This document shows positions 1 through 64,000 of a stretch of DNA of 64,000 bases, one piece after another (position 1 is the first letter of the stretch; each line of letters begins with the position of its first letter). This stretch comes from Parietichytrium sp. I65-24A. Lineage: Eukaryota > Sar > Bigyra > Thraustochytrida > Thraustochytriidae. Below the pieces are notes generated by a model. That model searched no databases and was not told the origin of the DNA. It saw only the letters and a program-made list of their open reading frames with translations. The stretch is taken from positions 553,279 to 617,278 of the forward strand of contig BLSF01000019.1 of assembly GCA_012862575.1 (NCBI GenBank). The letters run 5' to 3'. Position numbers and translations under genes: made by a program.

Positions 1-1
1 A

Positions 2-1893
2 AGCAGGAAGGACTGGCAGTACTTTTCGTTCTACAAGTACGCCGGATTGGAGCAGCCGTGGGCGTTGAGGAGCGCATTGGAGCGAGAATGGCAAGCGATG
101 GGAGTGCTAGGGAGAGTGTATGTGGCAAGTGAGGGCGTTAATGGGCAGGTGGCGGTTCCATCGGGGAAAGAGGAGGAGTTCAAAAGGAGCATTTTGAACA
201 AAGGAGGCTTGGACAATTGCTTCATCAATGTGGGCGAATCCATCTCGCAAGATGAGCAGTTCCCGTTTCGCAAGCTCAGAGTCAAGCTGAGGTCGAGGAT
301 CGTTAACGACGGCCTGGACGAGCCGCTAAAGCTCGTAGATCGCGGAGAAGAGACGAGCCCCGAGGAGTGGCACGAACTGGTGAGGAACAAGTCGGAGGAC
401 ACGGTGATCTTGGACTGCCGCAATTCTTACGAGCATGAGATCGGGCGCTTTGATGGGTCGGAGCGCGTCATGGTTGACGTGTTTCGAAACACATTCGAGA
501 AGTTGGACGAGAGGTTTGCAGGAGATCTCTCTGCAGAGAACACCAACGTCATGATTTATTGCACGGGAGGAATTCGCTGCGAGAAGGTTGGCGCGTACTT
601 GAAGGAGAAACTAAACGTCAAAACCGTGAAGAGACTGGAGGGAGGAATCGTCAAGTACTTAGAGTACATCAAAGCAAACGAAGGCTTGACGTCCACGTTC
701 AAGGGGAAGAATTTTGTGTTCGATGATCGATCCTTCTTGAACGGCGCCGTCAAGGCGACAGATGACGTGCTCGGAAAGTGCATATATTGCGGGACACCCC
801 ATGACGATCACTCCAAGTGCAAAAATATCATGTGCGGAAGAACACAGCTTCAATGCCCTGCATGCGCCGCAAGGATGAACCACACCTGCAGCCCTGCCTG
901 TAAAGAAGCCGTGGAGCTTTTCCAGGGGATGAATACAGAAGAGCAGCGGGCTTACAGAAAAGCAAACGTTAGCCGTTTCAAGCCCGAGCTGCAGACGCTA
1001 CAAAATCGATACGGCATCTTGGCCGGCCCAATGCCTCCCGGCCCAAATTCACGAGCGAGGGGGTTACACACGTTTCCGCCGCATCACAACGGGGAGCCGT
1101 CTTTTTCAGAGCTGGAGGCGTACTGTGAGACGGTGTCAAGCGTATTGACGTCGGAAAGTCGAGAATCTGCACTTGCAGAAATCCGACGAGCAACAGAGGC
1201 TCGACTTGCCCGTCCCCATATGCTCGCATCAGTGCAGCAGGGGCGATTATTGCGTAAGTAAGAGGGCTTGAGGTGGCGACGTCCCTTTCTTGTGTGCAAA
1301 AAGAGCTCAGGAGTTTCATGTACGCAGGCATTATGCAGGCACATTTTGATTATCTTGATGGTGAATGCCCACTGAATTGAGATATCTGTTTTCACTCCTG
1401 GTCAGGTTTTCTTGTACAGATTGTGCGCGCTAAAAAGTGTTTGGAGCTCGGGACATTTAGCGGTTATTCTTCTCTGTGTATCCTTGACGGCCTTCCGCAA
1501 GACGGCGAGCTCATCACATGTGACATCGACGAATCTGCGCTCGAAATCGCTCGCCCGATTCTCTCTGCGGATCCCCGCGTGAGCGTACGCTCCGAACGTG
1601 GAATGGATGTCATCCGCAGCTTGGGAGAGCCAATGGATCTGATCTACGTGGATGCAAATAAAGTTGGTTATTGGGAGTATTACGAGGAAATAATTAACAA
1701 TGGCTTGCTCAATCGGAATGGCGTCATGGTGTTTGACAATACACTTTTCAAAGGCGCTGTAATCTCTCCAAAAAAGCCCCAAAGAATAGCCCGAGCGATG
1801 GACAGGTTTAACCAAAAAGTGGCGGAAGACTCCAGAACTCGCCAGTTGTGCCTTCCGCTTTGGGATGGTGTGACGTGCGTCACTTTGGTCTAG
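2..1893 (+). CDS. TrhO-type rhodanese fused to a TrmR-like O-methyltransferase (5' end outside window)
   Basis: The frame is open from base 2, so the N-terminus lies off the left edge. Exons 2-1253 and 1406-1893 flank a 152-nt intron (donor GTAAGTAAG, acceptor GGTCAG); splicing is in phase and removes the stop at 1259. About 579 residues are visible. The first part is a TrhO/UPF0176 protein: an early EGVNGQVA segment, a rhodanese loop CTGGIRCEK with the probable active Cys near visible residue 187, then a Cys cluster (CIYCGTPHD, CKNIMC, CPAC, CSPAC). The second part is a class I SAM methyltransferase of the CCoAOMT/TrmR type: LELGTFSGYSS, DLIYVDANK, DNTLFKGAV and a DGVTCVTLV end. The splice joins LLR to FLVQIV and completes the usual run into the SAM loop. 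Family knowledge: TrhO hydroxylates U34 of tRNA, and TrmR methylates ho5U to mo5U. The substrate of this methyltransferase is inferred. Confidence 0.85.
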
Positions 1894-1921
1894 CTCTAGT
1901 GACTCGAGCTCTAGAGTAGCT

Positions 1922-3058
1922 CTAGTCTACTTCTGAATGGATAATTTCGGGGGCCGCCGATAGGTTCCGGCCGTCCGGTGACCCAGGGTGGATACGCAGT
2001 TCTTGACTGTCCAGTGCGCTGCGGGCTGTAGGCTCAGCCAAAGAAAGCTCGGCCGGAGCGATCTTCAGCTTGTCCGAGGAGAATCTCAGCGCCCGCGACG
2101 ATCCTTTGTCTTTCGCACGCATAGAAAGGGCCAAAGCTGTGAGTACGAATCGCTCAAACTGAAATAGGAAAAAGGCGAGGGTGACTCCGCTGTCAAAGTC
2201 GTTGAAAATGGTCTCGCTAGCGAGGGCTGCAATTTGGAGCACCATGACAAAGAGAAGAACGAACATTGAGGTCACGAAGAACACCCGAGCTTTAAGTAAT
2301 ACGCGCTCAGCGAGTACCTTCACGTGCGACTCGTCTGTCGAATTTCGCATGAGCTCTTTGTACCAGCGAATGGATGGCAGCATCACCACACTGGCTTCCC
2401 AAAAATATATAAAGCTGACGCCGGCGACTCCGAGCATGCAGATGCGTATGGTCTCGTGTACACTGTCCTCAGAAACTGAAAATACCACCGTGAAAGAATT
2501 AAACGCCAACAATTTAATCCCAGCAAGGAACCTGAAGGTTTCGCTGCTTAATAACACCTTCTTTCCACTGGTTCTCCGGAACCTGATGTCATGCTCCCAT
2601 AACTCCACAAATCGGAGCATGTACAGTGATAAGGTGATCATTTCCCCAGCACAATAATTTGCCATCAGTGTCGATACGAGCAAATTCTTTCCGAACCTCC
2701 ACTTCAAAGGGTCGGTGACTTTGAGTGAGCAGCTGATCACCAAAAGACCCTGAGACGCAATGTAGGTGTAGCGATTTTTGTTTTTGGTATTGGCCCAATC
2801 ACCAAGCAGATTCCCATCTCGCCAGGACATCACCAGCAGCAGCATTGGTGGGACAATGTTTATGAGACTCGTTGCGAGCAGCACTCTGTTAACAGCGCGA
2901 AAATAATCTTCCCCATAGTCGCATTCTCCAGTGCAGTTGAAGCAGAAGAATGTGGTCTCCCATCCGTCCTGGCACTCGCAAGATATTGAGTCCGCCGTGA
3001 AGTTATCTACGCATTGCTGATTCACACTGCAGGCCAATGCCACTGCGCAGGATGGCAT
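1922..3058 (-). CDS. EGF-like, multi-pass membrane protein of unknown function
   Basis: 378 residues from the ATG at 3058. The frame stays open to 3160 but has no other ATG. Residues 4-32 form an EGF-like Cys pattern (SC, AC, QQC, SC, EC) ending in CQDGWE, followed by three more Cys (FCFNCTGEC). About six or seven hydrophobic segments follow, for example VLLATSLINIVPPMLLLVM, YIASQGLLVISCSL, a FLAGIKLLAFNSF segment, CMLGVAGVSFIYFW and VFFVTSMFVLLFVMVL. The tail after about residue 320 is polar. The order suggests a receptor-like protein with an extracellular EGF module. No signal peptide is visible, so either an upstream exon is missing from this model or the N-terminus is exported by the first membrane segment. 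I do not recognise a named family. Confidence 0.7.
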   Translation of the reverse strand: MPSCAVALACSVNQQCVDNFTADSISCECQDGWETTFFCFNCTGECDYGEDYFRAVNRVLLATSLINIVPPMLLLVMSWRDGNLLGDWANTKNKNRYTYIASQGLLVISCSLKVTDPLKWRFGKNLLVSTLMANYCAGEMITLSLYMLRFVELWEHDIRFRRTSGKKVLLSSETFRFLAGIKLLAFNSFTVVFSVSEDSVHETIRICMLGVAGVSFIYFWEASVVMLPSIRWYKELMRNSTDESHVKVLAERVLLKARVFFVTSMFVLLFVMVLQIAALASETIFNDFDSGVTLAFFLFQFERFVLTALALSMRAKDKGSSRALRFSSDKLKIAPAELSLAEPTARSALDSQELRIHPGSPDGRNLSAAPEIIHSEVD

Positions 3059-3284
3059 GGCGCCGCAGCTTGTCGCCCTTCGAACGGCCCTTGCCTTGCT
3101 GCTCGCTTTGGCCTGCGCGCGTTTCGCCAACCAGTCAGCTTGTCTGGAGCGAAACGAGAACTACAAGTTCCCTGAACTGTTGAGGGAGGCTGCCTTGGTC
3201 AAGTATGGACTGCGAAACCGCTATCTCTCCTTCTGCGAGCCAGCAAACGAGTCGTCAGGGACAGACAACGACACCAACTCCTAG
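3057..3284 (+). CDS. possible short secreted protein, 75 aa (weak)
   Basis: The frame starts with a convincing signal-peptide pattern (MAPQLVALRTALALLLALAC, then ARFANQ) followed by a polar stretch with two Cys and N-glycosylation-type sequons (NQS, NES). Its ATG shares the tetranucleotide CATG with the ATG of the membrane protein on the other strand, so the two starts overlap head to head. The hydrophobic stretch lies opposite a low-complexity Ala/Lys/Arg frame, so it may be chance. No family is recognised. Confidence 0.2.
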   Translation: MAPQLVALRTALALLLALACARFANQSACLERNENYKFPELLREAALVKYGLRNRYLSFCEPANESSGTDNDTNS

Positions 3285-4546
3285 CACGCCGTAGCACCCT
3301 TTCTTCGCCTCGGCAATTGTCCAAATGGTCTCTTTATCGGACGATTCACTTTGAGTGCGTTACATCAACAGCGATCAACGTTAGCACTCATGAACACTCC
3401 TCTTCATTCATCACCATCGGCTATATTTTGACTCCCACTCGAAACTGGCGCTTGTATCAGCACAATCGCAGCTCACTCTTTCCGTTCTCCGCTATGCCGC
3501 ATATTCTATCTCGATTGATTTCAAGGCATGTATTTTATTTACCGGTATTAACAGCAAATTCGCCTCTGAGCGAAAGAAGGCCACTCGCAAAACTAGCATG
3601 AGTTGGTTTCACCAAATTTAATATCGCACGCGCTCAATCACTATAATGTTCTATCCGTTTTGCTGGAAGCGAAATTTCGGACCTTAACTAGTAAACGGAT
3701 CTCTTTGGAATGAGAAAAAGTGTGAGAAGAAGGGAGATGGATTTAACACGAACATAAGTTCGACACGATAGGAAGGCGAGTTTCTGAGTTATTCTTTTTT
3801 TTTGGAAAGAATCAATAACTGTTACTTATCAGACGCGGCTGCGCGAAGAGAAGCTGGGAGGTGTAGCTTGGAAAACGAAGATGGCTGGGGATGGTGGATT
3901 AAACTTGTCTGTGCATCTATTGCTAGTCTTCGCCCCGAGAACATTGCTGAAGCACTCGCATTATCGAGCCACTGTCAAGACAACAATCAATTGAGCACGT
4001 ATGGCCGCGGTAAGCGTACTTCTAAACGCTCTTCCCAGAGCATGAAATCTTTTTTTGATGCACATGAATGAACACCGCTCTCGACTCCATCAGTGTAGCG
4101 AGATGCGAGCGGTGCATTCGCACTGATGGAAGCTCTCGCAGGAGGGTTTTTGCGAATAGAGATCTCTGAACTTCTACAGGGCTCTCTTTGGTCTGACATT
4201 TACAATTACAATGCCCGCTTCACAGGACAGGCAACTCATCAATGCGATACAGCCCAAAAGGTCTTGGTCTTGTATTATTGTTATGGACATATACTATAGT
4301 ATAAGTGAATAGAATGTCCATCTCCACAAAACCAAACCCCGTTTTCACCACTCACTTCTCAAGCATCTCAAGCTCATCAAGCTCTCCCGTTCGTGGCTCG
4401 ACAAGAGGCATCTGTACGCGCAGCGAAGCACGTGTACGCGTGGCATACGACGGGTATGAACGAGGATATCACGAAACTTTGCACACGTACACGCGCGCCA
4501 CACGCACTAACGAAGACAAGAATTCCATCGACGAGCTCCCGACACC
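3285..4546. other. gene-poor stretch
   Basis: I see no supported gene. Short open frames on both strands lack recognisable motifs and look like chance. A run of T (about 3793-3803) and a pyrimidine-rich stretch before 4547 are the only visible features; the last few hundred bases presumably hold the promoter and leader of the ankyrin gene. Confidence 0.5.
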
Positions 4547-6439
4547 ATGCCTGCCAAGGACGAGCCCCTCGGCTGCGGGCACACGTGGGACCTGGAGCTG
4601 TCGGACTCGATGGGGATGACTTGTGAAGGGCCACAATGCAACGGAGCAGAAGTGCAACCCGGAGAGCCTATGATTGGGTGCAGGACATGTGACAAGGACT
4701 GGTGTATCCGCTGCTGCTTTGCCGGTGAGCCGACCTTGTCCAGCGCGGTGGTGGGAAAGTGGCCTAGCAGTCATGTTCATGCAGCTCAGAGCGGCAACGT
4801 TTCGGGAGACGAGGAGTCTGCGGATGAGATGGGCTGGACGCCAATGCACTGGGCTTGCTGGGCGGCCAAGGACAAGCCGTTTCAACTTCCGCAAAAGCAG
4901 GAGCAGCTTTCGGTTAAGGACAAGTTGGGTCAGACACCGATTATGGTGCTCTGCCGACTGGGGGCAGAGATGGACAAACTTGGAAACCTTTTGGATGGGT
5001 TGCCAAGCACAGAGGAAAAGGATGAGTTTGGAAGATCCGCTCTGATCCACTTTTGCACTGGGGACAGCAATCGTGAGGGAAGGAAAGATGTGTTGGCGAA
5101 GCTGTGCTCCAAGGCCGGGAATGATCTCGATAGCTTGGATGCATTTGGCTACTGCGCGCTGCATCACGCGGTGATGAGTCGTGATCATGAACTCGTTCGG
5201 GGGCTCTTGTCGGCGGGGGCGAGCGTCTCCACGAAGACAGGAGAAGGGTACTCTCCGCTCTTCCTCTGCATCTCCGGCGAAGGATCGGAGAATGGGTGTG
5301 ACTTGCAGGTACTGCAGCTCCTCCTCGCAAGTGGAGCGGACGTCAACGAAACCTTCGAGGAGGGCGACAACATGATGAGCCCTCTTTTGCTCTGCGCTGC
5401 CGAAGGGTACGGGGAAGCCATGGAAATGTTGCTAAAGAACGGCGCCGACGTGCACTACACGGACTCACAGCAGATGAACGCCATGCATTATTGTGTTCTC
5501 GAAGAGTCTGACAGCGAAGAAAATAGCGGGCCTGGAGCCGGCAAATCATTTGTGCAGTCCATCAAAGCTCTTTTGGATGCCGTTTCATCTGAAGGATCCA
5601 AGTCAAAGCTGTTGAATAGCAAGAATGCAGAAGGTATGACCCCACTTTTGCTAGCGTGTGAGTGCCAAACCTTCGCGGCTGTGAATATCCTCGTGGAGAG
5701 TGGTTCTGATGTCAATTTGGGTCGTGAGAGTGATGGCGTAACGGCCTTGCATCTTGCTTGCATCGCTGGCAACGCGGCAGCTGTGAAAGCTCTACTCAAA
5801 GGCGGGGCTCTAGCGGATCAAACCTGTCACTCCTCAGCTGGTGGGTATGCTGCTCTACACTTTGCAGCTCAGAATCCAAACGACTCCTCTGAGAGTGTCT
5901 TCAAAGAGTTACTTAATGCAGGCGCGAACGCGAATTTGAAGACAGAAGGCGAAGGGCTCGCTCCTCTGCATATCGCTGCGTTGCTATGTTCTAAAGCAGT
6001 CTGTTCACTTCTAATCGAAAAGGGAGCAAAGGTAGACGAAACGGACAACGATGGTGACACTGCACTACATAACGCTGCTGGGAAACAGGAGAACGGCGAA
6101 GACCGCGTCGAAATTGCGGAGCTGTTGCTTGCGCACGGCGCTCCTCTCGAGGTGGCTAATAGAAAGGGATTCACACCACTTGCAGCAGCCGCAGCCGCGG
6201 AAAATCGTCCGGTCGCTGCACTCTTGGTTAACAGCGGTGCTAAAGCGGTGACGATTGAGGTGAACGAGGCGACGAATGAAATGGGAGTTGTGGCTGAAGG
6301 TGCCGAAGGTGAAGAGAGAGAAAACGAAGAGGAAGTCGCTGATGAGGAACCCTCAGATAAAGCTGGCAAGAAAAAGGCCAAAAAGAGACGTGCAATGATG
6401 GGCCTCGGGAGAAACTCTAAGAAGGCCAAGGACGAATGA
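4547..6439 (+). CDS. ankyrin-repeat protein with N-terminal Cys/His cluster
   Basis: 630 residues, intronless, ATG preceded by CGACACC. Residues 10-57 form a possible zinc-binding module: C10, H12, C26, C31, C45, C48, C53, C56 and C57, ending CRTCDKDWCIRCC, which resembles ZZ, RING or IBR fingers without matching one cleanly. From about residue 95 to 565 there are roughly a dozen ankyrin repeats, with signatures such as GWTPMHWACW, GYCALHHAVMSRDHELVRGL, GVTALHLACIAGNAAAVKAL and GDTALHNAAG. The C-terminus is acidic (GEERENEEEVADEEP), then strongly basic (KAGKKKAKKRRA), a possible nuclear signal. Ankyrin arrays bind proteins, so a scaffold or adaptor role is likely; the partner is unknown. Confidence 0.88.
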   Translation: MPAKDEPLGCGHTWDLELSDSMGMTCEGPQCNGAEVQPGEPMIGCRTCDKDWCIRCCFAGEPTLSSAVVGKWPSSHVHAAQSGNVSGDEESADEMGWTPMHWACWAAKDKPFQLPQKQEQLSVKDKLGQTPIMVLCRLGAEMDKLGNLLDGLPSTEEKDEFGRSALIHFCTGDSNREGRKDVLAKLCSKAGNDLDSLDAFGYCALHHAVMSRDHELVRGLLSAGASVSTKTGEGYSPLFLCISGEGSENGCDLQVLQLLLASGADVNETFEEGDNMMSPLLLCAAEGYGEAMEMLLKNGADVHYTDSQQMNAMHYCVLEESDSEENSGPGAGKSFVQSIKALLDAVSSEGSKSKLLNSKNAEGMTPLLLACECQTFAAVNILVESGSDVNLGRESDGVTALHLACIAGNAAAVKALLKGGALADQTCHSSAGGYAALHFAAQNPNDSSESVFKELLNAGANANLKTEGEGLAPLHIAALLCSKAVCSLLIEKGAKVDETDNDGDTALHNAAGKQENGEDRVEIAELLLAHGAPLEVANRKGFTPLAAAAAAENRPVAALLVNSGAKAVTIEVNEATNEMGVVAEGAEGEERENEEEVADEEPSDKAGKKKAKKRRAMMGLGRNSKKAKDE

Positions 6440-6784
6440 ATCTGGCGAGAGAACTTGATGGTTGTGCATATATATTTACAAAACATTTGTGTTTTTAAAA
6501 GTTTTTTTTACTGCGAGTGAACTAACAGTTAAAAGTGATTGCTGTACTTCTTTTTTGGAAGTCTCGATGCTCAACGAGGCCTCATGTGAACTCTATTCCT
6601 TGTCTCGCAGAGTGAGAGTAGTGAGAGCCTCGAAAAATGGGTTTGTAAAAGAATCTATCTTTCGACTGGTTTACTTTTTAGTTGCTGTTGCGCAGACGAG
6701 ACCGAAACTCTTCTCGCTCTACGAGTTCAAGATAGACGGGACGCAAAGGATTTACAGCGGCAAGGCACTTTAAAGCACATTGGC
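6440..6784. other. convergent 3' intergenic region
   Basis: This lies between two convergent genes and should hold their 3' untranslated ends and polyadenylation signals. A T-rich run near 6484-6512 is the only notable feature. No gene is supported. Confidence 0.5.
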
Positions 6785-8572
6785 CTAATTTGAGTCAGTG
6801 AAGTTCGCAGGTACTTGCAAAAGAAATTTGCGATATGCGTCATTCTGGGTCTCTTCCACATAGAAGAAGCCAATCTGAGTCAGAAAGTTCAACAAGCTCT
6901 TGTCATCCTCGGCCGAGGCCACCTGGATCCCAACAAGCACACGGCCCACATCCGCTCCGTGATTCCTGTAGTGGAAAAGCGTTACGTTCTGGCTAACTCC
7001 CGAGGGGCCATTCAGCTGGGCGAGGAAGTCTTTCAGAGCCCCGGGACGTTCCGGAAACTCAAACCTGAAAATGCGTTCCTCACTACCCCGTAAGGCCCTA
7101 CCGCCAGCGAGGTATCTAATGTGCGTCTTTGCGAGGTCGTTGTCCGCAAGGTCGTATACAATGTAATCGTCCTCGCTGCGCAGTGAGTCGAGAACCTTGG
7201 CCTTGTCTTCCTTGGAGGTGGCCTGGAAGTTGAGGATGATGTTTGCCTTTCCAGCGTTCTGAGGGTCGAATCGGTAAGAGAACTCGGTGACGTTGCGAGG
7301 GAAAATGCGCTCGTAGAGCTTCCAAAACTCGCCGCGCTTTTCCGGAATCGAAATTGCAACGAGGTTTTCAGACGAGTCGGCACGCTCGGAGACAAACCGC
7401 AAGCGGTCAAAGTCCATGTTTGCACCTGATGCGACCGCGATAAGCGTCTTGCCCTGAATACCGGTGTTCTGTACGTACCTCACCAGACCGGCAATGCCGA
7501 GTGCGCCGGCAGGCTCCAGGATTCCGCGGGTCTCATTAAAGCCAATCTTAATTGCCTGGCAAATTTCATCCGTGGTGCAGGTGATCATGCCATCGCAAAG
7601 CTCTTTGATGAGGGGAAAGGTGTTTTTGCCCACAGTTCTCACCGAAGCCCCGTCTGCGAACAGGCCCACCTGATCTAATGTAACGACCTCTCCCTTGGCA
7701 AGAGATGCTGTCATGCCGGCGGCGTCCTTCGCCTCCACTCCAATCATCTTGACGTGCGGAAGAACCTTTTTCATGTAGACACTCACACCGGCAAGGAGAC
7801 CACCTCCTCCGACGCAGCAAAAGATTGCATCGAGGTTCTTTTGGTGCTTGCTCGGCAATTGTTTGACAATCTCCATACCGATGGTTCCCTGGCCAGCAAT
7901 GACGAGCGGATCATCGAAAGGGTGAATCAAGGTTCTCCCTTCGGCGGCCATGCGAAGGGCCTCCGCCTGAGCCTCGTCGTAGTTTTGCCCGTGTAGTTTG
8001 ACATTTCCACCATGCTTGCGCACAGAATCGACCTTGATGCGAGGGGTAGCCAGAGGCATGACGATGATCGCGTCGATGCCAAGGTTTTTGGCAGCCAAGG
8101 CGACGCCCTGGGCGTGGTTCCCTGCACTGCAAGCCACAATTCCCTTCTCGAGCCTCTCAGGTGGGAGGGAGACAATCTTGTTGTACGCCCCGCGAATCTT
8201 GAAGGAGTGCACCGGTTGCAAATCCTCGCGCTTAAAGTAGATGTGATTGCCCAACAGCTGAGAAAGAGTATGCGCGTAGGTCAGGTCAGTTTCTGCTGCC
8301 ACATCATACACCACGCTCTGAGCGGCGAGCACACTTCGCAGGTACTCGTCAATCATCTGCTCCTTTCTTAGGAGGTCCAGCCCACTGGCGATGCGATTAA
8401 AGCTCTTGCCGTCGTTCTGGCCCATCAAACTCTCCGAAAGGTCGGGCGGCCAGCTCGCCGAGCTCGTTCTGGCGAGCGGCTTCACAGGGAGGTCACTTTT
8501 CGAATCAGAGGCGAGCCTTCTCCATCCGAGCTGCCAGGTCGGCCGTCTAGCATGTGCGCCAACAGCCCTCAT
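6785..8572 (-). CDS. ilvA: threonine deaminase (threonine ammonia-lyase), biosynthetic
   Basis: 595 residues, intronless. It converts threonine to 2-oxobutanoate with PLP, the first step of isoleucine synthesis. Residues 1-30 (MRAVGAHARRPTWQLGWRRL onward) are rich in Arg and lack acidic residues at the start, as in a mitochondrial presequence. The fold type II PLP core shows FKREDLQPVHSFKIRGAY with the Schiff-base Lys near 125, SAGNHAQGVA, and the phosphate-binding GGGGLLAG. Two ACT-like regulatory regions follow, from about 400 to 495 and 500 to 590 (KRGEFWKLYERIFPRNVTEF and FEFPERPGALKDFLAQL). This is the long form that is normally feedback-inhibited by isoleucine, unlike the short catabolic form. 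Length and order fit the family. Confidence 0.95.
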   Translation of the reverse strand: MRAVGAHARRPTWQLGWRRLASDSKSDLPVKPLARTSSASWPPDLSESLMGQNDGKSFNRIASGLDLLRKEQMIDEYLRSVLAAQSVVYDVAAETDLTYAHTLSQLLGNHIYFKREDLQPVHSFKIRGAYNKIVSLPPERLEKGIVACSAGNHAQGVALAAKNLGIDAIIVMPLATPRIKVDSVRKHGGNVKLHGQNYDEAQAEALRMAAEGRTLIHPFDDPLVIAGQGTIGMEIVKQLPSKHQKNLDAIFCCVGGGGLLAGVSVYMKKVLPHVKMIGVEAKDAAGMTASLAKGEVVTLDQVGLFADGASVRTVGKNTFPLIKELCDGMITCTTDEICQAIKIGFNETRGILEPAGALGIAGLVRYVQNTGIQGKTLIAVASGANMDFDRLRFVSERADSSENLVAISIPEKRGEFWKLYERIFPRNVTEFSYRFDPQNAGKANIILNFQATSKEDKAKVLDSLRSEDDYIVYDLADNDLAKTHIRYLAGGRALRGSEERIFRFEFPERPGALKDFLAQLNGPSGVSQNVTLFHYRNHGADVGRVLVGIQVASAEDDKSLLNFLTQIGFFYVEETQNDAYRKFLLQVPANFTDSN

Positions 8573-11003
8573 TCTCCTGCTCTGATCCGCGAAAATGCCA
8601 AACCTCCGGGATCCCTTTCAAAACGTTCGAGTCTCGACTTTTCGAGTATCAAACTCCAAGTATCAAGTATGTGGTTGCCCTCCTCAACCACGACAATTTG
8701 CGGTTCAATCAGCTCCGTGAACGCCTGAAATCGATGGAATTCAACTCGCTGCTGCACAATCCACAATCTATCTATAACCCACTCTTCACGTGCGGCAACA
8801 ACACCGCTTGGCAACACCCTTCTTTACCGGTAAACACAACCTCCACTGTGGCACTTTGGCACTGTGGCACTTGCACTCAAGGCACCTCAAACCCACCCCG
8901 CACTTGCAGCTTATCTTCTGCCAAGAGCGCTATCGCAAATGTGTACGCAGCGAGGACAGTCGACGTACACCGTGTCCTGTAATACACAACACCACGTGCG
9001 TCTTTTCCTTCTGTCTGTCTCTGTCTGTCTGTCTTTTGCGATCTGACTAAGGTTTACCCTATCTGACTCTTGAAAGCCGGCTACGCACACTTTGACGAGC
9101 GACTCTTATAGATTGGGATGTGTATATTGTAAGAGTAGACGCGGGTCTGCGAGCAGCCTGGGACAGACGTGATTCGCGAATAGGCGTCTGGCAAAATTCA
9201 GACGGAGATGCAAGCCCAGGGTCGTAGAGTAAAAGTAGACTATTCTGCTTAAGACTCTGGGTGGGTGAAAGAGGAAGGCTAGTGATTCTGGTGGGAGGGC
9301 TGTATGGCTGCCTAGGAGTGGCTATGCGGCGCGGATAGGGTGGCATTCCATACCTGCTCGAAGACGCCCGAGTTCGAGGCTCACACCGCATCCATTTTTT
9401 TGGGGTTTGTCAATCTCTCACAGTCAATCGAGATTCTCCTTCAGTGGCTCAGGAAGAGCGCATGAGGCCAAACAAATCACCAAGAAATCCAAGGACGCCG
9501 TTTTTGATCGCACATTGTGCACAGGCAGCGACGCGCTTGGTACTGAGTACTCAGTGCTCAGAAGTGAGTATTGCTTGGTGTCAAAGTACAGTTTGATGTG
9601 TTTGATGTGTGAACAACGCGAGATTGTGTTTGGAAGATCTGCTCCGATATACTCTAGCAATGTGATAGTGTTCCATGCAAATGCACATGCACATGATGTC
9701 AGACAGACAGACTTGTGAAGAGAGCGCAACAGCCGTGGCATCAACGATGATTGACTGGGTATCAGTGACTGTGAACAGTTTGCAACTGCGTGCTCACCAC
9801 ACCTTATTTGTGAGTTTTCTTTCTTGTTTCTTGATTCAAAAGTGCTGTCAGTGCATCGATCTAATCAACCAATGGAAATCAACTGGGGAAAGACCGTGCT
9901 CTTGCGTTCGAGTGAAAGTAAGGCTCGAACATCTCGAACCCTTCGAACCCCACGCCAGCTAAACCTTTGCATTCTGCACTTTCTGCATTCTGAGTTTTGA
10001 GTTTTGAATTCTGTTGCGTTTTGGATTCTGATGTTCTGATGAGTTTTTGTTGGTATTCTGAGCGCTTTGGATGTTCATTCACGTTCAACTGAGAAGCAGA
10101 CGTATTCGTCATGTCAGACATTCTCAGACTCGTCAGACTGGCAAAAGCGGTAGCAAGAGCCTACCTTTCAGTAGATGGATGGATGTATGGATGGCCTGCA
10201 ACGAAAGGGTGAATGAAATTTGTTCCCCAGGGTTGCAGTCCAATCAATTTCCCTGCGCCACAGCGTCTCTCGAGCGCCGTTCCGCCGCACTCTGCCGCAG
10301 CGCCTAATACCCTAGCGTCTTTCGAGGCAAACCTCCTAGGACTTTGCGTTTTCTGCTCCCAGCGCATTTGTGCTTGGAGGACTAGCCAATAAACCTTATC
10401 TAGTTATCGAAGTGAGGGTGCGCGAGTACACAATAAAAGCATCGTGGACCATACGGTAGCAAGTCGCGAGCGGGACGACGGAGGGCGGGAGAGACGTTCC
10501 GGTGCGGAATTCGTTGTGGCTCGGTCGTGGAAAGAAGGTCGATTGATCGATCTGCGCAAGTCGGACTGGGTGTGGTGACTTTTTTTTTGGGCACCTTTTG
10601 GTTGCGCAAGTGAAGGGAAAGGGGTTGGCGATAAATTCGTGACTGCTGGGAGTGGTGTGCCGCGGAACAGCAAAGCAGCGAAACAGCGAAGCAGGGAGGC
10701 AAGGGATTTGGAATTCGGAAGGCGGCTGAGGAGAAGAGGCAATCATCCGATTTTTGGGATTTAGTTTCCGTTCTGGCGCCATTCGTTATTTCACAGTCAA
10801 ACAGTCAAACAGTCGTTCGGGTGCTTTCAAGGCTGGCAAACTGGCTCTCGGCGAATCTTGAGGGCGTCATTTCGGCGAATTTGCTGCTCGCGGACATCGC
10901 CGCATTCGCGACAAGAGCGCACTGATCCGGGAACGATTCTTGTTCATGTCAAGATAAGGGGTTGTCTGCTTTGAAGCAAAAATTGTGATTTCGGCCTCCC
11001 AAA
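8573..11003. other. long gene-poor divergent intergenic region
   Basis: About 2.4 kb between the divergent threonine deaminase and cyclin genes. Open frames here are short, mutually overlapping and without motifs. Visible features are a CTGT-type microsatellite near 9011-9035, several short AT-rich direct repeats (TTCTGCA/TTCTGAT-like) near 9970-10050, and a run of T near 10581. The right end should contain a long cyclin leader. Confidence 0.5.
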
Positions 11004-12179
11004 ATGGCGGCGCTCATGCCGTACTTGGGGTCTGAGAGGGACCCGGCATCGAAAGTTTTGCTGCAGGTGATTGCTTCAATTCTGGATGAAATGATGAAGA
11101 AAGGGGAGGCTCAGAGGTGTGTGGATGTAAATAGAAAAGTGACCAAATTTCATGGTCTTCGCGCACCGACTATTGCCGTCCCGGATTATCTGGACCGCAT
11201 TGCGCAATTTAGCGGCTGCTCCAATGAGGCCTTCATCCTCATGTTGATATACATAGACCGCCTCGTCACCAACAAGGAGATTCCACTGGATGCTCTCAAT
11301 GTCCACCGCCTGGTGATCACTGGAACATTGCTTGCGGCAAAGTTTTTTGACGACCACTATCTGGACAACTCCCATTACTCTGCTGTCGGAGGATTACCTC
11401 CTCACGAAATCAACGAGCTCGAGTTGGAAATGTTATTTCTTCTCGGCTTCAATCTCTTCGTGTCAACAGAGAACTACAACACCTATTACAACACCCTCAC
11501 AAGCATGGCTCAGTCGCGGTCCGTTCAAGCCCCTCCAGCTTTGATGCCGTCGTTGGAGGATCAGCAAAGGATGCAACAACAACAGCATAAGCAGCAACAG
11601 CAGCAGTATATTGCACACCAGTCTTCGGAAAGTGACGCATGGGTTTGTGTCAATGCTCCGAGTGCGACGGCGCCATTTACTTACCACGAGGAGCCGTATG
11701 GAGCGCAATCCTCTCAGCAACACCAGCACGCTTCCCATCGGAGAGCAGCCTCTCCAGAGCAAGTTGCACCTCCCGGGTGCTACCCGCAGGTTCAAAATGT
11801 ATCCATGCAATATCCGGGGATGCAGCATCATCAGTCGTCTAATTGGCAGTACCCTTCTCAGCAGGAGTTCATGATGCAGCAAGAATATGCGATGCAGCAG
11901 CAGCAGCAGCAGTACGGCAAGGGCGTGTACACCATGCCTCACGTGCAGCAAGTTATTCATCACCAGCAAGGTATGCCGATGCATGGCCAGCAGAATGGGC
12001 ATTTTCACTCAAACCAGATTATGCATGTTCAGCAGCAACAGTCGATGCAGCAGCAGCAGCCGCCGCAAGGTCTCGCTCAGCACTTGCGCCAGTCACAGTC
12101 GTCCCAACCTCAGCAACAGAATCAGCAACATGTGATGAGGTCAAGCGCTGGCAACAACCCTACCTCGGCCTGGGCGTAG
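11004..12179 (+). CDS. Pho80/CYCP-like cyclin with polyglutamine tail
   Basis: 391 residues, ATG in the context CAAAATGGCG. Residues about 15-165 carry a P/U-type (Pho80-like) cyclin box: VPDYLDRIAQFSGCSNEAF, LMLIYIDRLV, NVHRLVITGTLLAAKFFDD and LGGLPPHEINELE-type sequence ending in FLLGFNLFV. Such cyclins bind and activate a CDK (Pho85 type in yeast, CYCP partners in plants), often in nutrient or phosphate control. From about 185 to the end the protein is dominated by Gln, with CAG/CAA runs mixed with His, Met and Ser; this low-complexity half is probably disordered. The exact CDK partner cannot be read from sequence. Confidence 0.88.
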   Translation: MAALMPYLGSERDPASKVLLQVIASILDEMMKKGEAQRCVDVNRKVTKFHGLRAPTIAVPDYLDRIAQFSGCSNEAFILMLIYIDRLVTNKEIPLDALNVHRLVITGTLLAAKFFDDHYLDNSHYSAVGGLPPHEINELELEMLFLLGFNLFVSTENYNTYYNTLTSMAQSRSVQAPPALMPSLEDQQRMQQQQHKQQQQQYIAHQSSESDAWVCVNAPSATAPFTYHEEPYGAQSSQQHQHASHRRAASPEQVAPPGCYPQVQNVSMQYPGMQHHQSSNWQYPSQQEFMMQQEYAMQQQQQQYGKGVYTMPHVQQVIHHQQGMPMHGQQNGHFHSNQIMHVQQQQSMQQQQPPQGLAQHLRQSQSSQPQQQNQQHVMRSSAGNNPTSAWA

Positions 12180-12985
12180 GTCCTCCCCTCGACTTGGCTG
12201 AACCTTTCGAGACTGTGGTTGTGACCGTGGGAACCACTTGACGTTTTCTCTTCTTTGCACGGAACCTTCAAAATGAGTGTCTTCTCTCACAAATCGAAAT
12301 CCAACAATCGGCTGCGACGCCGATGTGCCTTTGCGCGTTCACGCCGTAGTCATCGCGCTTGCGCAGAGCGCGTGACCCCCCCGTGCCTTCGAATTACCAG
12401 TCTCTGGTGGTAAGAGGTTCGAAATTGTACATGATCAAAACTGCAAAGAGCATCGACGGGTTGTTCTTGCGGTACTCCCCGTTCGACTCTTATTTCAATT
12501 TTTTTTAACCCCCTCGAATTCAGAACTGTCTGCAGTCCCACATGTGCGCATCTATATGCGTACCAGGACCGAAATAAAAAGGTTCTGCAGAAGCGTTTAT
12601 ACATGTCGTGTGCCACGTCTATTTCTTCTCAGCTAGTAAAGAACAAGCTCAACAAGAATAACAACAGATAAGGTCAAGTTGCTTCTCAGGACAAGTTTTC
12701 TTTTCGGCGTTTTCTAGCGGCTTGCGGTCGACAAATGGTCCGCATAAAAGTTCAACCTATCACATTCGCCTCTCACCCAGCTGCCAGAGACGTTTGATAC
12801 TACTACTCACAGTGCAAAAAACGAAAACATTTAGCAGAGAATGCGCATCTTGATTCCACTTGATTGTTGGAAAACGGACACGAAGTAACTCAAAAGGATC
12901 GTACGTTTTTATGGTTTTGAAGATTGTATAGGTTTGCATTTCATATCTTGAGGCCATCGCCGAGCACGAATGCTGCATCCGCTCT
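12180..12985. other. convergent 3' intergenic region
   Basis: About 0.8 kb between the stops of the cyclin and RPB1 genes. AATAAA-like signals occur near 12573 and a T run near 12500. The frames here are short and unsupported. Confidence 0.5.
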
Positions 12986-15900
12986 TTACTTTTTACGCTT
13001 GTTCTTGTCGCTGTCATCATAAGCTGGGCTCGATGGGCTGTATGCCGGGCTCGATGGAGAATAAGCAGGGCTCGAAGGGCTGTAAGCAGGGCTGCTTGGT
13101 GAGTACGCCGGGCTCGATGGGCTGTAGGCCGGACTGCTCGGAGAGTATGCAGGGCTGCTGGGCGAGTACGCAGGGCTGCTTGGTGAGTATGCAGGACTAC
13201 TTGGCGAATACGCAGGGCTGCTTGGAGAATATGCAGGGCTGCTGGGCGAGTATGCAGGGCTGGATGGACTGTAAGCAGGGCTGCTGGGCGAGTATGCAGG
13301 ACTGCTTGGCGAGTACGCAGGACTGCTGGGCGAGTATGCGGGACTACTTGGCGAGTACGCAGGGCTGCTTGGGGAATAAGCAGGGCTGCTCGGCGAGTAA
13401 GCAGGGCTCGAAGGGCTGTAAGCAGGGCTGGACGGAGAGTAAGCAGGGGAAGATGGAGAATAGCTGTCTCCGCCAGCGTTGTACGAAGGGCTCGACACAA
13501 CCTGGTAAGATGGAGACATTGGCTGGTAACTTGGGCTTGCAGGCGAGAAAGGGCTTGATGGAGCAGCCCCTGGCCCTGGCGAGAACGCTGCACCATCCCC
13601 TGCAGCTGGGGAGAAGTTGCTGTAAGAAGGAGTCATCTGAGGAGAGAAGCTTCCGTGTGCGGAAGGACTCTGCGGCCCGGTCCCAGGAGCACCGAGGCCG
13701 TCGCCCCTCATATCGATCATACCGCTATCGTCCTCCTCCTCGTTGTACAGTTCAATCGCGTCCTTGAGCATATCTTCGTTCAGGTAGAGCTCAAAGTGCC
13801 CCGTTCCAATCGGTGCCAACTGTCCAAGCAGAATGTTCTCGCTCACACTGGACAGCGGATCAACTTCAGCAAACGCAGCTGCATCCATCAAAATCTCCAC
13901 GGTCTCTTCGAAACTTGACCTCTGAAGGGGGCCAGAGTCTTGGCGATTGATACCGTGGCGGGTGACTGGGCACAGCTCTCCGCGCTGGGCCATCACGTCG
14001 ACGAGGATACTCAAGTGACGATAGTTCACGTACGAGTTATCGAAGGAAATGACCGCACGAATTTCATTCAGCAGTGATCTACGCAGACCTTCCGCACCAA
14101 GGGTGGCCCAGATCTCAATGCAGTCGTTCGAAACCGTACGCACGTGGTCAACACCAGGCTGCGCCAAAACTGCAAGCAGACTGGATCCATCGGTCTCGAG
14201 CATCCACTCGGGCATGCTCTTGATTCCACCAGTTTCAGGATCCCAAGCCTGCTTCTTCTTATCTTGACGAATGTAAACCTTCCGAATTCCCGGAACACCA
14301 CGCAAGCGCATGTTATCCAGCAAATCGGCCTCAAGGTTGCGCAAGAATTTGAACTCCTCAACCCCAAAGATCAGATTTTCCTCGCCACCACCGCCTGCGT
14401 TCATATCTGCATCCCCGTCCTCGTCTTTCTTTCCTCCAGCACCCGAGTTGTTGCGGATTAGGCGGATGCGAATGATGCACTTTCCATCGTTCTCGTCGTT
14501 GGTGATACAGAACAAGGTATCAGCAAACTCGTTCTTGATGGACATGACGATCTCGGCATTGGTGATGCCCTTAAATCGCATGATCTTCTTTTCTGCCACA
14601 ATGCGCAACAACCAAGGACTGAGTCTGTTTGGCTTGATGTCATCATCGGGCATCTCCCAGTACGACTGCACAAAGTCATAGTCCTCATTGACGATGGTGT
14701 GTTCGACATTAGGGTCGAAGATGATGTCCGTCTCAACCGCAAGCTCGCGCAGACGAGTGTACTCCAGGCGGGCCATGATGGAACTCGCAGCTTCCTGGTT
14801 ATATCTGTGGTCTTTGTCAAGGTACACTGTGATGGATGGGGTCTTGACGTTCTTTGCCCCGTTGATAATCTCCTTTAAACGAGGCACACCAAGGGTGACG
14901 TTCTTGGCACTGACACCAGCGTAGTGAAAGGTGTTCAGCGTCATTTGTGTAGCTGGCTCACCAATAGACTGCGCAGCCAACACACCACACATCTCTCCAG
15001 CGTTCGCCAAGGACTTGTAGAACCTTGACTCGATCTGGCTAATCACGCTGTCAAAAGCTTCTTTGTTCAAGCGGTGCTTGACCAACACAACCTTGCTGGC
15101 CAAGGTTGAGCGCAGCAGAATTTTGAACAAAGTGGTCGCATTCACCTGCGCTTCTTTCGAGAGACGATCCTCCCCGTCCACTACAACCAGACGAGAGATG
15201 AGCCCGTACACGTGTTCGATGATGTAAGTGGGCTCCAAATCGGATGTTTTGTTCATGTCAATCTTATACGTCATCTGCGCATTCCAGATGAGACGGCTGA
15301 GATTGACCGGAAGAACGAGTTCTTCGTTTGTTGCCATCGAACCACCTGGCTCGCGCTCGTACATGATGTTTCTCAGGAGCTGCTGGTCGATGAAAATTTG
15401 CTCCGCCTCCTTGCGGAGCAGCTGAATGATATTGGGGTCGTTCTGAATCTTGGTGATCACGTTCGGCAACATGTACGGCTTACCTCGGTGGTAGCCAAAG
15501 TTGAGGTCGTTGGGATGGTAGCAGTAGATGTCGTCGAGATCGGACTTTCCATACGACAACAAGCCCAGTTTCTGCGATTCCACGAAGGCTCCGTCCATAC
15601 CGTCCTCGCCGTAGAGAAACTGGAGAATGTCACCACGGCCATTACGCACAGTGCCATCGTAGCGCACGACGGCATCCTCCAACGCTTTCACGAGCCGACG
15701 TTGGATGTATCCGGTCTCCGCAGTTTTACAGGCCGTATCAATGAGACCTTCGCGACCTCCCATGGCGTGAAAGTAAAACTCCTGCGGGGACAAACCCTTC
15801 AAGTACGAGTTCTCCACAAACCCGCGTGACTCTGGGCCGAGATCGTCCTTGTAAAAATGTGGCAAAGTGCGGTTCTTGAAGCCATACGGAATACGCTTAC

Positions 15901-18205
15901 CTTCAACGTTCTGCTGGCCCACACAAGCCATAATCTGACTGATGTTGAGTGAGTTACCCTTCGAGCCGGACGTCACAGTCGCTTTGATATTATTTTCAAA
16001 GGACAGAGAGTTGACGGACTCCAAACCTGCCGTGTTATGGGCCTCGTTCAGGCAAATGTTGACGTGATCCTCAAAACTCTCCTGCATCGTGCGGCCAGGC
16101 TGCACCTGGAGCTCACCGCGCTGACCGTCCTTCACAAGCCTTGCGACTTGCACCTTGGCATCCTCCAAGACGTCGCGCACCTTTGCCAGAGTGGCGTCAT
16201 CTGCGATGGTGTCCGCGACACCCACCGTGAACCCAAAGTGCAGAATAAAGTAGTTTGTAATTTTCTGGATCTGGTTCATGAGCACGCGGGTCACCTCCGG
16301 GCCGAGCTCGTTGAAGCACAAGTGGATGAGACCTCCAGCCTTTGCCCCCAACGTTCCCTTGTCGATGATTCCAGTGATGACCTCTCCGTCTTGGATGAGG
16401 ACGGTCTCGTCTTCAGGGTTGAGTTCGCGAGGAAATCCTTTCCCTGCCTTGAGCTGCAAGTTGATTCCCTTCGGAACAATCATAGAAAAGAGCTGCTTGC
16501 CGGTCCACAGTGCGTGGTACTGACCAGGCTTGTGCTTCTGTGGCACCATAATCGCAGGAATTGGGATTTCACCGTTAAAGTTCTCCACCCACATGAGATG
16601 GTTGTAGAATTCATTCTGATTCAGAAAGATATCCCTACGCGTTACGCGCCATGAAGACAGGAGCGAATCCTGTACGATACCCATCACAGGCCTATTACTC
16701 TGTGGGGACACAATCACCTTGTTCACCATCATCATGGTTTCAGCCTCCGCACGTGCGGTAAGACTTTGTGGAACGTGCAAGTTCATCTCATCCCCGTCAA
16801 AATCGGCATTGTACGGGGAGGTCACACTGAGGTTCATGCGGAAGGTCGACCAGTACATGACACGCACTCTGTGGCCCATGATACTCATCTTGTGCAGCGA
16901 CGGCTGGCGGTTGAACAGCACCACATCGTCGTTTGCGAGGTGGCGCTCAACGATCCATCCTCGCTTGAGGAGAATCTCCTCTTGCTGCATGTAGCGCAGG
17001 TCCATGCGAACCCCGTCATCTCGGACGATGTAACGCGCGCCGGGGTGGACATCGGCGCCGTTGCGAATAAGCGTCTTGAGTCTCTCGATGTTGAAGCTCG
17101 TGACGCGCTCAGGCACGGTCAAGTTGAGCGCAATGGAAAGCGGCACACCGACCTGATCAATACTCAGGTTGGGGTCGGCCGTGATCACCGTGCGCGCGCT
17201 AAAGTCCACGCGCTTTCCCATCAAGTTGCCGCGCACACGGCCCTCCTTGCCGACAAGGCGCTGCCTCAAGGTTTTGAGCGGCTTGCCGCTCCTCTGCGAT
17301 GCCTGCGGCTGGTAAGGGAGCTGGTTGTCCACAAAGGTGGCAATGTGGTACTGGAGCAACGACACGTACTGTTCCATGACGTGCTCTGCGTCTCCGTTCT
17401 TCTCCGCGTGCGTGACGGCCAGATTCGCCTTGACGATGTCGCTCAGTTTGTGCGTGAGGTCGTCTTCGCAGCGCTGCGTTCCGCCCATGGACACCGACGG
17501 CCGTACGTGCGGCGGTGGGACGGGCAGCACGGTGACGATGAGCCAGTCCGGGCGCGCCCACGTGGGGTTCAGGCCCATCATGATACAATCCTCCTCGGGG
17601 ATCTTCTTGAGGATGTCCAGCGCCGTTTGCGCCGACAGGTTCTGCTTGCGTTCGCCGCCGGGAATCACGCTCTCGTCCGCTTCGTCGAACGTCATGATGA
17701 TCTTGAGCCCCTCCTTGCGGTACTTTGGCAGCGGATTCTTCGTCCGCTTGCACTCCTTGAACCTCGTGGACAGCCGCACCAGCGCGCCCAGTCTCGCCTT
17801 TCCTTTCAGCAGCTGCAGCTTCTTCCAGTTCACCCGATCGTCCGACTCCTCGAACAGCAGCTTGCCGTCGTAGAACGACACGCACCTCAGAATCGCCAGC
17901 ACCGTGTTAAGAAACCCTACGTGATACACTGGCCGCGCCAGCTCGATGTGCCCAAAGTACCCCGGGTGGTCTGGGTCGGAAGTGTCTCCCATGCGCGGAT
18001 CCGCCAGTCCGCCCATCACCTTCTCTCCGTCGCGCACAGATTCGTACGACGTCACTCCTGCGGGGACCGGCCGCGCGTCCCTCGGCGTCATCTTCTTCGT
18101 CACCGAGTACCCTTTCAGCTCCTCCGGGTTCCACACGCTGAACTGCACTTTCTTCACCGAACGGAACGGCACCGTGCTGAACGGGAAAAGGTACGCGCTG
18201 CTCAT
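12986..18205 (-). CDS. RPB1: RNA polymerase II largest subunit RPB1 (intronless, YSPSSPA tail)
   Basis: 1739 residues. It starts with VPFRSVKKVQFSVWNPEEL, the usual RPB1 beginning. Hallmarks run in order: FGHIELARPVYHVGF, VLPVPPPHVRPSVS, GKEGRVRGNLMGKRVDFSAR, VLFNRQPSLHKMS, the catalytic YNADFDGDEMNLHVPQ with the Mg-binding Asp triad, PQEFYFHAMGGREGLIDTA (bridge helix region), GVLAAQSIGEPATQMTLNTF (trigger loop) and SVSENILLGQLAPIGTG. The C-terminal domain is a Ser/Pro/Gly-rich lead-in, then 21 identical YSPSSPA heptads and an 11-residue end (YDDSDKNKRKK). Unusual: near residues 65-170 the clamp lacks the two Cys-rich zinc sites of other RPB1 proteins, and the segment between DPRMG and GYFGHIEL is about ten residues shorter than usual. 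The rest of the protein is intact, so it should be functional. Confidence 0.97.
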   Translation of the reverse strand: MSSAYLFPFSTVPFRSVKKVQFSVWNPEELKGYSVTKKMTPRDARPVPAGVTSYESVRDGEKVMGGLADPRMGDTSDPDHPGYFGHIELARPVYHVGFLNTVLAILRCVSFYDGKLLFEESDDRVNWKKLQLLKGKARLGALVRLSTRFKECKRTKNPLPKYRKEGLKIIMTFDEADESVIPGGERKQNLSAQTALDILKKIPEEDCIMMGLNPTWARPDWLIVTVLPVPPPHVRPSVSMGGTQRCEDDLTHKLSDIVKANLAVTHAEKNGDAEHVMEQYVSLLQYHIATFVDNQLPYQPQASQRSGKPLKTLRQRLVGKEGRVRGNLMGKRVDFSARTVITADPNLSIDQVGVPLSIALNLTVPERVTSFNIERLKTLIRNGADVHPGARYIVRDDGVRMDLRYMQQEEILLKRGWIVERHLANDDVVLFNRQPSLHKMSIMGHRVRVMYWSTFRMNLSVTSPYNADFDGDEMNLHVPQSLTARAEAETMMMVNKVIVSPQSNRPVMGIVQDSLLSSWRVTRRDIFLNQNEFYNHLMWVENFNGEIPIPAIMVPQKHKPGQYHALWTGKQLFSMIVPKGINLQLKAGKGFPRELNPEDETVLIQDGEVITGIIDKGTLGAKAGGLIHLCFNELGPEVTRVLMNQIQKITNYFILHFGFTVGVADTIADDATLAKVRDVLEDAKVQVARLVKDGQRGELQVQPGRTMQESFEDHVNICLNEAHNTAGLESVNSLSFENNIKATVTSGSKGNSLNISQIMACVGQQNVEGKRIPYGFKNRTLPHFYKDDLGPESRGFVENSYLKGLSPQEFYFHAMGGREGLIDTACKTAETGYIQRRLVKALEDAVVRYDGTVRNGRGDILQFLYGEDGMDGAFVESQKLGLLSYGKSDLDDIYCYHPNDLNFGYHRGKPYMLPNVITKIQNDPNIIQLLRKEAEQIFIDQQLLRNIMYEREPGGSMATNEELVLPVNLSRLIWNAQMTYKIDMNKTSDLEPTYIIEHVYGLISRLVVVDGEDRLSKEAQVNATTLFKILLRSTLASKVVLVKHRLNKEAFDSVISQIESRFYKSLANAGEMCGVLAAQSIGEPATQMTLNTFHYAGVSAKNVTLGVPRLKEIINGAKNVKTPSITVYLDKDHRYNQEAASSIMARLEYTRLRELAVETDIIFDPNVEHTIVNEDYDFVQSYWEMPDDDIKPNRLSPWLLRIVAEKKIMRFKGITNAEIVMSIKNEFADTLFCITNDENDGKCIIRIRLIRNNSGAGGKKDEDGDADMNAGGGGEENLIFGVEEFKFLRNLEADLLDNMRLRGVPGIRKVYIRQDKKKQAWDPETGGIKSMPEWMLETDGSSLLAVLAQPGVDHVRTVSNDCIEIWATLGAEGLRRSLLNEIRAVISFDNSYVNYRHLSILVDVMAQRGELCPVTRHGINRQDSGPLQRSSFEETVEILMDAAAFAEVDPLSSVSENILLGQLAPIGTGHFELYLNEDMLKDAIELYNEEEDDSGMIDMRGDGLGAPGTGPQSPSAHGSFSPQMTPSYSNFSPAAGDGAAFSPGPGAAPSSPFSPASPSYQPMSPSYQVVSSPSYNAGGDSYSPSSPAYSPSSPAYSPSSPAYSPSSPAYSPSSPAYSPSSPAYSPSSPAYSPSSPAYSPSSPAYSPSSPAYSPSSPAYSPSSPAYSPSSPAYSPSSPAYSPSSPAYSPSSPAYSPSSPAYSPSSPAYSPSSPAYSPSSPAYSPSSPAYDDSDKNKRKK
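13022..13462 (-). repeat. 21 x 21-bp repeats encoding the RPB1 CTD heptads
   Basis: Exactly 21 units of 21 bp. Each encodes YSPSSPA with no variation at protein level, while codons vary between units (for example CTGCTT, CTGCTG or CTCGAT on the plus strand for the Ser-Ser-type positions). Constant protein with varying DNA indicates selection on the heptads rather than fresh expansion alone. Confidence 0.95.
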
Positions 18206-19258
18206 CTTGCCCGCTACTCCTTCCTCTTTCCCTGCCTCCTTCCTCTTTCCACCTGTCCTCGCTCAAAGTGTCCTCGCGCCACACGCGCCACCGAGCGCGG
18301 GAACGAACGCGGGGTTTTGAAGTGTGGCGGTTGCGCGCACCTTCTCCTGACTCCTGACTCCTGACTCCTTCCTCCTCCCGCTCTGTCCGCGACGGGTATG
18401 CGCGCGCGAGAGAGAGAGGGGGGTAGGGGGCGCGTGAGGGTGAGAGTGAGACTCGGTACTCACAGTACTCACAGTACTCACAGTACTCACAGTACGCCGT
18501 TGCGGTTGTGCGGAGCCTGAGGGAGAGGAGTGGATTTGGCGAGGATTTTGTTTTGTTTTTTCGATTTTTTTCACGCTTTTTTGGTCGCTTTTTGGGAGGG
18601 ATTTGGGGGGAATTTTCGGAAGGATCTTTTTCGTCAGCCCCTCACATCTCCTCACACTCCTCCTCCTCTCTGTTGGGCGGTTTTTCCTCTCGCGCGATAG
18701 GACTGGATACGCTGCAAGGTAGAACCCAGCCCCTCCTGCCAGCTGTGAGTTGGACCACTGGGGATGTAGAGTGCCGTAACATAGACTTACGCTTCAGCTA
18801 TGACTGGGGAGTGTCGTGCAGGGAGTGAGCTGGGCTCTTACTCACTAGAAAATGTATCGCGGTAAGGGTTGAAAAGGAAAGCTGAGAATATAGTTAGAAC
18901 TTGGTTAGAATAAATTGAATGCGGCGCTCCCTCCCAGCGATCAGAGAGCTGTTCCCTGCTCTGCCGACCTAGCCCTCACCTAACCTGCAGTAACAATAGG
19001 ACCGCTATAATCATCTATCATAAAGCCTAATCTCCCATCCACAAAGGCACCACTGGTTTCCCGTCGACGTGCTACGCGCTATCGCTCCCACTAGCACAAC
19101 CCTAGCCGCCGCTGTGCATCCCGTGTACATCGCCAACTCGCGCCCGCCCCAGCACAGAAAATCGGACTCGCTGGAGCATCAGCACAGCTACGTAGCAACG
19201 TAGCAACATAGCAACTTAGCAACATATTAGCGCGGAGAGGTAGCAAAACACCAGCATA
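18206..19258. other. divergent intergenic region with short tandem repeat
   Basis: About 1 kb upstream of both RPB1 and the small basic protein. Near 18351-18370 there is a CTCCTGA microrepeat, and at 18456-18491 a 9-bp tandem repeat. No gene is supported; this must contain the RPB1 promoter. Confidence 0.5.
18456..18491. repeat. 4 x 9-bp tandem repeat GTACTCACA
   Basis: Four perfect copies of GTACTCACA, then GTACG, about 250 bp upstream of the RPB1 start. Short tandem arrays built on GTACTC also occur elsewhere in the window. It may be a simple satellite or a cluster of factor sites. Confidence 0.85.
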
Positions 19259-19522
19259 ATGCAGGCGATTCGCGCGCACGCCCAGGTCCTCGCGAGACAG
19301 TCGTTCGCAAAGAGCGGCGCGAACAAGGTGGCGAGCGAGGAAATCCATGCGCGAATTGCGGAGGTGGTGAAGATGGCGCTTGCGGAATCGCCCAGTGCCG
19401 TGCCAGAGTTTGAGATGATGAACAGGAACAAGAGGAAACCGAAGAAGGCGAACCACGGCGCCAGGCCGTGCTCCAGCGTGGGAAGGAAGTCGCGCAGGAT
19501 TAGAAAGGGGTTGAACAAGTGA
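19259..19522 (+). CDS. small basic protein, possibly organellar ribosome-associated
   Basis: 87 residues, ATG in the context CATAATGCAG. The N-terminal half is an amphipathic helix-like stretch without acidic residues at the very start (MQAIRAHAQVLARQSFAKSG), which could be a mitochondrial targeting sequence. The C-terminal half is strongly basic with a distinctive segment, NKRKPKKANHGARPCSSVGR, then KSRRIRKG. Such a short, basic, targeted protein looks like a mitochondrial ribosomal or RNA-binding protein, but I cannot name the family. The balanced composition and clear start make a real gene more likely than chance. Confidence 0.55.
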   Translation: MQAIRAHAQVLARQSFAKSGANKVASEEIHARIAEVVKMALAESPSAVPEFEMMNRNKRKPKKANHGARPCSSVGRKSRRIRKGLNK

Positions 19523-20802
19523 AGAAAAAGAAAAAGAAAATGAAGGAGAGGGCTCGGTGTTCGTGGTCTTCGCTTTCGGAAATTCCTTTTTAAGAGAATT
19601 TAAATATACTGTTGACTTTGGAGAAACTGGCCGACACTACTTACTCGCTCGGACTTGGGCGGCTGGCTCGCTGGCTGGCTGGTCGGGCAGTTGGATCTTG
19701 GCCTAAATTATAAAGCTGTCTTGCTCGTTGCACACCTTTCTTTCTTTCTTTCTTTCATTCTTCCTTTTGAGATACCTTCCCATCGGGACAGGGCTCATAC
19801 GAATGCAATTCTATCTCCGCCTCTCTGCTCGCAAAAGCGCACATCGCACTGAGGTGAAACTTTGCTGGCCCATGCTTTGTTTGCCTCTTCAACGACCTTC
19901 AACGCATCGGTATTTAGCCTTTGGGTTTCAAGTCGTGATGCATGTGCTCTGCAGAATCTGTGCACTAGGTCCTATTTCGCACCCTGGCGCATAGCCCGCA
20001 TGAAAGTGTTTGCGCCCGAACGTGCCTGTCTGTCACTTCGTATGAGGACGTGATTCTGGATTCTGGATTCTGAAAACGAACACGGACGGCAAACCAATAG
20101 AGAGTCTCAAAGTCTCACTCCTTCAAGCTGTATTGTTTCACATTGCTACGTTCACCTTCGCTTCGTCTACATCGTAGACGATCTTTCGAAGAATATCTAA
20201 CAAAAGGCAGCTGTGTGTAAAAATCCTTTAATGAGTGAAAGCTACTCGCCAAGGATGATCAACTGAACAACTGAACAACCAACGGGACTTGCTGCGAACA
20301 AAACCTACCATCTCGCTCACGATGCTCGAAAACTTTTCACTCTTCCGCCTTCTTCGTTCGTTGTTCACATTAATAAGGAGTAGACCATCTTCACTTAAGA
20401 TCTTTGCGTTCTATGCAACTGCTGACTCACTCCTATCGCGCCTCGTTCTTTCCTCTTCTTCTCATCCTTCCTCTACTTCCTCTCCACGTTCTCAGAGTCC
20501 AACTTTCGTTTGTTCCACTGAGCACTGTGGCACTTCTTTCCCAATTCGTTCTTCGCGGGAGTGCCACGTTAGTCGAACAGTGACTAAGTTTGGTGCGAAT
20601 TGTCAGTTGCTGTCTCGGTGTGCAAAGGTTGTGAATATCATTGCGTCGAGTTGGAGGTGTCTGGATCATCCTGCACAAGAGCTTGTCAAGATACGGTGCG
20701 GAAACTCGGCTGTTTGACACGCGAACAAGCTCGGTAATTGGGACCTAAAGGTGACAGGTCATCAAAGTAGTGCTTACGAGAGTCGCTCGAGACTCAAGCA
20801 GG
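19523..20802. other. gene-poor stretch upstream of the UFD2-like gene
   Basis: About 1.3 kb with a TTTC microrepeat near 19738-19757 and no supported gene. Frames present are rich in Ser, Leu and Phe with no motifs. The end of the stretch is the leader of the E4 ligase gene. Confidence 0.45.
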
Positions 20803-23800
20803 ATGCACTTCATTCGAAAACTGGTCGTGGCTGACGATGATGCTGACGGGAACGGAGACGAGAACATGGATAACGGGAGCAAGAGCCCTGCAGAAGAAGC
20901 CGCTCCTTTGACGCCTGAAGAGATGAGAGCTCGAAGGCTGGCAAGACTCGCGGGGCCACCGGCCAGTGCGCAGCCAGTTTCTACGGAAGCCTCTTCGCCA
21001 TCTTCCTCCAGTGTAGCGCAAACGAAAAGCGCTTCACCTGCACCCGCACCTGCGCCTGAACCGGCAGTTAGCCAGCCTCCCGCGCCACCTGCAGCTAAAA
21101 GCTCTGCCGAAAACGAGCCATCGGCTATGGAGATATCCGAAGACGAAGGCCCAGTCTCCAGTAACAGAGCAAGACCTGATGTCTCGAGTGGCGATGGATC
21201 AGAAGAAGCAGGCATTACTTCGAAGAAGTCCCGTCGAGATGATGATGCCTCGCGCAAAAAGAACCTCATGGATGATGTATTGTGCAGAATATTTCAGTTC
21301 TCCATTCGCGAGAGAGGACAATATGTCCATCTCAAGACTCTGGAGGCCGATGCGGAGGGCCAAGGTGAAGAAGCACTCGACTTGTCCCCCGAAAATATCG
21401 AAGACGCGGTGTATGCTAGGCTGAGCATGCTCACGATTGATTTGCCACCGTTTGCACAACGCGAGACGCCTTTTGAGTACCTGATGAGTTCGTACGAACG
21501 ACTAGAGTCGCTTCGGTCAACTCTGCCTTCTGGCCCAGAGGGCCAGGCTGTCAAAGAGAGCTTGGGTTCTGTTGTGATGAATTATATCGTCTCATATTCT
21601 ATTACCCTCTTGCTGGAACCCGAGCTTTTCCCCAGCTCAAACCCGAGCAATACTCCTTCAAAGGTGTTGTTGGATGCGTTGAAGAGCACAACGAGGGCAC
21701 ATTCCGCTCAAATGTTCGTCAAGTCGCTCGCAACAGAGGCGAACGAGCAGGGCTACGCCGAGACGGTGGCGTTGCCATTGTATCAAGCATTGAGCTCGCA
21801 GGCGCGAGATGCGGTCAAAACTTCACCTTCCAACATTGAGCTGGGCCCTATCGCAGCGTTCAACGCCTTATGTGCTTCAAAGCCATTTGGTGTTGCCATT
21901 AGCAAGTGCATTTCTGAGGAAGAAAGTAAGGCCATGCCCGCGCCGGGGTCCGGATCCAGATCCAGTGCTGGTGTTGGCTGGGACGGCGAGATTGTCGTGG
22001 AACGTGACGTCGAGAACTTGATTGGTGTCGATCAAAGTTCGCCACTCTTCGAGATGTTGCGCCAAATGCACAGGAGTCAAGGCGAACGAGTTCGGAGAGG
22101 AAGGCGGCTGGAGCTCGAGTCCCAATTTGGTTCGTTTTTCTTGCCTGACGTGATCAACAGGCAGGTGGTCTCCGACCACCATCCCAGCTTGCTCACAACC
22201 CATCCTCGCATTGTGAGAGACACTCTCAAGCTCCTCCAAAAGCCTGTGAGTCTATACCAGCACGAACTCGGCCGCGCAACTCTGAATCTTTGTAGATCGG
22301 GGAAAGGGGCGAAGAACGAAGTCATGGACTGGATGGGCCGTGCTTTGGAGCTCAACGCTGCGCGCGCGCAAATGCAGCCTAGTCAGACCGAAGTCTCTAG
22401 CAATCCGTTCGCAATTAATGTCGTGTCTACTCTCCTTCGGCTCTGCGGACCAATTCTCGAACCCAACTCGGACAGAATTAAGCAGATAGATGCTTCGTTT
22501 ATTTGTGTCGGGAGCAAGAGCAACTCGAGAGCTTTCCCTTCCGACTTGACGAGATTGGGAAAAGTTGAGGACGGGTCATCGTCGTCATCTTCTGCCTCTG
22601 CGTCCTCAAAGCAAGAGTCTGAATTCGATTTCGTGACGCGCTGTGTCTTCTATGCGTTGCGAGGCGTCCATTTGGCTCAGGTAGCTTGCGTGCGAAGAAT
22701 TAAAAGCTATGAGCGACACATTTCGCATATGCATCGCCAGCTGGGGCCTGGCAACGCTCCTAGTCCAGAGAGGATGCAACTCACGGGGCTTATGGGACAA
22801 TTTTATGCACTGCAAGGCATCACATTCATCCCGGAGAGCTCCAACTCGATTATTAACTTGTACGCGCTCTACTACAGGTGGTTGTTGCTGCACAGTGTTA
22901 GCGGCAATTCGGCAGCCCCAGATTTCACGCGTGACATTGAAGAACTCCCAATCCCTCTCGACTCTCAAAGCGAGCTGAGCTCCGTGGTGCTCAACTCGCC
23001 AGAACACATTGTCGATGACTCGAGCACCTTCCTCAAGTATTTGACGTACTACGCCCAAGACATACTGGATGCTGCACACCCAGACTCCCTCCGCACAATC
23101 TTGGTTGGTTTCGTGGCGTTCATGTCGAGCCCAAAGTATTTGCGCAGTCCCCATCTCCGTGCGGCCCTTGGGGAAAGTATCTTTGCGGTGTTTTTGCCGG
23201 ATTCCGAGAAGGGTCGAGAGCGTGTTTCTGGCGGGCTGGAGGAGCCCCAGCAGCAGCGAGCTAGCTTCCTTTCCAGCTCCCCGCTTGTTTGTAAATGCCT
23301 AGCTCCTGGCTTGTTGGAGCTGTATGGAGATGTGGAGGAAACCGGGTATTACGAGGCTGTGGGGCATCGCCAGCACATCGCTTTGATGCTAAAGTACATC
23401 TGGAGCTTGAGTGCCCACCGCCCCGCATTCCATCACTTTGCCTCGTCCACACCTGAGAGGTTTGTCAAATTCGCAAATGGAATCTTGAACCAAACAAATG
23501 ACGGAGTCGCCGACAGTCTCCAGCGCTTGCGCGAGATTCGGCAGACTCAGTTGGACCAAAAAAACTACGCTATGTGGAACAGCATGTCTGAGGAGGATCG
23601 CAGGCAGCGCGAGCAGGTCTTGGAGGAGAACGAACGTTTTGTAGAAAGTGCTCTTCTCCTTGCGGACGAAGTCATTTCCATGTTGGAGTACCTCTCCCTT
23701 GACCCCATTTTCGCAAAGGCATTCATGGTGCCTGCGTTGGTGCACCGCCTCGCTGGTATGTTGAGCAGCATCTTGGTGAGTCTGTCTGGGTCCCGCGGTG

Positions 23801-24312
23801 TGGAGCTCAAGATTGACAACCCGGAGAAATACAACTTCCATCCGAAAGCTCTTTTGAGCAAGGTCTACGAAACGCTCTCCAGGTTTGGAAATGGTGGTGG
23901 AAAAGAATTCACAGACGCCGTGGCCTCGTGTGCGTTTTATGACAAGGACATTTTCAGCAAGGCCACTGCGACGGTTCGCAAATTTGGCCTCTTGAATGCA
24001 GAGGTGATGAGCTCATTCGACTCGCTCAACGAGCAAGCTTATGCGAAATTTGAGGAGCTTCAACGCCAGGAGCAAGACTTGGGAGAGGCTCCAGACGAAT
24101 TCTTGGATCCGCTAATGCAAGAGGTCATGGAAGATCCTGTGCTTTTGCCTACGTCCAACACCGTGGTGGATAGAAGCGTTATCGAGCAGCATTTGTTGAA
24201 CGATAAGACTGACCCTTTCAATCGCCAGCCGCTAACTGTAGATATGCTCAAGCCACAGCCCGAGCTCAAAGCCAGGATTGAGAAGTGGAGGTCTGGCGGG
24301 GGTCTTGACTGA
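20803..24312 (+). CDS. UFD2: UFD2/UBE4-type ubiquitin chain-elongation factor (E4 ligase)
   Basis: 1169 residues from the ATG at 20803; the open frame begins earlier at a GTG, which I reject. Ufd2 proteins extend ubiquitin chains on substrates and work with the Cdc48/p97 ATPase in proteasomal degradation. Visible order: an acidic, Pro/Ala/Ser-rich N-terminus with [14 protein letters not shown], a motif typical of UBE4 proteins; a long helical core ([67 protein letters not shown]); and a C-terminal U-box from about 1085 ([19 protein letters not shown], then [20 protein letters not shown]). Length fits the family. A poly-Ser insertion near residue 590 ([14 protein letters not shown]) is probably a loop. 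Confidence 0.95.
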
Positions 24313-24640
24313 CGATGAATGTTTGAATAAGACGCTTTGATTGCATAGTGCTCTGGAAAGTGAAAAGATTTTTATACAAAGGTTTCATTACGTATCATTG
24401 ATCATCATCACCCATGCAAAAGTCCGTTGACCAGCAACTCACTCCGCAGGCCGACCATAGCTCATCTGTGGCAATGTGGTGCGTTACGTCTTTTGAATGT
24501 CCACTCCCCATCTGGCAGTGTGACCATGGTACGCTCAAAATTTGCGCAACTGTTCGCATGCAAACAGTGCGAGCGACAGCGCTAAAACAGTTAATAGAGT
24601 ATGAGAAAATCCCGAAATCAGGAGTGTCCAATTTGACGCA
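24313..24640. other. convergent 3' intergenic region
   Basis: 328 bases between convergent stops; no gene, terminator structure or repeat seen. Confidence 0.5.
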
Positions 24641-25787
24641 CTACGTGCCAGCGGCTTGGCTTTTCCTCGTCTTCTTGAGTGCGCTCGATGCAATGCTCTT
24701 GGCAATATCGTCGCTGGAAACCTTTTGGACATTTCGATTTGATCGTGTTTGGCCGGCAAGACGAAACGTGCGCGCAGCCTTGATCTTTCGACTTGCCTGT
24801 TGCATTGTCTGGAGGTGGGTGCGGCGTTTGCTAATGATTCCAGTGTTGTCGTAGAGCTCCTTAAAATCTCCGTTTGCCACTTTTCCGACGTTCTTGCGGA
24901 TTTCCTTTCTCTCTTCGATACTGAGATGTTTGCCCTTTCCTTTATCAACTAGATCTCTAAACACCCTTTCGTCAACGTGAGATTTCAAGACATCCTGTAT
25001 CTTGATCTGAAAGCCTGTGGGGAGGATCAAACGCTCTTTGGCGAGCTTGGACCAGAACGAAGAGCCAAGGATTTGATTTTGGAGTGAGGTTTGAAAGGAG
25101 AACGCAGGGTACAAAAGCCCTGGGTGATTCTCACAAAACGCTGCGAAGCGGTCCACAGAGACGTCTCCATCACCTTTTCCGATGTCGTTCATTCGCTCGA
25201 TCTTCTCCAAAATTTGTACTTTGGAAGCAATGGGCAAGAGGGAGGTCAGATCGGACTAAACGCCACTCTTGCAAAAGCCGCAAAAAGCTGTGTAAGACTT
25301 ACCTGCTAGCCTGTTTTTTGCGTACCCTTGTCCATACACATCTTTGCACATCTCCACCATCTCATTGAGTTCCTGCTCAATAAAAGGTCAGAAAAATGAT
25401 CGCAACAAGACAGCCTCACAAAACTCGAAGACTTACCATACTTCCGCTGCCGTCATAATCGTAGAGATCAAACGCAAATATGATTAGACTTGCCTTCGTC
25501 AGGGTGCAATAGTTCCACAAAGCCAAAACAAATTCTCTAAAGTCAACCTGTCCAGATTTGTCCTCGTCGAAGATAGAAAACACTCTGGTGCTGAATGGTG
25601 TTTTGCGCAGTTTCAGATGGTCTAGCAGCTCGAAAAGACTCAACTCTCCGCTTCCGTCGGAGTCAATAGAACGAAACACTCTGTACAATCGCCCCACATT
25701 GTGGTCCGTCAGACCGAGTAGCCGAAACGTGTCCGCATGCTCCCGGACTTGATTCGGGAGCTTGTACTTGGACGCAGCAAACCCCAT
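24641..25787 (-). CDS. four-EF-hand calcium sensor, probably N-myristoylated (three exons)
   Basis: Exons 25437-25787, 25303-25372 and 24641-25218 on the minus strand; introns of 64 and 84 nt, both with GTAAGT donors, phases 0 and 1. Spliced length is 332 residues. The ATG at 25787 is chosen because the longer open frame has no upstream ATG and because this start gives MGFAASKYKL, a good N-myristoylation pattern (G2, S6, K7). EF-hand loops: DSDGSGELSLFE, DEDKSGQVDFRE, DYDGSGSMELNE (split by intron 1) and a weaker GKGDGDVSVDRF. The layout resembles calcineurin B-like and recoverin-like sensors, but a long basic C-terminal extension (KGKHLSIEERKEIRKNVGKV, and a KKTRKSQ end) is added. It probably binds membranes and a target kinase or phosphatase; the target is unknown. 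Confidence 0.85.
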
Positions 25788-28216
25788 GCTGCTCAGGCCT
25801 GACCTCCCTTCACTCGCAACAGTCTGGTAGTCCTGCAGTCTGCCAGCGACAGTCGCCGACCCGTAAACCGACTCGGCACAGTACCTGTCCAGGGCTTGCA
25901 AGAAGATGCAGGCTCGGTGCTTTTCATTCACCGTTTGTGCTCTCGCCCCTCCTTCTTTCTCGCTCTCGCTCGCGCAAAGCTTGACACCAATTTGCGGCAG
26001 AGGGTGACTGCGTTAAGCCGAGACTATGGCCTGCTGGGATCTGCCCATTGAAAGCGCTGGGATCCGGTGAAAACGCCGCTCACTGTGGCACAGACACACT
26101 CACGGTGATGGTGTCAATACAATACCACCTGACTTGGTCTCAGTGAGTAACGACGACGATCTCAGGCGTAGCTCGGAGTATAACCTCTGCAGTTCGAGTA
26201 CGCGTCTCCGGACAGGTTGGACAGCGATCGACACGAAATTACGTGCTCCTTCCTCCCTATCAATCGAGTCAAATTTGATCGCCGCGTTCCTTCCTTGACA
26301 CACCTTGAGATGAAACGCTGAGCGAGTCGATGACAGTGTCAATCACAATGTACCGGACCAGACAGATCCTGACTTTGAGTACGCCGCGACACTTTGCAGC
26401 GTTCATACCTGCCGCCAGCACAACCAATCCCTGGCACGCAAGTTTCGTATTAATCTTGCAAACTTGGAGAAGAGTTGTGTACCGAGTATTGTACCGGTAC
26501 AACTAAGCCCGGCAAGTGAAAAGTCTAGCAGTGATTTCCAAACCGCGCGGCAAGTTGTACCGTATTGAGTACTACTCACATTCAGTAAGCTCTCTGTAAT
26601 GGGTTTTATTTATGATCATGATGTTGAAAGTCATAACGACACTTTTCTTGGAAAAAGTTTGCGCAGAGATTTGTCTCCAAAGTGTAAAGTAGTGGAGCGA
26701 GCGAGGCTTTCAAGCTGCCGAGAGGTTGTTTTGATTTTGGAGCACGAGTTTGAAGATGCAGGGATGCTCTCGCGATCGGACGCATGCCGCTTGCTCTTTC
26801 TGTTGCACGCTCTCCGAGCGCCGTCGTCAATGAGACCTTCAACGACAGATATCGTCTTTAATGAGTATGGACTGCTCATGAAGTTGGCGATGGCCTATGC
26901 TTCGAAACTGCGCTGGATACGTAAGACAGCTTCTGGTCCGGTATGTCTTGCGAGCTGCTTCATAGGACTGCCAACATCTTCCTCGGCTCGCCGACAAAAG
27001 AGTTTTGAAAGAAGCAGGACGCAAATTGTCTCTTCTCCATTGTGGTGATGCAACGCATTTGCAACGCGTAACTTGCTACTCGGTTTCCAACTCAGTACCT
27101 GGATAGACTGGTCCTGGCATGGTCTTTCTGCTCCGCCATCGCTTTCAAACGCTCACGGCAAGGTCTCACCGTCCCTCATGTTCTCGATAGACATCTATGT
27201 ATCTATCCGTTGCAACAGAGTCTTGACTCAGACGCCGCCGCGGTTACCGCGGTTATCGCCATGGCATCGGCATATAAACTCCAACATCGCGATACCGGGA
27301 CTCTCTCTCTTCGCGGCCTGCTTGCCAGATCGTGGGCGGCCGGGCTGCATTCATTCACTAACTCACTCGTTCGTTAGGTTCTCGCATGTTTCGTACTTTC
27401 ATTGGCTTTGTCATCAGCTCCCTCAGCCGCGTTTGCTCCTCAATTCAGCTCAACTCAGCTCAACGCGGCGGCCGCGATCAATTCTCTATTCTACTGACCG
27501 TTTGAGCATCTTTCTATCTTTCTTCAAAAGTTTTGTTTATTTTACAACTTTACAATTTTACAATTAATTGGTTCAACTATCTATCTTGAACTGCCTCTGA
27601 CTCTCGCACTTTCCCAGTCGATCGATCCCATTCATCTCCGCTCTGATACTAAGGCCAACCAACGACTCAACGCTCGCGATAGTCGTTACCGGTACTGACA
27701 TCATGCCATGAGTTCCATGAGTACACATCACAACACTGTTGCGAGGACCATCACAGAGTTTTGCTCGGCAAGTGCGGGTCACCGCGTACACATCGGAGAC
27801 CGGCTTTGCGGAAGGTCGGGGTCTTGCCGTGCGCGGAGTCGTGCAACTTGTGTGCAACTTGTGTGCAAGGGGCTTCCAGGGGATCGGGTAGCTTTGCTGG
27901 CTCGTCAGGTCTCCCGTGGAAAGCGTTATATAGGCTGCCTTGCGAGGGAAGCGGGGCAGTAGGCTCTGGGACATTGGCGTGGGCGCAAGGGCAGAGGAAG
28001 CAAGAGCGTAAGGGCAATCGAAGGGGCTGGCGCTTGCTATATAGTCCTTCTCGCTGAGCGTCTTATCGGTTGCTTTTGTCCAAAGTTTGCCGGGTCGTTG
28101 TCCTTTTGGTTTGATGTCAGGGCTGATCGGGGTGATCTAGGCAGCACTCTGATTGGCACAGAATCAGCGCTGCGCAGGGTGAGGAGCGGCTTGCGCTCGA
28201 AGTCGAGAGCATAGAC
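25788..28216. other. long gene-poor divergent intergenic region
   Basis: About 2.4 kb between the EF-hand and coiled-coil genes. A 149-codon frame at 26599-27048 on the plus strand has an ATG but no recognisable motif and competes with minus-strand frames of similar length, so I do not call it. AT-rich ends near 27540-27565 and short repeats such as CAACTCAGCTCAACTCAGCTC near 27446 are the only visible features. Confidence 0.45.
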
Positions 28217-30067
28217 ATGTCGGCGTGTCCGAGGTGCAAAGCCCTAGAAGAAGAGCTGCAGGAGCAAGGGGAAAGGCTGCGTGCTGCGCAAGTTCGGGCT
28301 TTGGATGCGGCTCGCTCGGCATCCAAAGCGTTAGCCGCGCAAGATGCCTGCACCGCGCGCGCGGAGAATGTTGAGCGGCTCAAAACGGAGGTGTTAGAGC
28401 TCAAGTACAGGCTGCGAAGACAAGGCGAGGAGCTGGCTGACGTGCGTGTGAAGACGGCCAAGAGATTGGCGACCCTGACTGGATCGCTCGAAGATGCCGA
28501 GGAGGCAATGGAAGCACGTGCCAAGCGTCTCAGAAGTGCCGGAGATGTGCTACGCGCGACAGCGGAGGACCTGCAACGGCATCTCGGGATGTATCACGTG
28601 GTGGACTCACAAACAGCTCGAAAATTGATAGAAAAACTCGTCGACGCTTCACGACAGATGCAACGCGCAGCATCCTCGAGGGACAGCAAAAGCCATCGCT
28701 CGCGAAGGTCATGCGAGCGTTATGAGGATCTGAGCGATCCTGAGCTTGCCGAAGACCTGAGCAGAGACTCTGAAGACTATGAAGAGACCAAAAGCTCTGT
28801 AACACCCTCGTCCCGCAAAGGAGGGGTCTTGGAGGGTATAAAAACCAAAGCTGAGAGGGGCGCAATATTAGCGGCTGCACGTGAGGGGCGGCTAACAGTT
28901 GTCGGGTCGCACGCGATTTCGAAGGAGCTGTCGGATCTTTGTTGCTCTTTAGAGAATGAAAATCGCCGGCTTCGGGAGCGTGTGGACGATCTTACCGCGG
29001 AAGTGAGGAGCGCGCAGTCAAGCTCCAATCTTGTTCCCAAATATAGAGTAGCAATCGTCCAAGCGCGAAGTAAAGCACGGGAGCTGGAGAGCAAATTGGT
29101 AGATCTTGAGAATGAGAATTCTCAATTGGCACTTGCCGATGTAAAAAGAAGAAAATCGAAGGTCCGTGTTTCCGAGCTGGAGGCGCAAATGGAATCTTTG
29201 AATAGTAAAGTAGAACAACTTGCCCGAGAAAACAGCCGACTGCGAGATGCAGTCCGCAAGAGCGACGAAAGTGAGCGGACTCGCCGTGATCTTTTGAAGA
29301 CTATACAGCAGGAGCGCACAGCGTTTTTGCGGGCAAACGAGATTCAGGATAGCCTGCCAACACGGAGCAGAGAGGGGAGTTTTTTTACACACGACTTGGC
29401 TTCGACTCGGGAGCCGCTCCAATTCCAGCCCTGCAGAAAAAAGCCAATTGGGGTGGACACTGGGATCGAAGATGTGATTTCGTCCTCTCCAACCTATAGC
29501 TTAAACCTACAAACGCCGCATTCTCCCGCGTTGTCAGCCCGATCAGTTGACTTTTCTTCTTTCGGCGGAACTGGAACCGAAGAAGCTGCGTTTTTCAACA
29601 AACCAAAGACGGTTAGCGCAGAATCTCTCCCGCATGGGAGGCTCGAGGATGAGACGTGGCGCTTTCGCGAGAGGCTGGATCAACCGACAAAGTCTACGAC
29701 TTTTGCTGGATTACCTGTGAACCATGATTTTGAAGATATTCCTATGGGCGGCATGGCTCCCGAAAAAGAGAGCAAGGAGTCTGTGACGTATGCGCACATG
29801 GGTTACTCCGTTCAGATACCTACTCAGGGCTTTGAAGAGGGAAGTGTTGTCTCGGAATCTGGACTGGGGAAGAACGACTGGGACAGCGCCCCTGCGACCA
29901 GACAAAAGGACGCTCATAATATGACTGTGGAGTTGCAGATGGATTTGAACGCTTTGAACAGTGAAATCGCTGCATTACAGCAATCTCTCGCGAATGCTGA
30001 GAAACTCTGCACCCCAAAATCTGTGATGAGTGGTACTCCGCGCTCTCTTGTTTCGTCGTTTAGATAA
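28217..30067 (+). CDS. coiled-coil protein of unknown function
   Basis: 616 residues, intronless, ATG at 28217. It begins MSACPRCKALEEEL, with one CxxC pair, then three coiled-coil stretches: about residues 8-120 (rich in Glu, Leu, Arg and Ala heptads, for example VERLKTEVLELKYRLRRQGE), about 225-370 (LENENRRLRERVDDLTAEV, LESKLVDLENENSQLALADV, VEQLARENSRLRDAVRK), and a short one near 575-605 (LQMDLNALNSEIAALQQSLA). The middle (370-570) is Ser/Pro/Thr-rich and probably disordered. This design is common in centrosomal, basal-body and cytoskeletal scaffold proteins, but no specific family signature is visible. Confidence 0.82.
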   Translation: MSACPRCKALEEELQEQGERLRAAQVRALDAARSASKALAAQDACTARAENVERLKTEVLELKYRLRRQGEELADVRVKTAKRLATLTGSLEDAEEAMEARAKRLRSAGDVLRATAEDLQRHLGMYHVVDSQTARKLIEKLVDASRQMQRAASSRDSKSHRSRRSCERYEDLSDPELAEDLSRDSEDYEETKSSVTPSSRKGGVLEGIKTKAERGAILAAAREGRLTVVGSHAISKELSDLCCSLENENRRLRERVDDLTAEVRSAQSSSNLVPKYRVAIVQARSKARELESKLVDLENENSQLALADVKRRKSKVRVSELEAQMESLNSKVEQLARENSRLRDAVRKSDESERTRRDLLKTIQQERTAFLRANEIQDSLPTRSREGSFFTHDLASTREPLQFQPCRKKPIGVDTGIEDVISSSPTYSLNLQTPHSPALSARSVDFSSFGGTGTEEAAFFNKPKTVSAESLPHGRLEDETWRFRERLDQPTKSTTFAGLPVNHDFEDIPMGGMAPEKESKESVTYAHMGYSVQIPTQGFEEGSVVSESGLGKNDWDSAPATRQKDAHNMTVELQMDLNALNSEIAALQQSLANAEKLCTPKSVMSGTPRSLVSSFR

Positions 30068-30362
30068 GTAACTGACTCCGAGTCCTTCGTGTTTTCGTAT
30101 TTAAATTTCCCGATATTGTCTTTTGGTTTTGCAAATTTTGCAAATTGACAGAATTTCGGGATTGAAAACAGCCAAAGCTTGTCATGAAACTATTGTATAC
30201 CCATGGAAGGCACTCGCAAAAAAGACGGTCCTACATAAACGACAAAAAAATAAAGGCACGTTTGGAAAAAAGAGAATATACCTTCCTCAATTAACGCTCT
30301 ACTTTGCGACAACAAAAGAAAAGTTTAACTCCATAAAAGGGGCGTACAAGTCTAAGACATGT

Positions 30363-31182
30363 TTACTGCTCTGGGACATTCAAAGGTCCCTTGCGTGGGC
30401 AGTACTTGACCTGGTTTCCGTCAGGAATAAGGAGACCAGCACGGCGCATCTTGACATACTCTTCTGGAGTGTATTTAGTGAAGCCCCACTTCTTGGAGAT
30501 GACAATCTTCTGTCTGCCAGGGAACTTGAACTTGGAGCGGCGGAGAGCCTCCACAGCGACTGGGATGTGGTTCTTCTTGCAGCGCACAGAGATGAGGATC
30601 TGACCAATCTTGACACGAGCGACAACGCCAGCTGGTTTACCGTAAGCGTGGCGCATACCGGTCTGAAGACGATCAGCACCGGCGCAGGAAAGCATCTTGT
30701 TGATACGGATCACGTGGAAAGGGTGAGCACGCATGCGCATGTGGAAGGAGTCCTTACCAGCGTTTTTCACAAGGTACTTGTTTGCAGCGATACGGGCAGC
30801 CTCGAGAGCCTCACTGGAAACCTGCTCACGCTCGTCAGAGAACATGTGCACGACAGCTGGGAACTCATCTACACCAGCGCGCTTGCGGCCCACATCGTAG
30901 ATCTTGAGCTTTGGCTCAGGCACACCTCTCAAGTAACGAGACTTGATGTAAGGCTTGTTCTTGCAGTAGCGGTAGCAACGAGCCTGCACGCCATCCCCAA
31001 ATCCCCCATTCATTCACGCATTCGCACCGATTTCGCATTCGCATTTCGCAACAAATCCCACATCAATCCAATCAGCCCATCGTCAGCAACACATCTCCCT
31101 CAAACGCAACGCCACACCACGTCATTGCCCGCACGCAGGCACCTTCCCTCACGCAAACGTCACTTACCGGTCGTCTTCCCAT
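30363..31182 (-). CDS. RPL10: 60S ribosomal protein L10 (uL16), two exons
   Basis: Exon 1 is only 15 nt (31168-31182, encoding MGRRP); exon 2 is 30363-30983. The 184-nt intron has donor GTAAGTG and acceptor GTGCAG, phase 0. The joined protein is 211 residues and begins [20 protein letters not shown], as uL16 does across eukaryotes. Further hallmarks: [57 protein letters not shown] and [10 protein letters not shown]. uL16 joins the 60S subunit late, near the peptidyl transferase centre, and is needed for release of Nmd3. The intron right after the start may serve expression control. Confidence 0.96.
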
Positions 31183-32478
31183 CTTGGCGAGTCTTCACAA
31201 TTTCACGTCCCCGAAACAAACCTGTCCTCGGACTTGGTCTCCACCAACACACAACAAACAAACAAACTCACACAGACTTTCACTCTCTCTCTTTCTCTCT
31301 GCGGCTAGGCCTCAGTTACGTTAGCGTAAGACTCGCTCCGCCCTCTCTCCTCTCTCTCCACGTCCGCGACCTGACCGAAGGTGACCGAACCCTAGGGGGA
31401 GGAAAGTCTGCGTTCAAGGACTGGTGCTCCTACAGGACGGGTCGCGGAAACCACGAATGCACCCGATGGAGGGCCGCCGCGACGTCTACGCACTGTTATC
31501 GTAGAACAGCAGTAGGTTATTGTTATTTAATGTTATGATTAGATCAGTAGTAGGAGTACGGAATTAGTGGGGGGAAGAATGCCCCGGATTCGTCAGGACA
31601 GCCCTACCCTAGTTTCGAAGGGGAAAACTGAGGGCGAACATTCATGAACAGCCTGCGATCCGGCATCGCAAAGCACTCGGCTGTTCGGCAATTCCGGTCC
31701 GAGATGCCGAGGCGTGTAAGGTAGCCCTACTCCAGGCTGTAGACCAGTGGAGCGCGGCACGGTTCCAGAAACGAGTCTCCAAAGATGACAGACTGGCTCG
31801 GAAAAACTCTCCCTTTCTAATTTCTACCTTTATCGGCTGGTCATTCATAACTTTCAGCAAGCTAGGCGACGTCAGTTCGCGAGTTTCAACACTGAGACGC
31901 GAGGTCGCACGTCATGAAATGCTGAGGATAGGAGAACCATTACCTTCACCTATAGCATTCGCTGTGGTACTAGAATAAACTCTACCTGACACTACGACAC
32001 CACACCAGGAAGCACAAGAATGCTTCTCTGTTCACGAACAATGCTCATTCTTGCAACATTTTCTCTCCTAATTTCCCCGCTATTTCTCTCTCTTTTTTTC
32101 TCCATTGCTAGAAAACGATAGAAGTTTGCTATAAAATGCTATAAAATCGAAAATTTTCCTCCAGTGGAAGACCAGAAAAGCGTTCCCCAACCGCGCACAC
32201 TTCAGGTCAGAAACGTACGGAAGCATACGGAGACGGAAGTGCAAACTGCGACGCCTCACAATCAAAGAGGAAGAAGAGTGGAAAGGAGGTAGCTTTGTAA
32301 AAGAGCGACGTGAGAAATTCCAAAAGGAGATAGAGAGATAGAGAGATTAATAATTGAGAGATAGATTGAGAGACGTGAGAAGAAGAAAAGCTCTCATCGT
32401 CGAGAGCGAATTGCGAATTGTGAATTGCGAATTGTGAATTGTGAATTGTGAATTGTGAATTGCGAGTGTTGAGTAGCG
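31183..32478. other. divergent intergenic region between RPL10 and the Snu114 gene
   Basis: About 1.3 kb. A pyrimidine-rich block (about 31272-31360) lies upstream of RPL10 and is CT-rich on the plus strand. The Snu114 side holds GAGA-type microrepeats near 32330-32375 and a heptamer array at 32408-32463. No gene is supported. Confidence 0.55.
32408..32463 (+). repeat. 8 x 7-bp array GAATTG(C/T) in the Snu114 leader
   Basis: Eight contiguous heptamers, pattern C T C T T T T C at the last base, ending 15 bases before the ATG at 32479. It is probably in the 5' untranslated leader or at the transcription start. The unit contains AATTG, which could be a simple satellite or a start-site element. 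Confidence 0.9.
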
Positions 32479-35400
32479 ATGGACCAGACGGAACTGTACG
32501 ATGAGTTTGGCAACTACATCGGGCCGGAAGTCGACAGCGACTCTTCGTCAGAGGAGGAGCAGGAGCAGGAGACTGGGAACGCTTCGTCTCCGGCGCCTCA
32601 GAATGTGAGCGTGGAACAAATTGTGGAGAATGGCGCAGACTCGGACGAGGAAATGGGGCTGGAGCGATCTGCTATCGTTTTGCACGAGGACAGAAAGTAT
32701 TACCCAGACGCCGATGAGGTGTATCCGGAAGCGGAGGTAATGGTGGAAGAGGAGGACGCGCAGGGCATTGACGAACCAATCATAAAGCCGATCAAAGTGA
32801 AGACGTTTAGTTTGCTGAGCGAAAACGCGCCGGAATTGCGGTACAGTTTGGAGTACCTGCTCTCGCTTATGTCAACCCCTGCACTCGTCAGAAACGTTGC
32901 AGTGGTGGGGCACCTTCACCACGGCAAAACCTCGCTCTGCGATGTCTTGATCGCGAACACATTTGCACAGCCGGCCAGTTTCGCTGACGGTACGCGGTAC
33001 CTTGACACTCGAGTGGACGAGCAGCAGCGGAGAATCTCCATCAAATGCTGCCCTATCTCGCTCGGCTTGGAGGATGGCAGAGGCAAGACGTTCGTGGTAA
33101 ATCTCGTCGACACCCCGGGACATGTCAACTTTTCTGACGAGGTATCGGTCGCGCTCGGGGCATGCGATGGAGTCGTTGTCGCCGTTGATTGCGTAGAAGG
33201 GGTCCTCATGTCCACGCGCCGAGCTGTGCAGCAAGCGAGCGCGAATAACATTCCCGTGTGTCTGTGCTTTACCAAGATGGACCGTCTCATACATGAACTG
33301 AAACTCCCGCCTACGGACGCGTACCTCAAGATGGTAGGCATTCTCGACACACTCAACTTGCTGCTGAAGCAAGGTGGCTCCAGGCAGCCGGCTTTATCTC
33401 CTTTGACAGGAAACGTGTGCTTTAGCTCTGGCGCTGACGGCTGGATATTTTCTTTGCAGTCGTTTGCGAGACTCTATGTGAAGCAGCAGGGCTCAAGCTG
33501 GTCTCGAGTCAACGCTGCATCTTTCTCCAGGCAGCTCTGGGGAGATTTGTATTTCGATGCGTCGACGCGCAAGTTTCTTCGAGAGCCTTCCAACCTGATG
33601 CAACCTCGCTCCTTTGTACAATTTATTCTCGAGCCGATCTACAAGCTTTACGCACAAACTCTCGGAGAGGACGCAGACACACTGAGCCGGGCGCTTCAGA
33701 AATTGAACATTCGGCTTGCTGAAAAAGAGCTCCTTCAAGACGCCAAGCCTTTAGTGAAGACTGTCATGAAGCGCTTCTTCGGGGCCGAAGGTGTTTCTGG
33801 CTTTGTAGACATGGTTTCAGAGCATCTTCCAGCCCCTGTCTTAGCCGGGGCGTCAGACCCAAAGACGTATCAGGAGCTCTTGTCGTTGCCGCGTAAGTCA
33901 TGCCCGGCTATCATCCCTCGTCTCGAGAGTCTAGTGACCATACCGAAAACTTCGGACCAATTCCGGAGGATGTTGGCCTGTGATGCATCCGGGCCTCTTG
34001 TTGTAAACGTGTGCAAGGTGTTCCCCTCTCCAGATGGCAAGCAGTTTTCTGCGTTTGGAAAGGTATTCTCTGGAACCCTCCGCACGCAGCAGACTGTGCA
34101 GGTGGATGGACATGGGTTTGGTACGGGGGACACGGAGGAGATCTCCACGGGCAAAATAACCGGCCTCTATATTTGCCAAGCGCGTCATCGCGTCGCCGTG
34201 GACCAGGTTGTTGCTGGGAACTGGGTGTTGATTGATGGACTCGATGAAACCGTTAGTAAAGGCGCCACGTTGACAGCCGCAAACGAGGGTGCCAGCAGAG
34301 TTACATTCCGTGCGCCTCGTTTTGATAATGCATCCGTCGTAAAACTCGCTCTTGAGCCCCTCAACCCAAGGGAGATGCCGAAAATGCTTCATGGTCTGCG
34401 CTGCGTGGACATGACATACCCTTTGCTAAAGACGAAGGTCGAAGAGTCCGGGGAGCATGTAATTTTTGGCCCCGGAGAGTTATACGTGGACTGCGTAATG
34501 TACGACCTTCGAGAACTGTACGGCGGCATTGAGATCAAAGTATCCGATCCTCTGGTCCCTTTCTGCGAGACAGTGGTGGAGTCTTCTGGATTTAAGGTAT
34601 ATTCGGATACTCCCAACAAGAAAAATCGTTTGACAATTATTGCCGAACCCCTTGAAGACGGGTTTGGAGAGGCGATCGAAAAGGGGAGAATACGAGCCGA
34701 CATGCCACAGGAGGAGTTTGAGCAGATTGTGACCTCCGAGTTTGGGTGGGACAAACTTGCGGCCAGATCGCTCATGGCGTTTGGTCCAGAAGAAGGAGGG
34801 CCAAATGTATTGCTAAACGACACGATTCCGTCGGAAGTGCCTCAGGATTTGCTGGAAGCGGTGAAGAGCACAATCATTCAGGGCTTTCGCTGGGCCGCTA
34901 GGGAGGGCCCGCTTTGCGACGAGCCTATTCGAAACGTCAAATTCCGACTGATCGATGCAGAGATCTCCCCAGAACCAATCAACCGTGGAGCAGGTTTCCT
35001 TATTCCAGCTGCTAGAAGAGTAGCTTTTTCCGCGTTATTAACGGCTTGCCCAAGGCTGATGGAGCCGCGCTTCAACTTTGAGATTCTAGCTTCGGCCGAC
35101 CTTCGCGCTTCAATAGACCGAGTGCTGAAAAGGCGACGAGGCGCCATAGTAAAGACATCTCCAGTTCCAGGCACCCCTTTCACCGTGTATCTGGGCAACA
35201 TCCCGGTAGTTGATTCCTTCGGGTTCGAGACCGACCTTCGAGTACATACTCAGGGCCTGGCTTTCGTGCAGCAAGTCTTTGACAAGTGGATTGTGGTAGA
35301 CAGCGACCCCTTGGATCAAACCATAGCCCTTCGACCTCTGGAACCTAGTCGAGAGTACGAGTTGGGTCGCGAATTCATGCTCAAGACAAGGCGGCGTAAA

Positions 35401-35520
35401 GGTCTTTCTCCCGATGTGTCCGTCAGCAAGTATTTTGCGGACGAACCTGAGCTCCTGGAAGCCTTTCGGCGCTACGAAGCTTCAATGCTAGACGACTCTG
35501 AGGAGGAAGACGAAGGTTAG
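32479..35520 (+). CDS. SNU114: U5 snRNP GTPase Snu114/EFTUD2
   Basis: 1013 residues, intronless. It starts MDQTELYDEFGNYIGPEVDS, the typical acidic Snu114 beginning; a long acidic domain runs to about residue 110. The EF2-like GTPase core has G1 GHLHHGKTSL (about 145), G3 DTPGHVNF and G4 as TKMDRL, where the family normally has NKxD. Domains II-V follow as in EF2 (FGPGELYVDCVMYDLRELYG; the C-terminal segment KTRRRKGLSPDVSVSKYF). Snu114 works with Brr2 and Prp8 in spliceosome activation and disassembly. Its presence is consistent with introns in this genome. The heptamer array just upstream lies in its leader. Confidence 0.96.
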   Translation: MDQTELYDEFGNYIGPEVDSDSSSEEEQEQETGNASSPAPQNVSVEQIVENGADSDEEMGLERSAIVLHEDRKYYPDADEVYPEAEVMVEEEDAQGIDEPIIKPIKVKTFSLLSENAPELRYSLEYLLSLMSTPALVRNVAVVGHLHHGKTSLCDVLIANTFAQPASFADGTRYLDTRVDEQQRRISIKCCPISLGLEDGRGKTFVVNLVDTPGHVNFSDEVSVALGACDGVVVAVDCVEGVLMSTRRAVQQASANNIPVCLCFTKMDRLIHELKLPPTDAYLKMVGILDTLNLLLKQGGSRQPALSPLTGNVCFSSGADGWIFSLQSFARLYVKQQGSSWSRVNAASFSRQLWGDLYFDASTRKFLREPSNLMQPRSFVQFILEPIYKLYAQTLGEDADTLSRALQKLNIRLAEKELLQDAKPLVKTVMKRFFGAEGVSGFVDMVSEHLPAPVLAGASDPKTYQELLSLPRKSCPAIIPRLESLVTIPKTSDQFRRMLACDASGPLVVNVCKVFPSPDGKQFSAFGKVFSGTLRTQQTVQVDGHGFGTGDTEEISTGKITGLYICQARHRVAVDQVVAGNWVLIDGLDETVSKGATLTAANEGASRVTFRAPRFDNASVVKLALEPLNPREMPKMLHGLRCVDMTYPLLKTKVEESGEHVIFGPGELYVDCVMYDLRELYGGIEIKVSDPLVPFCETVVESSGFKVYSDTPNKKNRLTIIAEPLEDGFGEAIEKGRIRADMPQEEFEQIVTSEFGWDKLAARSLMAFGPEEGGPNVLLNDTIPSEVPQDLLEAVKSTIIQGFRWAAREGPLCDEPIRNVKFRLIDAEISPEPINRGAGFLIPAARRVAFSALLTACPRLMEPRFNFEILASADLRASIDRVLKRRRGAIVKTSPVPGTPFTVYLGNIPVVDSFGFETDLRVHTQGLAFVQQVFDKWIVVDSDPLDQTIALRPLEPSREYELGREFMLKTRRRKGLSPDVSVSKYFADEPELLEAFRRYEASMLDDSEEEDEG

Positions 35521-35873
35521 CCAAACCCTTCCTTTCTCCCATGACAAACAACTTAAACCGTAACCCGTAAACGAACCACTTAAAAACCATCTCGGCGACG
35601 ACCCTCTCCAGTTCATTGACCTGCTGCCGTGCACCTCTTCGCGACAGAGCATTTTCCGCCCTTGTCACCCTTGTCCTCGTGTCGCCCAGTTCTCCATCGG
35701 CCAACATCGGCCAACACTCATCCTAACACCGTGAAGTAGGTCTCTACATGTAGCGGCGATACAGAGTTAGTCCCGCCACGGGCTTGCGGAGCGCTTGAGC
35801 ACTTGAGCAAAGCGAAGGAGCCCGTGAGAGAGGTGACTGCGAGTCGAGTGTCCTGTAACAATTGACCAGCACG
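35521..35873. other. short intergenic region
   Basis: About 350 bases between two genes in the same orientation, holding the Snu114 3' end and the leader of the small two-exon gene. No other feature seen. Confidence 0.5.
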
Positions 35874-36262
35874 ATGAGCGGGAAAGACGAGGAGCTGGCG
35901 AGGCTGTCAGAGGAGTACTCGGAGTGCGTCTTGAGCCACTGGAAGTTTTGTGCGGGTGGGATCGCGTTAGGTGAGTGCTTGCTTTGACTTGCGTTCCCGT
36001 TCTGTACGTGGCGTGCTGAGAGACTGACCCTGCGGGCGAGATTGTTTGCACAGGATTGCCTCTTTCCATGAAGACCAAGTCGCATGTGTACTGGGCGATT
36101 GGTGGCATCTCTGGCACCGTGATGGACTGGATTAAGTCCATGGAGGACTGCAAAGAGAAGGCCCAGGCTTTGAGAGCTTATGAAGCAGCTTACAAAACGA
36201 AGGCGTCGGCTAATTTAGATGACATCAAGAAATCGACCGCGAGCGTAGAGGAGCCGAAATAG
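35874..36262 (+). CDS. small two-exon membrane-associated protein, unknown family
   Basis: Exons 35874-35970 and 36054-36262, with an 83-nt intron (GTGAGTGC to TTGCACAG, phase 1). The product is 101 residues. A short charged N-terminus is followed by a Gly-rich hydrophobic hairpin-like region (CAGGIALGLPLSM, then HVYWAIGGISGTVMDW), a Cys after it, and a charged helical tail rich in Lys, Ala and Glu. Three Cys surround the hydrophobic part. The layout (two short Gly-rich membrane segments in about 100 residues) recalls small mitochondrial inner-membrane or import-related proteins, but I cannot assign it. The intron is called because it joins two open frames in phase across canonical splice sites. 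Confidence 0.7.
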
Positions 36263-36646
36263 ATGCTCTATGAGCACCCTTTGAAACAGCGTTGCTTGCA
36301 AGGAAATGCAAAGGTGCATTTCGCCAGCTTGAACGCTGCTCCTTCGACGGAGATGAAGAGCTAGTTTTGGGTTGTTCTGGTTGGACCCAGCTGGGATGGC
36401 GAGATGTGATGGTCCGCTCTCCAAGGAGAAAGGCGGGCAGAAAAGTGTGGGAAATTGCCGGTTACAGAGAGGGGTGAAAAAATGGGAATCGGATCTCACC
36501 ACGAGCTTGAACGGGAAAAGGTCGCATAGGTCGAAGGCACCGCAAAAACCTGTTTGAAACATTAATTTGGTGTTGCAATTCAGCTGAGACCTTGATTGAA
36601 CAAATATAAATACTTTTTTTACTGTTAATTAGAATTACGCAGAAAA
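36263..36646. other. convergent 3' intergenic region
   Basis: About 380 bases between convergent stops; T-rich near 36610-36620. No gene is supported. Confidence 0.45.
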
Positions 36647-39583
36647 TTAGTTCTCCTTTGGAGTTTGATCTTGGTCCTCCTCCACCGTGAACTTAGCATT
36701 ACATTGCGGGCATTCCATGTCTTGGCATCCACCGTCTTTGATAAATGGCACTCCGCATTGCGGGCAGTGGCGAATGGCACTGGCAACGTCTGCTTGCAGG
36801 CCATGGGCGTGATCGCCGTTAGACATTTCGCCATTGGATTCGGATGGCCCCTGGTCCGTCGGTGTGGCGGAAAACTTTTCGCGGAGCGCCTCGTAGTGAC
36901 GTATCTCGTCTTCCGAGACAGACGGAATAGTGTTTCGTAACGAGTTGATGTAGTCGCACATTTTTACCATGACCTGCAATTCGTCTTCGGGAAGAGAGTT
37001 TAGGTATTTTCGGGCAGTGAGGGAGGAGTCTGGCTGGGTGGCAATGAAGTCTTGTATTTCCTTCACTCTTCGCTGAAGAGCGTTGGCCATAGCGCCAGAG
37101 CATAGAGCATAAAAGTCGGCTCCGGTGAAGTTGAATGGGCAACGCTGGAGCACTTCCTCCAGATCGACGTCTTCGTCGTGTACAAATTTCCTGGACAGAG
37201 CCTTGACAACCTTGAGCTGCGCATCACGATCTTTGCAAATGCCGAGGTAGATCAGACGATCAAAGCGACCTGGACGAAGAAGACTCTGATCCAACAAATC
37301 CGGTCTATTCGTCGCGCCGATCACAAAAACGTCCGACTTGCCTTGCATACCGTCGATTTCGGTGAGGAGCTGCGACACCACTCTGTCCATGACGCCGCCC
37401 GAATCAGAGCCGCGGCCACGTTGCGGAGCAAGAGAGTCAAGCTCGTCGAAAAACAGGACGCAAGGCTTTGCAGCCCGCGCGGTCTCAAACACTTGACGTA
37501 CTTTGCGCTCACTCTCTCCAATGTACATATCCAGCAGCTCCGGACCTTTGACGCTGATGAAATTGAGATTGCACTCGGTTGCGACAGCTTTGGCCAACAG
37601 TGTTTTCCCTGTTCCTGGAGGGCCATACAGGAGAATGCCACTGCGCTGCCGCACTCCGCTGGCAAAGAGCTCTGGATGCTGCAAGGGCAGTTGAACCATG
37701 TCCATAATCTCCTCCTTGGCGTGGCCGAGCCCGCCAACATCCTTCCAATACACCTGGGGAATCTTTGGCGCTCCGATGGTCATGGCAGCAGCGCTTGGTA
37801 GCTCCTCCAGAGCAATGTCGATAATCTCCTGCGTAAGGACGGGGTGTTCATCGTTACTCGAGCTCGCAGCTGGGTTCGCGATGCTTTGCCACGCATCTTC
37901 GAGAGGCGACGTTTTCTGAGAATCTGCCCCCTTGCGATCAAGCATGAGACATGTCGCATTAGCAAAGAGAGCCTTTAGCTCCACGGCTGTGCGGCCAGCT
38001 GTTCTTGTGGCGAGAGAGTCGATGGAAACATCAGTCGAGAGTCTAACGCCGTTCATGACGAGGTACTCTAGAATCTCCAGCCTGCCGGCCTTGTCTGGCG
38101 CCGGGATTGCAACTTCATGCGTGAAGCATCCCCGAAGAACTGCAGGGACATCGTCCACCCCACAAGTGCTACCGATTACAATCACATTGGGCTGAGAGAA
38201 GCTCCTCAGGATATGCACAACCTGTTCGGGGTCGGGCGGCTGAGCAGAGCCCGAGGCCAAAGGTGCAAGGGCGTGTAGGTTCCTCAAGTGTATTATACAT
38301 GGGGAGAGCTGCGCTCCGTCAAGGAGAAGCGATTTCAGTTTCCTCGCAGCGCGATCCTCTGGCAAGCCCCTCAACGGAGTCAAAGAGGTCTCGAACACGT
38401 GAAAGCCAAGTTTGCGTGCGGCGAGGTTGACCATGTGCCTCTTTCCTGTGCCCCGGCCACCATGCAGGAGAACGGAGAATCGCTTGAGGTGGCGAAGCAT
38501 GTGTGGACTGGCGCCAATTTTGAGGATGCCGAGGAGTTCTGATGTTGCTGACGCTGGCTTGACGGGTGAAGTCGATAGCCGAGCCTCACCTTCGGGCTGG
38601 TCACTTGCGACGTCTTCCTTGGCCTCCGCGAGCTTCTCCTCTGCTAACAAATAGCTCAACACCAGTTCCTTGTCAGGTACCCGAGTGTTTACAGCGCCAG
38701 CTTGTGCAAGCATGGTCTCTCCGCCGACGCCGTCGACAAGCATGCCCTCGCACTCCAGCTCTTCGCTTGTGGCCTTCTCGCCATCCTGTGATGAGGAAAG
38801 CTCAGTGACCTGGAAAAACACGACCTTCTTTGGCAAAGGAACGGATTGGCCCTCACAGTCAAAATCCCAATCAGACAATACTTGCTGCTCTTCGAGGAAG
38901 GGATCGTCCATGCCCACATCTTTATTGCCTCCGCTTTCCTCGCCGTAGTCTGTGCTACCCTCGGGCGTGGGCGAGCCATCTCCGCTTGAAATACCGGCCA
39001 AGTCGGCAAATGCTGCGATATCGTCTTCGTCAACATCGCTCTCTGGGTCCTCACCCACGCCTTCCAGTTTCATCTCGATAACAGTGGGGATCGCGATGAT
39101 ATCCGAACGGCGCAAGAGCCGCGGCACCTTGAAAAACTCACGGAGTGCAGGGCCGTACTCACTGTGCCCGCTTGAATCCGAGCTTCGAACGCGCGCAATG
39201 GTAACCCGCCCAGCCACCTTCGGCTTCCCATCTCCAGCGAGCCGCGGAGCAACTTGCACAGCGGCGCCATCTGAGAGCTTTAGATTGAAAGCCAGCAACG
39301 GATTAATGTGCAACCTCTCATCCTCATCCGCAATCTGTGTCGACCTCACCAGCTTTAGCAGCATCGGCTTACTGCCCACGCTCGCCGCCGACACACTGCA
39401 CCACGCATGACTAATCACTCCCACCCTCCGCAGCGCCCTGAGAGACACATACGCAACTGCAAGCGAGTCCAACCCACTCCGAGCTCCACATCTCTTTGGC
39501 CGGTTTCCAACGCACACTCGCATCTTCACAGGCTCCTTCGCATCTGTGCCAGGGACATGGCACACCCTCGACGCGAGCAACAT
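36647..39583 (-). CDS. PEX6: peroxisomal AAA ATPase PEX6 with C-terminal RING2-like zinc finger
   Basis: 978 residues from the ATG at 39583; the open frame begins upstream at a TTG codon. PEX6 with PEX1 forms the double-ring motor that extracts ubiquitinated PEX5 from the peroxisome membrane. D1 (from about residue 370) has a degenerate Walker A GGRGTGKR and a Walker B position reading [13 protein letters not shown], without acidic pair, as usual for PEX6. D2 is fully active in appearance: [17 protein letters not shown] (about 655), [12 protein letters not shown], the PEX6-type [17 protein letters not shown], and [19 protein letters not shown]. After D2, where PEX6 normally ends soon, the protein continues through a Ser/Asn/Gly linker to residues 940-961: [20 protein letters not shown] then QC. 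That spacing (C-x2-C-x9-C-x3-C-x2-C) matches the first half of RBR RING2 fingers. Confidence 0.93.
36701..36766 (-). other. RBR RING2-like finger coding segment at the PEX6 C-terminus
   Basis: Encodes residues 940-961 of PEX6. The third Cys, in KDGGC, sits where the ubiquitin-accepting Cys lies in RBR ligases such as parkin. The second half of RING2 (CWxC and following Cys/His) is absent: after QC comes [12 protein letters not shown] and the stop. It may be a zinc ribbon that only looks like RING2. Confidence 0.6.
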
Positions 39584-40902
39584 CTTCCAGCTTGAGCCTG
39601 TGCTGCTCCCTGACTTGTCCAACTACAAACTACAATGCTCCTCCGACCAATCACAACTCTCTCCGTCTGTCAACTCCGAGATGGAAAACACTCAAACTCC
39701 GAACCTTCCACGACTGTCGCAAGACGCAAGACGCAAGTCTGCACTGGAGCGCAACCGCTATCTTGATCCAACAGTTGACAAAGTTGACAAAGTTTCACTT
39801 TGTCAGGCTGGAAATCTGGGAATTCCTGAACTATACACGAGTCCGATCCGACGCCAGGGCAAGAACCGAGATCTTCCCCTGCGGCTGTTCGCAAGTGGGT
39901 TCTCCGGTTCTCGGCGGAACTCGTCTTGTCTTTGCCGCTGGGAATCTCCTCACAGCTTCTCGCGCTCGCTCGTATGGGACGTGTTCGCCGCACTCCACGC
40001 CTCGCGCAGTAGCTCTTCCTCGCTCGTCGCTCCCTACCGCGTCTACCGCAATCTCTAAGACCCCTCCGGTTCTCCAATGGGTTCTTCAGAAGAGAGTATC
40101 GGGACAACTAGACAATATTATAGCTGGTAGAGGTCGTAGAGTTTTTTACTAGAGTTCCTTCCTATATAAGTTGTAGATTATCCGGATCTATAGGCTGCGA
40201 GAACCGGGTTTTCCTTGGGGATGGACTCGCCGCGCTAGTGGTGTATAGTTGATGAGTATAGCAGGCCGTGTCGGATAGACTGTTTAGTAATTGATAGAAC
40301 CGAATTTTCAACAACAAGAACAACCCTCCACAAAGAGTGTTGTTTCCTTTCGGATTCAATCGATCAAACTATCAATCTTCAGATTATGAACACGAACTCA
40401 ACCGAGTTCCTACTATCGTAGCAATACGAAAGAGGTTTTTTCCGATCCCACACGCAATTATACAAATGTCGTCCACACTCATCTTCCGACTCCCGACTCC
40501 CACCCTTTCGACTAATTGATGCTATGTGTGCGTCCATGGCCAACACTTATTAGCGCCAGTCGCGCGCGTACTCTTGTGAGGAGTATAGAGTGTAGAGTGA
40601 GCGGGGAGGATAGTTTAGCAGCAGCAGCAGCAGCAGCAGTAAACGCCGAGTCCTGTGGTGATCGCACGCGGTACTCTCCCGCAGGTGAAGGAGTCGTGGG
40701 GCGCGCGGCTTGATCTTACAGGAGTTGGACGCCAGCAACGCCGTCCGAACACGTCAGTCGACACGGTCGCAGAACATAAGTGCGCCACAACTCTTTTTAC
40801 GTTTCAGGCTCTTGGGGAAGTTCGAGTTGGAGAGTGCGGCTGCTACTTGGAGGCCGCAGATTTCTACGGTTCACAGTCGGGCAACTGCTCAGGTCGCTCC
40901 GG
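39584..40902. other. gene-poor divergent intergenic region
   Basis: About 1.3 kb between PEX6 and the mitochondrial protein gene. Two overlapping frames at 39496-40152 have no motifs. A CAG-type run (about 40619-40639) and short GTATAGAGTGTAGAGT repeats near 40579-40600 are visible. No gene is supported. Confidence 0.5.
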
Positions 40903-42129
40903 ATGTCACTGTCCCAGCGGTTGCTCGTGACTGCACGGCTGGGGGCGGTCCACGCCAGCAGCGTGCGTAGCACTTTCGCTACTCGCAGGAGGAGAAATGT
41001 GCTTGCCATCTCACGACGATTCGAAGGTACCGCACGGCGCGGGAATGCGGAGAACGCTCCTGGTGCAGCGAATAATGCAACGAATGCAACGAATGCGCCT
41101 CTGAGCACGGCAGAGACAGCAGCAGCGAACGGATCGGGCGGATCTGCGGCAAGCGAAGGCGCGAAGAGCAAGGGCTGGGAAGTGCCATGGGGCTTGTTGT
41201 TCGTGGTGGGCTTTGTGGGTTCGATTGGTGGATACTTTTACCGCGGCCGACGCAACCAAAAGTCGGTGACCGCCTTGCAAAACCGGATTCTGGATGTTGC
41301 AGCACTTGACAAAGACGAGGTGGAGGAGATCCGGACTCAGAATGCACTCACACTCGAGCAGTTTGACATTGTGCGCGACGTGGTCCGGAGGCGGTTCCCC
41401 GCGGGTACAGCTCGCCCCAGCGACTTCTTTTCGCTCGTAGGAGGCACTGTTGACCCGCAATCACGGTCGCTGAAGGCCGGTCATCTGGTGGAGAGGTTGG
41501 CCGGCAGCTTGGAAGAGAGATTCGGGGCTATGGACGTCCGTGATCTGCTCACTGCAACGACGATGGCGATTGATTCGGAAATGGACGCGAGGGTCGGTGC
41601 TCTTTTTAAGCTGTACGCGGCGGATCGTTCCAGTGGCAAGATGCGCACAAGCGAGGTTATGGACGCCGTTCGCGGGCTTGTTCGCACGCACCAGCTCCCC
41701 GTGCGTTCGCTGACGCGCGAGATCAACCAGTATCCATTCAATCTCTATGAACCATCCAAGCCTCTATTTCTCACCACGCGCGCGATTGAGGAGGTTTCCA
41801 AATGGCGCAAGAAGCAAAAAATCCTTGCCGGATACGAGGAGGAGATGGCGCAGGAGCTCAAAGGTGTTTTGGACTTTGAAGACAAGAAAGATGCTATCAA
41901 AAGAGAAGCCGCAAAGAGCAAGGAGCCTGTGGATGTAGAGTCTAGAGTGAGCGCCCTGGAGCCCGCGCCCGAACTTCAGGACGATCCGCTGTGGACTCTT
42001 GAGGACTTTTCTGAGATTCTGTATTCCAAGGCGGTGTGTGCATGGGGAGAATGTCACGCGCATCTTGACAAGTTGGAGCGCGAGGCAAAGGAGAGAAAAG
42101 AGGCCGAGAAGAATAAGCCGAGCACTTAG
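40903..42129 (+). CDS. probable mitochondrial single-pass protein with EF-hand-like region
   Basis: 408 residues from the ATG at 40903; the longer frame starts at GTG. The N-terminus (MSLSQRLLVTARLGAVHASS, then RSTFATRRRRN) has the Arg/Ser-rich, acid-free look of a mitochondrial presequence. After an Ala/Asn-rich linker there is one membrane segment, WGLLFVVGFVGSIGGYFYRG, near residue 97-116. The matrix- or intermembrane-side domain that follows is helical and includes LFKLYAADRSSGKMRTSEVM, a degenerate EF-hand-like loop, and ends in a charged coiled region (LDKLEREAKERKEAEKNK). This order (presequence, one membrane segment, EF-hand-like pair) resembles calcium-responsive inner-membrane proteins, but no named family is recognised. 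Confidence 0.75.
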   Translation: MSLSQRLLVTARLGAVHASSVRSTFATRRRRNVLAISRRFEGTARRGNAENAPGAANNATNATNAPLSTAETAAANGSGGSAASEGAKSKGWEVPWGLLFVVGFVGSIGGYFYRGRRNQKSVTALQNRILDVAALDKDEVEEIRTQNALTLEQFDIVRDVVRRRFPAGTARPSDFFSLVGGTVDPQSRSLKAGHLVERLAGSLEERFGAMDVRDLLTATTMAIDSEMDARVGALFKLYAADRSSGKMRTSEVMDAVRGLVRTHQLPVRSLTREINQYPFNLYEPSKPLFLTTRAIEEVSKWRKKQKILAGYEEEMAQELKGVLDFEDKKDAIKREAAKSKEPVDVESRVSALEPAPELQDDPLWTLEDFSEILYSKAVCAWGECHAHLDKLEREAKERKEAEKNKPST

Positions 42130-42427
42130 GGCACTCACGGGAGTAAAGTGTCCTTCTTTACCCTTCTGGAAAAGGATGGACCAGAGTGACCTGCATCGTC
42201 TAGCAAGTTTAATGTCATTAAAACTGTTTCTTTTGCTCTTGCTCATTCTTTTGGGATCATTGACATGCGCGCAATTCAATTCGATCAAATTTTTGGTTTA
42301 GCAAAACAAGGATTGTCGGAATCGGGTCACTCTGCCTCGTTACAGAGAAAATGAACGCAGTGAATTTAAATTCGTTTGTGTTTGTGCACAAAGCCAGGGC
42401 ATATATATCTGTAGAAAAGAGCGCATT

Positions 42428-43042
42428 TTACTCATTCAAGAGGTCAATGACCTCGGTCATGAAACTTTGCTTTCCGCTCATCTTGTGTTCATAGGCCATC
42501 TGCGTAATGGTTTCAAAGACATCCACTACATTCGTTCCATCCGCAGCAGATACAAATTGGAAGGGCAGGTCGTTTTTCTTTGGGAATGAGAACGCCTTTT
42601 TGGTTACGTTCATATCCACGTCTATCTTGTTGGCAACGCACAGCACAGGGACGTTTTCGGCGTACTGCCGCAGCTCTGCCAGCCATTGGGCCAAATGCTG
42701 ATATGTGGCTTTCCTTGTGACATCAAACACTAAGATGCAACCATGCGCACCAAAGTAATACGAAGGGTGCATCTTTTGGAACCTCTCCTGTCCAGCGGTG
42801 TCCCACAGCGACACTGCAACACCCTGTGTGTCTCCGTTGCGGTCCTTGACATTGGCTTCATGATTAAAAAGCGTCAGCGCATATGTCGAGTCTTGCTGTG
42901 GATTGTAGTCGTCCATCAAATACCTTTCCACGAGCTTTGACTTGCCCACTGCCGAGTCTCCCAACAGAATGATCTTGAGTGGGACATTCTTGCCTTCGCC
43001 AGCCTTGCCTTCGCCAAGCTGCTCCTTCTCCTCGGAAAGCAT
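42428..43042 (-). CDS. RABL2: RABL2-type small GTPase
   Basis: 204 residues from the ATG at 43042; the frame is open to 43135 but starts there at a TTG codon. Rab-like G boxes: GDSAVGKSKL (G1), STYALTLF (switch I region), WDTAGQERFQKMHPSYYFGA (G3), ANKID (G4) and SAADGTNVV (G5). The combination of STYALTL, FDVTRKATYQHL, NVTKKAF and VSAADGTNVV is characteristic of RABL2, which recruits IFT-B trains at the ciliary base. As in RABL2, the C-terminus (EVIDLLNE) has no prenylation Cys, unlike ordinary Rabs. The first 20 residues are Glu/Lys/Gly-rich and may be longer if an upstream exon exists. Confidence 0.88.
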   Translation of the reverse strand: MLSEEKEQLGEGKAGEGKNVPLKIILLGDSAVGKSKLVERYLMDDYNPQQDSTYALTLFNHEANVKDRNGDTQGVAVSLWDTAGQERFQKMHPSYYFGAHGCILVFDVTRKATYQHLAQWLAELRQYAENVPVLCVANKIDVDMNVTKKAFSFPKKNDLPFQFVSAADGTNVVDVFETITQMAYEHKMSGKQSFMTEVIDLLNE

Positions 43043-44150
43043 CTCCTCCTCCGAACTGCGGCCTTTACCAACTGCCTCTGGCCAGTCCTCGACAAAAGGA
43101 ATGGGCGACAGAGCTGCCTTTCGCTCGCCTTGCAACGCTCAGTCTGCGGCAATTCTTCCCGCTGCACTCGAGACTCCACGGCGCATATGAATGTTTCGAA
43201 CGACTCGAGATTAGTCAAGACAAAGACAAAGTCAGCTTGAAGCTCGTGTTACAAGAGGCGTTGCACTTGGCGACTCTCCACTCGCTCAGCCAATTCATGA
43301 TCATCCTCAGAGTAGTCAACGGCCATCTTGCACGCTCGCTGTCAGGTCCAACTGCGCGTTCGTTTCTGTTCGCTCTTGATCGCGATCATTCACGAACGCC
43401 CATGAGCGCCCAGGAACAGAGAATGTTTCCTCCCCTGCCCACAACACCAACGATGTGGCGAGGCGGAGCGTACTGCGAGTTACGGGAAATCATCACCCCA
43501 CTAGGGCTGGCCTTACAGCTCCTCACTAGACAAATACCTACTTCAAGTGTGCGAAAGAGACTGGAGACTATAATTACCCGTACTCGGTATCGTGGCCCTA
43601 GGAACGGATCTCAAAAGTCGGAACACGACACGCTACTAAGTTCTAATACTAAGTTAATAAAGCGCATAAAGTTTTCCATTCAGTGAGGATGTGAGCAGTG
43701 ACTGTGCTCCGACCAAACTGTCAGTCCTGATTGAACTTGTTGCCTCACAGTCACTCACACCACCCACCCAATCTACTGTGCCACTGAGCATCACTGAGCC
43801 ATCGTCAGTAATACTACCTCCACTCGTACTCTTCCGGCTAGTCACTGTCACTGCTGTGCCTTTGGCCTACACGTCCTCCATGTTGTCACATGTTCTCACT
43901 CTTGTAACTCGTGTCACTGTTTCACTATGTTTCACTATGAAATCTCTCTCTGTTAGACATGAGAAAGGTAGACGTTCAAGTAGTGCTCGAATACCATTCT
44001 TTCGCACGACACGAATGGGTTAACTTTCGAGCTCAGTGACAGCGACGACGGGGAGACGGAGAGCAGAGGCCATCCATCCTCCGGTCTTACTCGGGACTTG
44101 GGGAGTTGGCGCTATTGGGCCAGCAGCAGAGGGCTGGAAAGCCGGATAGG
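43043..44150. other. divergent intergenic region
   Basis: About 1.1 kb between the RABL2 and protease genes. Frames here are rich in Ser, Thr and Leu without motifs. A Thr/Val-rich region near 43690-43960 contains several ACTGT/CACTCAC-type short repeats. No gene is supported. Confidence 0.45.
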
Positions 44151-45326
44151 ATGGCGCTCGCGGCGACTTGGCGCGTGGTGGCAGTGGTTGCGGCCTTGCT
44201 CCTGGGCGTGGACGGCGCTCCGAAAATTTTTGGAGGGGTTGCTGTTGGAGAGCTCAAGTATCCATGGATGGTGAGCTTGGAGGTGCTCTACCCTGCTAGT
44301 TATTTTGGTCGGGCAACTGCGCAGCATTTCTGCGGCGGCTCGTTAATCTCTGCAAGACATGTTCTCACGGCAGCACATTGCCTGACTAGTCTAAAGTCGT
44401 CAACAAACCTGGCGCTTTATAAGGCTGTCATGAACACGACAACAGTAAGCAAACTGCCATCAACTGGTCTCAAGTATTACGGAATCACGTCCGTAACGTT
44501 GCATCCGAACTATGACGAGGAAACTTCCTTGAACGACATTGGCATCATTGAGCTCTCTGAGGATGCTTTGATCGAGCCTGTGTCTGTCGCTGGCGAGTCC
44601 TTCTCTGTTGCCAGCAACTCAGCTGCGAAAGTGATGGGTTGGGGAACCGTGCCAGCCTCTGAACTCGGCATTCTGCCTGAGCCCGCGAACGAGTTTTCTT
44701 GCGCCAACTGTGGGCTCTCGTGCTCCTCTGAGTGCAGGTATGGATTCGCGAGCTGCGACGAAACGCTCTGCTATAGCCCCTCGCTAAATGTAAAGTCATG
44801 TGATGATTGCGGAGTCTCTTGTGAACCTGGGTACTGCTACCTCGCGACGTCGTGCAGTAATGTTCGGTGTATGAAGGATGAATATCTGGGAGAAGAGGAG
44901 CACCGGATATTGCCGGATGACCTGCGGGAGGTCGATATTAGCTTCCTTTCAGATGCATCCTGCGCGAGATATGGATGGGAATATGACGATGCTTCGCACG
45001 TCTGCGCAGGAACCTTGGCAGGCGGGAAGGACTCTTGTCAGGGTGACAGTGGTGGTCCTCTTTTGGTCACCAATTCGTCCGGCTCTATGGTGCAAGTTGG
45101 CGTGGTCTCCTTTGGCAACGACTGCGCTCTTGCTGGCTACCCTGGCGTGTATTCGGATGTGCGCTACTTTTCAGATTGGATCAACTCAACGGTTTCATCC
45201 TTTACGTACCCGGATCCGGAGCAATCCCAAAGTCCAACATCTCTCGACCTATCGGAATCCCCGGTCGTATCGCTGCCTTGCTTACTGGCCTGCTCATGCC
45301 TTGCTGCTCTTCTTTTTGCACAATAG
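44151..45326 (+). CDS. secreted trypsin-like serine protease with 12-Cys insert, probably GPI-anchored
   Basis: 391 residues from the ATG at 44151. Signal peptide (LAATWRVVAVVAALLLGVDG), then a mature start at about PKIFGGVAVGELKYPWMVSL. Chymotrypsin-fold S1 triad: His in VLTAAHCL, Asp in SLNDIGIIEL, Ser in KDSCQGDSGGPLL. The Asp six residues before the catalytic Ser predicts trypsin-like cleavage after Lys or Arg. After VMGWGTVPASELG, at the autolysis-loop position, there is an insert with 12 Cys (residues 184-240) made of two six-Cys modules. A Ser/Thr/Pro stalk and a final hydrophobic stretch (LPCLLACSCLAALLFAQ) look like a GPI-anchor signal. It is the diverged member of a three-gene family that continues downstream. 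Confidence 0.92.
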   Translation: MALAATWRVVAVVAALLLGVDGAPKIFGGVAVGELKYPWMVSLEVLYPASYFGRATAQHFCGGSLISARHVLTAAHCLTSLKSSTNLALYKAVMNTTTVSKLPSTGLKYYGITSVTLHPNYDEETSLNDIGIIELSEDALIEPVSVAGESFSVASNSAAKVMGWGTVPASELGILPEPANEFSCANCGLSCSSECRYGFASCDETLCYSPSLNVKSCDDCGVSCEPGYCYLATSCSNVRCMKDEYLGEEEHRILPDDLREVDISFLSDASCARYGWEYDDASHVCAGTLAGGKDSCQGDSGGPLLVTNSSGSMVQVGVVSFGNDCALAGYPGVYSDVRYFSDWINSTVSSFTYPDPEQSQSPTSLDLSESPVVSLPCLLACSCLAALLFAQ

Positions 45327-46608
45327 AAATGGAACAACCCTGCTGTACTAGTACCTCCTGTCTCTCTCTCCCTTTTCTTCCTTCTTTTTTTTTATGGCGT
45401 TTGCGGCTCAGTGCCGGATTTCCAAACGGCTCGTCTCCTATGGGGATGTTGCTCATGGTTGCACTGTTTGTGTGTGAGCACAAAAATTTTCAGCGCTTTG
45501 ATTTTCTGCTCAACTTCTCTGCTAGTGCTCTAGAGAGCAAGCCTCTTGCAAGAGGAGACACGCGCGCCTTTATTCGCCGCATGGGTGGGTTCCACTTGTC
45601 ACTTTTCCACCACTATGACAGGGTTACAGCTGCTCACTGTCGCTTGCCTCCGCTGTGCACCGTTCCCATCTGTCCAAGCAATCATCGTCATTACATCGCC
45701 AAGGCTTCCATGTTTTTTATACCCGAGAACACCGAGAACATAAAAGTACGATCAAAACAGCGCTAGCACACATGTCTTACCACTCTTCTCTTCTCGTTGG
45801 TCTCACTATGTCTCATTTGCTAAACTTTTCCTATCTTTGCCATTCTTCGCATACACCACCACCTCGTCCACACTTTTGCCTACAATGCCGCACAGTGTCC
45901 ATCGCCAGATGTGGCAAAACCCGTTCCGACTTCACTATAGGTGTTTTCTCTGTCCCCATTCCCAGTTCGTGGCTATCAGTAATTGTTTTGACCAACTCTC
46001 AGCCCTCTCGCCAATCGTCCACGATCCTTTTGCTCTTGTCCATCATCTGTGCACACTCACATTGCGCCAGACCTGGAACACCCAGACACTTTAGCGCCGC
46101 CATCATGTGTTGTTACGCCCGACCTGCGCGAGCCAGCTAGCCGGCAAATAAGACTAACCGTGGCCGCGCCGCGATCTAGCTAGCTAGTAGCTACTAGCTA
46201 GCGGGTCAGGGACCCAGGGCGACAGTACCATGGTACGATGAGGTAGGCGAGTGGGAAGAATGGAGGTAGGAAGCAGCGCCAGGCGAAAGGTGAGTATCAG
46301 GTACCCGTATCTAGTGTCCGTCTGTCTGTTTACGACTGTCTACGAGTTAGACACAGTCAGTGAGGGAGTGAAGAAAGAAAGAAAGAGAGAAAGCTCTGTA
46401 CACTCTGTACCAGAACATCTACAAGCTTACAAACTACAAACACTGTACTAGCTAGCAACTTGTACCAACCAAGTCGCGGCGTTTCGGGTGTTTGGGATGT
46501 CAGCTTCCTCTCTCTAGCTAGGGAAGGCGGGCAAACAGGGCAAATCCGATTGGGAGCAGTGCAGGCAGTCGCGGTTTGTGAGCGACGAAGGGAGCGAGAA
46601 CGGGAAGA
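45327..46608. other. intergenic region within the protease cluster
   Basis: About 1.3 kb. A CTAGCTAGTAGCTACTAGCTAG-type palindromic cluster lies at about 46176-46201 and a GAAA microrepeat at about 46370-46392. No gene is supported; frames are Ser/His-rich without motifs. Confidence 0.5.
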
Positions 46609-47735
46609 ATGGCGCGCGGACGACTTGCTGCAGTTTTGTGCGCCGTGCTTGCGGTGCTGGCAGAGGCAGGAACGGAGACCAAGATTTATGGAGGCGTGGC
46701 CGTGACGGAGCTCACCTACCCGTGGATGGTCAGTCTCGAAATTGTTTATCCTGCAAGCTACTTTGGCCGCGTCACGTCGGCGCACTTTTGTGGAGGCTCG
46801 CTCATCACTAGCAAGCATGTTCTCACCGCAGCCCATTGTCTCAGCGATATTTCCTCCTCTTCGCTGAGCTACTACAAGGCTGTGTTGAACACGACAACCA
46901 TCAGCAAGATTCACTCAAGCTCGCTGACTTACCGCAGCATCAAGTCGGTCACTGTGCACCCAAATTACGCCACAGATACCTCGTATGACATTGGTATCGT
47001 GGAGCTTGAAGAGGAGGTCAGTGGTGTAGCGTTCCTGAGCCTCGGAACGAGCTCCAACTCGGTGACCACTGGGTCAGCATCGACGGTTATGGGATGGGGA
47101 ACCGTGCCTGCGTCAGAACTTGGCGTGCTTCCGAGCCCTACAGATGAATTTTCTTGCAGCAACTGCGGCTTGAGCTGCACTACTGGAACATGCGTGAATG
47201 GATTCACCAGCTGTGAGGAAACTCTGTGCTATTCCCCGTACCTCAACGTCAAAACTTGCTCGCAGTGTGGAGTCTCATGCGCATCAGGTTACTGCAGCCC
47301 AGCAAGCTCTTGCAGCGACGTAACATGCATGTACAACGAGTACCTTGGAACTGAAGAGCATGAGATTCTTCCTGACGTGATGCGCGAGGTGGAAGTTGAC
47401 TTTTTGGCCGACTCTTCTTGTGCGGTGTACAATACGGAGTATGTGAGCTCGAGACACGTCTGTGCAGGAGTATCCGGCGGAGGCAAAGACTCTTGCCAAG
47501 GAGACAGTGGCGGCCCTTTGGTGGTTGACGATGGATCCGGAACGCTGGTGCAGATCGGTATCGTGTCCTATGGAAACGGTTGTGCTTTAGCCGGCTATCC
47601 TGGAGTATACACGGACGTGCGATACTTTACAGATTGGATCGCCGCCGAAGCGTCAGTAACTCCAAGCCCAACCAAAGCGCCAACCAATAGCTCGTCAACA
47701 AGTAGCCCAACTATTCCGGTACCGTCCAGTGGTAC
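46578..47735 (+). repeat. duplicated protease block, copy A
   Basis: Pairs with 48796-49952 in direct orientation, offset 2218 bp. I see no base difference from about 46606 to 47671 (about 1.07 kb). Differences begin abruptly in the stalk-coding part (ACCAAAGCG against ACTAACGCG) and the sequences part completely after the shared TTCCGGTACCGT. Upstream similarity fades within about 30 bp before the ATG. Confidence 0.9.
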
Positions 47736-47793
47736 TCGGAGCGTGGTGGTTTCTAGTATCGCAATCTTGGTGTACATGGCAGCCCTTTTCTGA
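46609..47793 (+). CDS. trypsin-like serine protease with 12-Cys insert, tandem copy A
   Basis: 394 residues. Signal peptide MARGRLAAVLCAVLAVLAEA; mature domain from about TKIYGGVAVTELTYPWMVSL. Triad: VLTAAHCL, TSYDIGIVEL, KDSCQGDSGGPLV, with trypsin-type Asp before the Ser. The 12-Cys insert spans residues 183-240 (47155-47328) as two modules, C-x2-C-x3-C-x4-C-x6-C-x4-C and C-x2-C-x3-C-x4-C-x5-C-x4-C. The C-terminus is a short Thr/Ser/Pro stalk (SPTKAPTNSSSTSSPT) and a hydrophobic end (VVVSSIAILVYMAALF), consistent with GPI anchoring. The first 354 residues are identical to copy B. Confidence 0.93.
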   Translation: MARGRLAAVLCAVLAVLAEAGTETKIYGGVAVTELTYPWMVSLEIVYPASYFGRVTSAHFCGGSLITSKHVLTAAHCLSDISSSSLSYYKAVLNTTTISKIHSSSLTYRSIKSVTVHPNYATDTSYDIGIVELEEEVSGVAFLSLGTSSNSVTTGSASTVMGWGTVPASELGVLPSPTDEFSCSNCGLSCTTGTCVNGFTSCEETLCYSPYLNVKTCSQCGVSCASGYCSPASSCSDVTCMYNEYLGTEEHEILPDVMREVEVDFLADSSCAVYNTEYVSSRHVCAGVSGGGKDSCQGDSGGPLVVDDGSGTLVQIGIVSYGNGCALAGYPGVYTDVRYFTDWIAAEASVTPSPTKAPTNSSSTSSPTIPVPSSGTRSVVVSSIAILVYMAALF

Positions 47794-48826
47794 GCGACTT
47801 TGACCTGAACGATGGAAATCATTTGCTCACCACTCGGTTTATTTTTTACTCGACCGGAGAATGGTATTGAGAATTACGGTAATAAAAAACAATTTCTGAG
47901 GAGTTTTGACTGCTTCTTCGCCACTCAAATAAACTGAAGCTTCACGTTTATTGGTCAGAAGACGACATTCCTTCCGCAGTGAAAAGAGTTTGACCTCCTT
48001 CACCACACGAATTGTCTCTCCGCTCTTTTCCCTGTGCCAAAATCTAGCTTGGTCCTCTCTGCTATATTCTAATAGCTACTCTAAAGTAGTATCGAAGACC
48101 AACCACGCAGCGGAGATTGCCCCAAGAGAGCCTATGGAGCTGTGTTCTGCTTGCTTTTACTGTTTGGTTTAGAACACCAACCTTAATTTAAGTTCCGCGT
48201 CGCTGGAGTCTAAAGTCGCAGCATTATAGTTCAGGGCTTCAGAATACCCCTATGGTTCGGTCCAGTCGTTTCGATACCTTCAACAACAGGGTTCTGACTG
48301 TGAGTACTGAATACTCTTGATCAAATTACTGAATTCTTGCAAGTTCACGAAATGCCTGGGCAATTCTCATCGGCTTGTCGTAATCTTTCAATCCTTTTTT
48401 TGTTTCCGGAACTCAACAGTATGACCGGGCGCCTCTGACATGCGAGTAATGCGAGTTAAGTTTCTTGAACTGATTGTTCATCACACACTTGGAATACCTT
48501 TTTCAGAACTAAGATGGACAAAAGTCGAGTAAGCTAACCTAAGGCTCATGCACAGTATGCACATGTATGCACAATTACTGCTCAGTGGCAATTTCCCGAA
48601 ATGAGACACGGTCCAGCTACCCTCTAATCAAACATGGGTATACATGGGTTATGACAGGTGTGCAAAAGCTCCAGTTTAAGAGTTGCCCTAAGTGCCTTGT
48701 GCTATAAACAACGAGGTAGGAACCAAATTCAGAAGCATTGACAGACCTGACAGACCCTCCAAAGTTGGTGCGGGGATTGCGGACAAGTGCTGTTTGGGAG
48801 CGACGAAGTGAGCGGAGACGGGAAGA
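47794..48826. other. intergenic region within the protease cluster
   Basis: About 1 kb, AT-rich at the start (AATAAAAAAC near 47880, a plausible polyadenylation region). No gene is supported, and it is not similar to the spacer upstream of copy A except for the last 30 bases. Confidence 0.5.
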
Positions 48827-49952
48827 ATGGCGCGCGGACGACTTGCTGCAGTTTTGTGCGCCGTGCTTGCGGTGCTGGCAGAGGCAGGAACGGAGACCAA
48901 GATTTATGGAGGCGTGGCCGTGACGGAGCTCACCTACCCGTGGATGGTCAGTCTCGAAATTGTTTATCCTGCAAGCTACTTTGGCCGCGTCACGTCGGCG
49001 CACTTTTGTGGAGGCTCGCTCATCACTAGCAAGCATGTTCTCACCGCAGCCCATTGTCTCAGCGATATTTCCTCCTCTTCGCTGAGCTACTACAAGGCTG
49101 TGTTGAACACGACAACCATCAGCAAGATTCACTCAAGCTCGCTGACTTACCGCAGCATCAAGTCGGTCACTGTGCACCCAAATTACGCCACAGATACCTC
49201 GTATGACATTGGTATCGTGGAGCTTGAAGAGGAGGTCAGTGGTGTAGCGTTCCTGAGCCTCGGAACGAGCTCCAACTCGGTGACCACTGGGTCAGCATCG
49301 ACGGTTATGGGATGGGGAACCGTGCCTGCGTCAGAACTTGGCGTGCTTCCGAGCCCTACAGATGAATTTTCTTGCAGCAACTGCGGCTTGAGCTGCACTA
49401 CTGGAACATGCGTGAATGGATTCACCAGCTGTGAGGAAACTCTGTGCTATTCCCCGTACCTCAACGTCAAAACTTGCTCGCAGTGTGGAGTCTCATGCGC
49501 ATCAGGTTACTGCAGCCCAGCAAGCTCTTGCAGCGACGTAACATGCATGTACAACGAGTACCTTGGAACTGAAGAGCATGAGATTCTTCCTGACGTGATG
49601 CGCGAGGTGGAAGTTGACTTTTTGGCCGACTCTTCTTGTGCGGTGTACAATACGGAGTATGTGAGCTCGAGACACGTCTGTGCAGGAGTATCCGGCGGAG
49701 GCAAAGACTCTTGCCAAGGAGACAGTGGCGGCCCTTTGGTGGTTGACGATGGATCCGGAACGCTGGTGCAGATCGGTATCGTGTCCTATGGAAACGGTTG
49801 TGCTTTAGCCGGCTATCCTGGAGTATACACGGACGTGCGATACTTTACAGATTGGATCGCCGCCGAAGCGTCAGTAACTCCAAGCCCAACTAACGCGCCA
49901 ACCAATAGCTCCTCAACAAGTATCCCAACTATTCCGGTACCGTCTAGTTCCT
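48796..49952 (+). repeat. duplicated protease block, copy B
   Basis: Second copy of the block at 46578-47735; see that entry for boundaries. Tail sequences diverge after about 49890. Confidence 0.9.
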
Positions 49953-50122
49953 CACCCACCACTTTCCCCACTAATTCTGCACCGTCTATTTCCTCACCCA
50001 CCACTTCCTCAGAAAATGACTCGGCTGGCTCACCAACATCTGCCCCATCTGGTGCCCAAAACATTGTATCTTCGATGTCAAGTATTACGGCAATGGCCAT
50101 TTGCTTTGTCGTATTTTTGTGA
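48827..50122 (+). CDS. trypsin-like serine protease with 12-Cys insert, tandem copy B
   Basis: 431 residues. The signal peptide, catalytic domain and 12-Cys insert (49373-49546) are the same as in copy A, residue for residue, up to the stalk. The stalk is about 40 residues longer, Ser/Thr/Pro-rich with an imperfect internal repeat around SSPTTFPTNSAPSISSPTTS, and ends in a different hydrophobic segment (MSSITAMAICFVVFL). The stalk length is the main functional difference: it would hold the same protease further from the membrane. An identical catalytic part with a different tail points to recent duplication or gene conversion limited to the 5' part. Confidence 0.93.
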   Translation: MARGRLAAVLCAVLAVLAEAGTETKIYGGVAVTELTYPWMVSLEIVYPASYFGRVTSAHFCGGSLITSKHVLTAAHCLSDISSSSLSYYKAVLNTTTISKIHSSSLTYRSIKSVTVHPNYATDTSYDIGIVELEEEVSGVAFLSLGTSSNSVTTGSASTVMGWGTVPASELGVLPSPTDEFSCSNCGLSCTTGTCVNGFTSCEETLCYSPYLNVKTCSQCGVSCASGYCSPASSCSDVTCMYNEYLGTEEHEILPDVMREVEVDFLADSSCAVYNTEYVSSRHVCAGVSGGGKDSCQGDSGGPLVVDDGSGTLVQIGIVSYGNGCALAGYPGVYTDVRYFTDWIAAEASVTPSPTNAPTNSSSTSIPTIPVPSSSSPTTFPTNSAPSISSPTTSSENDSAGSPTSAPSGAQNIVSSMSSITAMAICFVVFL

Positions 50123-50927
50123 ACAAAAGAGCACAAAACGCACTTGCATGTTTCTGTTGAAAAGAAACTTAGCAACCATGAGTGCAGAAGGCGAGAGGGA
50201 GGAACTCGGGGCGTGAGTCTTGCGTGCGACGCAGCTAAGACAAGACAAGAAGACAGGCGAAGGCTACACTTTGTTCCGTCCACGTAGGCAAATATGAGCG
50301 AGAAGAAAGACTAGTTTTGTTAATTTGAATTATACTTCATTACAATCTCCTTCGGCTACTTTCCACTCCAAAGCGCTCTACAAAGCTGGCCTCCAATGCG
50401 CCATCAAGTGAAGCCACGAAGTGAGAGCGTAAACAAACCCTATCGGAAGGTGGGGTGATGCGCCATTTCCCAAAGATAAATATTTTGAACGTCCAAAACG
50501 TTCCGAATTCGCGGTCAACGAGCGCCCGAACTCAATAAACATCTCGAGCAGCGGAAGTTTCCCCTCCAGTGAGGTACCTGCTCCTCTCGAAAAATGCTTA
50601 GGTAGGTCATCCAGTGTCAAGTTGACGCACAAGGAAAATGCTCTGCTTGCAGGTGTATTTCGCAACAATTCACTGAAGAATAGGCGCCCGAGAGACTACA
50701 AATGTATGGTTCGCAAGAGTACTGTGCATTACTTGAAGACTGAACAAAAACATGCTGTTTTAACGTCGACTTGACAATTTTTTCCTTTCTTGGTTGCTGT
50801 AGAATTTAGCAGTGCCGATATTCACTGTCAGTGTACACCAATCTACAGAATGTGACCGGACAAGGAGTGAAATGACCGAGACAATACAAGTTTAAAAAGC
50901 TCGCCGTGGCGAAGGCCAATTTAGCGA
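50123..50927. other. convergent 3' intergenic region with repeat fragment
   Basis: About 0.8 kb between convergent stops. It contains a dispersed repeat copy at 50406-50457. A 96-codon minus-strand frame (50378-50668) spans that copy and reads PHLPIGFVYALTSWLHL there; the inverted copy near 55500 reads PHLPIRFVFAALRGFACL, so an old mobile-element coding fragment is possible. Confidence 0.45.
50406..50457 (+). repeat. dispersed repeat copy 1
   Basis: About 52 bp (core AAACAAACCCTATCGGAAGG) matching the reverse complement of 55469-55519, with shared GAAGCCACGAAGTG, and partly 60417-60440. Confidence 0.65.
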
Positions 50928-52886
50928 CTACTGAAGCAGCTCGTTTTTGAGCACAAAGGGGGAGAGCGGCGACTTTGGAGAAAATGACTGTCCCTGATTC
51001 GTCGGCGAGTACTGGCCCTGGTAAGCAAAGTTGTCGTACATGCGCATTGCAGCGACCGAAGATGTCGCGCTACCTGCGGAGCAATATGACGAAGTTCGAA
51101 CGGGAGTTTGCTTGGCGCATAGGCGAGGGGAGTCATACAGAGTGGGCTCGTATCCGCCAAGGTCTACATCGTCGACGGGCAGAGCTGTGAAGAGCGAGTC
51201 AAAATTGGACGTGTCGAGATCTGGCATGTGGCAGTCACTGTTCCCAGAGGAGCAGACATTTGTAAACTCTTGAGGGGTACACGAAAGCTTGGGCTTGTAG
51301 CCGGGAGTGATCTCCTTTTTCAACAACTTGTCCCAGTCAATTCCATTAAAAAATGCGTGCGCTTTAATCTCTCCAAACCCCTGAGCGCCAAGCCGCCGCA
51401 GCGGATCTCGAATGAGTAGTCGCCCAATAAAATCTCGTGCGCGCTCAGACATATCCGCAGGGAATTGGAGAGGTGCCGTGCGGAGTCTGTAGAACAGCTT
51501 GCGCTTATTTTGTGTGTACCACGGCGGGAGTCCAGTGAGCATTTCGAATGTCACCATGCCCAAGTTCCAAAAATCAACAGCCTTGCCATGACCTTTACGT
51601 TCTAAGAGCTCCGGGGCGAGGTACTCGGGAGTGCCACAGAAAGAGTTTGTTCCCGAATTAAGCTCACGGATACCATCCTTGCAAAGACCAAAGTCAATCA
51701 GCTTGATGTGCCCATCGGAGTCGAACAGCAGGTTCTCTGGCTTCAAGTCCCGAAACACAATATCTAGGCTGTGCAAATGCTCCAGAGCTAGCACAACCTC
51801 GCCAATCCACACCTTTACCCACTCCTCCGTGAAGAACCTTGCCTTTCCGAGATGGAAAAACAGTTCTCCACCAGGTACATACTCCAACACCATAAACAGT
51901 CTTGTGCGTGTCTGAAATGCAAAGAACATGTCCACAATGAATGGGTGGCTCACCCGCTCCATAACCCTTCGCTCAGTCTTTGTGTGCTCCACCTGCTTGC
52001 GCTTGCGGATGTTAGACTTTTCTAAAATTTTCATCGCATATAATTTTTGCGTTTGGCGGCGCTTGACGACAACTACTTTGCCAAACGAGCCCTTGCCAAC
52101 CACGCGTAACGGCTCAAAGTCGCGCAACGAGACCAAGCGGGTCGACTTTGGAGAGACGCTGCCAGTGCTTTGAGCACTGTCTTCGGAGTCCATGGAGGTT
52201 GAATCCGAGCCGAAGGTTTCTTCCGATCCAACTTTTTTCCAAAACAACTTTCCTCTGTCTTGGGCGTCCCATTCACTCTCATCTAACATGTCAATATCAT
52301 TGTCCGAAGCACCGTTGTATGCTTGCGACACCACGGTGATCGGCAAGTGAGCTGGCAAGGTGGATTGAACAGCCAAAAAATCTAGAATGACCTTTCTCTC
52401 AGGAGCCGATGTGCATGAAGACACGACGAGCTTGATCCACTCATTGAGTTGCCCCTGGCGTTCGTCTAAAAAGGTCGGGTCCATGGTCCCGAGAAATTTC
52501 TTTGGGGGCGGACATGGGATCCCAGCTTTGATATTTGACCCCTCCTGGGGAGTCTTGCAGAGAGCAGTATACAGGTTCCTAAACTCTGAATACCTTCTCC
52601 ATGTGGACCACTCGGTCTTGCCTGTGCCTTGCACCCCGGTTCCGTTTGCACTACTGCTCTTTCCGTTTCCGCAGTGCATCTGACCCGAATCTTCGCCCCC
52701 AAGCTCTTCGGTGTGCACGCTCCACTCGGCAGATCCGTTTTGTGGGTTCTCCAACGCATGTCCGGCACTAACGCTCACGCTAATCTCAAAAATCGTATAC
52801 AGCTTATTGGAGTTCTTCTCCCTGGCGGCCGACCTTGACACAATGGCGCAGCGTACCACCTGCATTTGCTGTTTGCCCTCATCCAT
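50928..52886 (-). CDS. PX-domain AGC protein kinase (SGK3-like)
   Basis: 652 residues from the ATG at 52886; the open frame extends to a stop at 52979 without another ATG. Residues about 20-195 form a PX domain: STWRRYSEFRNLY with the phosphoinositide-binding Arg, and a CPPPKKFLGTMDPTFLDERQ segment. Kinase domain from about 258: GKGSFGKVVVV (Gly loop), YAMKILEK (Lys), VFRDLKPENLL, IDFGLCKDG and the activation loop SFCGTPEYLAPELL with the PDK1-site Thr. The AGC tail follows (TSNFDSLFTALPVDD). The hydrophobic motif appears as YDNFAY, with Ala where Ser or Thr is normally phosphorylated. PX-AGC kinases such as SGK3 act on endosomes that carry PI3P. A long acidic/Ser linker sits between the PX and kinase domains. 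Confidence 0.93.
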   Translation of the reverse strand: MDEGKQQMQVVRCAIVSRSAAREKNSNKLYTIFEISVSVSAGHALENPQNGSAEWSVHTEELGGEDSGQMHCGNGKSSSANGTGVQGTGKTEWSTWRRYSEFRNLYTALCKTPQEGSNIKAGIPCPPPKKFLGTMDPTFLDERQGQLNEWIKLVVSSCTSAPERKVILDFLAVQSTLPAHLPITVVSQAYNGASDNDIDMLDESEWDAQDRGKLFWKKVGSEETFGSDSTSMDSEDSAQSTGSVSPKSTRLVSLRDFEPLRVVGKGSFGKVVVVKRRQTQKLYAMKILEKSNIRKRKQVEHTKTERRVMERVSHPFIVDMFFAFQTRTRLFMVLEYVPGGELFFHLGKARFFTEEWVKVWIGEVVLALEHLHSLDIVFRDLKPENLLFDSDGHIKLIDFGLCKDGIRELNSGTNSFCGTPEYLAPELLERKGHGKAVDFWNLGMVTFEMLTGLPPWYTQNKRKLFYRLRTAPLQFPADMSERARDFIGRLLIRDPLRRLGAQGFGEIKAHAFFNGIDWDKLLKKEITPGYKPKLSCTPQEFTNVCSSGNSDCHMPDLDTSNFDSLFTALPVDDVDLGGYEPTLYDSPRLCAKQTPVRTSSYCSAGSATSSVAAMRMYDNFAYQGQYSPTNQGQSFSPKSPLSPFVLKNELLQ

Positions 52887-54625
52887 TTCCTGCCTCACCA
52901 AATAACCCTCGCGACGCAGCTTTCCTTCTGTCAATCTATACCCCGCAGGCACCGTCCGCCAGGCCAAGCCAACGACTCACAGCAGCCTTGCGCTGATCCT
53001 CTCGCTCACCTCCAGCCCCGCCTCGAACATTCGCCACGGGCCTGCCTGCCTTGTCCGTCAGTCCGGCACAGCAAGCGAGGAAGACCCACTCTTCTCTTCC
53101 GCCGCTGCGCACGCCACAGCCTGGCACCCAACGAGCGTCGCCGCCACTTCCGTCCGTCCGACCGGCTCGAACAGCAATACCGCCCACAAGGTCGCTCCCC
53201 AACGCTCTCGACGCACGACCCAGTCACCACAGGCGCGGACACTACCGTCGGCTCTTCCTTTCGCAACTTGGCAGGCTTCAACTTTCGCGGACCTATGTGT
53301 GCCCGACCAGAGTGCAATGCGTTCTCACTGACTGCGAGCACTGCGAGTACATCGAAGTTTACTGACTCTGACTTCTCTGAGTACTGCCCCGTGGTGGGCC
53401 TGCAAGACAGTGAGTACCGTACTTGTATAATACCTTGCACCGGTTTTGACTCTCTGACCTGTCTCACACTCTCATCCTTCGTCCCTAAGGGGTAGCTACT
53501 GTTTTAGCTAGAAAGGGTAGGACTCGGAACCTAAGGCTCTGACGATTGAATGAATGAATGAAATCGAATGACGAGGCCTCGAGATTTGGTTGCCTTACTT
53601 GCGATTTGAAAAGGGCTACGAGTAGAGTCCCATGTGCAGTGCTACCACCAGCCTATCAAGCAGTGTAGAGGTCGCCGCATCACCGTGGTGCTAGGCTAGC
53701 TCGTGAGGGATTTTGTCAGCACACTCACAGTCCGTCAACTTACCAATAAGCCTAAGCTTGATACGCTGACGAGAGAGACTCTGAGGATCTCGGGAGCCGA
53801 GAGTGTAAAGAGCGAGGTGCGTGATGGCCACTATTGCAATCGCAGGCGTTACTGTAAAAGTGACTTACAGTTATTTCATTCACTCATCACAATCAACTCA
53901 AAACGAAAGCAGTGGAGGCCGGTGAAGCTGTTGGTTGATGATTGATTGAGATCATACTCAACAGTAATCGCTCCATGCTATTACATCGTGTAGAGCTCAT
54001 AGAATCGCATGCACGGCGAGCAGTTGGTGTCTGCGGGAGGGCATCGGAGGCTACACACGTGGCTGCGGCTTGCCATGAATCGGTATAGTATTCATAGAGT
54101 AACGGGTCCCGCCACCATGACCCGTGACCGACCTCTACCCGCTAGTAGCTATGAGGGTAAGAATCACCATGAGCCGGAGGAGAGGGAAGAGCCTCACACC
54201 TTTCCGGTTGCTAAGCATAAGCCGCATTCTCTTAAGTACTTACTGAACAATGGCGTTTGGAGAGAGAGCTGGACTCTCCAGATTGGCGATTTGACAGCGA
54301 GTTGGACTAACTGTAAATTATCTGCTCCATCCCTCCATGCCAGAATTCTTTTGCGGAGCCTTGATGAGATTCGCGCTCAGCAAGAGCTGGAGCTCTAGAG
54401 CTAGCTAGCCACTGCCACACGTGCCAGGCAGTCAGTTTAGCATTCCTGTAGAATTATCCAGTGTGCACCTAAGCGAGCATGCAGTCTATAGGATCGGCCG
54501 CTTTAGGGAATAACGGTAGGTGTGGTACTCGTATCGGAAGTAGCCAATGAATTCGATGTCACTTCACTGCATGTTACGGAAATGAAAATGAAAGATTCAA
54601 AGTGGTTGGTAGTACTATTAGATAG

Positions 54626-54701
54626 TACTCGAGTACGCTAGCTATTAGTACTCGATTACTATCTACTCGAGTACGCTAGCTATTAGTACTCGATTACTAT
54701 T
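54626..54701. repeat. 2 x 38-bp tandem repeat
   Basis: Two nearly perfect units starting at 54626 and 54664 (TACTCGAGTACGCTAGCTAT and the rest), differing only at the last base. The unit itself is rich in palindromes (GTACTCGAGTAC, GCTAGC, AGTACT). Confidence 0.9.
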
Positions 54702-55468
54702 CACTAGTACCAATACAAAATAGAATGAGTAATTCAAAACTCAAAAGTCACGACTCGAAAGTTCAGAACCCGTTTTTCAACGCTCATGGCTCGTAAAAAT
54801 GACGTCTGCTCTGTCTCTGATCTGTCTGATCTGACTGACCAGAATTTAGAAATGCACACTGTCAGAACCACATGGTCAGAACAGAACGAAATCTTTCGAA
54901 CACAAAATTCCAGCTAGGAGCCTGCTATCTCAAGCTGCACTGTGCCTCTACTCTACTCTAATCTCTAGAGAGCTCTAAATAGCTACTACTTCTAGAGTAG
55001 TAGTTTACAATAGATAGAGAAGACTATCGTAGACGAGACAACAGTGACGACAGAGAAAGGTTTCGCTCTGTGCTGAGCTGACAGTGCCAGTGCTGCAGAA
55101 TTTTAAGAAACGATCTTCGTACTGACATTACTGACATCTGAGTACCGGTAAAGCAATACAAAGCAAAAGGTTCGAGTATGCAAAACGCGAGTGGCCTACG
55201 CTGTAAGCGCCCATGGCGCGATAGACTAACATGGAATCCCATGCACAATGCGAGAAAATCTTTAGAAATTCTTCTGACTCTACTCTATTGACTGCACTCT
55301 GGCTAGTAGTGACATCATGTCAGTTTCCCAGGCAGCGATGAAAAAAAAAATTGAAGAGTTTACAGCGAATGCAAACTTTGAACTGCTCAGGTCGTTCGCG
55401 GGTGGGTTGCCCAGTGGACTGCCCGATCAACGCACTCCGTTCCGCACGGCGTGTCTCGTCCTCGGAAC

Positions 55469-55519
55469 CACCTCACCTTCCGATAAGGTTTGTTTTCGCT
55501 GCACTTCGTGGCTTCGCTT
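55469..55519 (-). repeat. dispersed repeat copy 2 (inverted)
   Basis: Reverse complement matches 50406-50457: shared GAAGCCACGAAGTG and AAACAAACC then TATCGGAAGGTG, with a few mismatches. Confidence 0.65.
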
Positions 55520-55810
55520 GCCTCGGAACGTCCTACGCACCTGGCAGTCTTTTGGAATCAAGAGGAGCAAGAAGCATCAACAGGCGCAGTTTTTCTTTTT
55601 TCGATGATCACTGGCACTATAGTTAGTGTTTACTTACTGTTAGCGAGTCTTCGAGAACATACCGAGTACTCGTACTAACCTAACCTAAACTGCTCTGTCC
55701 TCACAGTGTCACGATCACACTATTAATTCACACGTGAAGTACACACCTGCAGTAGAGCCTTGGTACGTGAAAGTATGGCGCTCGCTATGCCCGCACAGTC
55801 CATTCCATGT

Positions 55811-56006
55811 TCCACGGAGGCGGACGACAATGAGTAGCTGTAATCCCTGCGATAGTGGGGCTGCGCATGTCCTACTGCCGAGCGGTCTGGAATCACGGTC
55901 AAGAGAGACTCAACTTTGAAAGTGTAAATGCACAAGTGCGTTGCTCGAGTTGTTCCAGCGGAGGCGAACGAAAGTGAGCAGCTGTAACCCTGCCCTAGTG
56001 GGGCGG
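55811..56006. repeat. direct repeat pair, period 143 bp
   Basis: About 50 bp at 55811-55862 (GGAGGCGGACGACAATGAGT, AGCTGTAATCCCTGCGATAG, TGGGGC) recurs at 55954-56006 with about ten mismatches. No coding role is seen. Confidence 0.75.
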
Positions 56007-56454
56007 AGTTGGCCTTGCAAGAACGACAACTTATAAAGCGCAACATCCCCGGACACAAAGGTTCGAGGAGAATCACGCATAAGCCAATCAGAGTAGGTAC
56101 TGAGGATGCCGCGGTGTCCACAATGTCCACCCTTTTGCTTATCTCATTGATGAAAGTACTCGGAAAGTCTTAGCTTGATGGACCGGTCCCCCTAGCAGTG
56201 TACTCGGAAAGCTGCCAAAAGAATACCCACTCGTGGTTGTGTGTTGTGAGGTGTTTTTTGTGAGGAAGAATATTCACTTTTTATGCGTAAAAACCTGAAC
56301 GAGCGACATCTCGCGGACAAAGAAACCACCACATCGAACAGAACCCAAACCTCCTTGGCTGAACTGGGGCTGGCTCAACTGAAAGCTAGCTAGGAACGCT
56401 GGGACGTGATACGTGAGTATACGGGCAGCCGGGCCTTTGTGTCAAGACGGCGCC

Positions 56455-59400
56455 ATGAGCACTCGGAACGAGGATCGGGAGGAGATGTCCAACAAGGTCT
56501 CGACAGACCTTCACTTGCTCCAACACGGAGACATGAGCGCAGAAAACACGAATCAGCAGGTCTCAACTGAGAGTTACGGCCATGGACCCCGCGCACCGTC
56601 CTCGGCTTCGTCGCACAGTACCAGTATTCCGGCGCATGAAACAGCGGTGTTCACCCCGACCGACTTCTTGGTGTCGCGTTCGCAACAAGGGCGGCTACCT
56701 CCTCCCAGGCCGGCACGAAGCATTGAGAGCAAGACGATGGAGAGCCACGGTCATGGACGCCACGCACCGTCCTCGCATTTCGCATGGCCCTTCACTGAAG
56801 GCCCGGCACTCCAGGCGGTGCTCCCCCCGAGCGAACCTTTGGTTTCCCACTCGCAAAACGAACGCCCAGCTCCTGTAAGGCCGACACGCAGCATTGAGAG
56901 TAAGAAGAAGGAAGTGGCTGCGCCCGATTCCCAGGTAAATCGTACGGTGAATCGTGATCTCCACACATTGGAGAATGCGCCAGTGGTTGACTCGGCACTG
57001 GAAATGCCCACACGAACGGCACCAGGCCTCCGGACTGCGGACACAGAAAGAGACAGACGAAGCCCAGCATCGAGGCCTTCCGACCCAGTCCCCGCACCGC
57101 GACAGACTCCCTTCAATGCAGTAAATGCGAGTGTGAATCTTCCACGTTCCCCAACTGCGATGCGGCAAAGCCCATATTCAACTTCACATCATGTAGCGGT
57201 TGATTTCAAGTGTTCCGCTTCGCTGCCAGAGCCTGAGCCAATCTGGAAAAGCAAAGAGGACAAGAAGAATGGCTGCGCCCCTTTAGAATATCGCGTTACT
57301 GTTGGCCAGGAGGAGATCCGCGTCAAACAGGATGGAAATGCAGTTGTTTTGAGCAGGCCTGCAAACCCTACGATGCTAGTCCGCCTGTTTATCAAGATGA
57401 TCTATCTCTATACCCTCGCCCTCATGTTTGCCTGGTCCCTCAGCTTTCTTTTCATTGTCGTTCACGAAGTGATCCTCCTCATTATCAGTGACTGGACCAA
57501 AGGTTGGCTGGCAGTTCCAGCCACTGTAGCGTTCGTCTTTGCGTGGTCTCATATCCTGGCATTGCAGCTAGAGATGTCTTGGGACCTTTTAGGGTCGTCC
57601 GCAGTGATGCGGACCAGCTATTTCGCAAGATGCTTCCCGAACAAAGCAAAGCACATCCCCGATGCCGTGTGTGCTTTTCTCATCTTACCGCCGGTTCTTG
57701 CTCTTCTCTTCGCGATCTGTTTCGGTTCTTGGGATGCCACTGAAGTAATTTCCATCGCCCAGCTGGTCTCAATTATTTGTTCGAGCATCCTCCTTGGATT
57801 TTTTATTCTCGACACGTGTATAGGCCGCTGGAAGCTGGTGTGCTCTATTAAAGCAGAAGTGTCTAAGAGCAGCTTGGATTACTTCCCGGAGCTGCGCGGC
57901 CGTTGGGCTTCTTGGTTTTTTACTCGGTTGACTTATCAGCTAGCGGTGATAGACTGGACTAAGGGCGGGTCAGAGGACCAACGGCCTATGAATCTCACCA
58001 GAGTTGCGCAAACGTTTTACACGACTCGCGAGGACGGGAAACCGGTAAATCTAAATAATTTTGCAGGTATTGCTCTGAAGAGAAAATCATCTCCTTCCAA
58101 GGTGGAGATTGTGTTTCTCATCCTAAGCGCGATCATAGTCGTCTATTATCTATGGAAGGTGGCTCTTCTTTTCAGTACGCTTGGCGGTATTTTTGTGGCA
58201 CTCAGACGTCTCGCGAGCAAGGGTCTAGAGAAACGTGCCAAGAGCAAGGAATCATCCGACGGGCCCGGTATTGGGACAAGGAAAGGTAACGAAACCAAGG
58301 TTTCCCTCATGGATCTCGTGAAGGCCTCGCTCGTCTTTTCCTTTTTCCGTCGGCTGAGACCTGGCAAACCTTCCAGGTCTGGATTGCGCCCCGTTATGCT
58401 CGCCTGGCCCACCAATTTGTGTGCAAATCTTGTTGCAGCAGCTATGCTGCTACTTCTCATCTTCTGCACAATCGAGTTTTTGTTTCTCCACCCTGATCCC
58501 ATATGGGTTGCGCTTTACTTGATATCCATTGCGACCTGCTGTCTATTTTGGGCCGTTGACGTCCAACCTTGGTATATCTTCTATGGCAAGTCGAGCCGCA
58601 CCGAGTCCGTGGCTGTCAGTTCTCAAACACGGGATCACAATGCCCGCATGTCGAGCGTGAAGCCCGCTTGGTTTCAGATGGCGCATATCTTAGACACCCC
58701 GGGCGCAGGTACCAGAGTACGGCCAGAGGTGGGGGATGGGGAATTCGCGTCCTACGTGGGCGATCGGCCTCGCCCAACACGCAAAGAAGCGAGTGATCAC
58801 CGTAAGAGAGTGCGGTGCGAGCATCGCAGCCTGCAGTCGGCTCATCGGCACTTGCGATTCACAAGGGATCGCATCATTTTCAAGTGGGTCGTTTTTGGCG
58901 TACTGATGTATGCATTTGTCTTGTACAAGCTTTCGAATTATTTACTAAATGGAATGAACGATGGCAATCCTCAAGGCGAAGATTCCATGGAAATGCTAGA
59001 GATTCCTGACCCCCTGTATTGGTCGGCGCAAGCAGCGCGAGGATACGAGTCATGCATGCCGGATCTGATATTTCGCCAAGACGTGCCTCCCGAGTTACTT
59101 CTGCATGACTACTCTTTCCTGTCCGCTTTAGCATACGTTTCGAGTGTGAAAGACATTGAGGAGAAATTGGGGCAATATTTTGCACACCATCTCAATGTAA
59201 CCCTGAAAGGATCTAAGAATGGGGAAGCCGGTGTATGGCTAACGGAGTTTGACGTTGGTGAGTTTACAGTGGTTGCTGTGCGCGGTACCACATATCGTTG
59301 GCGAGACATCGCAGAAGACGTGGGTGTGTGGGCACCATCTCTCCTCTTCCAGCTGATTGCATGGGCGATCCCATTCGGCGATGCATGGGATATCCTCGTC

Positions 59401-59874
59401 CGCGAGCTTATAGGGCTTTTGACCGGCTTTCGATTGCAGGAGAATTATCTAAACGACGTTGTGAACCACGTGCGCATGCTCAAAGACGCTGGTGCACGCG
59501 TTGTTTTGACGGGTCATTCTCTTGGGGCTGGAATCGCAATGCTCGCCGCAGCGACAGAGAATGTGCCGGCCATCGGCTTCTCTGGACCGAACAATGGATT
59601 AGGCGGTGCACGACTTGTTGGGGATGCTATTGAATCTTTGGAGCGAAACGCTTTTAATGTAATCCCAGAAAAGGATGTGGTTCCACGAGTCGACCGTCGC
59701 CCCTTTCACGTGCAAAACATCTACTGTCGCGATACATCCATCACTGCTTGGCTCGCCTGCCACGCGATTCAACGCACCACTTGCGAGCTCATAGACAAAT
59801 GTCGCTCGCCAAGCCAACCACGCCAAGCCACTCTCAAGACTTGCGAGTCGCTCGGCTACCTTGAAGGCGGTTAA
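56455..59874 (+). CDS. polytopic class 3 lipase, diacylglycerol lipase-like
   Basis: 1139 residues from the ATG at 56455. The N-terminal 150 residues are Ser/Pro-rich and include a 57-residue tandem duplication (about residues 39-95 and 96-152). From about 315 there are at least seven hydrophobic segments (for example MIYLYTLALMFAWSLSFLFI, WLAVPATVAFVFAWSHIL, AFLILPPVLALLFAICFG, VEIVFLILSAIIVVYYLW, AAAMLLLLIFCTIEFLFL, FKWVVFGVLMYAFVLYKL). The cytosolic C-terminal third is a Lipase_3 domain: VAVRGTTYRWRDIAED, then VVLTGHSLGAGIAMLAA with the nucleophile Ser near 1022, an Asp in PEKDVVPRVD, and the likely His in ACHAIQRTTCEL. Membrane segments before a Lipase_3 domain are the layout of sn-1-specific diacylglycerol lipases, which release 2-monoacylglycerol. 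Substrate is inferred. Confidence 0.88.
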   Translation: MSTRNEDREEMSNKVSTDLHLLQHGDMSAENTNQQVSTESYGHGPRAPSSASSHSTSIPAHETAVFTPTDFLVSRSQQGRLPPPRPARSIESKTMESHGHGRHAPSSHFAWPFTEGPALQAVLPPSEPLVSHSQNERPAPVRPTRSIESKKKEVAAPDSQVNRTVNRDLHTLENAPVVDSALEMPTRTAPGLRTADTERDRRSPASRPSDPVPAPRQTPFNAVNASVNLPRSPTAMRQSPYSTSHHVAVDFKCSASLPEPEPIWKSKEDKKNGCAPLEYRVTVGQEEIRVKQDGNAVVLSRPANPTMLVRLFIKMIYLYTLALMFAWSLSFLFIVVHEVILLIISDWTKGWLAVPATVAFVFAWSHILALQLEMSWDLLGSSAVMRTSYFARCFPNKAKHIPDAVCAFLILPPVLALLFAICFGSWDATEVISIAQLVSIICSSILLGFFILDTCIGRWKLVCSIKAEVSKSSLDYFPELRGRWASWFFTRLTYQLAVIDWTKGGSEDQRPMNLTRVAQTFYTTREDGKPVNLNNFAGIALKRKSSPSKVEIVFLILSAIIVVYYLWKVALLFSTLGGIFVALRRLASKGLEKRAKSKESSDGPGIGTRKGNETKVSLMDLVKASLVFSFFRRLRPGKPSRSGLRPVMLAWPTNLCANLVAAAMLLLLIFCTIEFLFLHPDPIWVALYLISIATCCLFWAVDVQPWYIFYGKSSRTESVAVSSQTRDHNARMSSVKPAWFQMAHILDTPGAGTRVRPEVGDGEFASYVGDRPRPTRKEASDHRKRVRCEHRSLQSAHRHLRFTRDRIIFKWVVFGVLMYAFVLYKLSNYLLNGMNDGNPQGEDSMEMLEIPDPLYWSAQAARGYESCMPDLIFRQDVPPELLLHDYSFLSALAYVSSVKDIEEKLGQYFAHHLNVTLKGSKNGEAGVWLTEFDVGEFTVVAVRGTTYRWRDIAEDVGVWAPSLLFQLIAWAIPFGDAWDILVRELIGLLTGFRLQENYLNDVVNHVRMLKDAGARVVLTGHSLGAGIAMLAAATENVPAIGFSGPNNGLGGARLVGDAIESLERNAFNVIPEKDVVPRVDRRPFHVQNIYCRDTSITAWLACHAIQRTTCELIDKCRSPSQPRQATLKTCESLGYLEGG
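56569..56910 (+). repeat. in-frame 171-bp tandem duplication in the lipase N-terminus
   Basis: Two units starting near 56569 and 56740, period 171 bp (57 codons). Matched segments include the ATGGAC-CGCACCGTCCTCG part and the end encoding RPARSIESK against RPTRSIESK. The centre has diverged, so the duplication is not new. Confidence 0.85.
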
Positions 59875-60416
59875 GATATTTGACACAGTCTTCTCCGTTG
59901 ACTCTGATGCTTTTCGTGACAATTATGGTGGGCTCTATTATTTGACTGGGCAAAGAACGGCCTTGAAGCATCCGCTCGCGCTTTGCGATATGCTTCTGCC
60001 GAGACACCGTCTTCCTAAGTGTGCAACATTAAAAAATGACAATATCGTTTAGCTGCACGGCCTTGATGATTTACAGTTATTTCGGTTGCGGATCCTGTGC
60101 CACAGACATGGCACAGTTCTCAGCTCTGAAGTTCTCTGAAAGGATCAATGTAGATAGAAGAGGAGAGTGGGTTTGGTGGTTCTTGCTCTCAACCTCACCA
60201 AGCCATTTGTCAGCGAGGGTCATCAACTACGCTCAGCATTCATGCGCTGATGCGGATGGTCTCCGGGATCGTGTTTTCGCGAATCTCGAGCGCCTTGCGT
60301 CGCACGTCGAGGCTTAGGTTGGCGAATCTGCCGTTCTCTGCTTTTCCAACCATCTCTTCAGATTTGAGTTGCCCTTGGAAGTTCGGTCTACCTATTGTCT
60401 TATGTTAGGTTAGGTT

Positions 60417-60440
60417 AAACCCCTATCGGAAGGTGTGGTG
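60417..60440 (+). repeat. dispersed repeat copy 3 (partial)
   Basis: AAACCCCTATCGGAAGGTGT followed by GGTG; shares CTATCGGAAGGTG with the copies near 50440 and 55480. Short, so this copy is less certain. Confidence 0.5.
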
Positions 60441-60632
60441 GGCTATTGCATTTCCATATCGGTACGGTACCCTTCTTAGGGTCTCCTCTCCCGCTTGCTA
60501 ATCCCCATTAGTTTACTGACTAGGCTTCCTTGATATATTCTTGCTAACTCGGTTGTAGTAGACAGGGGTTCGGGGGTTCGGGGTTCCCCCCACCTACCCG
60601 GTAGTCTTCCGTAGCGAATAGAAAAAACTTAA

Positions 60633-60649
60633 GCGGGCGGGCCGCCCGC
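60633..60649. other. GC-rich hairpin
   Basis: GCGGGCGG and CCGCCCGC form an 8-bp perfect stem around one base. Helitrons carry a hairpin near their 3' end, and on the minus strand this hairpin lies downstream of the Helitron-like frame. I could not identify a CTRR terminus, so the assignment is tentative. Confidence 0.5.
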
Positions 60650-61246
60650 AACCAGAAGTGCGGGGACAGGATCCTTGGATTTCGATGGAAGTGACATAAG
60701 TTTTGTTGATGAAAAGAAATTTGATTTGACGTGAATGTTGATGATCGAGTGAAGCGTTGGTTGTTATAGGTTGAAATGGTTTTGTCGGACTGGAACCAGG
60801 TGATTTTGTCCTGGCGGCCAGTACAGATGAGCATCTCGATGTGCAAGGGATAGGCGGTCGCCGAAGTCATCATGGAGCATAAAGTCGTCAATTTTGGCGC
60901 GCTGAAAGAAGTCCTTCTGCTTGTCGTCTGCAAGTGTTTTAAGCTTTTGGATCTCCGAGCGAGGTTCGTTCTGGACGAGGGCAAGTAGGTACAGCCGGGG
61001 TGCCTTGTGGGGTTGCCGATGGAGGTGCCACTGCTGTGAGAGTCGTATTTGGGGAACGAAGCAGAAGGCGGCAAGGATCCTCGACGCCAGGAGATGGCGA
61101 AGAGTGTGGAGCTCTCGGTGGAGTAGGTAGGAGGGTAAACGTGGGTTCAACGGCTGTCGGGTTGGGCGACATCGCACGGCTTCCAGGCAGGCGCTGGAGA
61201 AGGGGAGGCTGAGCCGTTACACTCGGGCGGACGATATTGGTAGAAA

Positions 61247-62848
61247 TTAGTGCCGAATCTGAGTCCGAGTCAACGATTGCAGTTGCTGCTGCTGATGAAG
61301 AGTGTGGACCCTGTGACGGCGGTGCTGAACGAACCTTCTGTCACTACGAGAAAGTAAAAGGCGAAGCCATCGTTCAAGTCCAATCGTTACACGCCCGTTC
61401 GCCGCCTTCTCTGGTTCTCCGTGGCCGTAAACGAAAAGAGTTGGAAAGCAGTTCGACCAAAACCCAGGCGAGAATTCGCTGACCAAGTCTCCGTGGATAA
61501 GCACGACGCCGTCTATCTGAGGAGGACTGCTTTCTACAATGTAACTTGGAGTAGCTCTTAGGGGACCACCAATATTATCATCGTCGCCACCAACAGAGAT
61601 TGGGCTACAGTAGTCGCTTGTTTCGCTGTATCCCGCATGAGGAGCATCTGCTTGCGCGTCAGTCATGGAGTCGTTCAATGTCTGCCTGCCGGGAACGATA
61701 ATGTTGAGAGAGTTCTCGTCCAAACTCATGAAAAGAACTGGAGGGACACCAGACTCGTGACTTTGTGCACGAGCTTTTTGTGTGCTTAACATCCAGCCTT
61801 GCTCCCAAAGCGGTGATCGAGACTCTCTGTAGACGTTCATGTGCTCATACCAAGCGCGAACAACCGGTGTCCGTACCACAAGATCCTTGGAGGCTTTGAC
61901 AAGGTCATGAGCTTCTTCGATAGAACTCACCTTTGACAGACAAACTACGCGAAGAGAATTAGACAGCGCGTCAATGCCTTCCGTGATAAGAGGCTGTCCA
62001 CTTTCACTCACGAACAACCCCGCTGCACTCTCGCGACTAAACGCCACAGCATTACCGGTAATGACACGATTGCGGTTCGGCCTGAATCCACCGTGTTCCC
62101 CATCGTATTTGACTCGATATACCCAAGAATTTATTTTTATTGTGGCTAACAACAAACTCTCTGCGAAGGTGGGTTCGAGAAGGTTTGTCGGCTTAGGACC
62201 AGGGTCAATGAACATGTAGCTCAGTGGCGGAGCCTTCCTTTTGCGCAAACTTTGTATGCAAGTTTGACATACGTCGAGCTCCTCGTTGTGTACCCCGTCG
62301 CTGTGAACTACCAATCGCCTTTTAGTGAAGAGGTGCGTTGTGCGCGTCTCAAGTGCACGAATACGCTCTTTCCCGCTGAAAGGATGAAGAAACTTCTCCT
62401 TTTCGACGTTATACTCTAGTGGATCGAGCATCTTGTGCATGCAATGGAAACGACGAAGAGACTTTTTGTCGTGAAGAACTCCACAAGGAGCGCACGCAAA
62501 GATGGGCATGTTCTCCTCGTTATTTACCTTGATCAAGAATTCGTTAACGACGTCCGCAATCTCATTGTTCGTAAGCGGTGTTAAATTGTCCACGGTAGTG
62601 TCGAAAACTTGGTCCATGGGGAGATCCAGGCCGCCCATGGCGTCTGTGCTGACGCGTTGAATGCATTCATTGCGTTTGCTATGCCTCGCATTGCAAAGAG
62701 TGCAGAGCCTGTTTTGGCATCGAGAGGGGTTATTCCCGCAAGGTTTTAACTTTAGTTCAACGCAGCCGCAGCCCTTCTTGGAAGGAGACTTCGGCGATGA
62801 GCTCTGCGAACTTTGAACTTGGTCCATGAGGAGATCCAGGCCGCCCAT
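61247..62848 (-). pseudogene. Helitron-like replicase N-terminal part (DUF6570-like), truncated
   Basis: 533 residues on the minus strand, with an ATG at 62848 but open further upstream until a frame break near 62960. The start carries Cys-rich modules (CGCVELKLKPCG, RCQNRLCTLCNARHSKRNEC). The middle resembles the DUF6570 segment of Helitron polyproteins (MFIDPGPKPTNLLEPTFAES, then LLLATIKINSWVYRVKYDG). Near the end, FPTLFVYGHGEPEK and LERWLRLLLSRSDRRF resemble the stretch just before the Helitron rolling-circle Rep domain. There the frame turns into a His/Gln-rich tail (HQQQQLQSLTR) and stops. The HUH nuclease and Pif1-like helicase are not in this window on this strand, so the element is broken here. 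Family placement rests on motif memory and needs a profile search. Confidence 0.6.
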
Positions 62849-63241
62849 GGCGTCTGTGCTGACGCGTTGAATGCATTCATTGCGTTTGCCATGCCTCGCA
62901 TTGCAAAGAGTGCAGAGCCTGTTTTCGCATCGAGAGGGTTTGTTCCCGCAAGACTTGATGAGCTCTTATCCATTTCAACGCACCCGCAGCCCTTCTTCGA
63001 ACGACTTTTCGGCGATGAGCTTTGACTTCTTTGGCTTCCCGGCAATAAAGGGCAAGGCTTTCCAGCGAACAGCGAAAAGGTTTTTACACCTGCATTTGTG
63101 GGTCTTGCAATGAGCGAGAGGAAGTTCCGATCCACGCATGTCGCCACATGAAGACCTTGCAGAGTGCCAAGTATTGCAGAGAGTGCAGAGTTTGTTTGTT
63201 CATGTTCTGAAATGGGAGGGCTTTTCTCGCAAGGTATGGTA
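62608..63241 (-). repeat. tandem 210-bp repeats encoding Cys-rich modules of the Helitron-like protein
   Basis: Two close copies, one starting at 62608 and one at 62818 (period 210 bp, 70 codons), share nearly all bases of the GGTCCATG-GGAGATCCAGG block and the following Cys-rich part. A third, decayed copy continues at about 63150-63241 (TTGCAGAGAGTGCAGAG). The second junction is 218 bp instead of 210, which breaks the frame and separates the outer modules from the main frame. Confidence 0.85.
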
Positions 63242-63623
63242 CTCCAGTACTAAGTTTGACGTAGCCGCAACTTGCAGTGGTGTCTCAAGACGCAGCATTT
63301 CGGTATTATCTGTCGAAAGCCAACATGATTTCACGCGCGCGAGACTCTTTGCTTATGCTTCCTGCTAGCAGAATGCCTCAAAAGCCAATTACCGGCCTGT
63401 GAAAGAATATCCCGAAAGAGGGAGTGGAAATCCCGAAAGAGGGATTGCGAAGAGCCATGGAGAATCATGGAGACCGAAGTTTGACGTCCACTAACGTAAG
63501 AAGACTACAAGAGATTGTATGAGTTTTAAAAGTCTAGTGCCTCATCTCGTAGTAACCCATATGTAGCCATGTAATGCCACAGCAACCTACATTTAAGGAC
63601 CCACCAGGGAATCCTCAATGCTT
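63242..63623. other. non-coding sequence next to the element
   Basis: No gene seen. A short repeat ATCCCGAAAGAGGGA occurs twice (about 63408 and 63431). Confidence 0.5.
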
Positions 63624-63930
63624 AACATGCCTACTAATTTTGGATAAATACATTATGCGTATTCTCTATTTTAACATGCCTACTAATTTTGGATAAATAT
63701 GTTATGTGTATTCTATATTTTAGTTATGGCCAATGCTCCGGGCCAATTAGGGAAAACTGCTTTTTCTAAAGTTTTCGGTAAAATGCTGCTAAAGGAATGG
63801 GAGTCATTACTGCCTAACATGCCTAGTACTTTTGGATAAATATTCTAATATTGTAGGTAGGGCGATTCCTCCTGGCAATTAGGGAAAACTGCTTTGTAGA
63901 GTTTCCAATAAAATGCTGCTTAAGACTGTT
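63624..63930. repeat. AT-rich tandem/interspersed repeats at the right edge
   Basis: The motif AACATGCCTACTAATTTTGG followed by ATAAATA starts at 63624 and 63673 (49-bp period) and recurs slightly changed at 63816. A second block, CAATTAGGGAAAACTGCTTT with a TAAAATGCTGCT end, occurs at about 63744-63791 and 63876-63923. Together they suggest a satellite-like or terminal-repeat region that continues out of the window. Confidence 0.8.
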
Positions 63931-64000
63931 CATTTGCAATCTCGTGAAGATGGAAAGTCAGTGCTTCCGCACTTCTGACAATGAGCCGGTTTGGTGGTCG

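Follow-up and report, generated by a model that had tools for sequence, protein, structure and literature searches.

In the thraustochytrid Parietichytrium sp. I65-24A, one gene almost certainly encodes a fusion of a TrhO-type tRNA hydroxylase and an O-methyltransferase, and we consider it probable (about 0.7) that the product is a two-step wobble-uridine enzyme that synthesizes mo5U34 sequentially; substrate, product, order of the steps and location are inferred. The TrhO half would use O2 to convert U34 to ho5U34, which the C-terminal metal- and SAM-dependent O-methyltransferase would then convert to mo5U34. The fusion is probably sent to the mitochondrion by its short basic leader; there, single U34 tRNAs would read whole NYN codon boxes. 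The architecture is a known one in a new lineage.

The gene opens a stretch of 64,000 nucleotides (the window; contig BLSF01000019.1, positions 553,279 to 617,278 of the forward strand). The open frames at 2-1261 and 1423-1893, on which the original prediction was built, were confirmed in the sequence. As seen in 5 kb of additional upstream sequence, the frame extends over L007:4909-6261 with an ATG 53 nt upstream of window base 1 (L007:4948), and the window thus opens within the gene. Joining 1253 to 1406 as a GT..AG intron (donor C followed by GTAAGTAAG, acceptor CCTGGTCAG followed by G) preserves the frame and gives one protein of 597 residues, which begins MLRARKSSLCLVRQLCTG. Ten donor/acceptor pairs were tried and the frame was kept in four of them. 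With the 1253/1406 pair the homologues fit without gaps across the junction, and the spliced sequence PHMLASVQQGRLLR/FLVQIVRAKKCLELGTFSGYS gave an ungapped alignment with nearly all relatives; the other pairs lose the frame, or add or drop residues. The canonical in-phase splice proposed earlier is therefore retained. Its position relative to the domains is not as proposed: the intron does not separate the two enzymes, because the splice falls in codon 436, inside the Methyltransf_3 match (residues 402-594, E 1.2e-40), and it does not restore the beginning of the methyltransferase, whose N-terminus is already encoded in exon 1. As exon 1 alone carries TrhO, the linker and the first ~35 methyltransferase residues in a single open frame, the fusion is independent of the splice. 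The features are collected in Table 1; all four Pfam domain matches exceed the cut-off and, together with the spliced frame, they bear out the claim that one polypeptide joins a TrhO-type hydroxylase to a CCoAOMT-type methyltransferase.

Table 1. Features of the TrhO-methyltransferase gene, in window coordinates.
Feature	Position	Strand	Content or evidence
Exon 1	1..1253	+	End of the mitochondrion-like leader, TrhO domains, linker, methyltransferase N-terminus; continuous open frame
UPF0176_N (acylphosphatase-like), aa 23-118	14..301	+	Pfam PF17773 E 1.8e-19
Rhodanese, aa 144-238	377..661	+	Pfam PF00581 E 6.7e-10
CTGGIRC catalytic loop	560..580	+	Sequence; mutant data in PMC6599085
Rhodanese_C (cysteine-rich), aa 252-319	701..904	+	Pfam PF12368 E 1.2e-17
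Methyltransf_3 start in exon 1, aa 402-436	1151..1253	+	Pfam PF01596 match from aa 402
Intron, 152 nt, GT-AG, phase 1, within methyltransferase domain	1254..1405	+	Frame kept, ungapped alignment
Exon 2, remaining methyltransferase (SAM motif ELGTFSGYS, metal site), stop TAG 1891-1893	1406..1893	+	
DANK, with the first Asp of the metal site and a conserved Lys (= TrmR D133, K136)	1651..1662	+	Alignment
DN, remaining metal-binding pair (= TrmR D159, N160)	1735..1740	+	Alignment

Bacterial contamination as the source of the gene is rejected on account of the intron and the 617-kb contig in a 42.5-Mb genome (172 contigs). Upstream, on the same strand, lies a putative ABCG-type half transporter gene (L007:1080-4202; read by eye from the translation). 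Downstream, on the minus strand and convergent, a 402-codon frame at window 1922-3130 encodes an EGF-like stretch rich in cysteine, along with several segments that look transmembrane.

The TrhO identity of the N-terminal half, also part of the original prediction, was upheld by the complete UPF0176_N, rhodanese and Rhodanese_C architecture and by the NCBIfam TrhO equivalog NF001133 (196.7 bits against a cut-off of 170). This half is 28% identical to the solved TrhO 9j5o. In E. coli TrhO the C, T, second G and R of the CXGGXR-type loop are essential, according to Sakai et al. (PMC6599085), and the CTGGIRC loop of the fusion keeps all four. We predict O2-dependent ho5U34 formation by this half. 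The genome contains four further TrhO paralogues, about 26-40% identical to each other, which makes five TrhO genes in all. One of them is a second fusion, a single 1124-residue open frame at L013:2908-6279 (G000:C15) that adds an RNA pseudouridine synthase domain (PF00849, E 2.5e-24) after the TrhO domains; in the other three (L012, L014 and L015) no fused enzyme was detected in the same frame. Since no peptidase U32 (TrhP) was found in the genome, the TrhO-type proteins are its only recognised source of ho5U34.

The methyltransferase half had been called TrmR-like, which holds for the fold and the probable chemistry and fails for descent. It has the Methyltransf_3 fold, and in the alignment the D, D and N of the metal site and the adjoining Lys are all kept. 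Its match was the only one to Methyltransf_3 in an exon-by-exon search of the genome, which a split gene could escape. The top PDB matches were SynOMT 3cbg (107 bits), 3tr6, 3r3h, human COMTD1 2avd and 5lhm, whereas the TrmR structures ranked much lower (8k1f, 55 bits; 5zw3, 46 bits). By identity the nearest relatives were Myxococcota enzymes (40%). The B. subtilis TrmR and alfalfa CCoAOMT sequences used were identical to PDB 5zw3 and 1sui. In a tree of 39 proteins the TrmR members formed a clade, with the fusion methyltransferase on the far side of a 100/98 branch, and forcing the fusion to group with TrmR was rejected (p-AU 0.005). Grouping with SynOMT, COMTD1 and CCoAOMT was neither recovered nor rejected (p 0.425), the branch of the fusion being long (1.81). 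By the PDB ranking and the tree, this half stands on the SynOMT/COMTD1/CCoAOMT-like side and is no orthologue of TrmR; because it lies outside the TrmR clade, its substrate is not readable by orthology.

No TrhO gene adjoined the nearest bacterial methyltransferase relatives within the flanks examined. A relative of the fusion methyltransferase in Bacteroides finegoldii (L036:1438-2421) lies between pyk and the ribosome-maturation gene rbfA and is possibly an RNA methyltransferase.

A second nuclear gene of the genome points to related chemistry. A search for enzymes that might compete for ho5U turned up a CmoA-CmoB fusion of about 651 residues, counted from the likely ATG, encoded on the minus strand at L053:3936-6065 (G000:C25:205935-208064). 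Its CmoB part scored 323 bits against a cut-off of 275, and its CmoA part 192 bits, just below 193.3. From translations read by eye, we take the flanking genes to be a SCYL-type kinase-like gene and a karyopherin-like gene; as these look eukaryotic, contamination is unlikely. In E. coli CmoB, Lys91, Tyr200 and Arg315 contact Cx-SAM (PMC4482062), and the equivalents of all three are conserved in the fusion. A nuclear CmoA-CmoB fusion in a eukaryote suggests cmo5U chemistry, which we predict although the eukaryotic cytosol is said not to use cmo5U (PMC8879553). No published eukaryotic CmoA-CmoB fusion was found in a small literature search. If this enzyme is active, the organism could turn a shared ho5U precursor into both cmo5U and mo5U, possibly with each in its own compartment.

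The mitochondrial contig, C141 (G000:C141; L043-L046), has 39.3 kb at 28% GC, of which 5123 bases read N. It encodes one tRNA each for Val-UAC, Ser-UGA (Ser-UCN), Pro-UGG, Ala-UGC and Leu-UAG (Leu-CUN). No G34 partner tRNAs for these boxes were found on C141, and every codon of each of these four-codon boxes is used in the mitochondrial frames. For NYN boxes of this kind bacteria use xo5U34. Leu(CAA) and Leu(UAG) were found on the contig, and tRNA-Thr and tRNA-Leu(UAA) were not. Translated under code 4, the long conserved frames lack TTA or have it mainly at their ends, and TTG is frequent, one frame of 509 codons having 39 TTG and 0 TTA. In the thraustochytrid mitochondrial code (NCBI table 23) TTA is a stop. 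C141 fits a code of this type, because TTA is avoided and no tRNA-Leu(UAA) was found, in keeping with a thraustochytrid, and hence stramenopile, host.

Several other explanations were weighed against consecutive action in the mitochondrion. Two separate adjoining genes could be imagined, as intron retention would place a stop (1259-1261) just past the donor site; but unspliced exon 1 would then end in a truncated methyltransferase N-terminus and exon 2 would begin in the middle of a domain, and the ungapped homology given by the splice, with the content of exon 1, makes this very unlikely. The methyltransferase might instead act on a small catechol-like molecule or on another RNA product, so that the fusion would not be a consecutive-step enzyme. 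Its place on the SynOMT/COMTD1/CCoAOMT side and not with TrmR speaks for this, as does the occurrence of TrhO matches in only 2 of the 16 prokaryote genomes (many of them partial MAGs) that carry the nearest methyltransferase relatives, which argues that those relatives mostly do something else. We still regard such a substrate as improbable, since ho5U bears exactly the type of ring hydroxyl that such chemistry methylates, the insertion loop of plant CCoAOMT is missing from the fusion, whose loop in the alignment has roughly the short length seen in TrmR, and distantly related stramenopiles are reported to have the fusion too (PMC6599085). Consecutive action is favoured by the fusion itself together with the complete catalytic loop, the conserved metal site and the lack of a detectable TrhP, by the same architecture in other stramenopiles (PMC6599085), and, as regards ho5U chemistry, by the CmoB homologue in the same genome, whose bacterial substrate is ho5U34.

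The compartment is a separate matter, and we lean towards the mitochondrion. Of 20 leader residues, 5 are R/K and none is D/E, a composition typical of mitochondrial import, and the leader extends ahead of the conserved TrhO start; its amphipathicity does not stand out, with a helical moment as high in 28% of shuffles. From the leader and the tRNA set it is reasonable to expect mo5U in mitochondrial tRNAs, although unmodified U34 reads four-codon boxes in mitochondria elsewhere (PMC8879553). A bifunctional enzyme that modifies cytosolic tRNAs, or those of both compartments, would agree with the weak leader evidence and with the four other TrhO paralogues, which mean that TrhO chemistry need not stay in one compartment. 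The basic leader without acidic residues and a mitochondrial tRNA set that fits mitochondrial use make this rather unlikely, if a little less so than a different methyltransferase substrate.

The original prediction took the fusion to be undescribed, and this claim falls. Sakai et al. (2019) had reported yceA(trhO)-trmR fusions in Phytophthora sojae, P. ramorum and Phaeodactylum tricornutum, and their paper, which calls these organisms bacterial by mistake, used the fusions to single out TrhO, as one clue to its function (PMC6599085). The lineage, the leader and the evidence for non-TrmR descent of the methyltransferase half may be new. No relatives of the whole fusion were found in viral contigs.

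According to PMC10516636, ho5U derivatives are a specific feature of bacterial tRNA, though Sakai et al. predicted from the distribution of TrhO that they occur in eukaryotes (PMC6599085). That prediction can be put directly to the test in a protist with a fused hydroxylase-methyltransferase. If this methyltransferase does not descend from TrmR, the label 'TrmR' is misleading for such fusions and methylation of ho5U arose more than once. Taken together, a mitochondrion-targeted mo5U34 synthase whose methyltransferase was recruited outside the TrmR branch, so that ho5U methylation would have had a second origin, beside a nuclear CmoA-CmoB enzyme for cmo5U, is a tentative picture that we put at somewhat less than even odds. 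If true, the xo5U wobble pathway, chemically known only from bacteria so far, would be complete in a eukaryote.

Compared with known systems, the protein resembles bacterial TrhO (YceA; PDB 9j5o, 4f67) in all three domains and the CTGGIRC loop, but bacterial TrhO is without the leader and the C-terminal methyltransferase. TrmR/YrrM (PDB 5zw3, 8k1f) shares with it the fold family, the metal residues and the short loop before DxxK, whereas in place of TrmR's VPI motif region the fusion has the PHMLASVQQG type, as in other OMTs. SynOMT (3cbg), COMTD1 (2avd) and Myxococcota-type OMTs have the highest similarity, up to 40% identity, but they stand alone, with no TrhO nearby, and their substrates are small molecules or unknown. 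The Phytophthora and Phaeodactylum fusions are the closest in architecture: like the present gene, which has both domains, they combine TrhO and a methyltransferase, there called trmR, in one gene of a stramenopile. The thraustochytrid fusion belongs to a different stramenopile lineage, and the likeness is drawn from the published description (PMC6599085).
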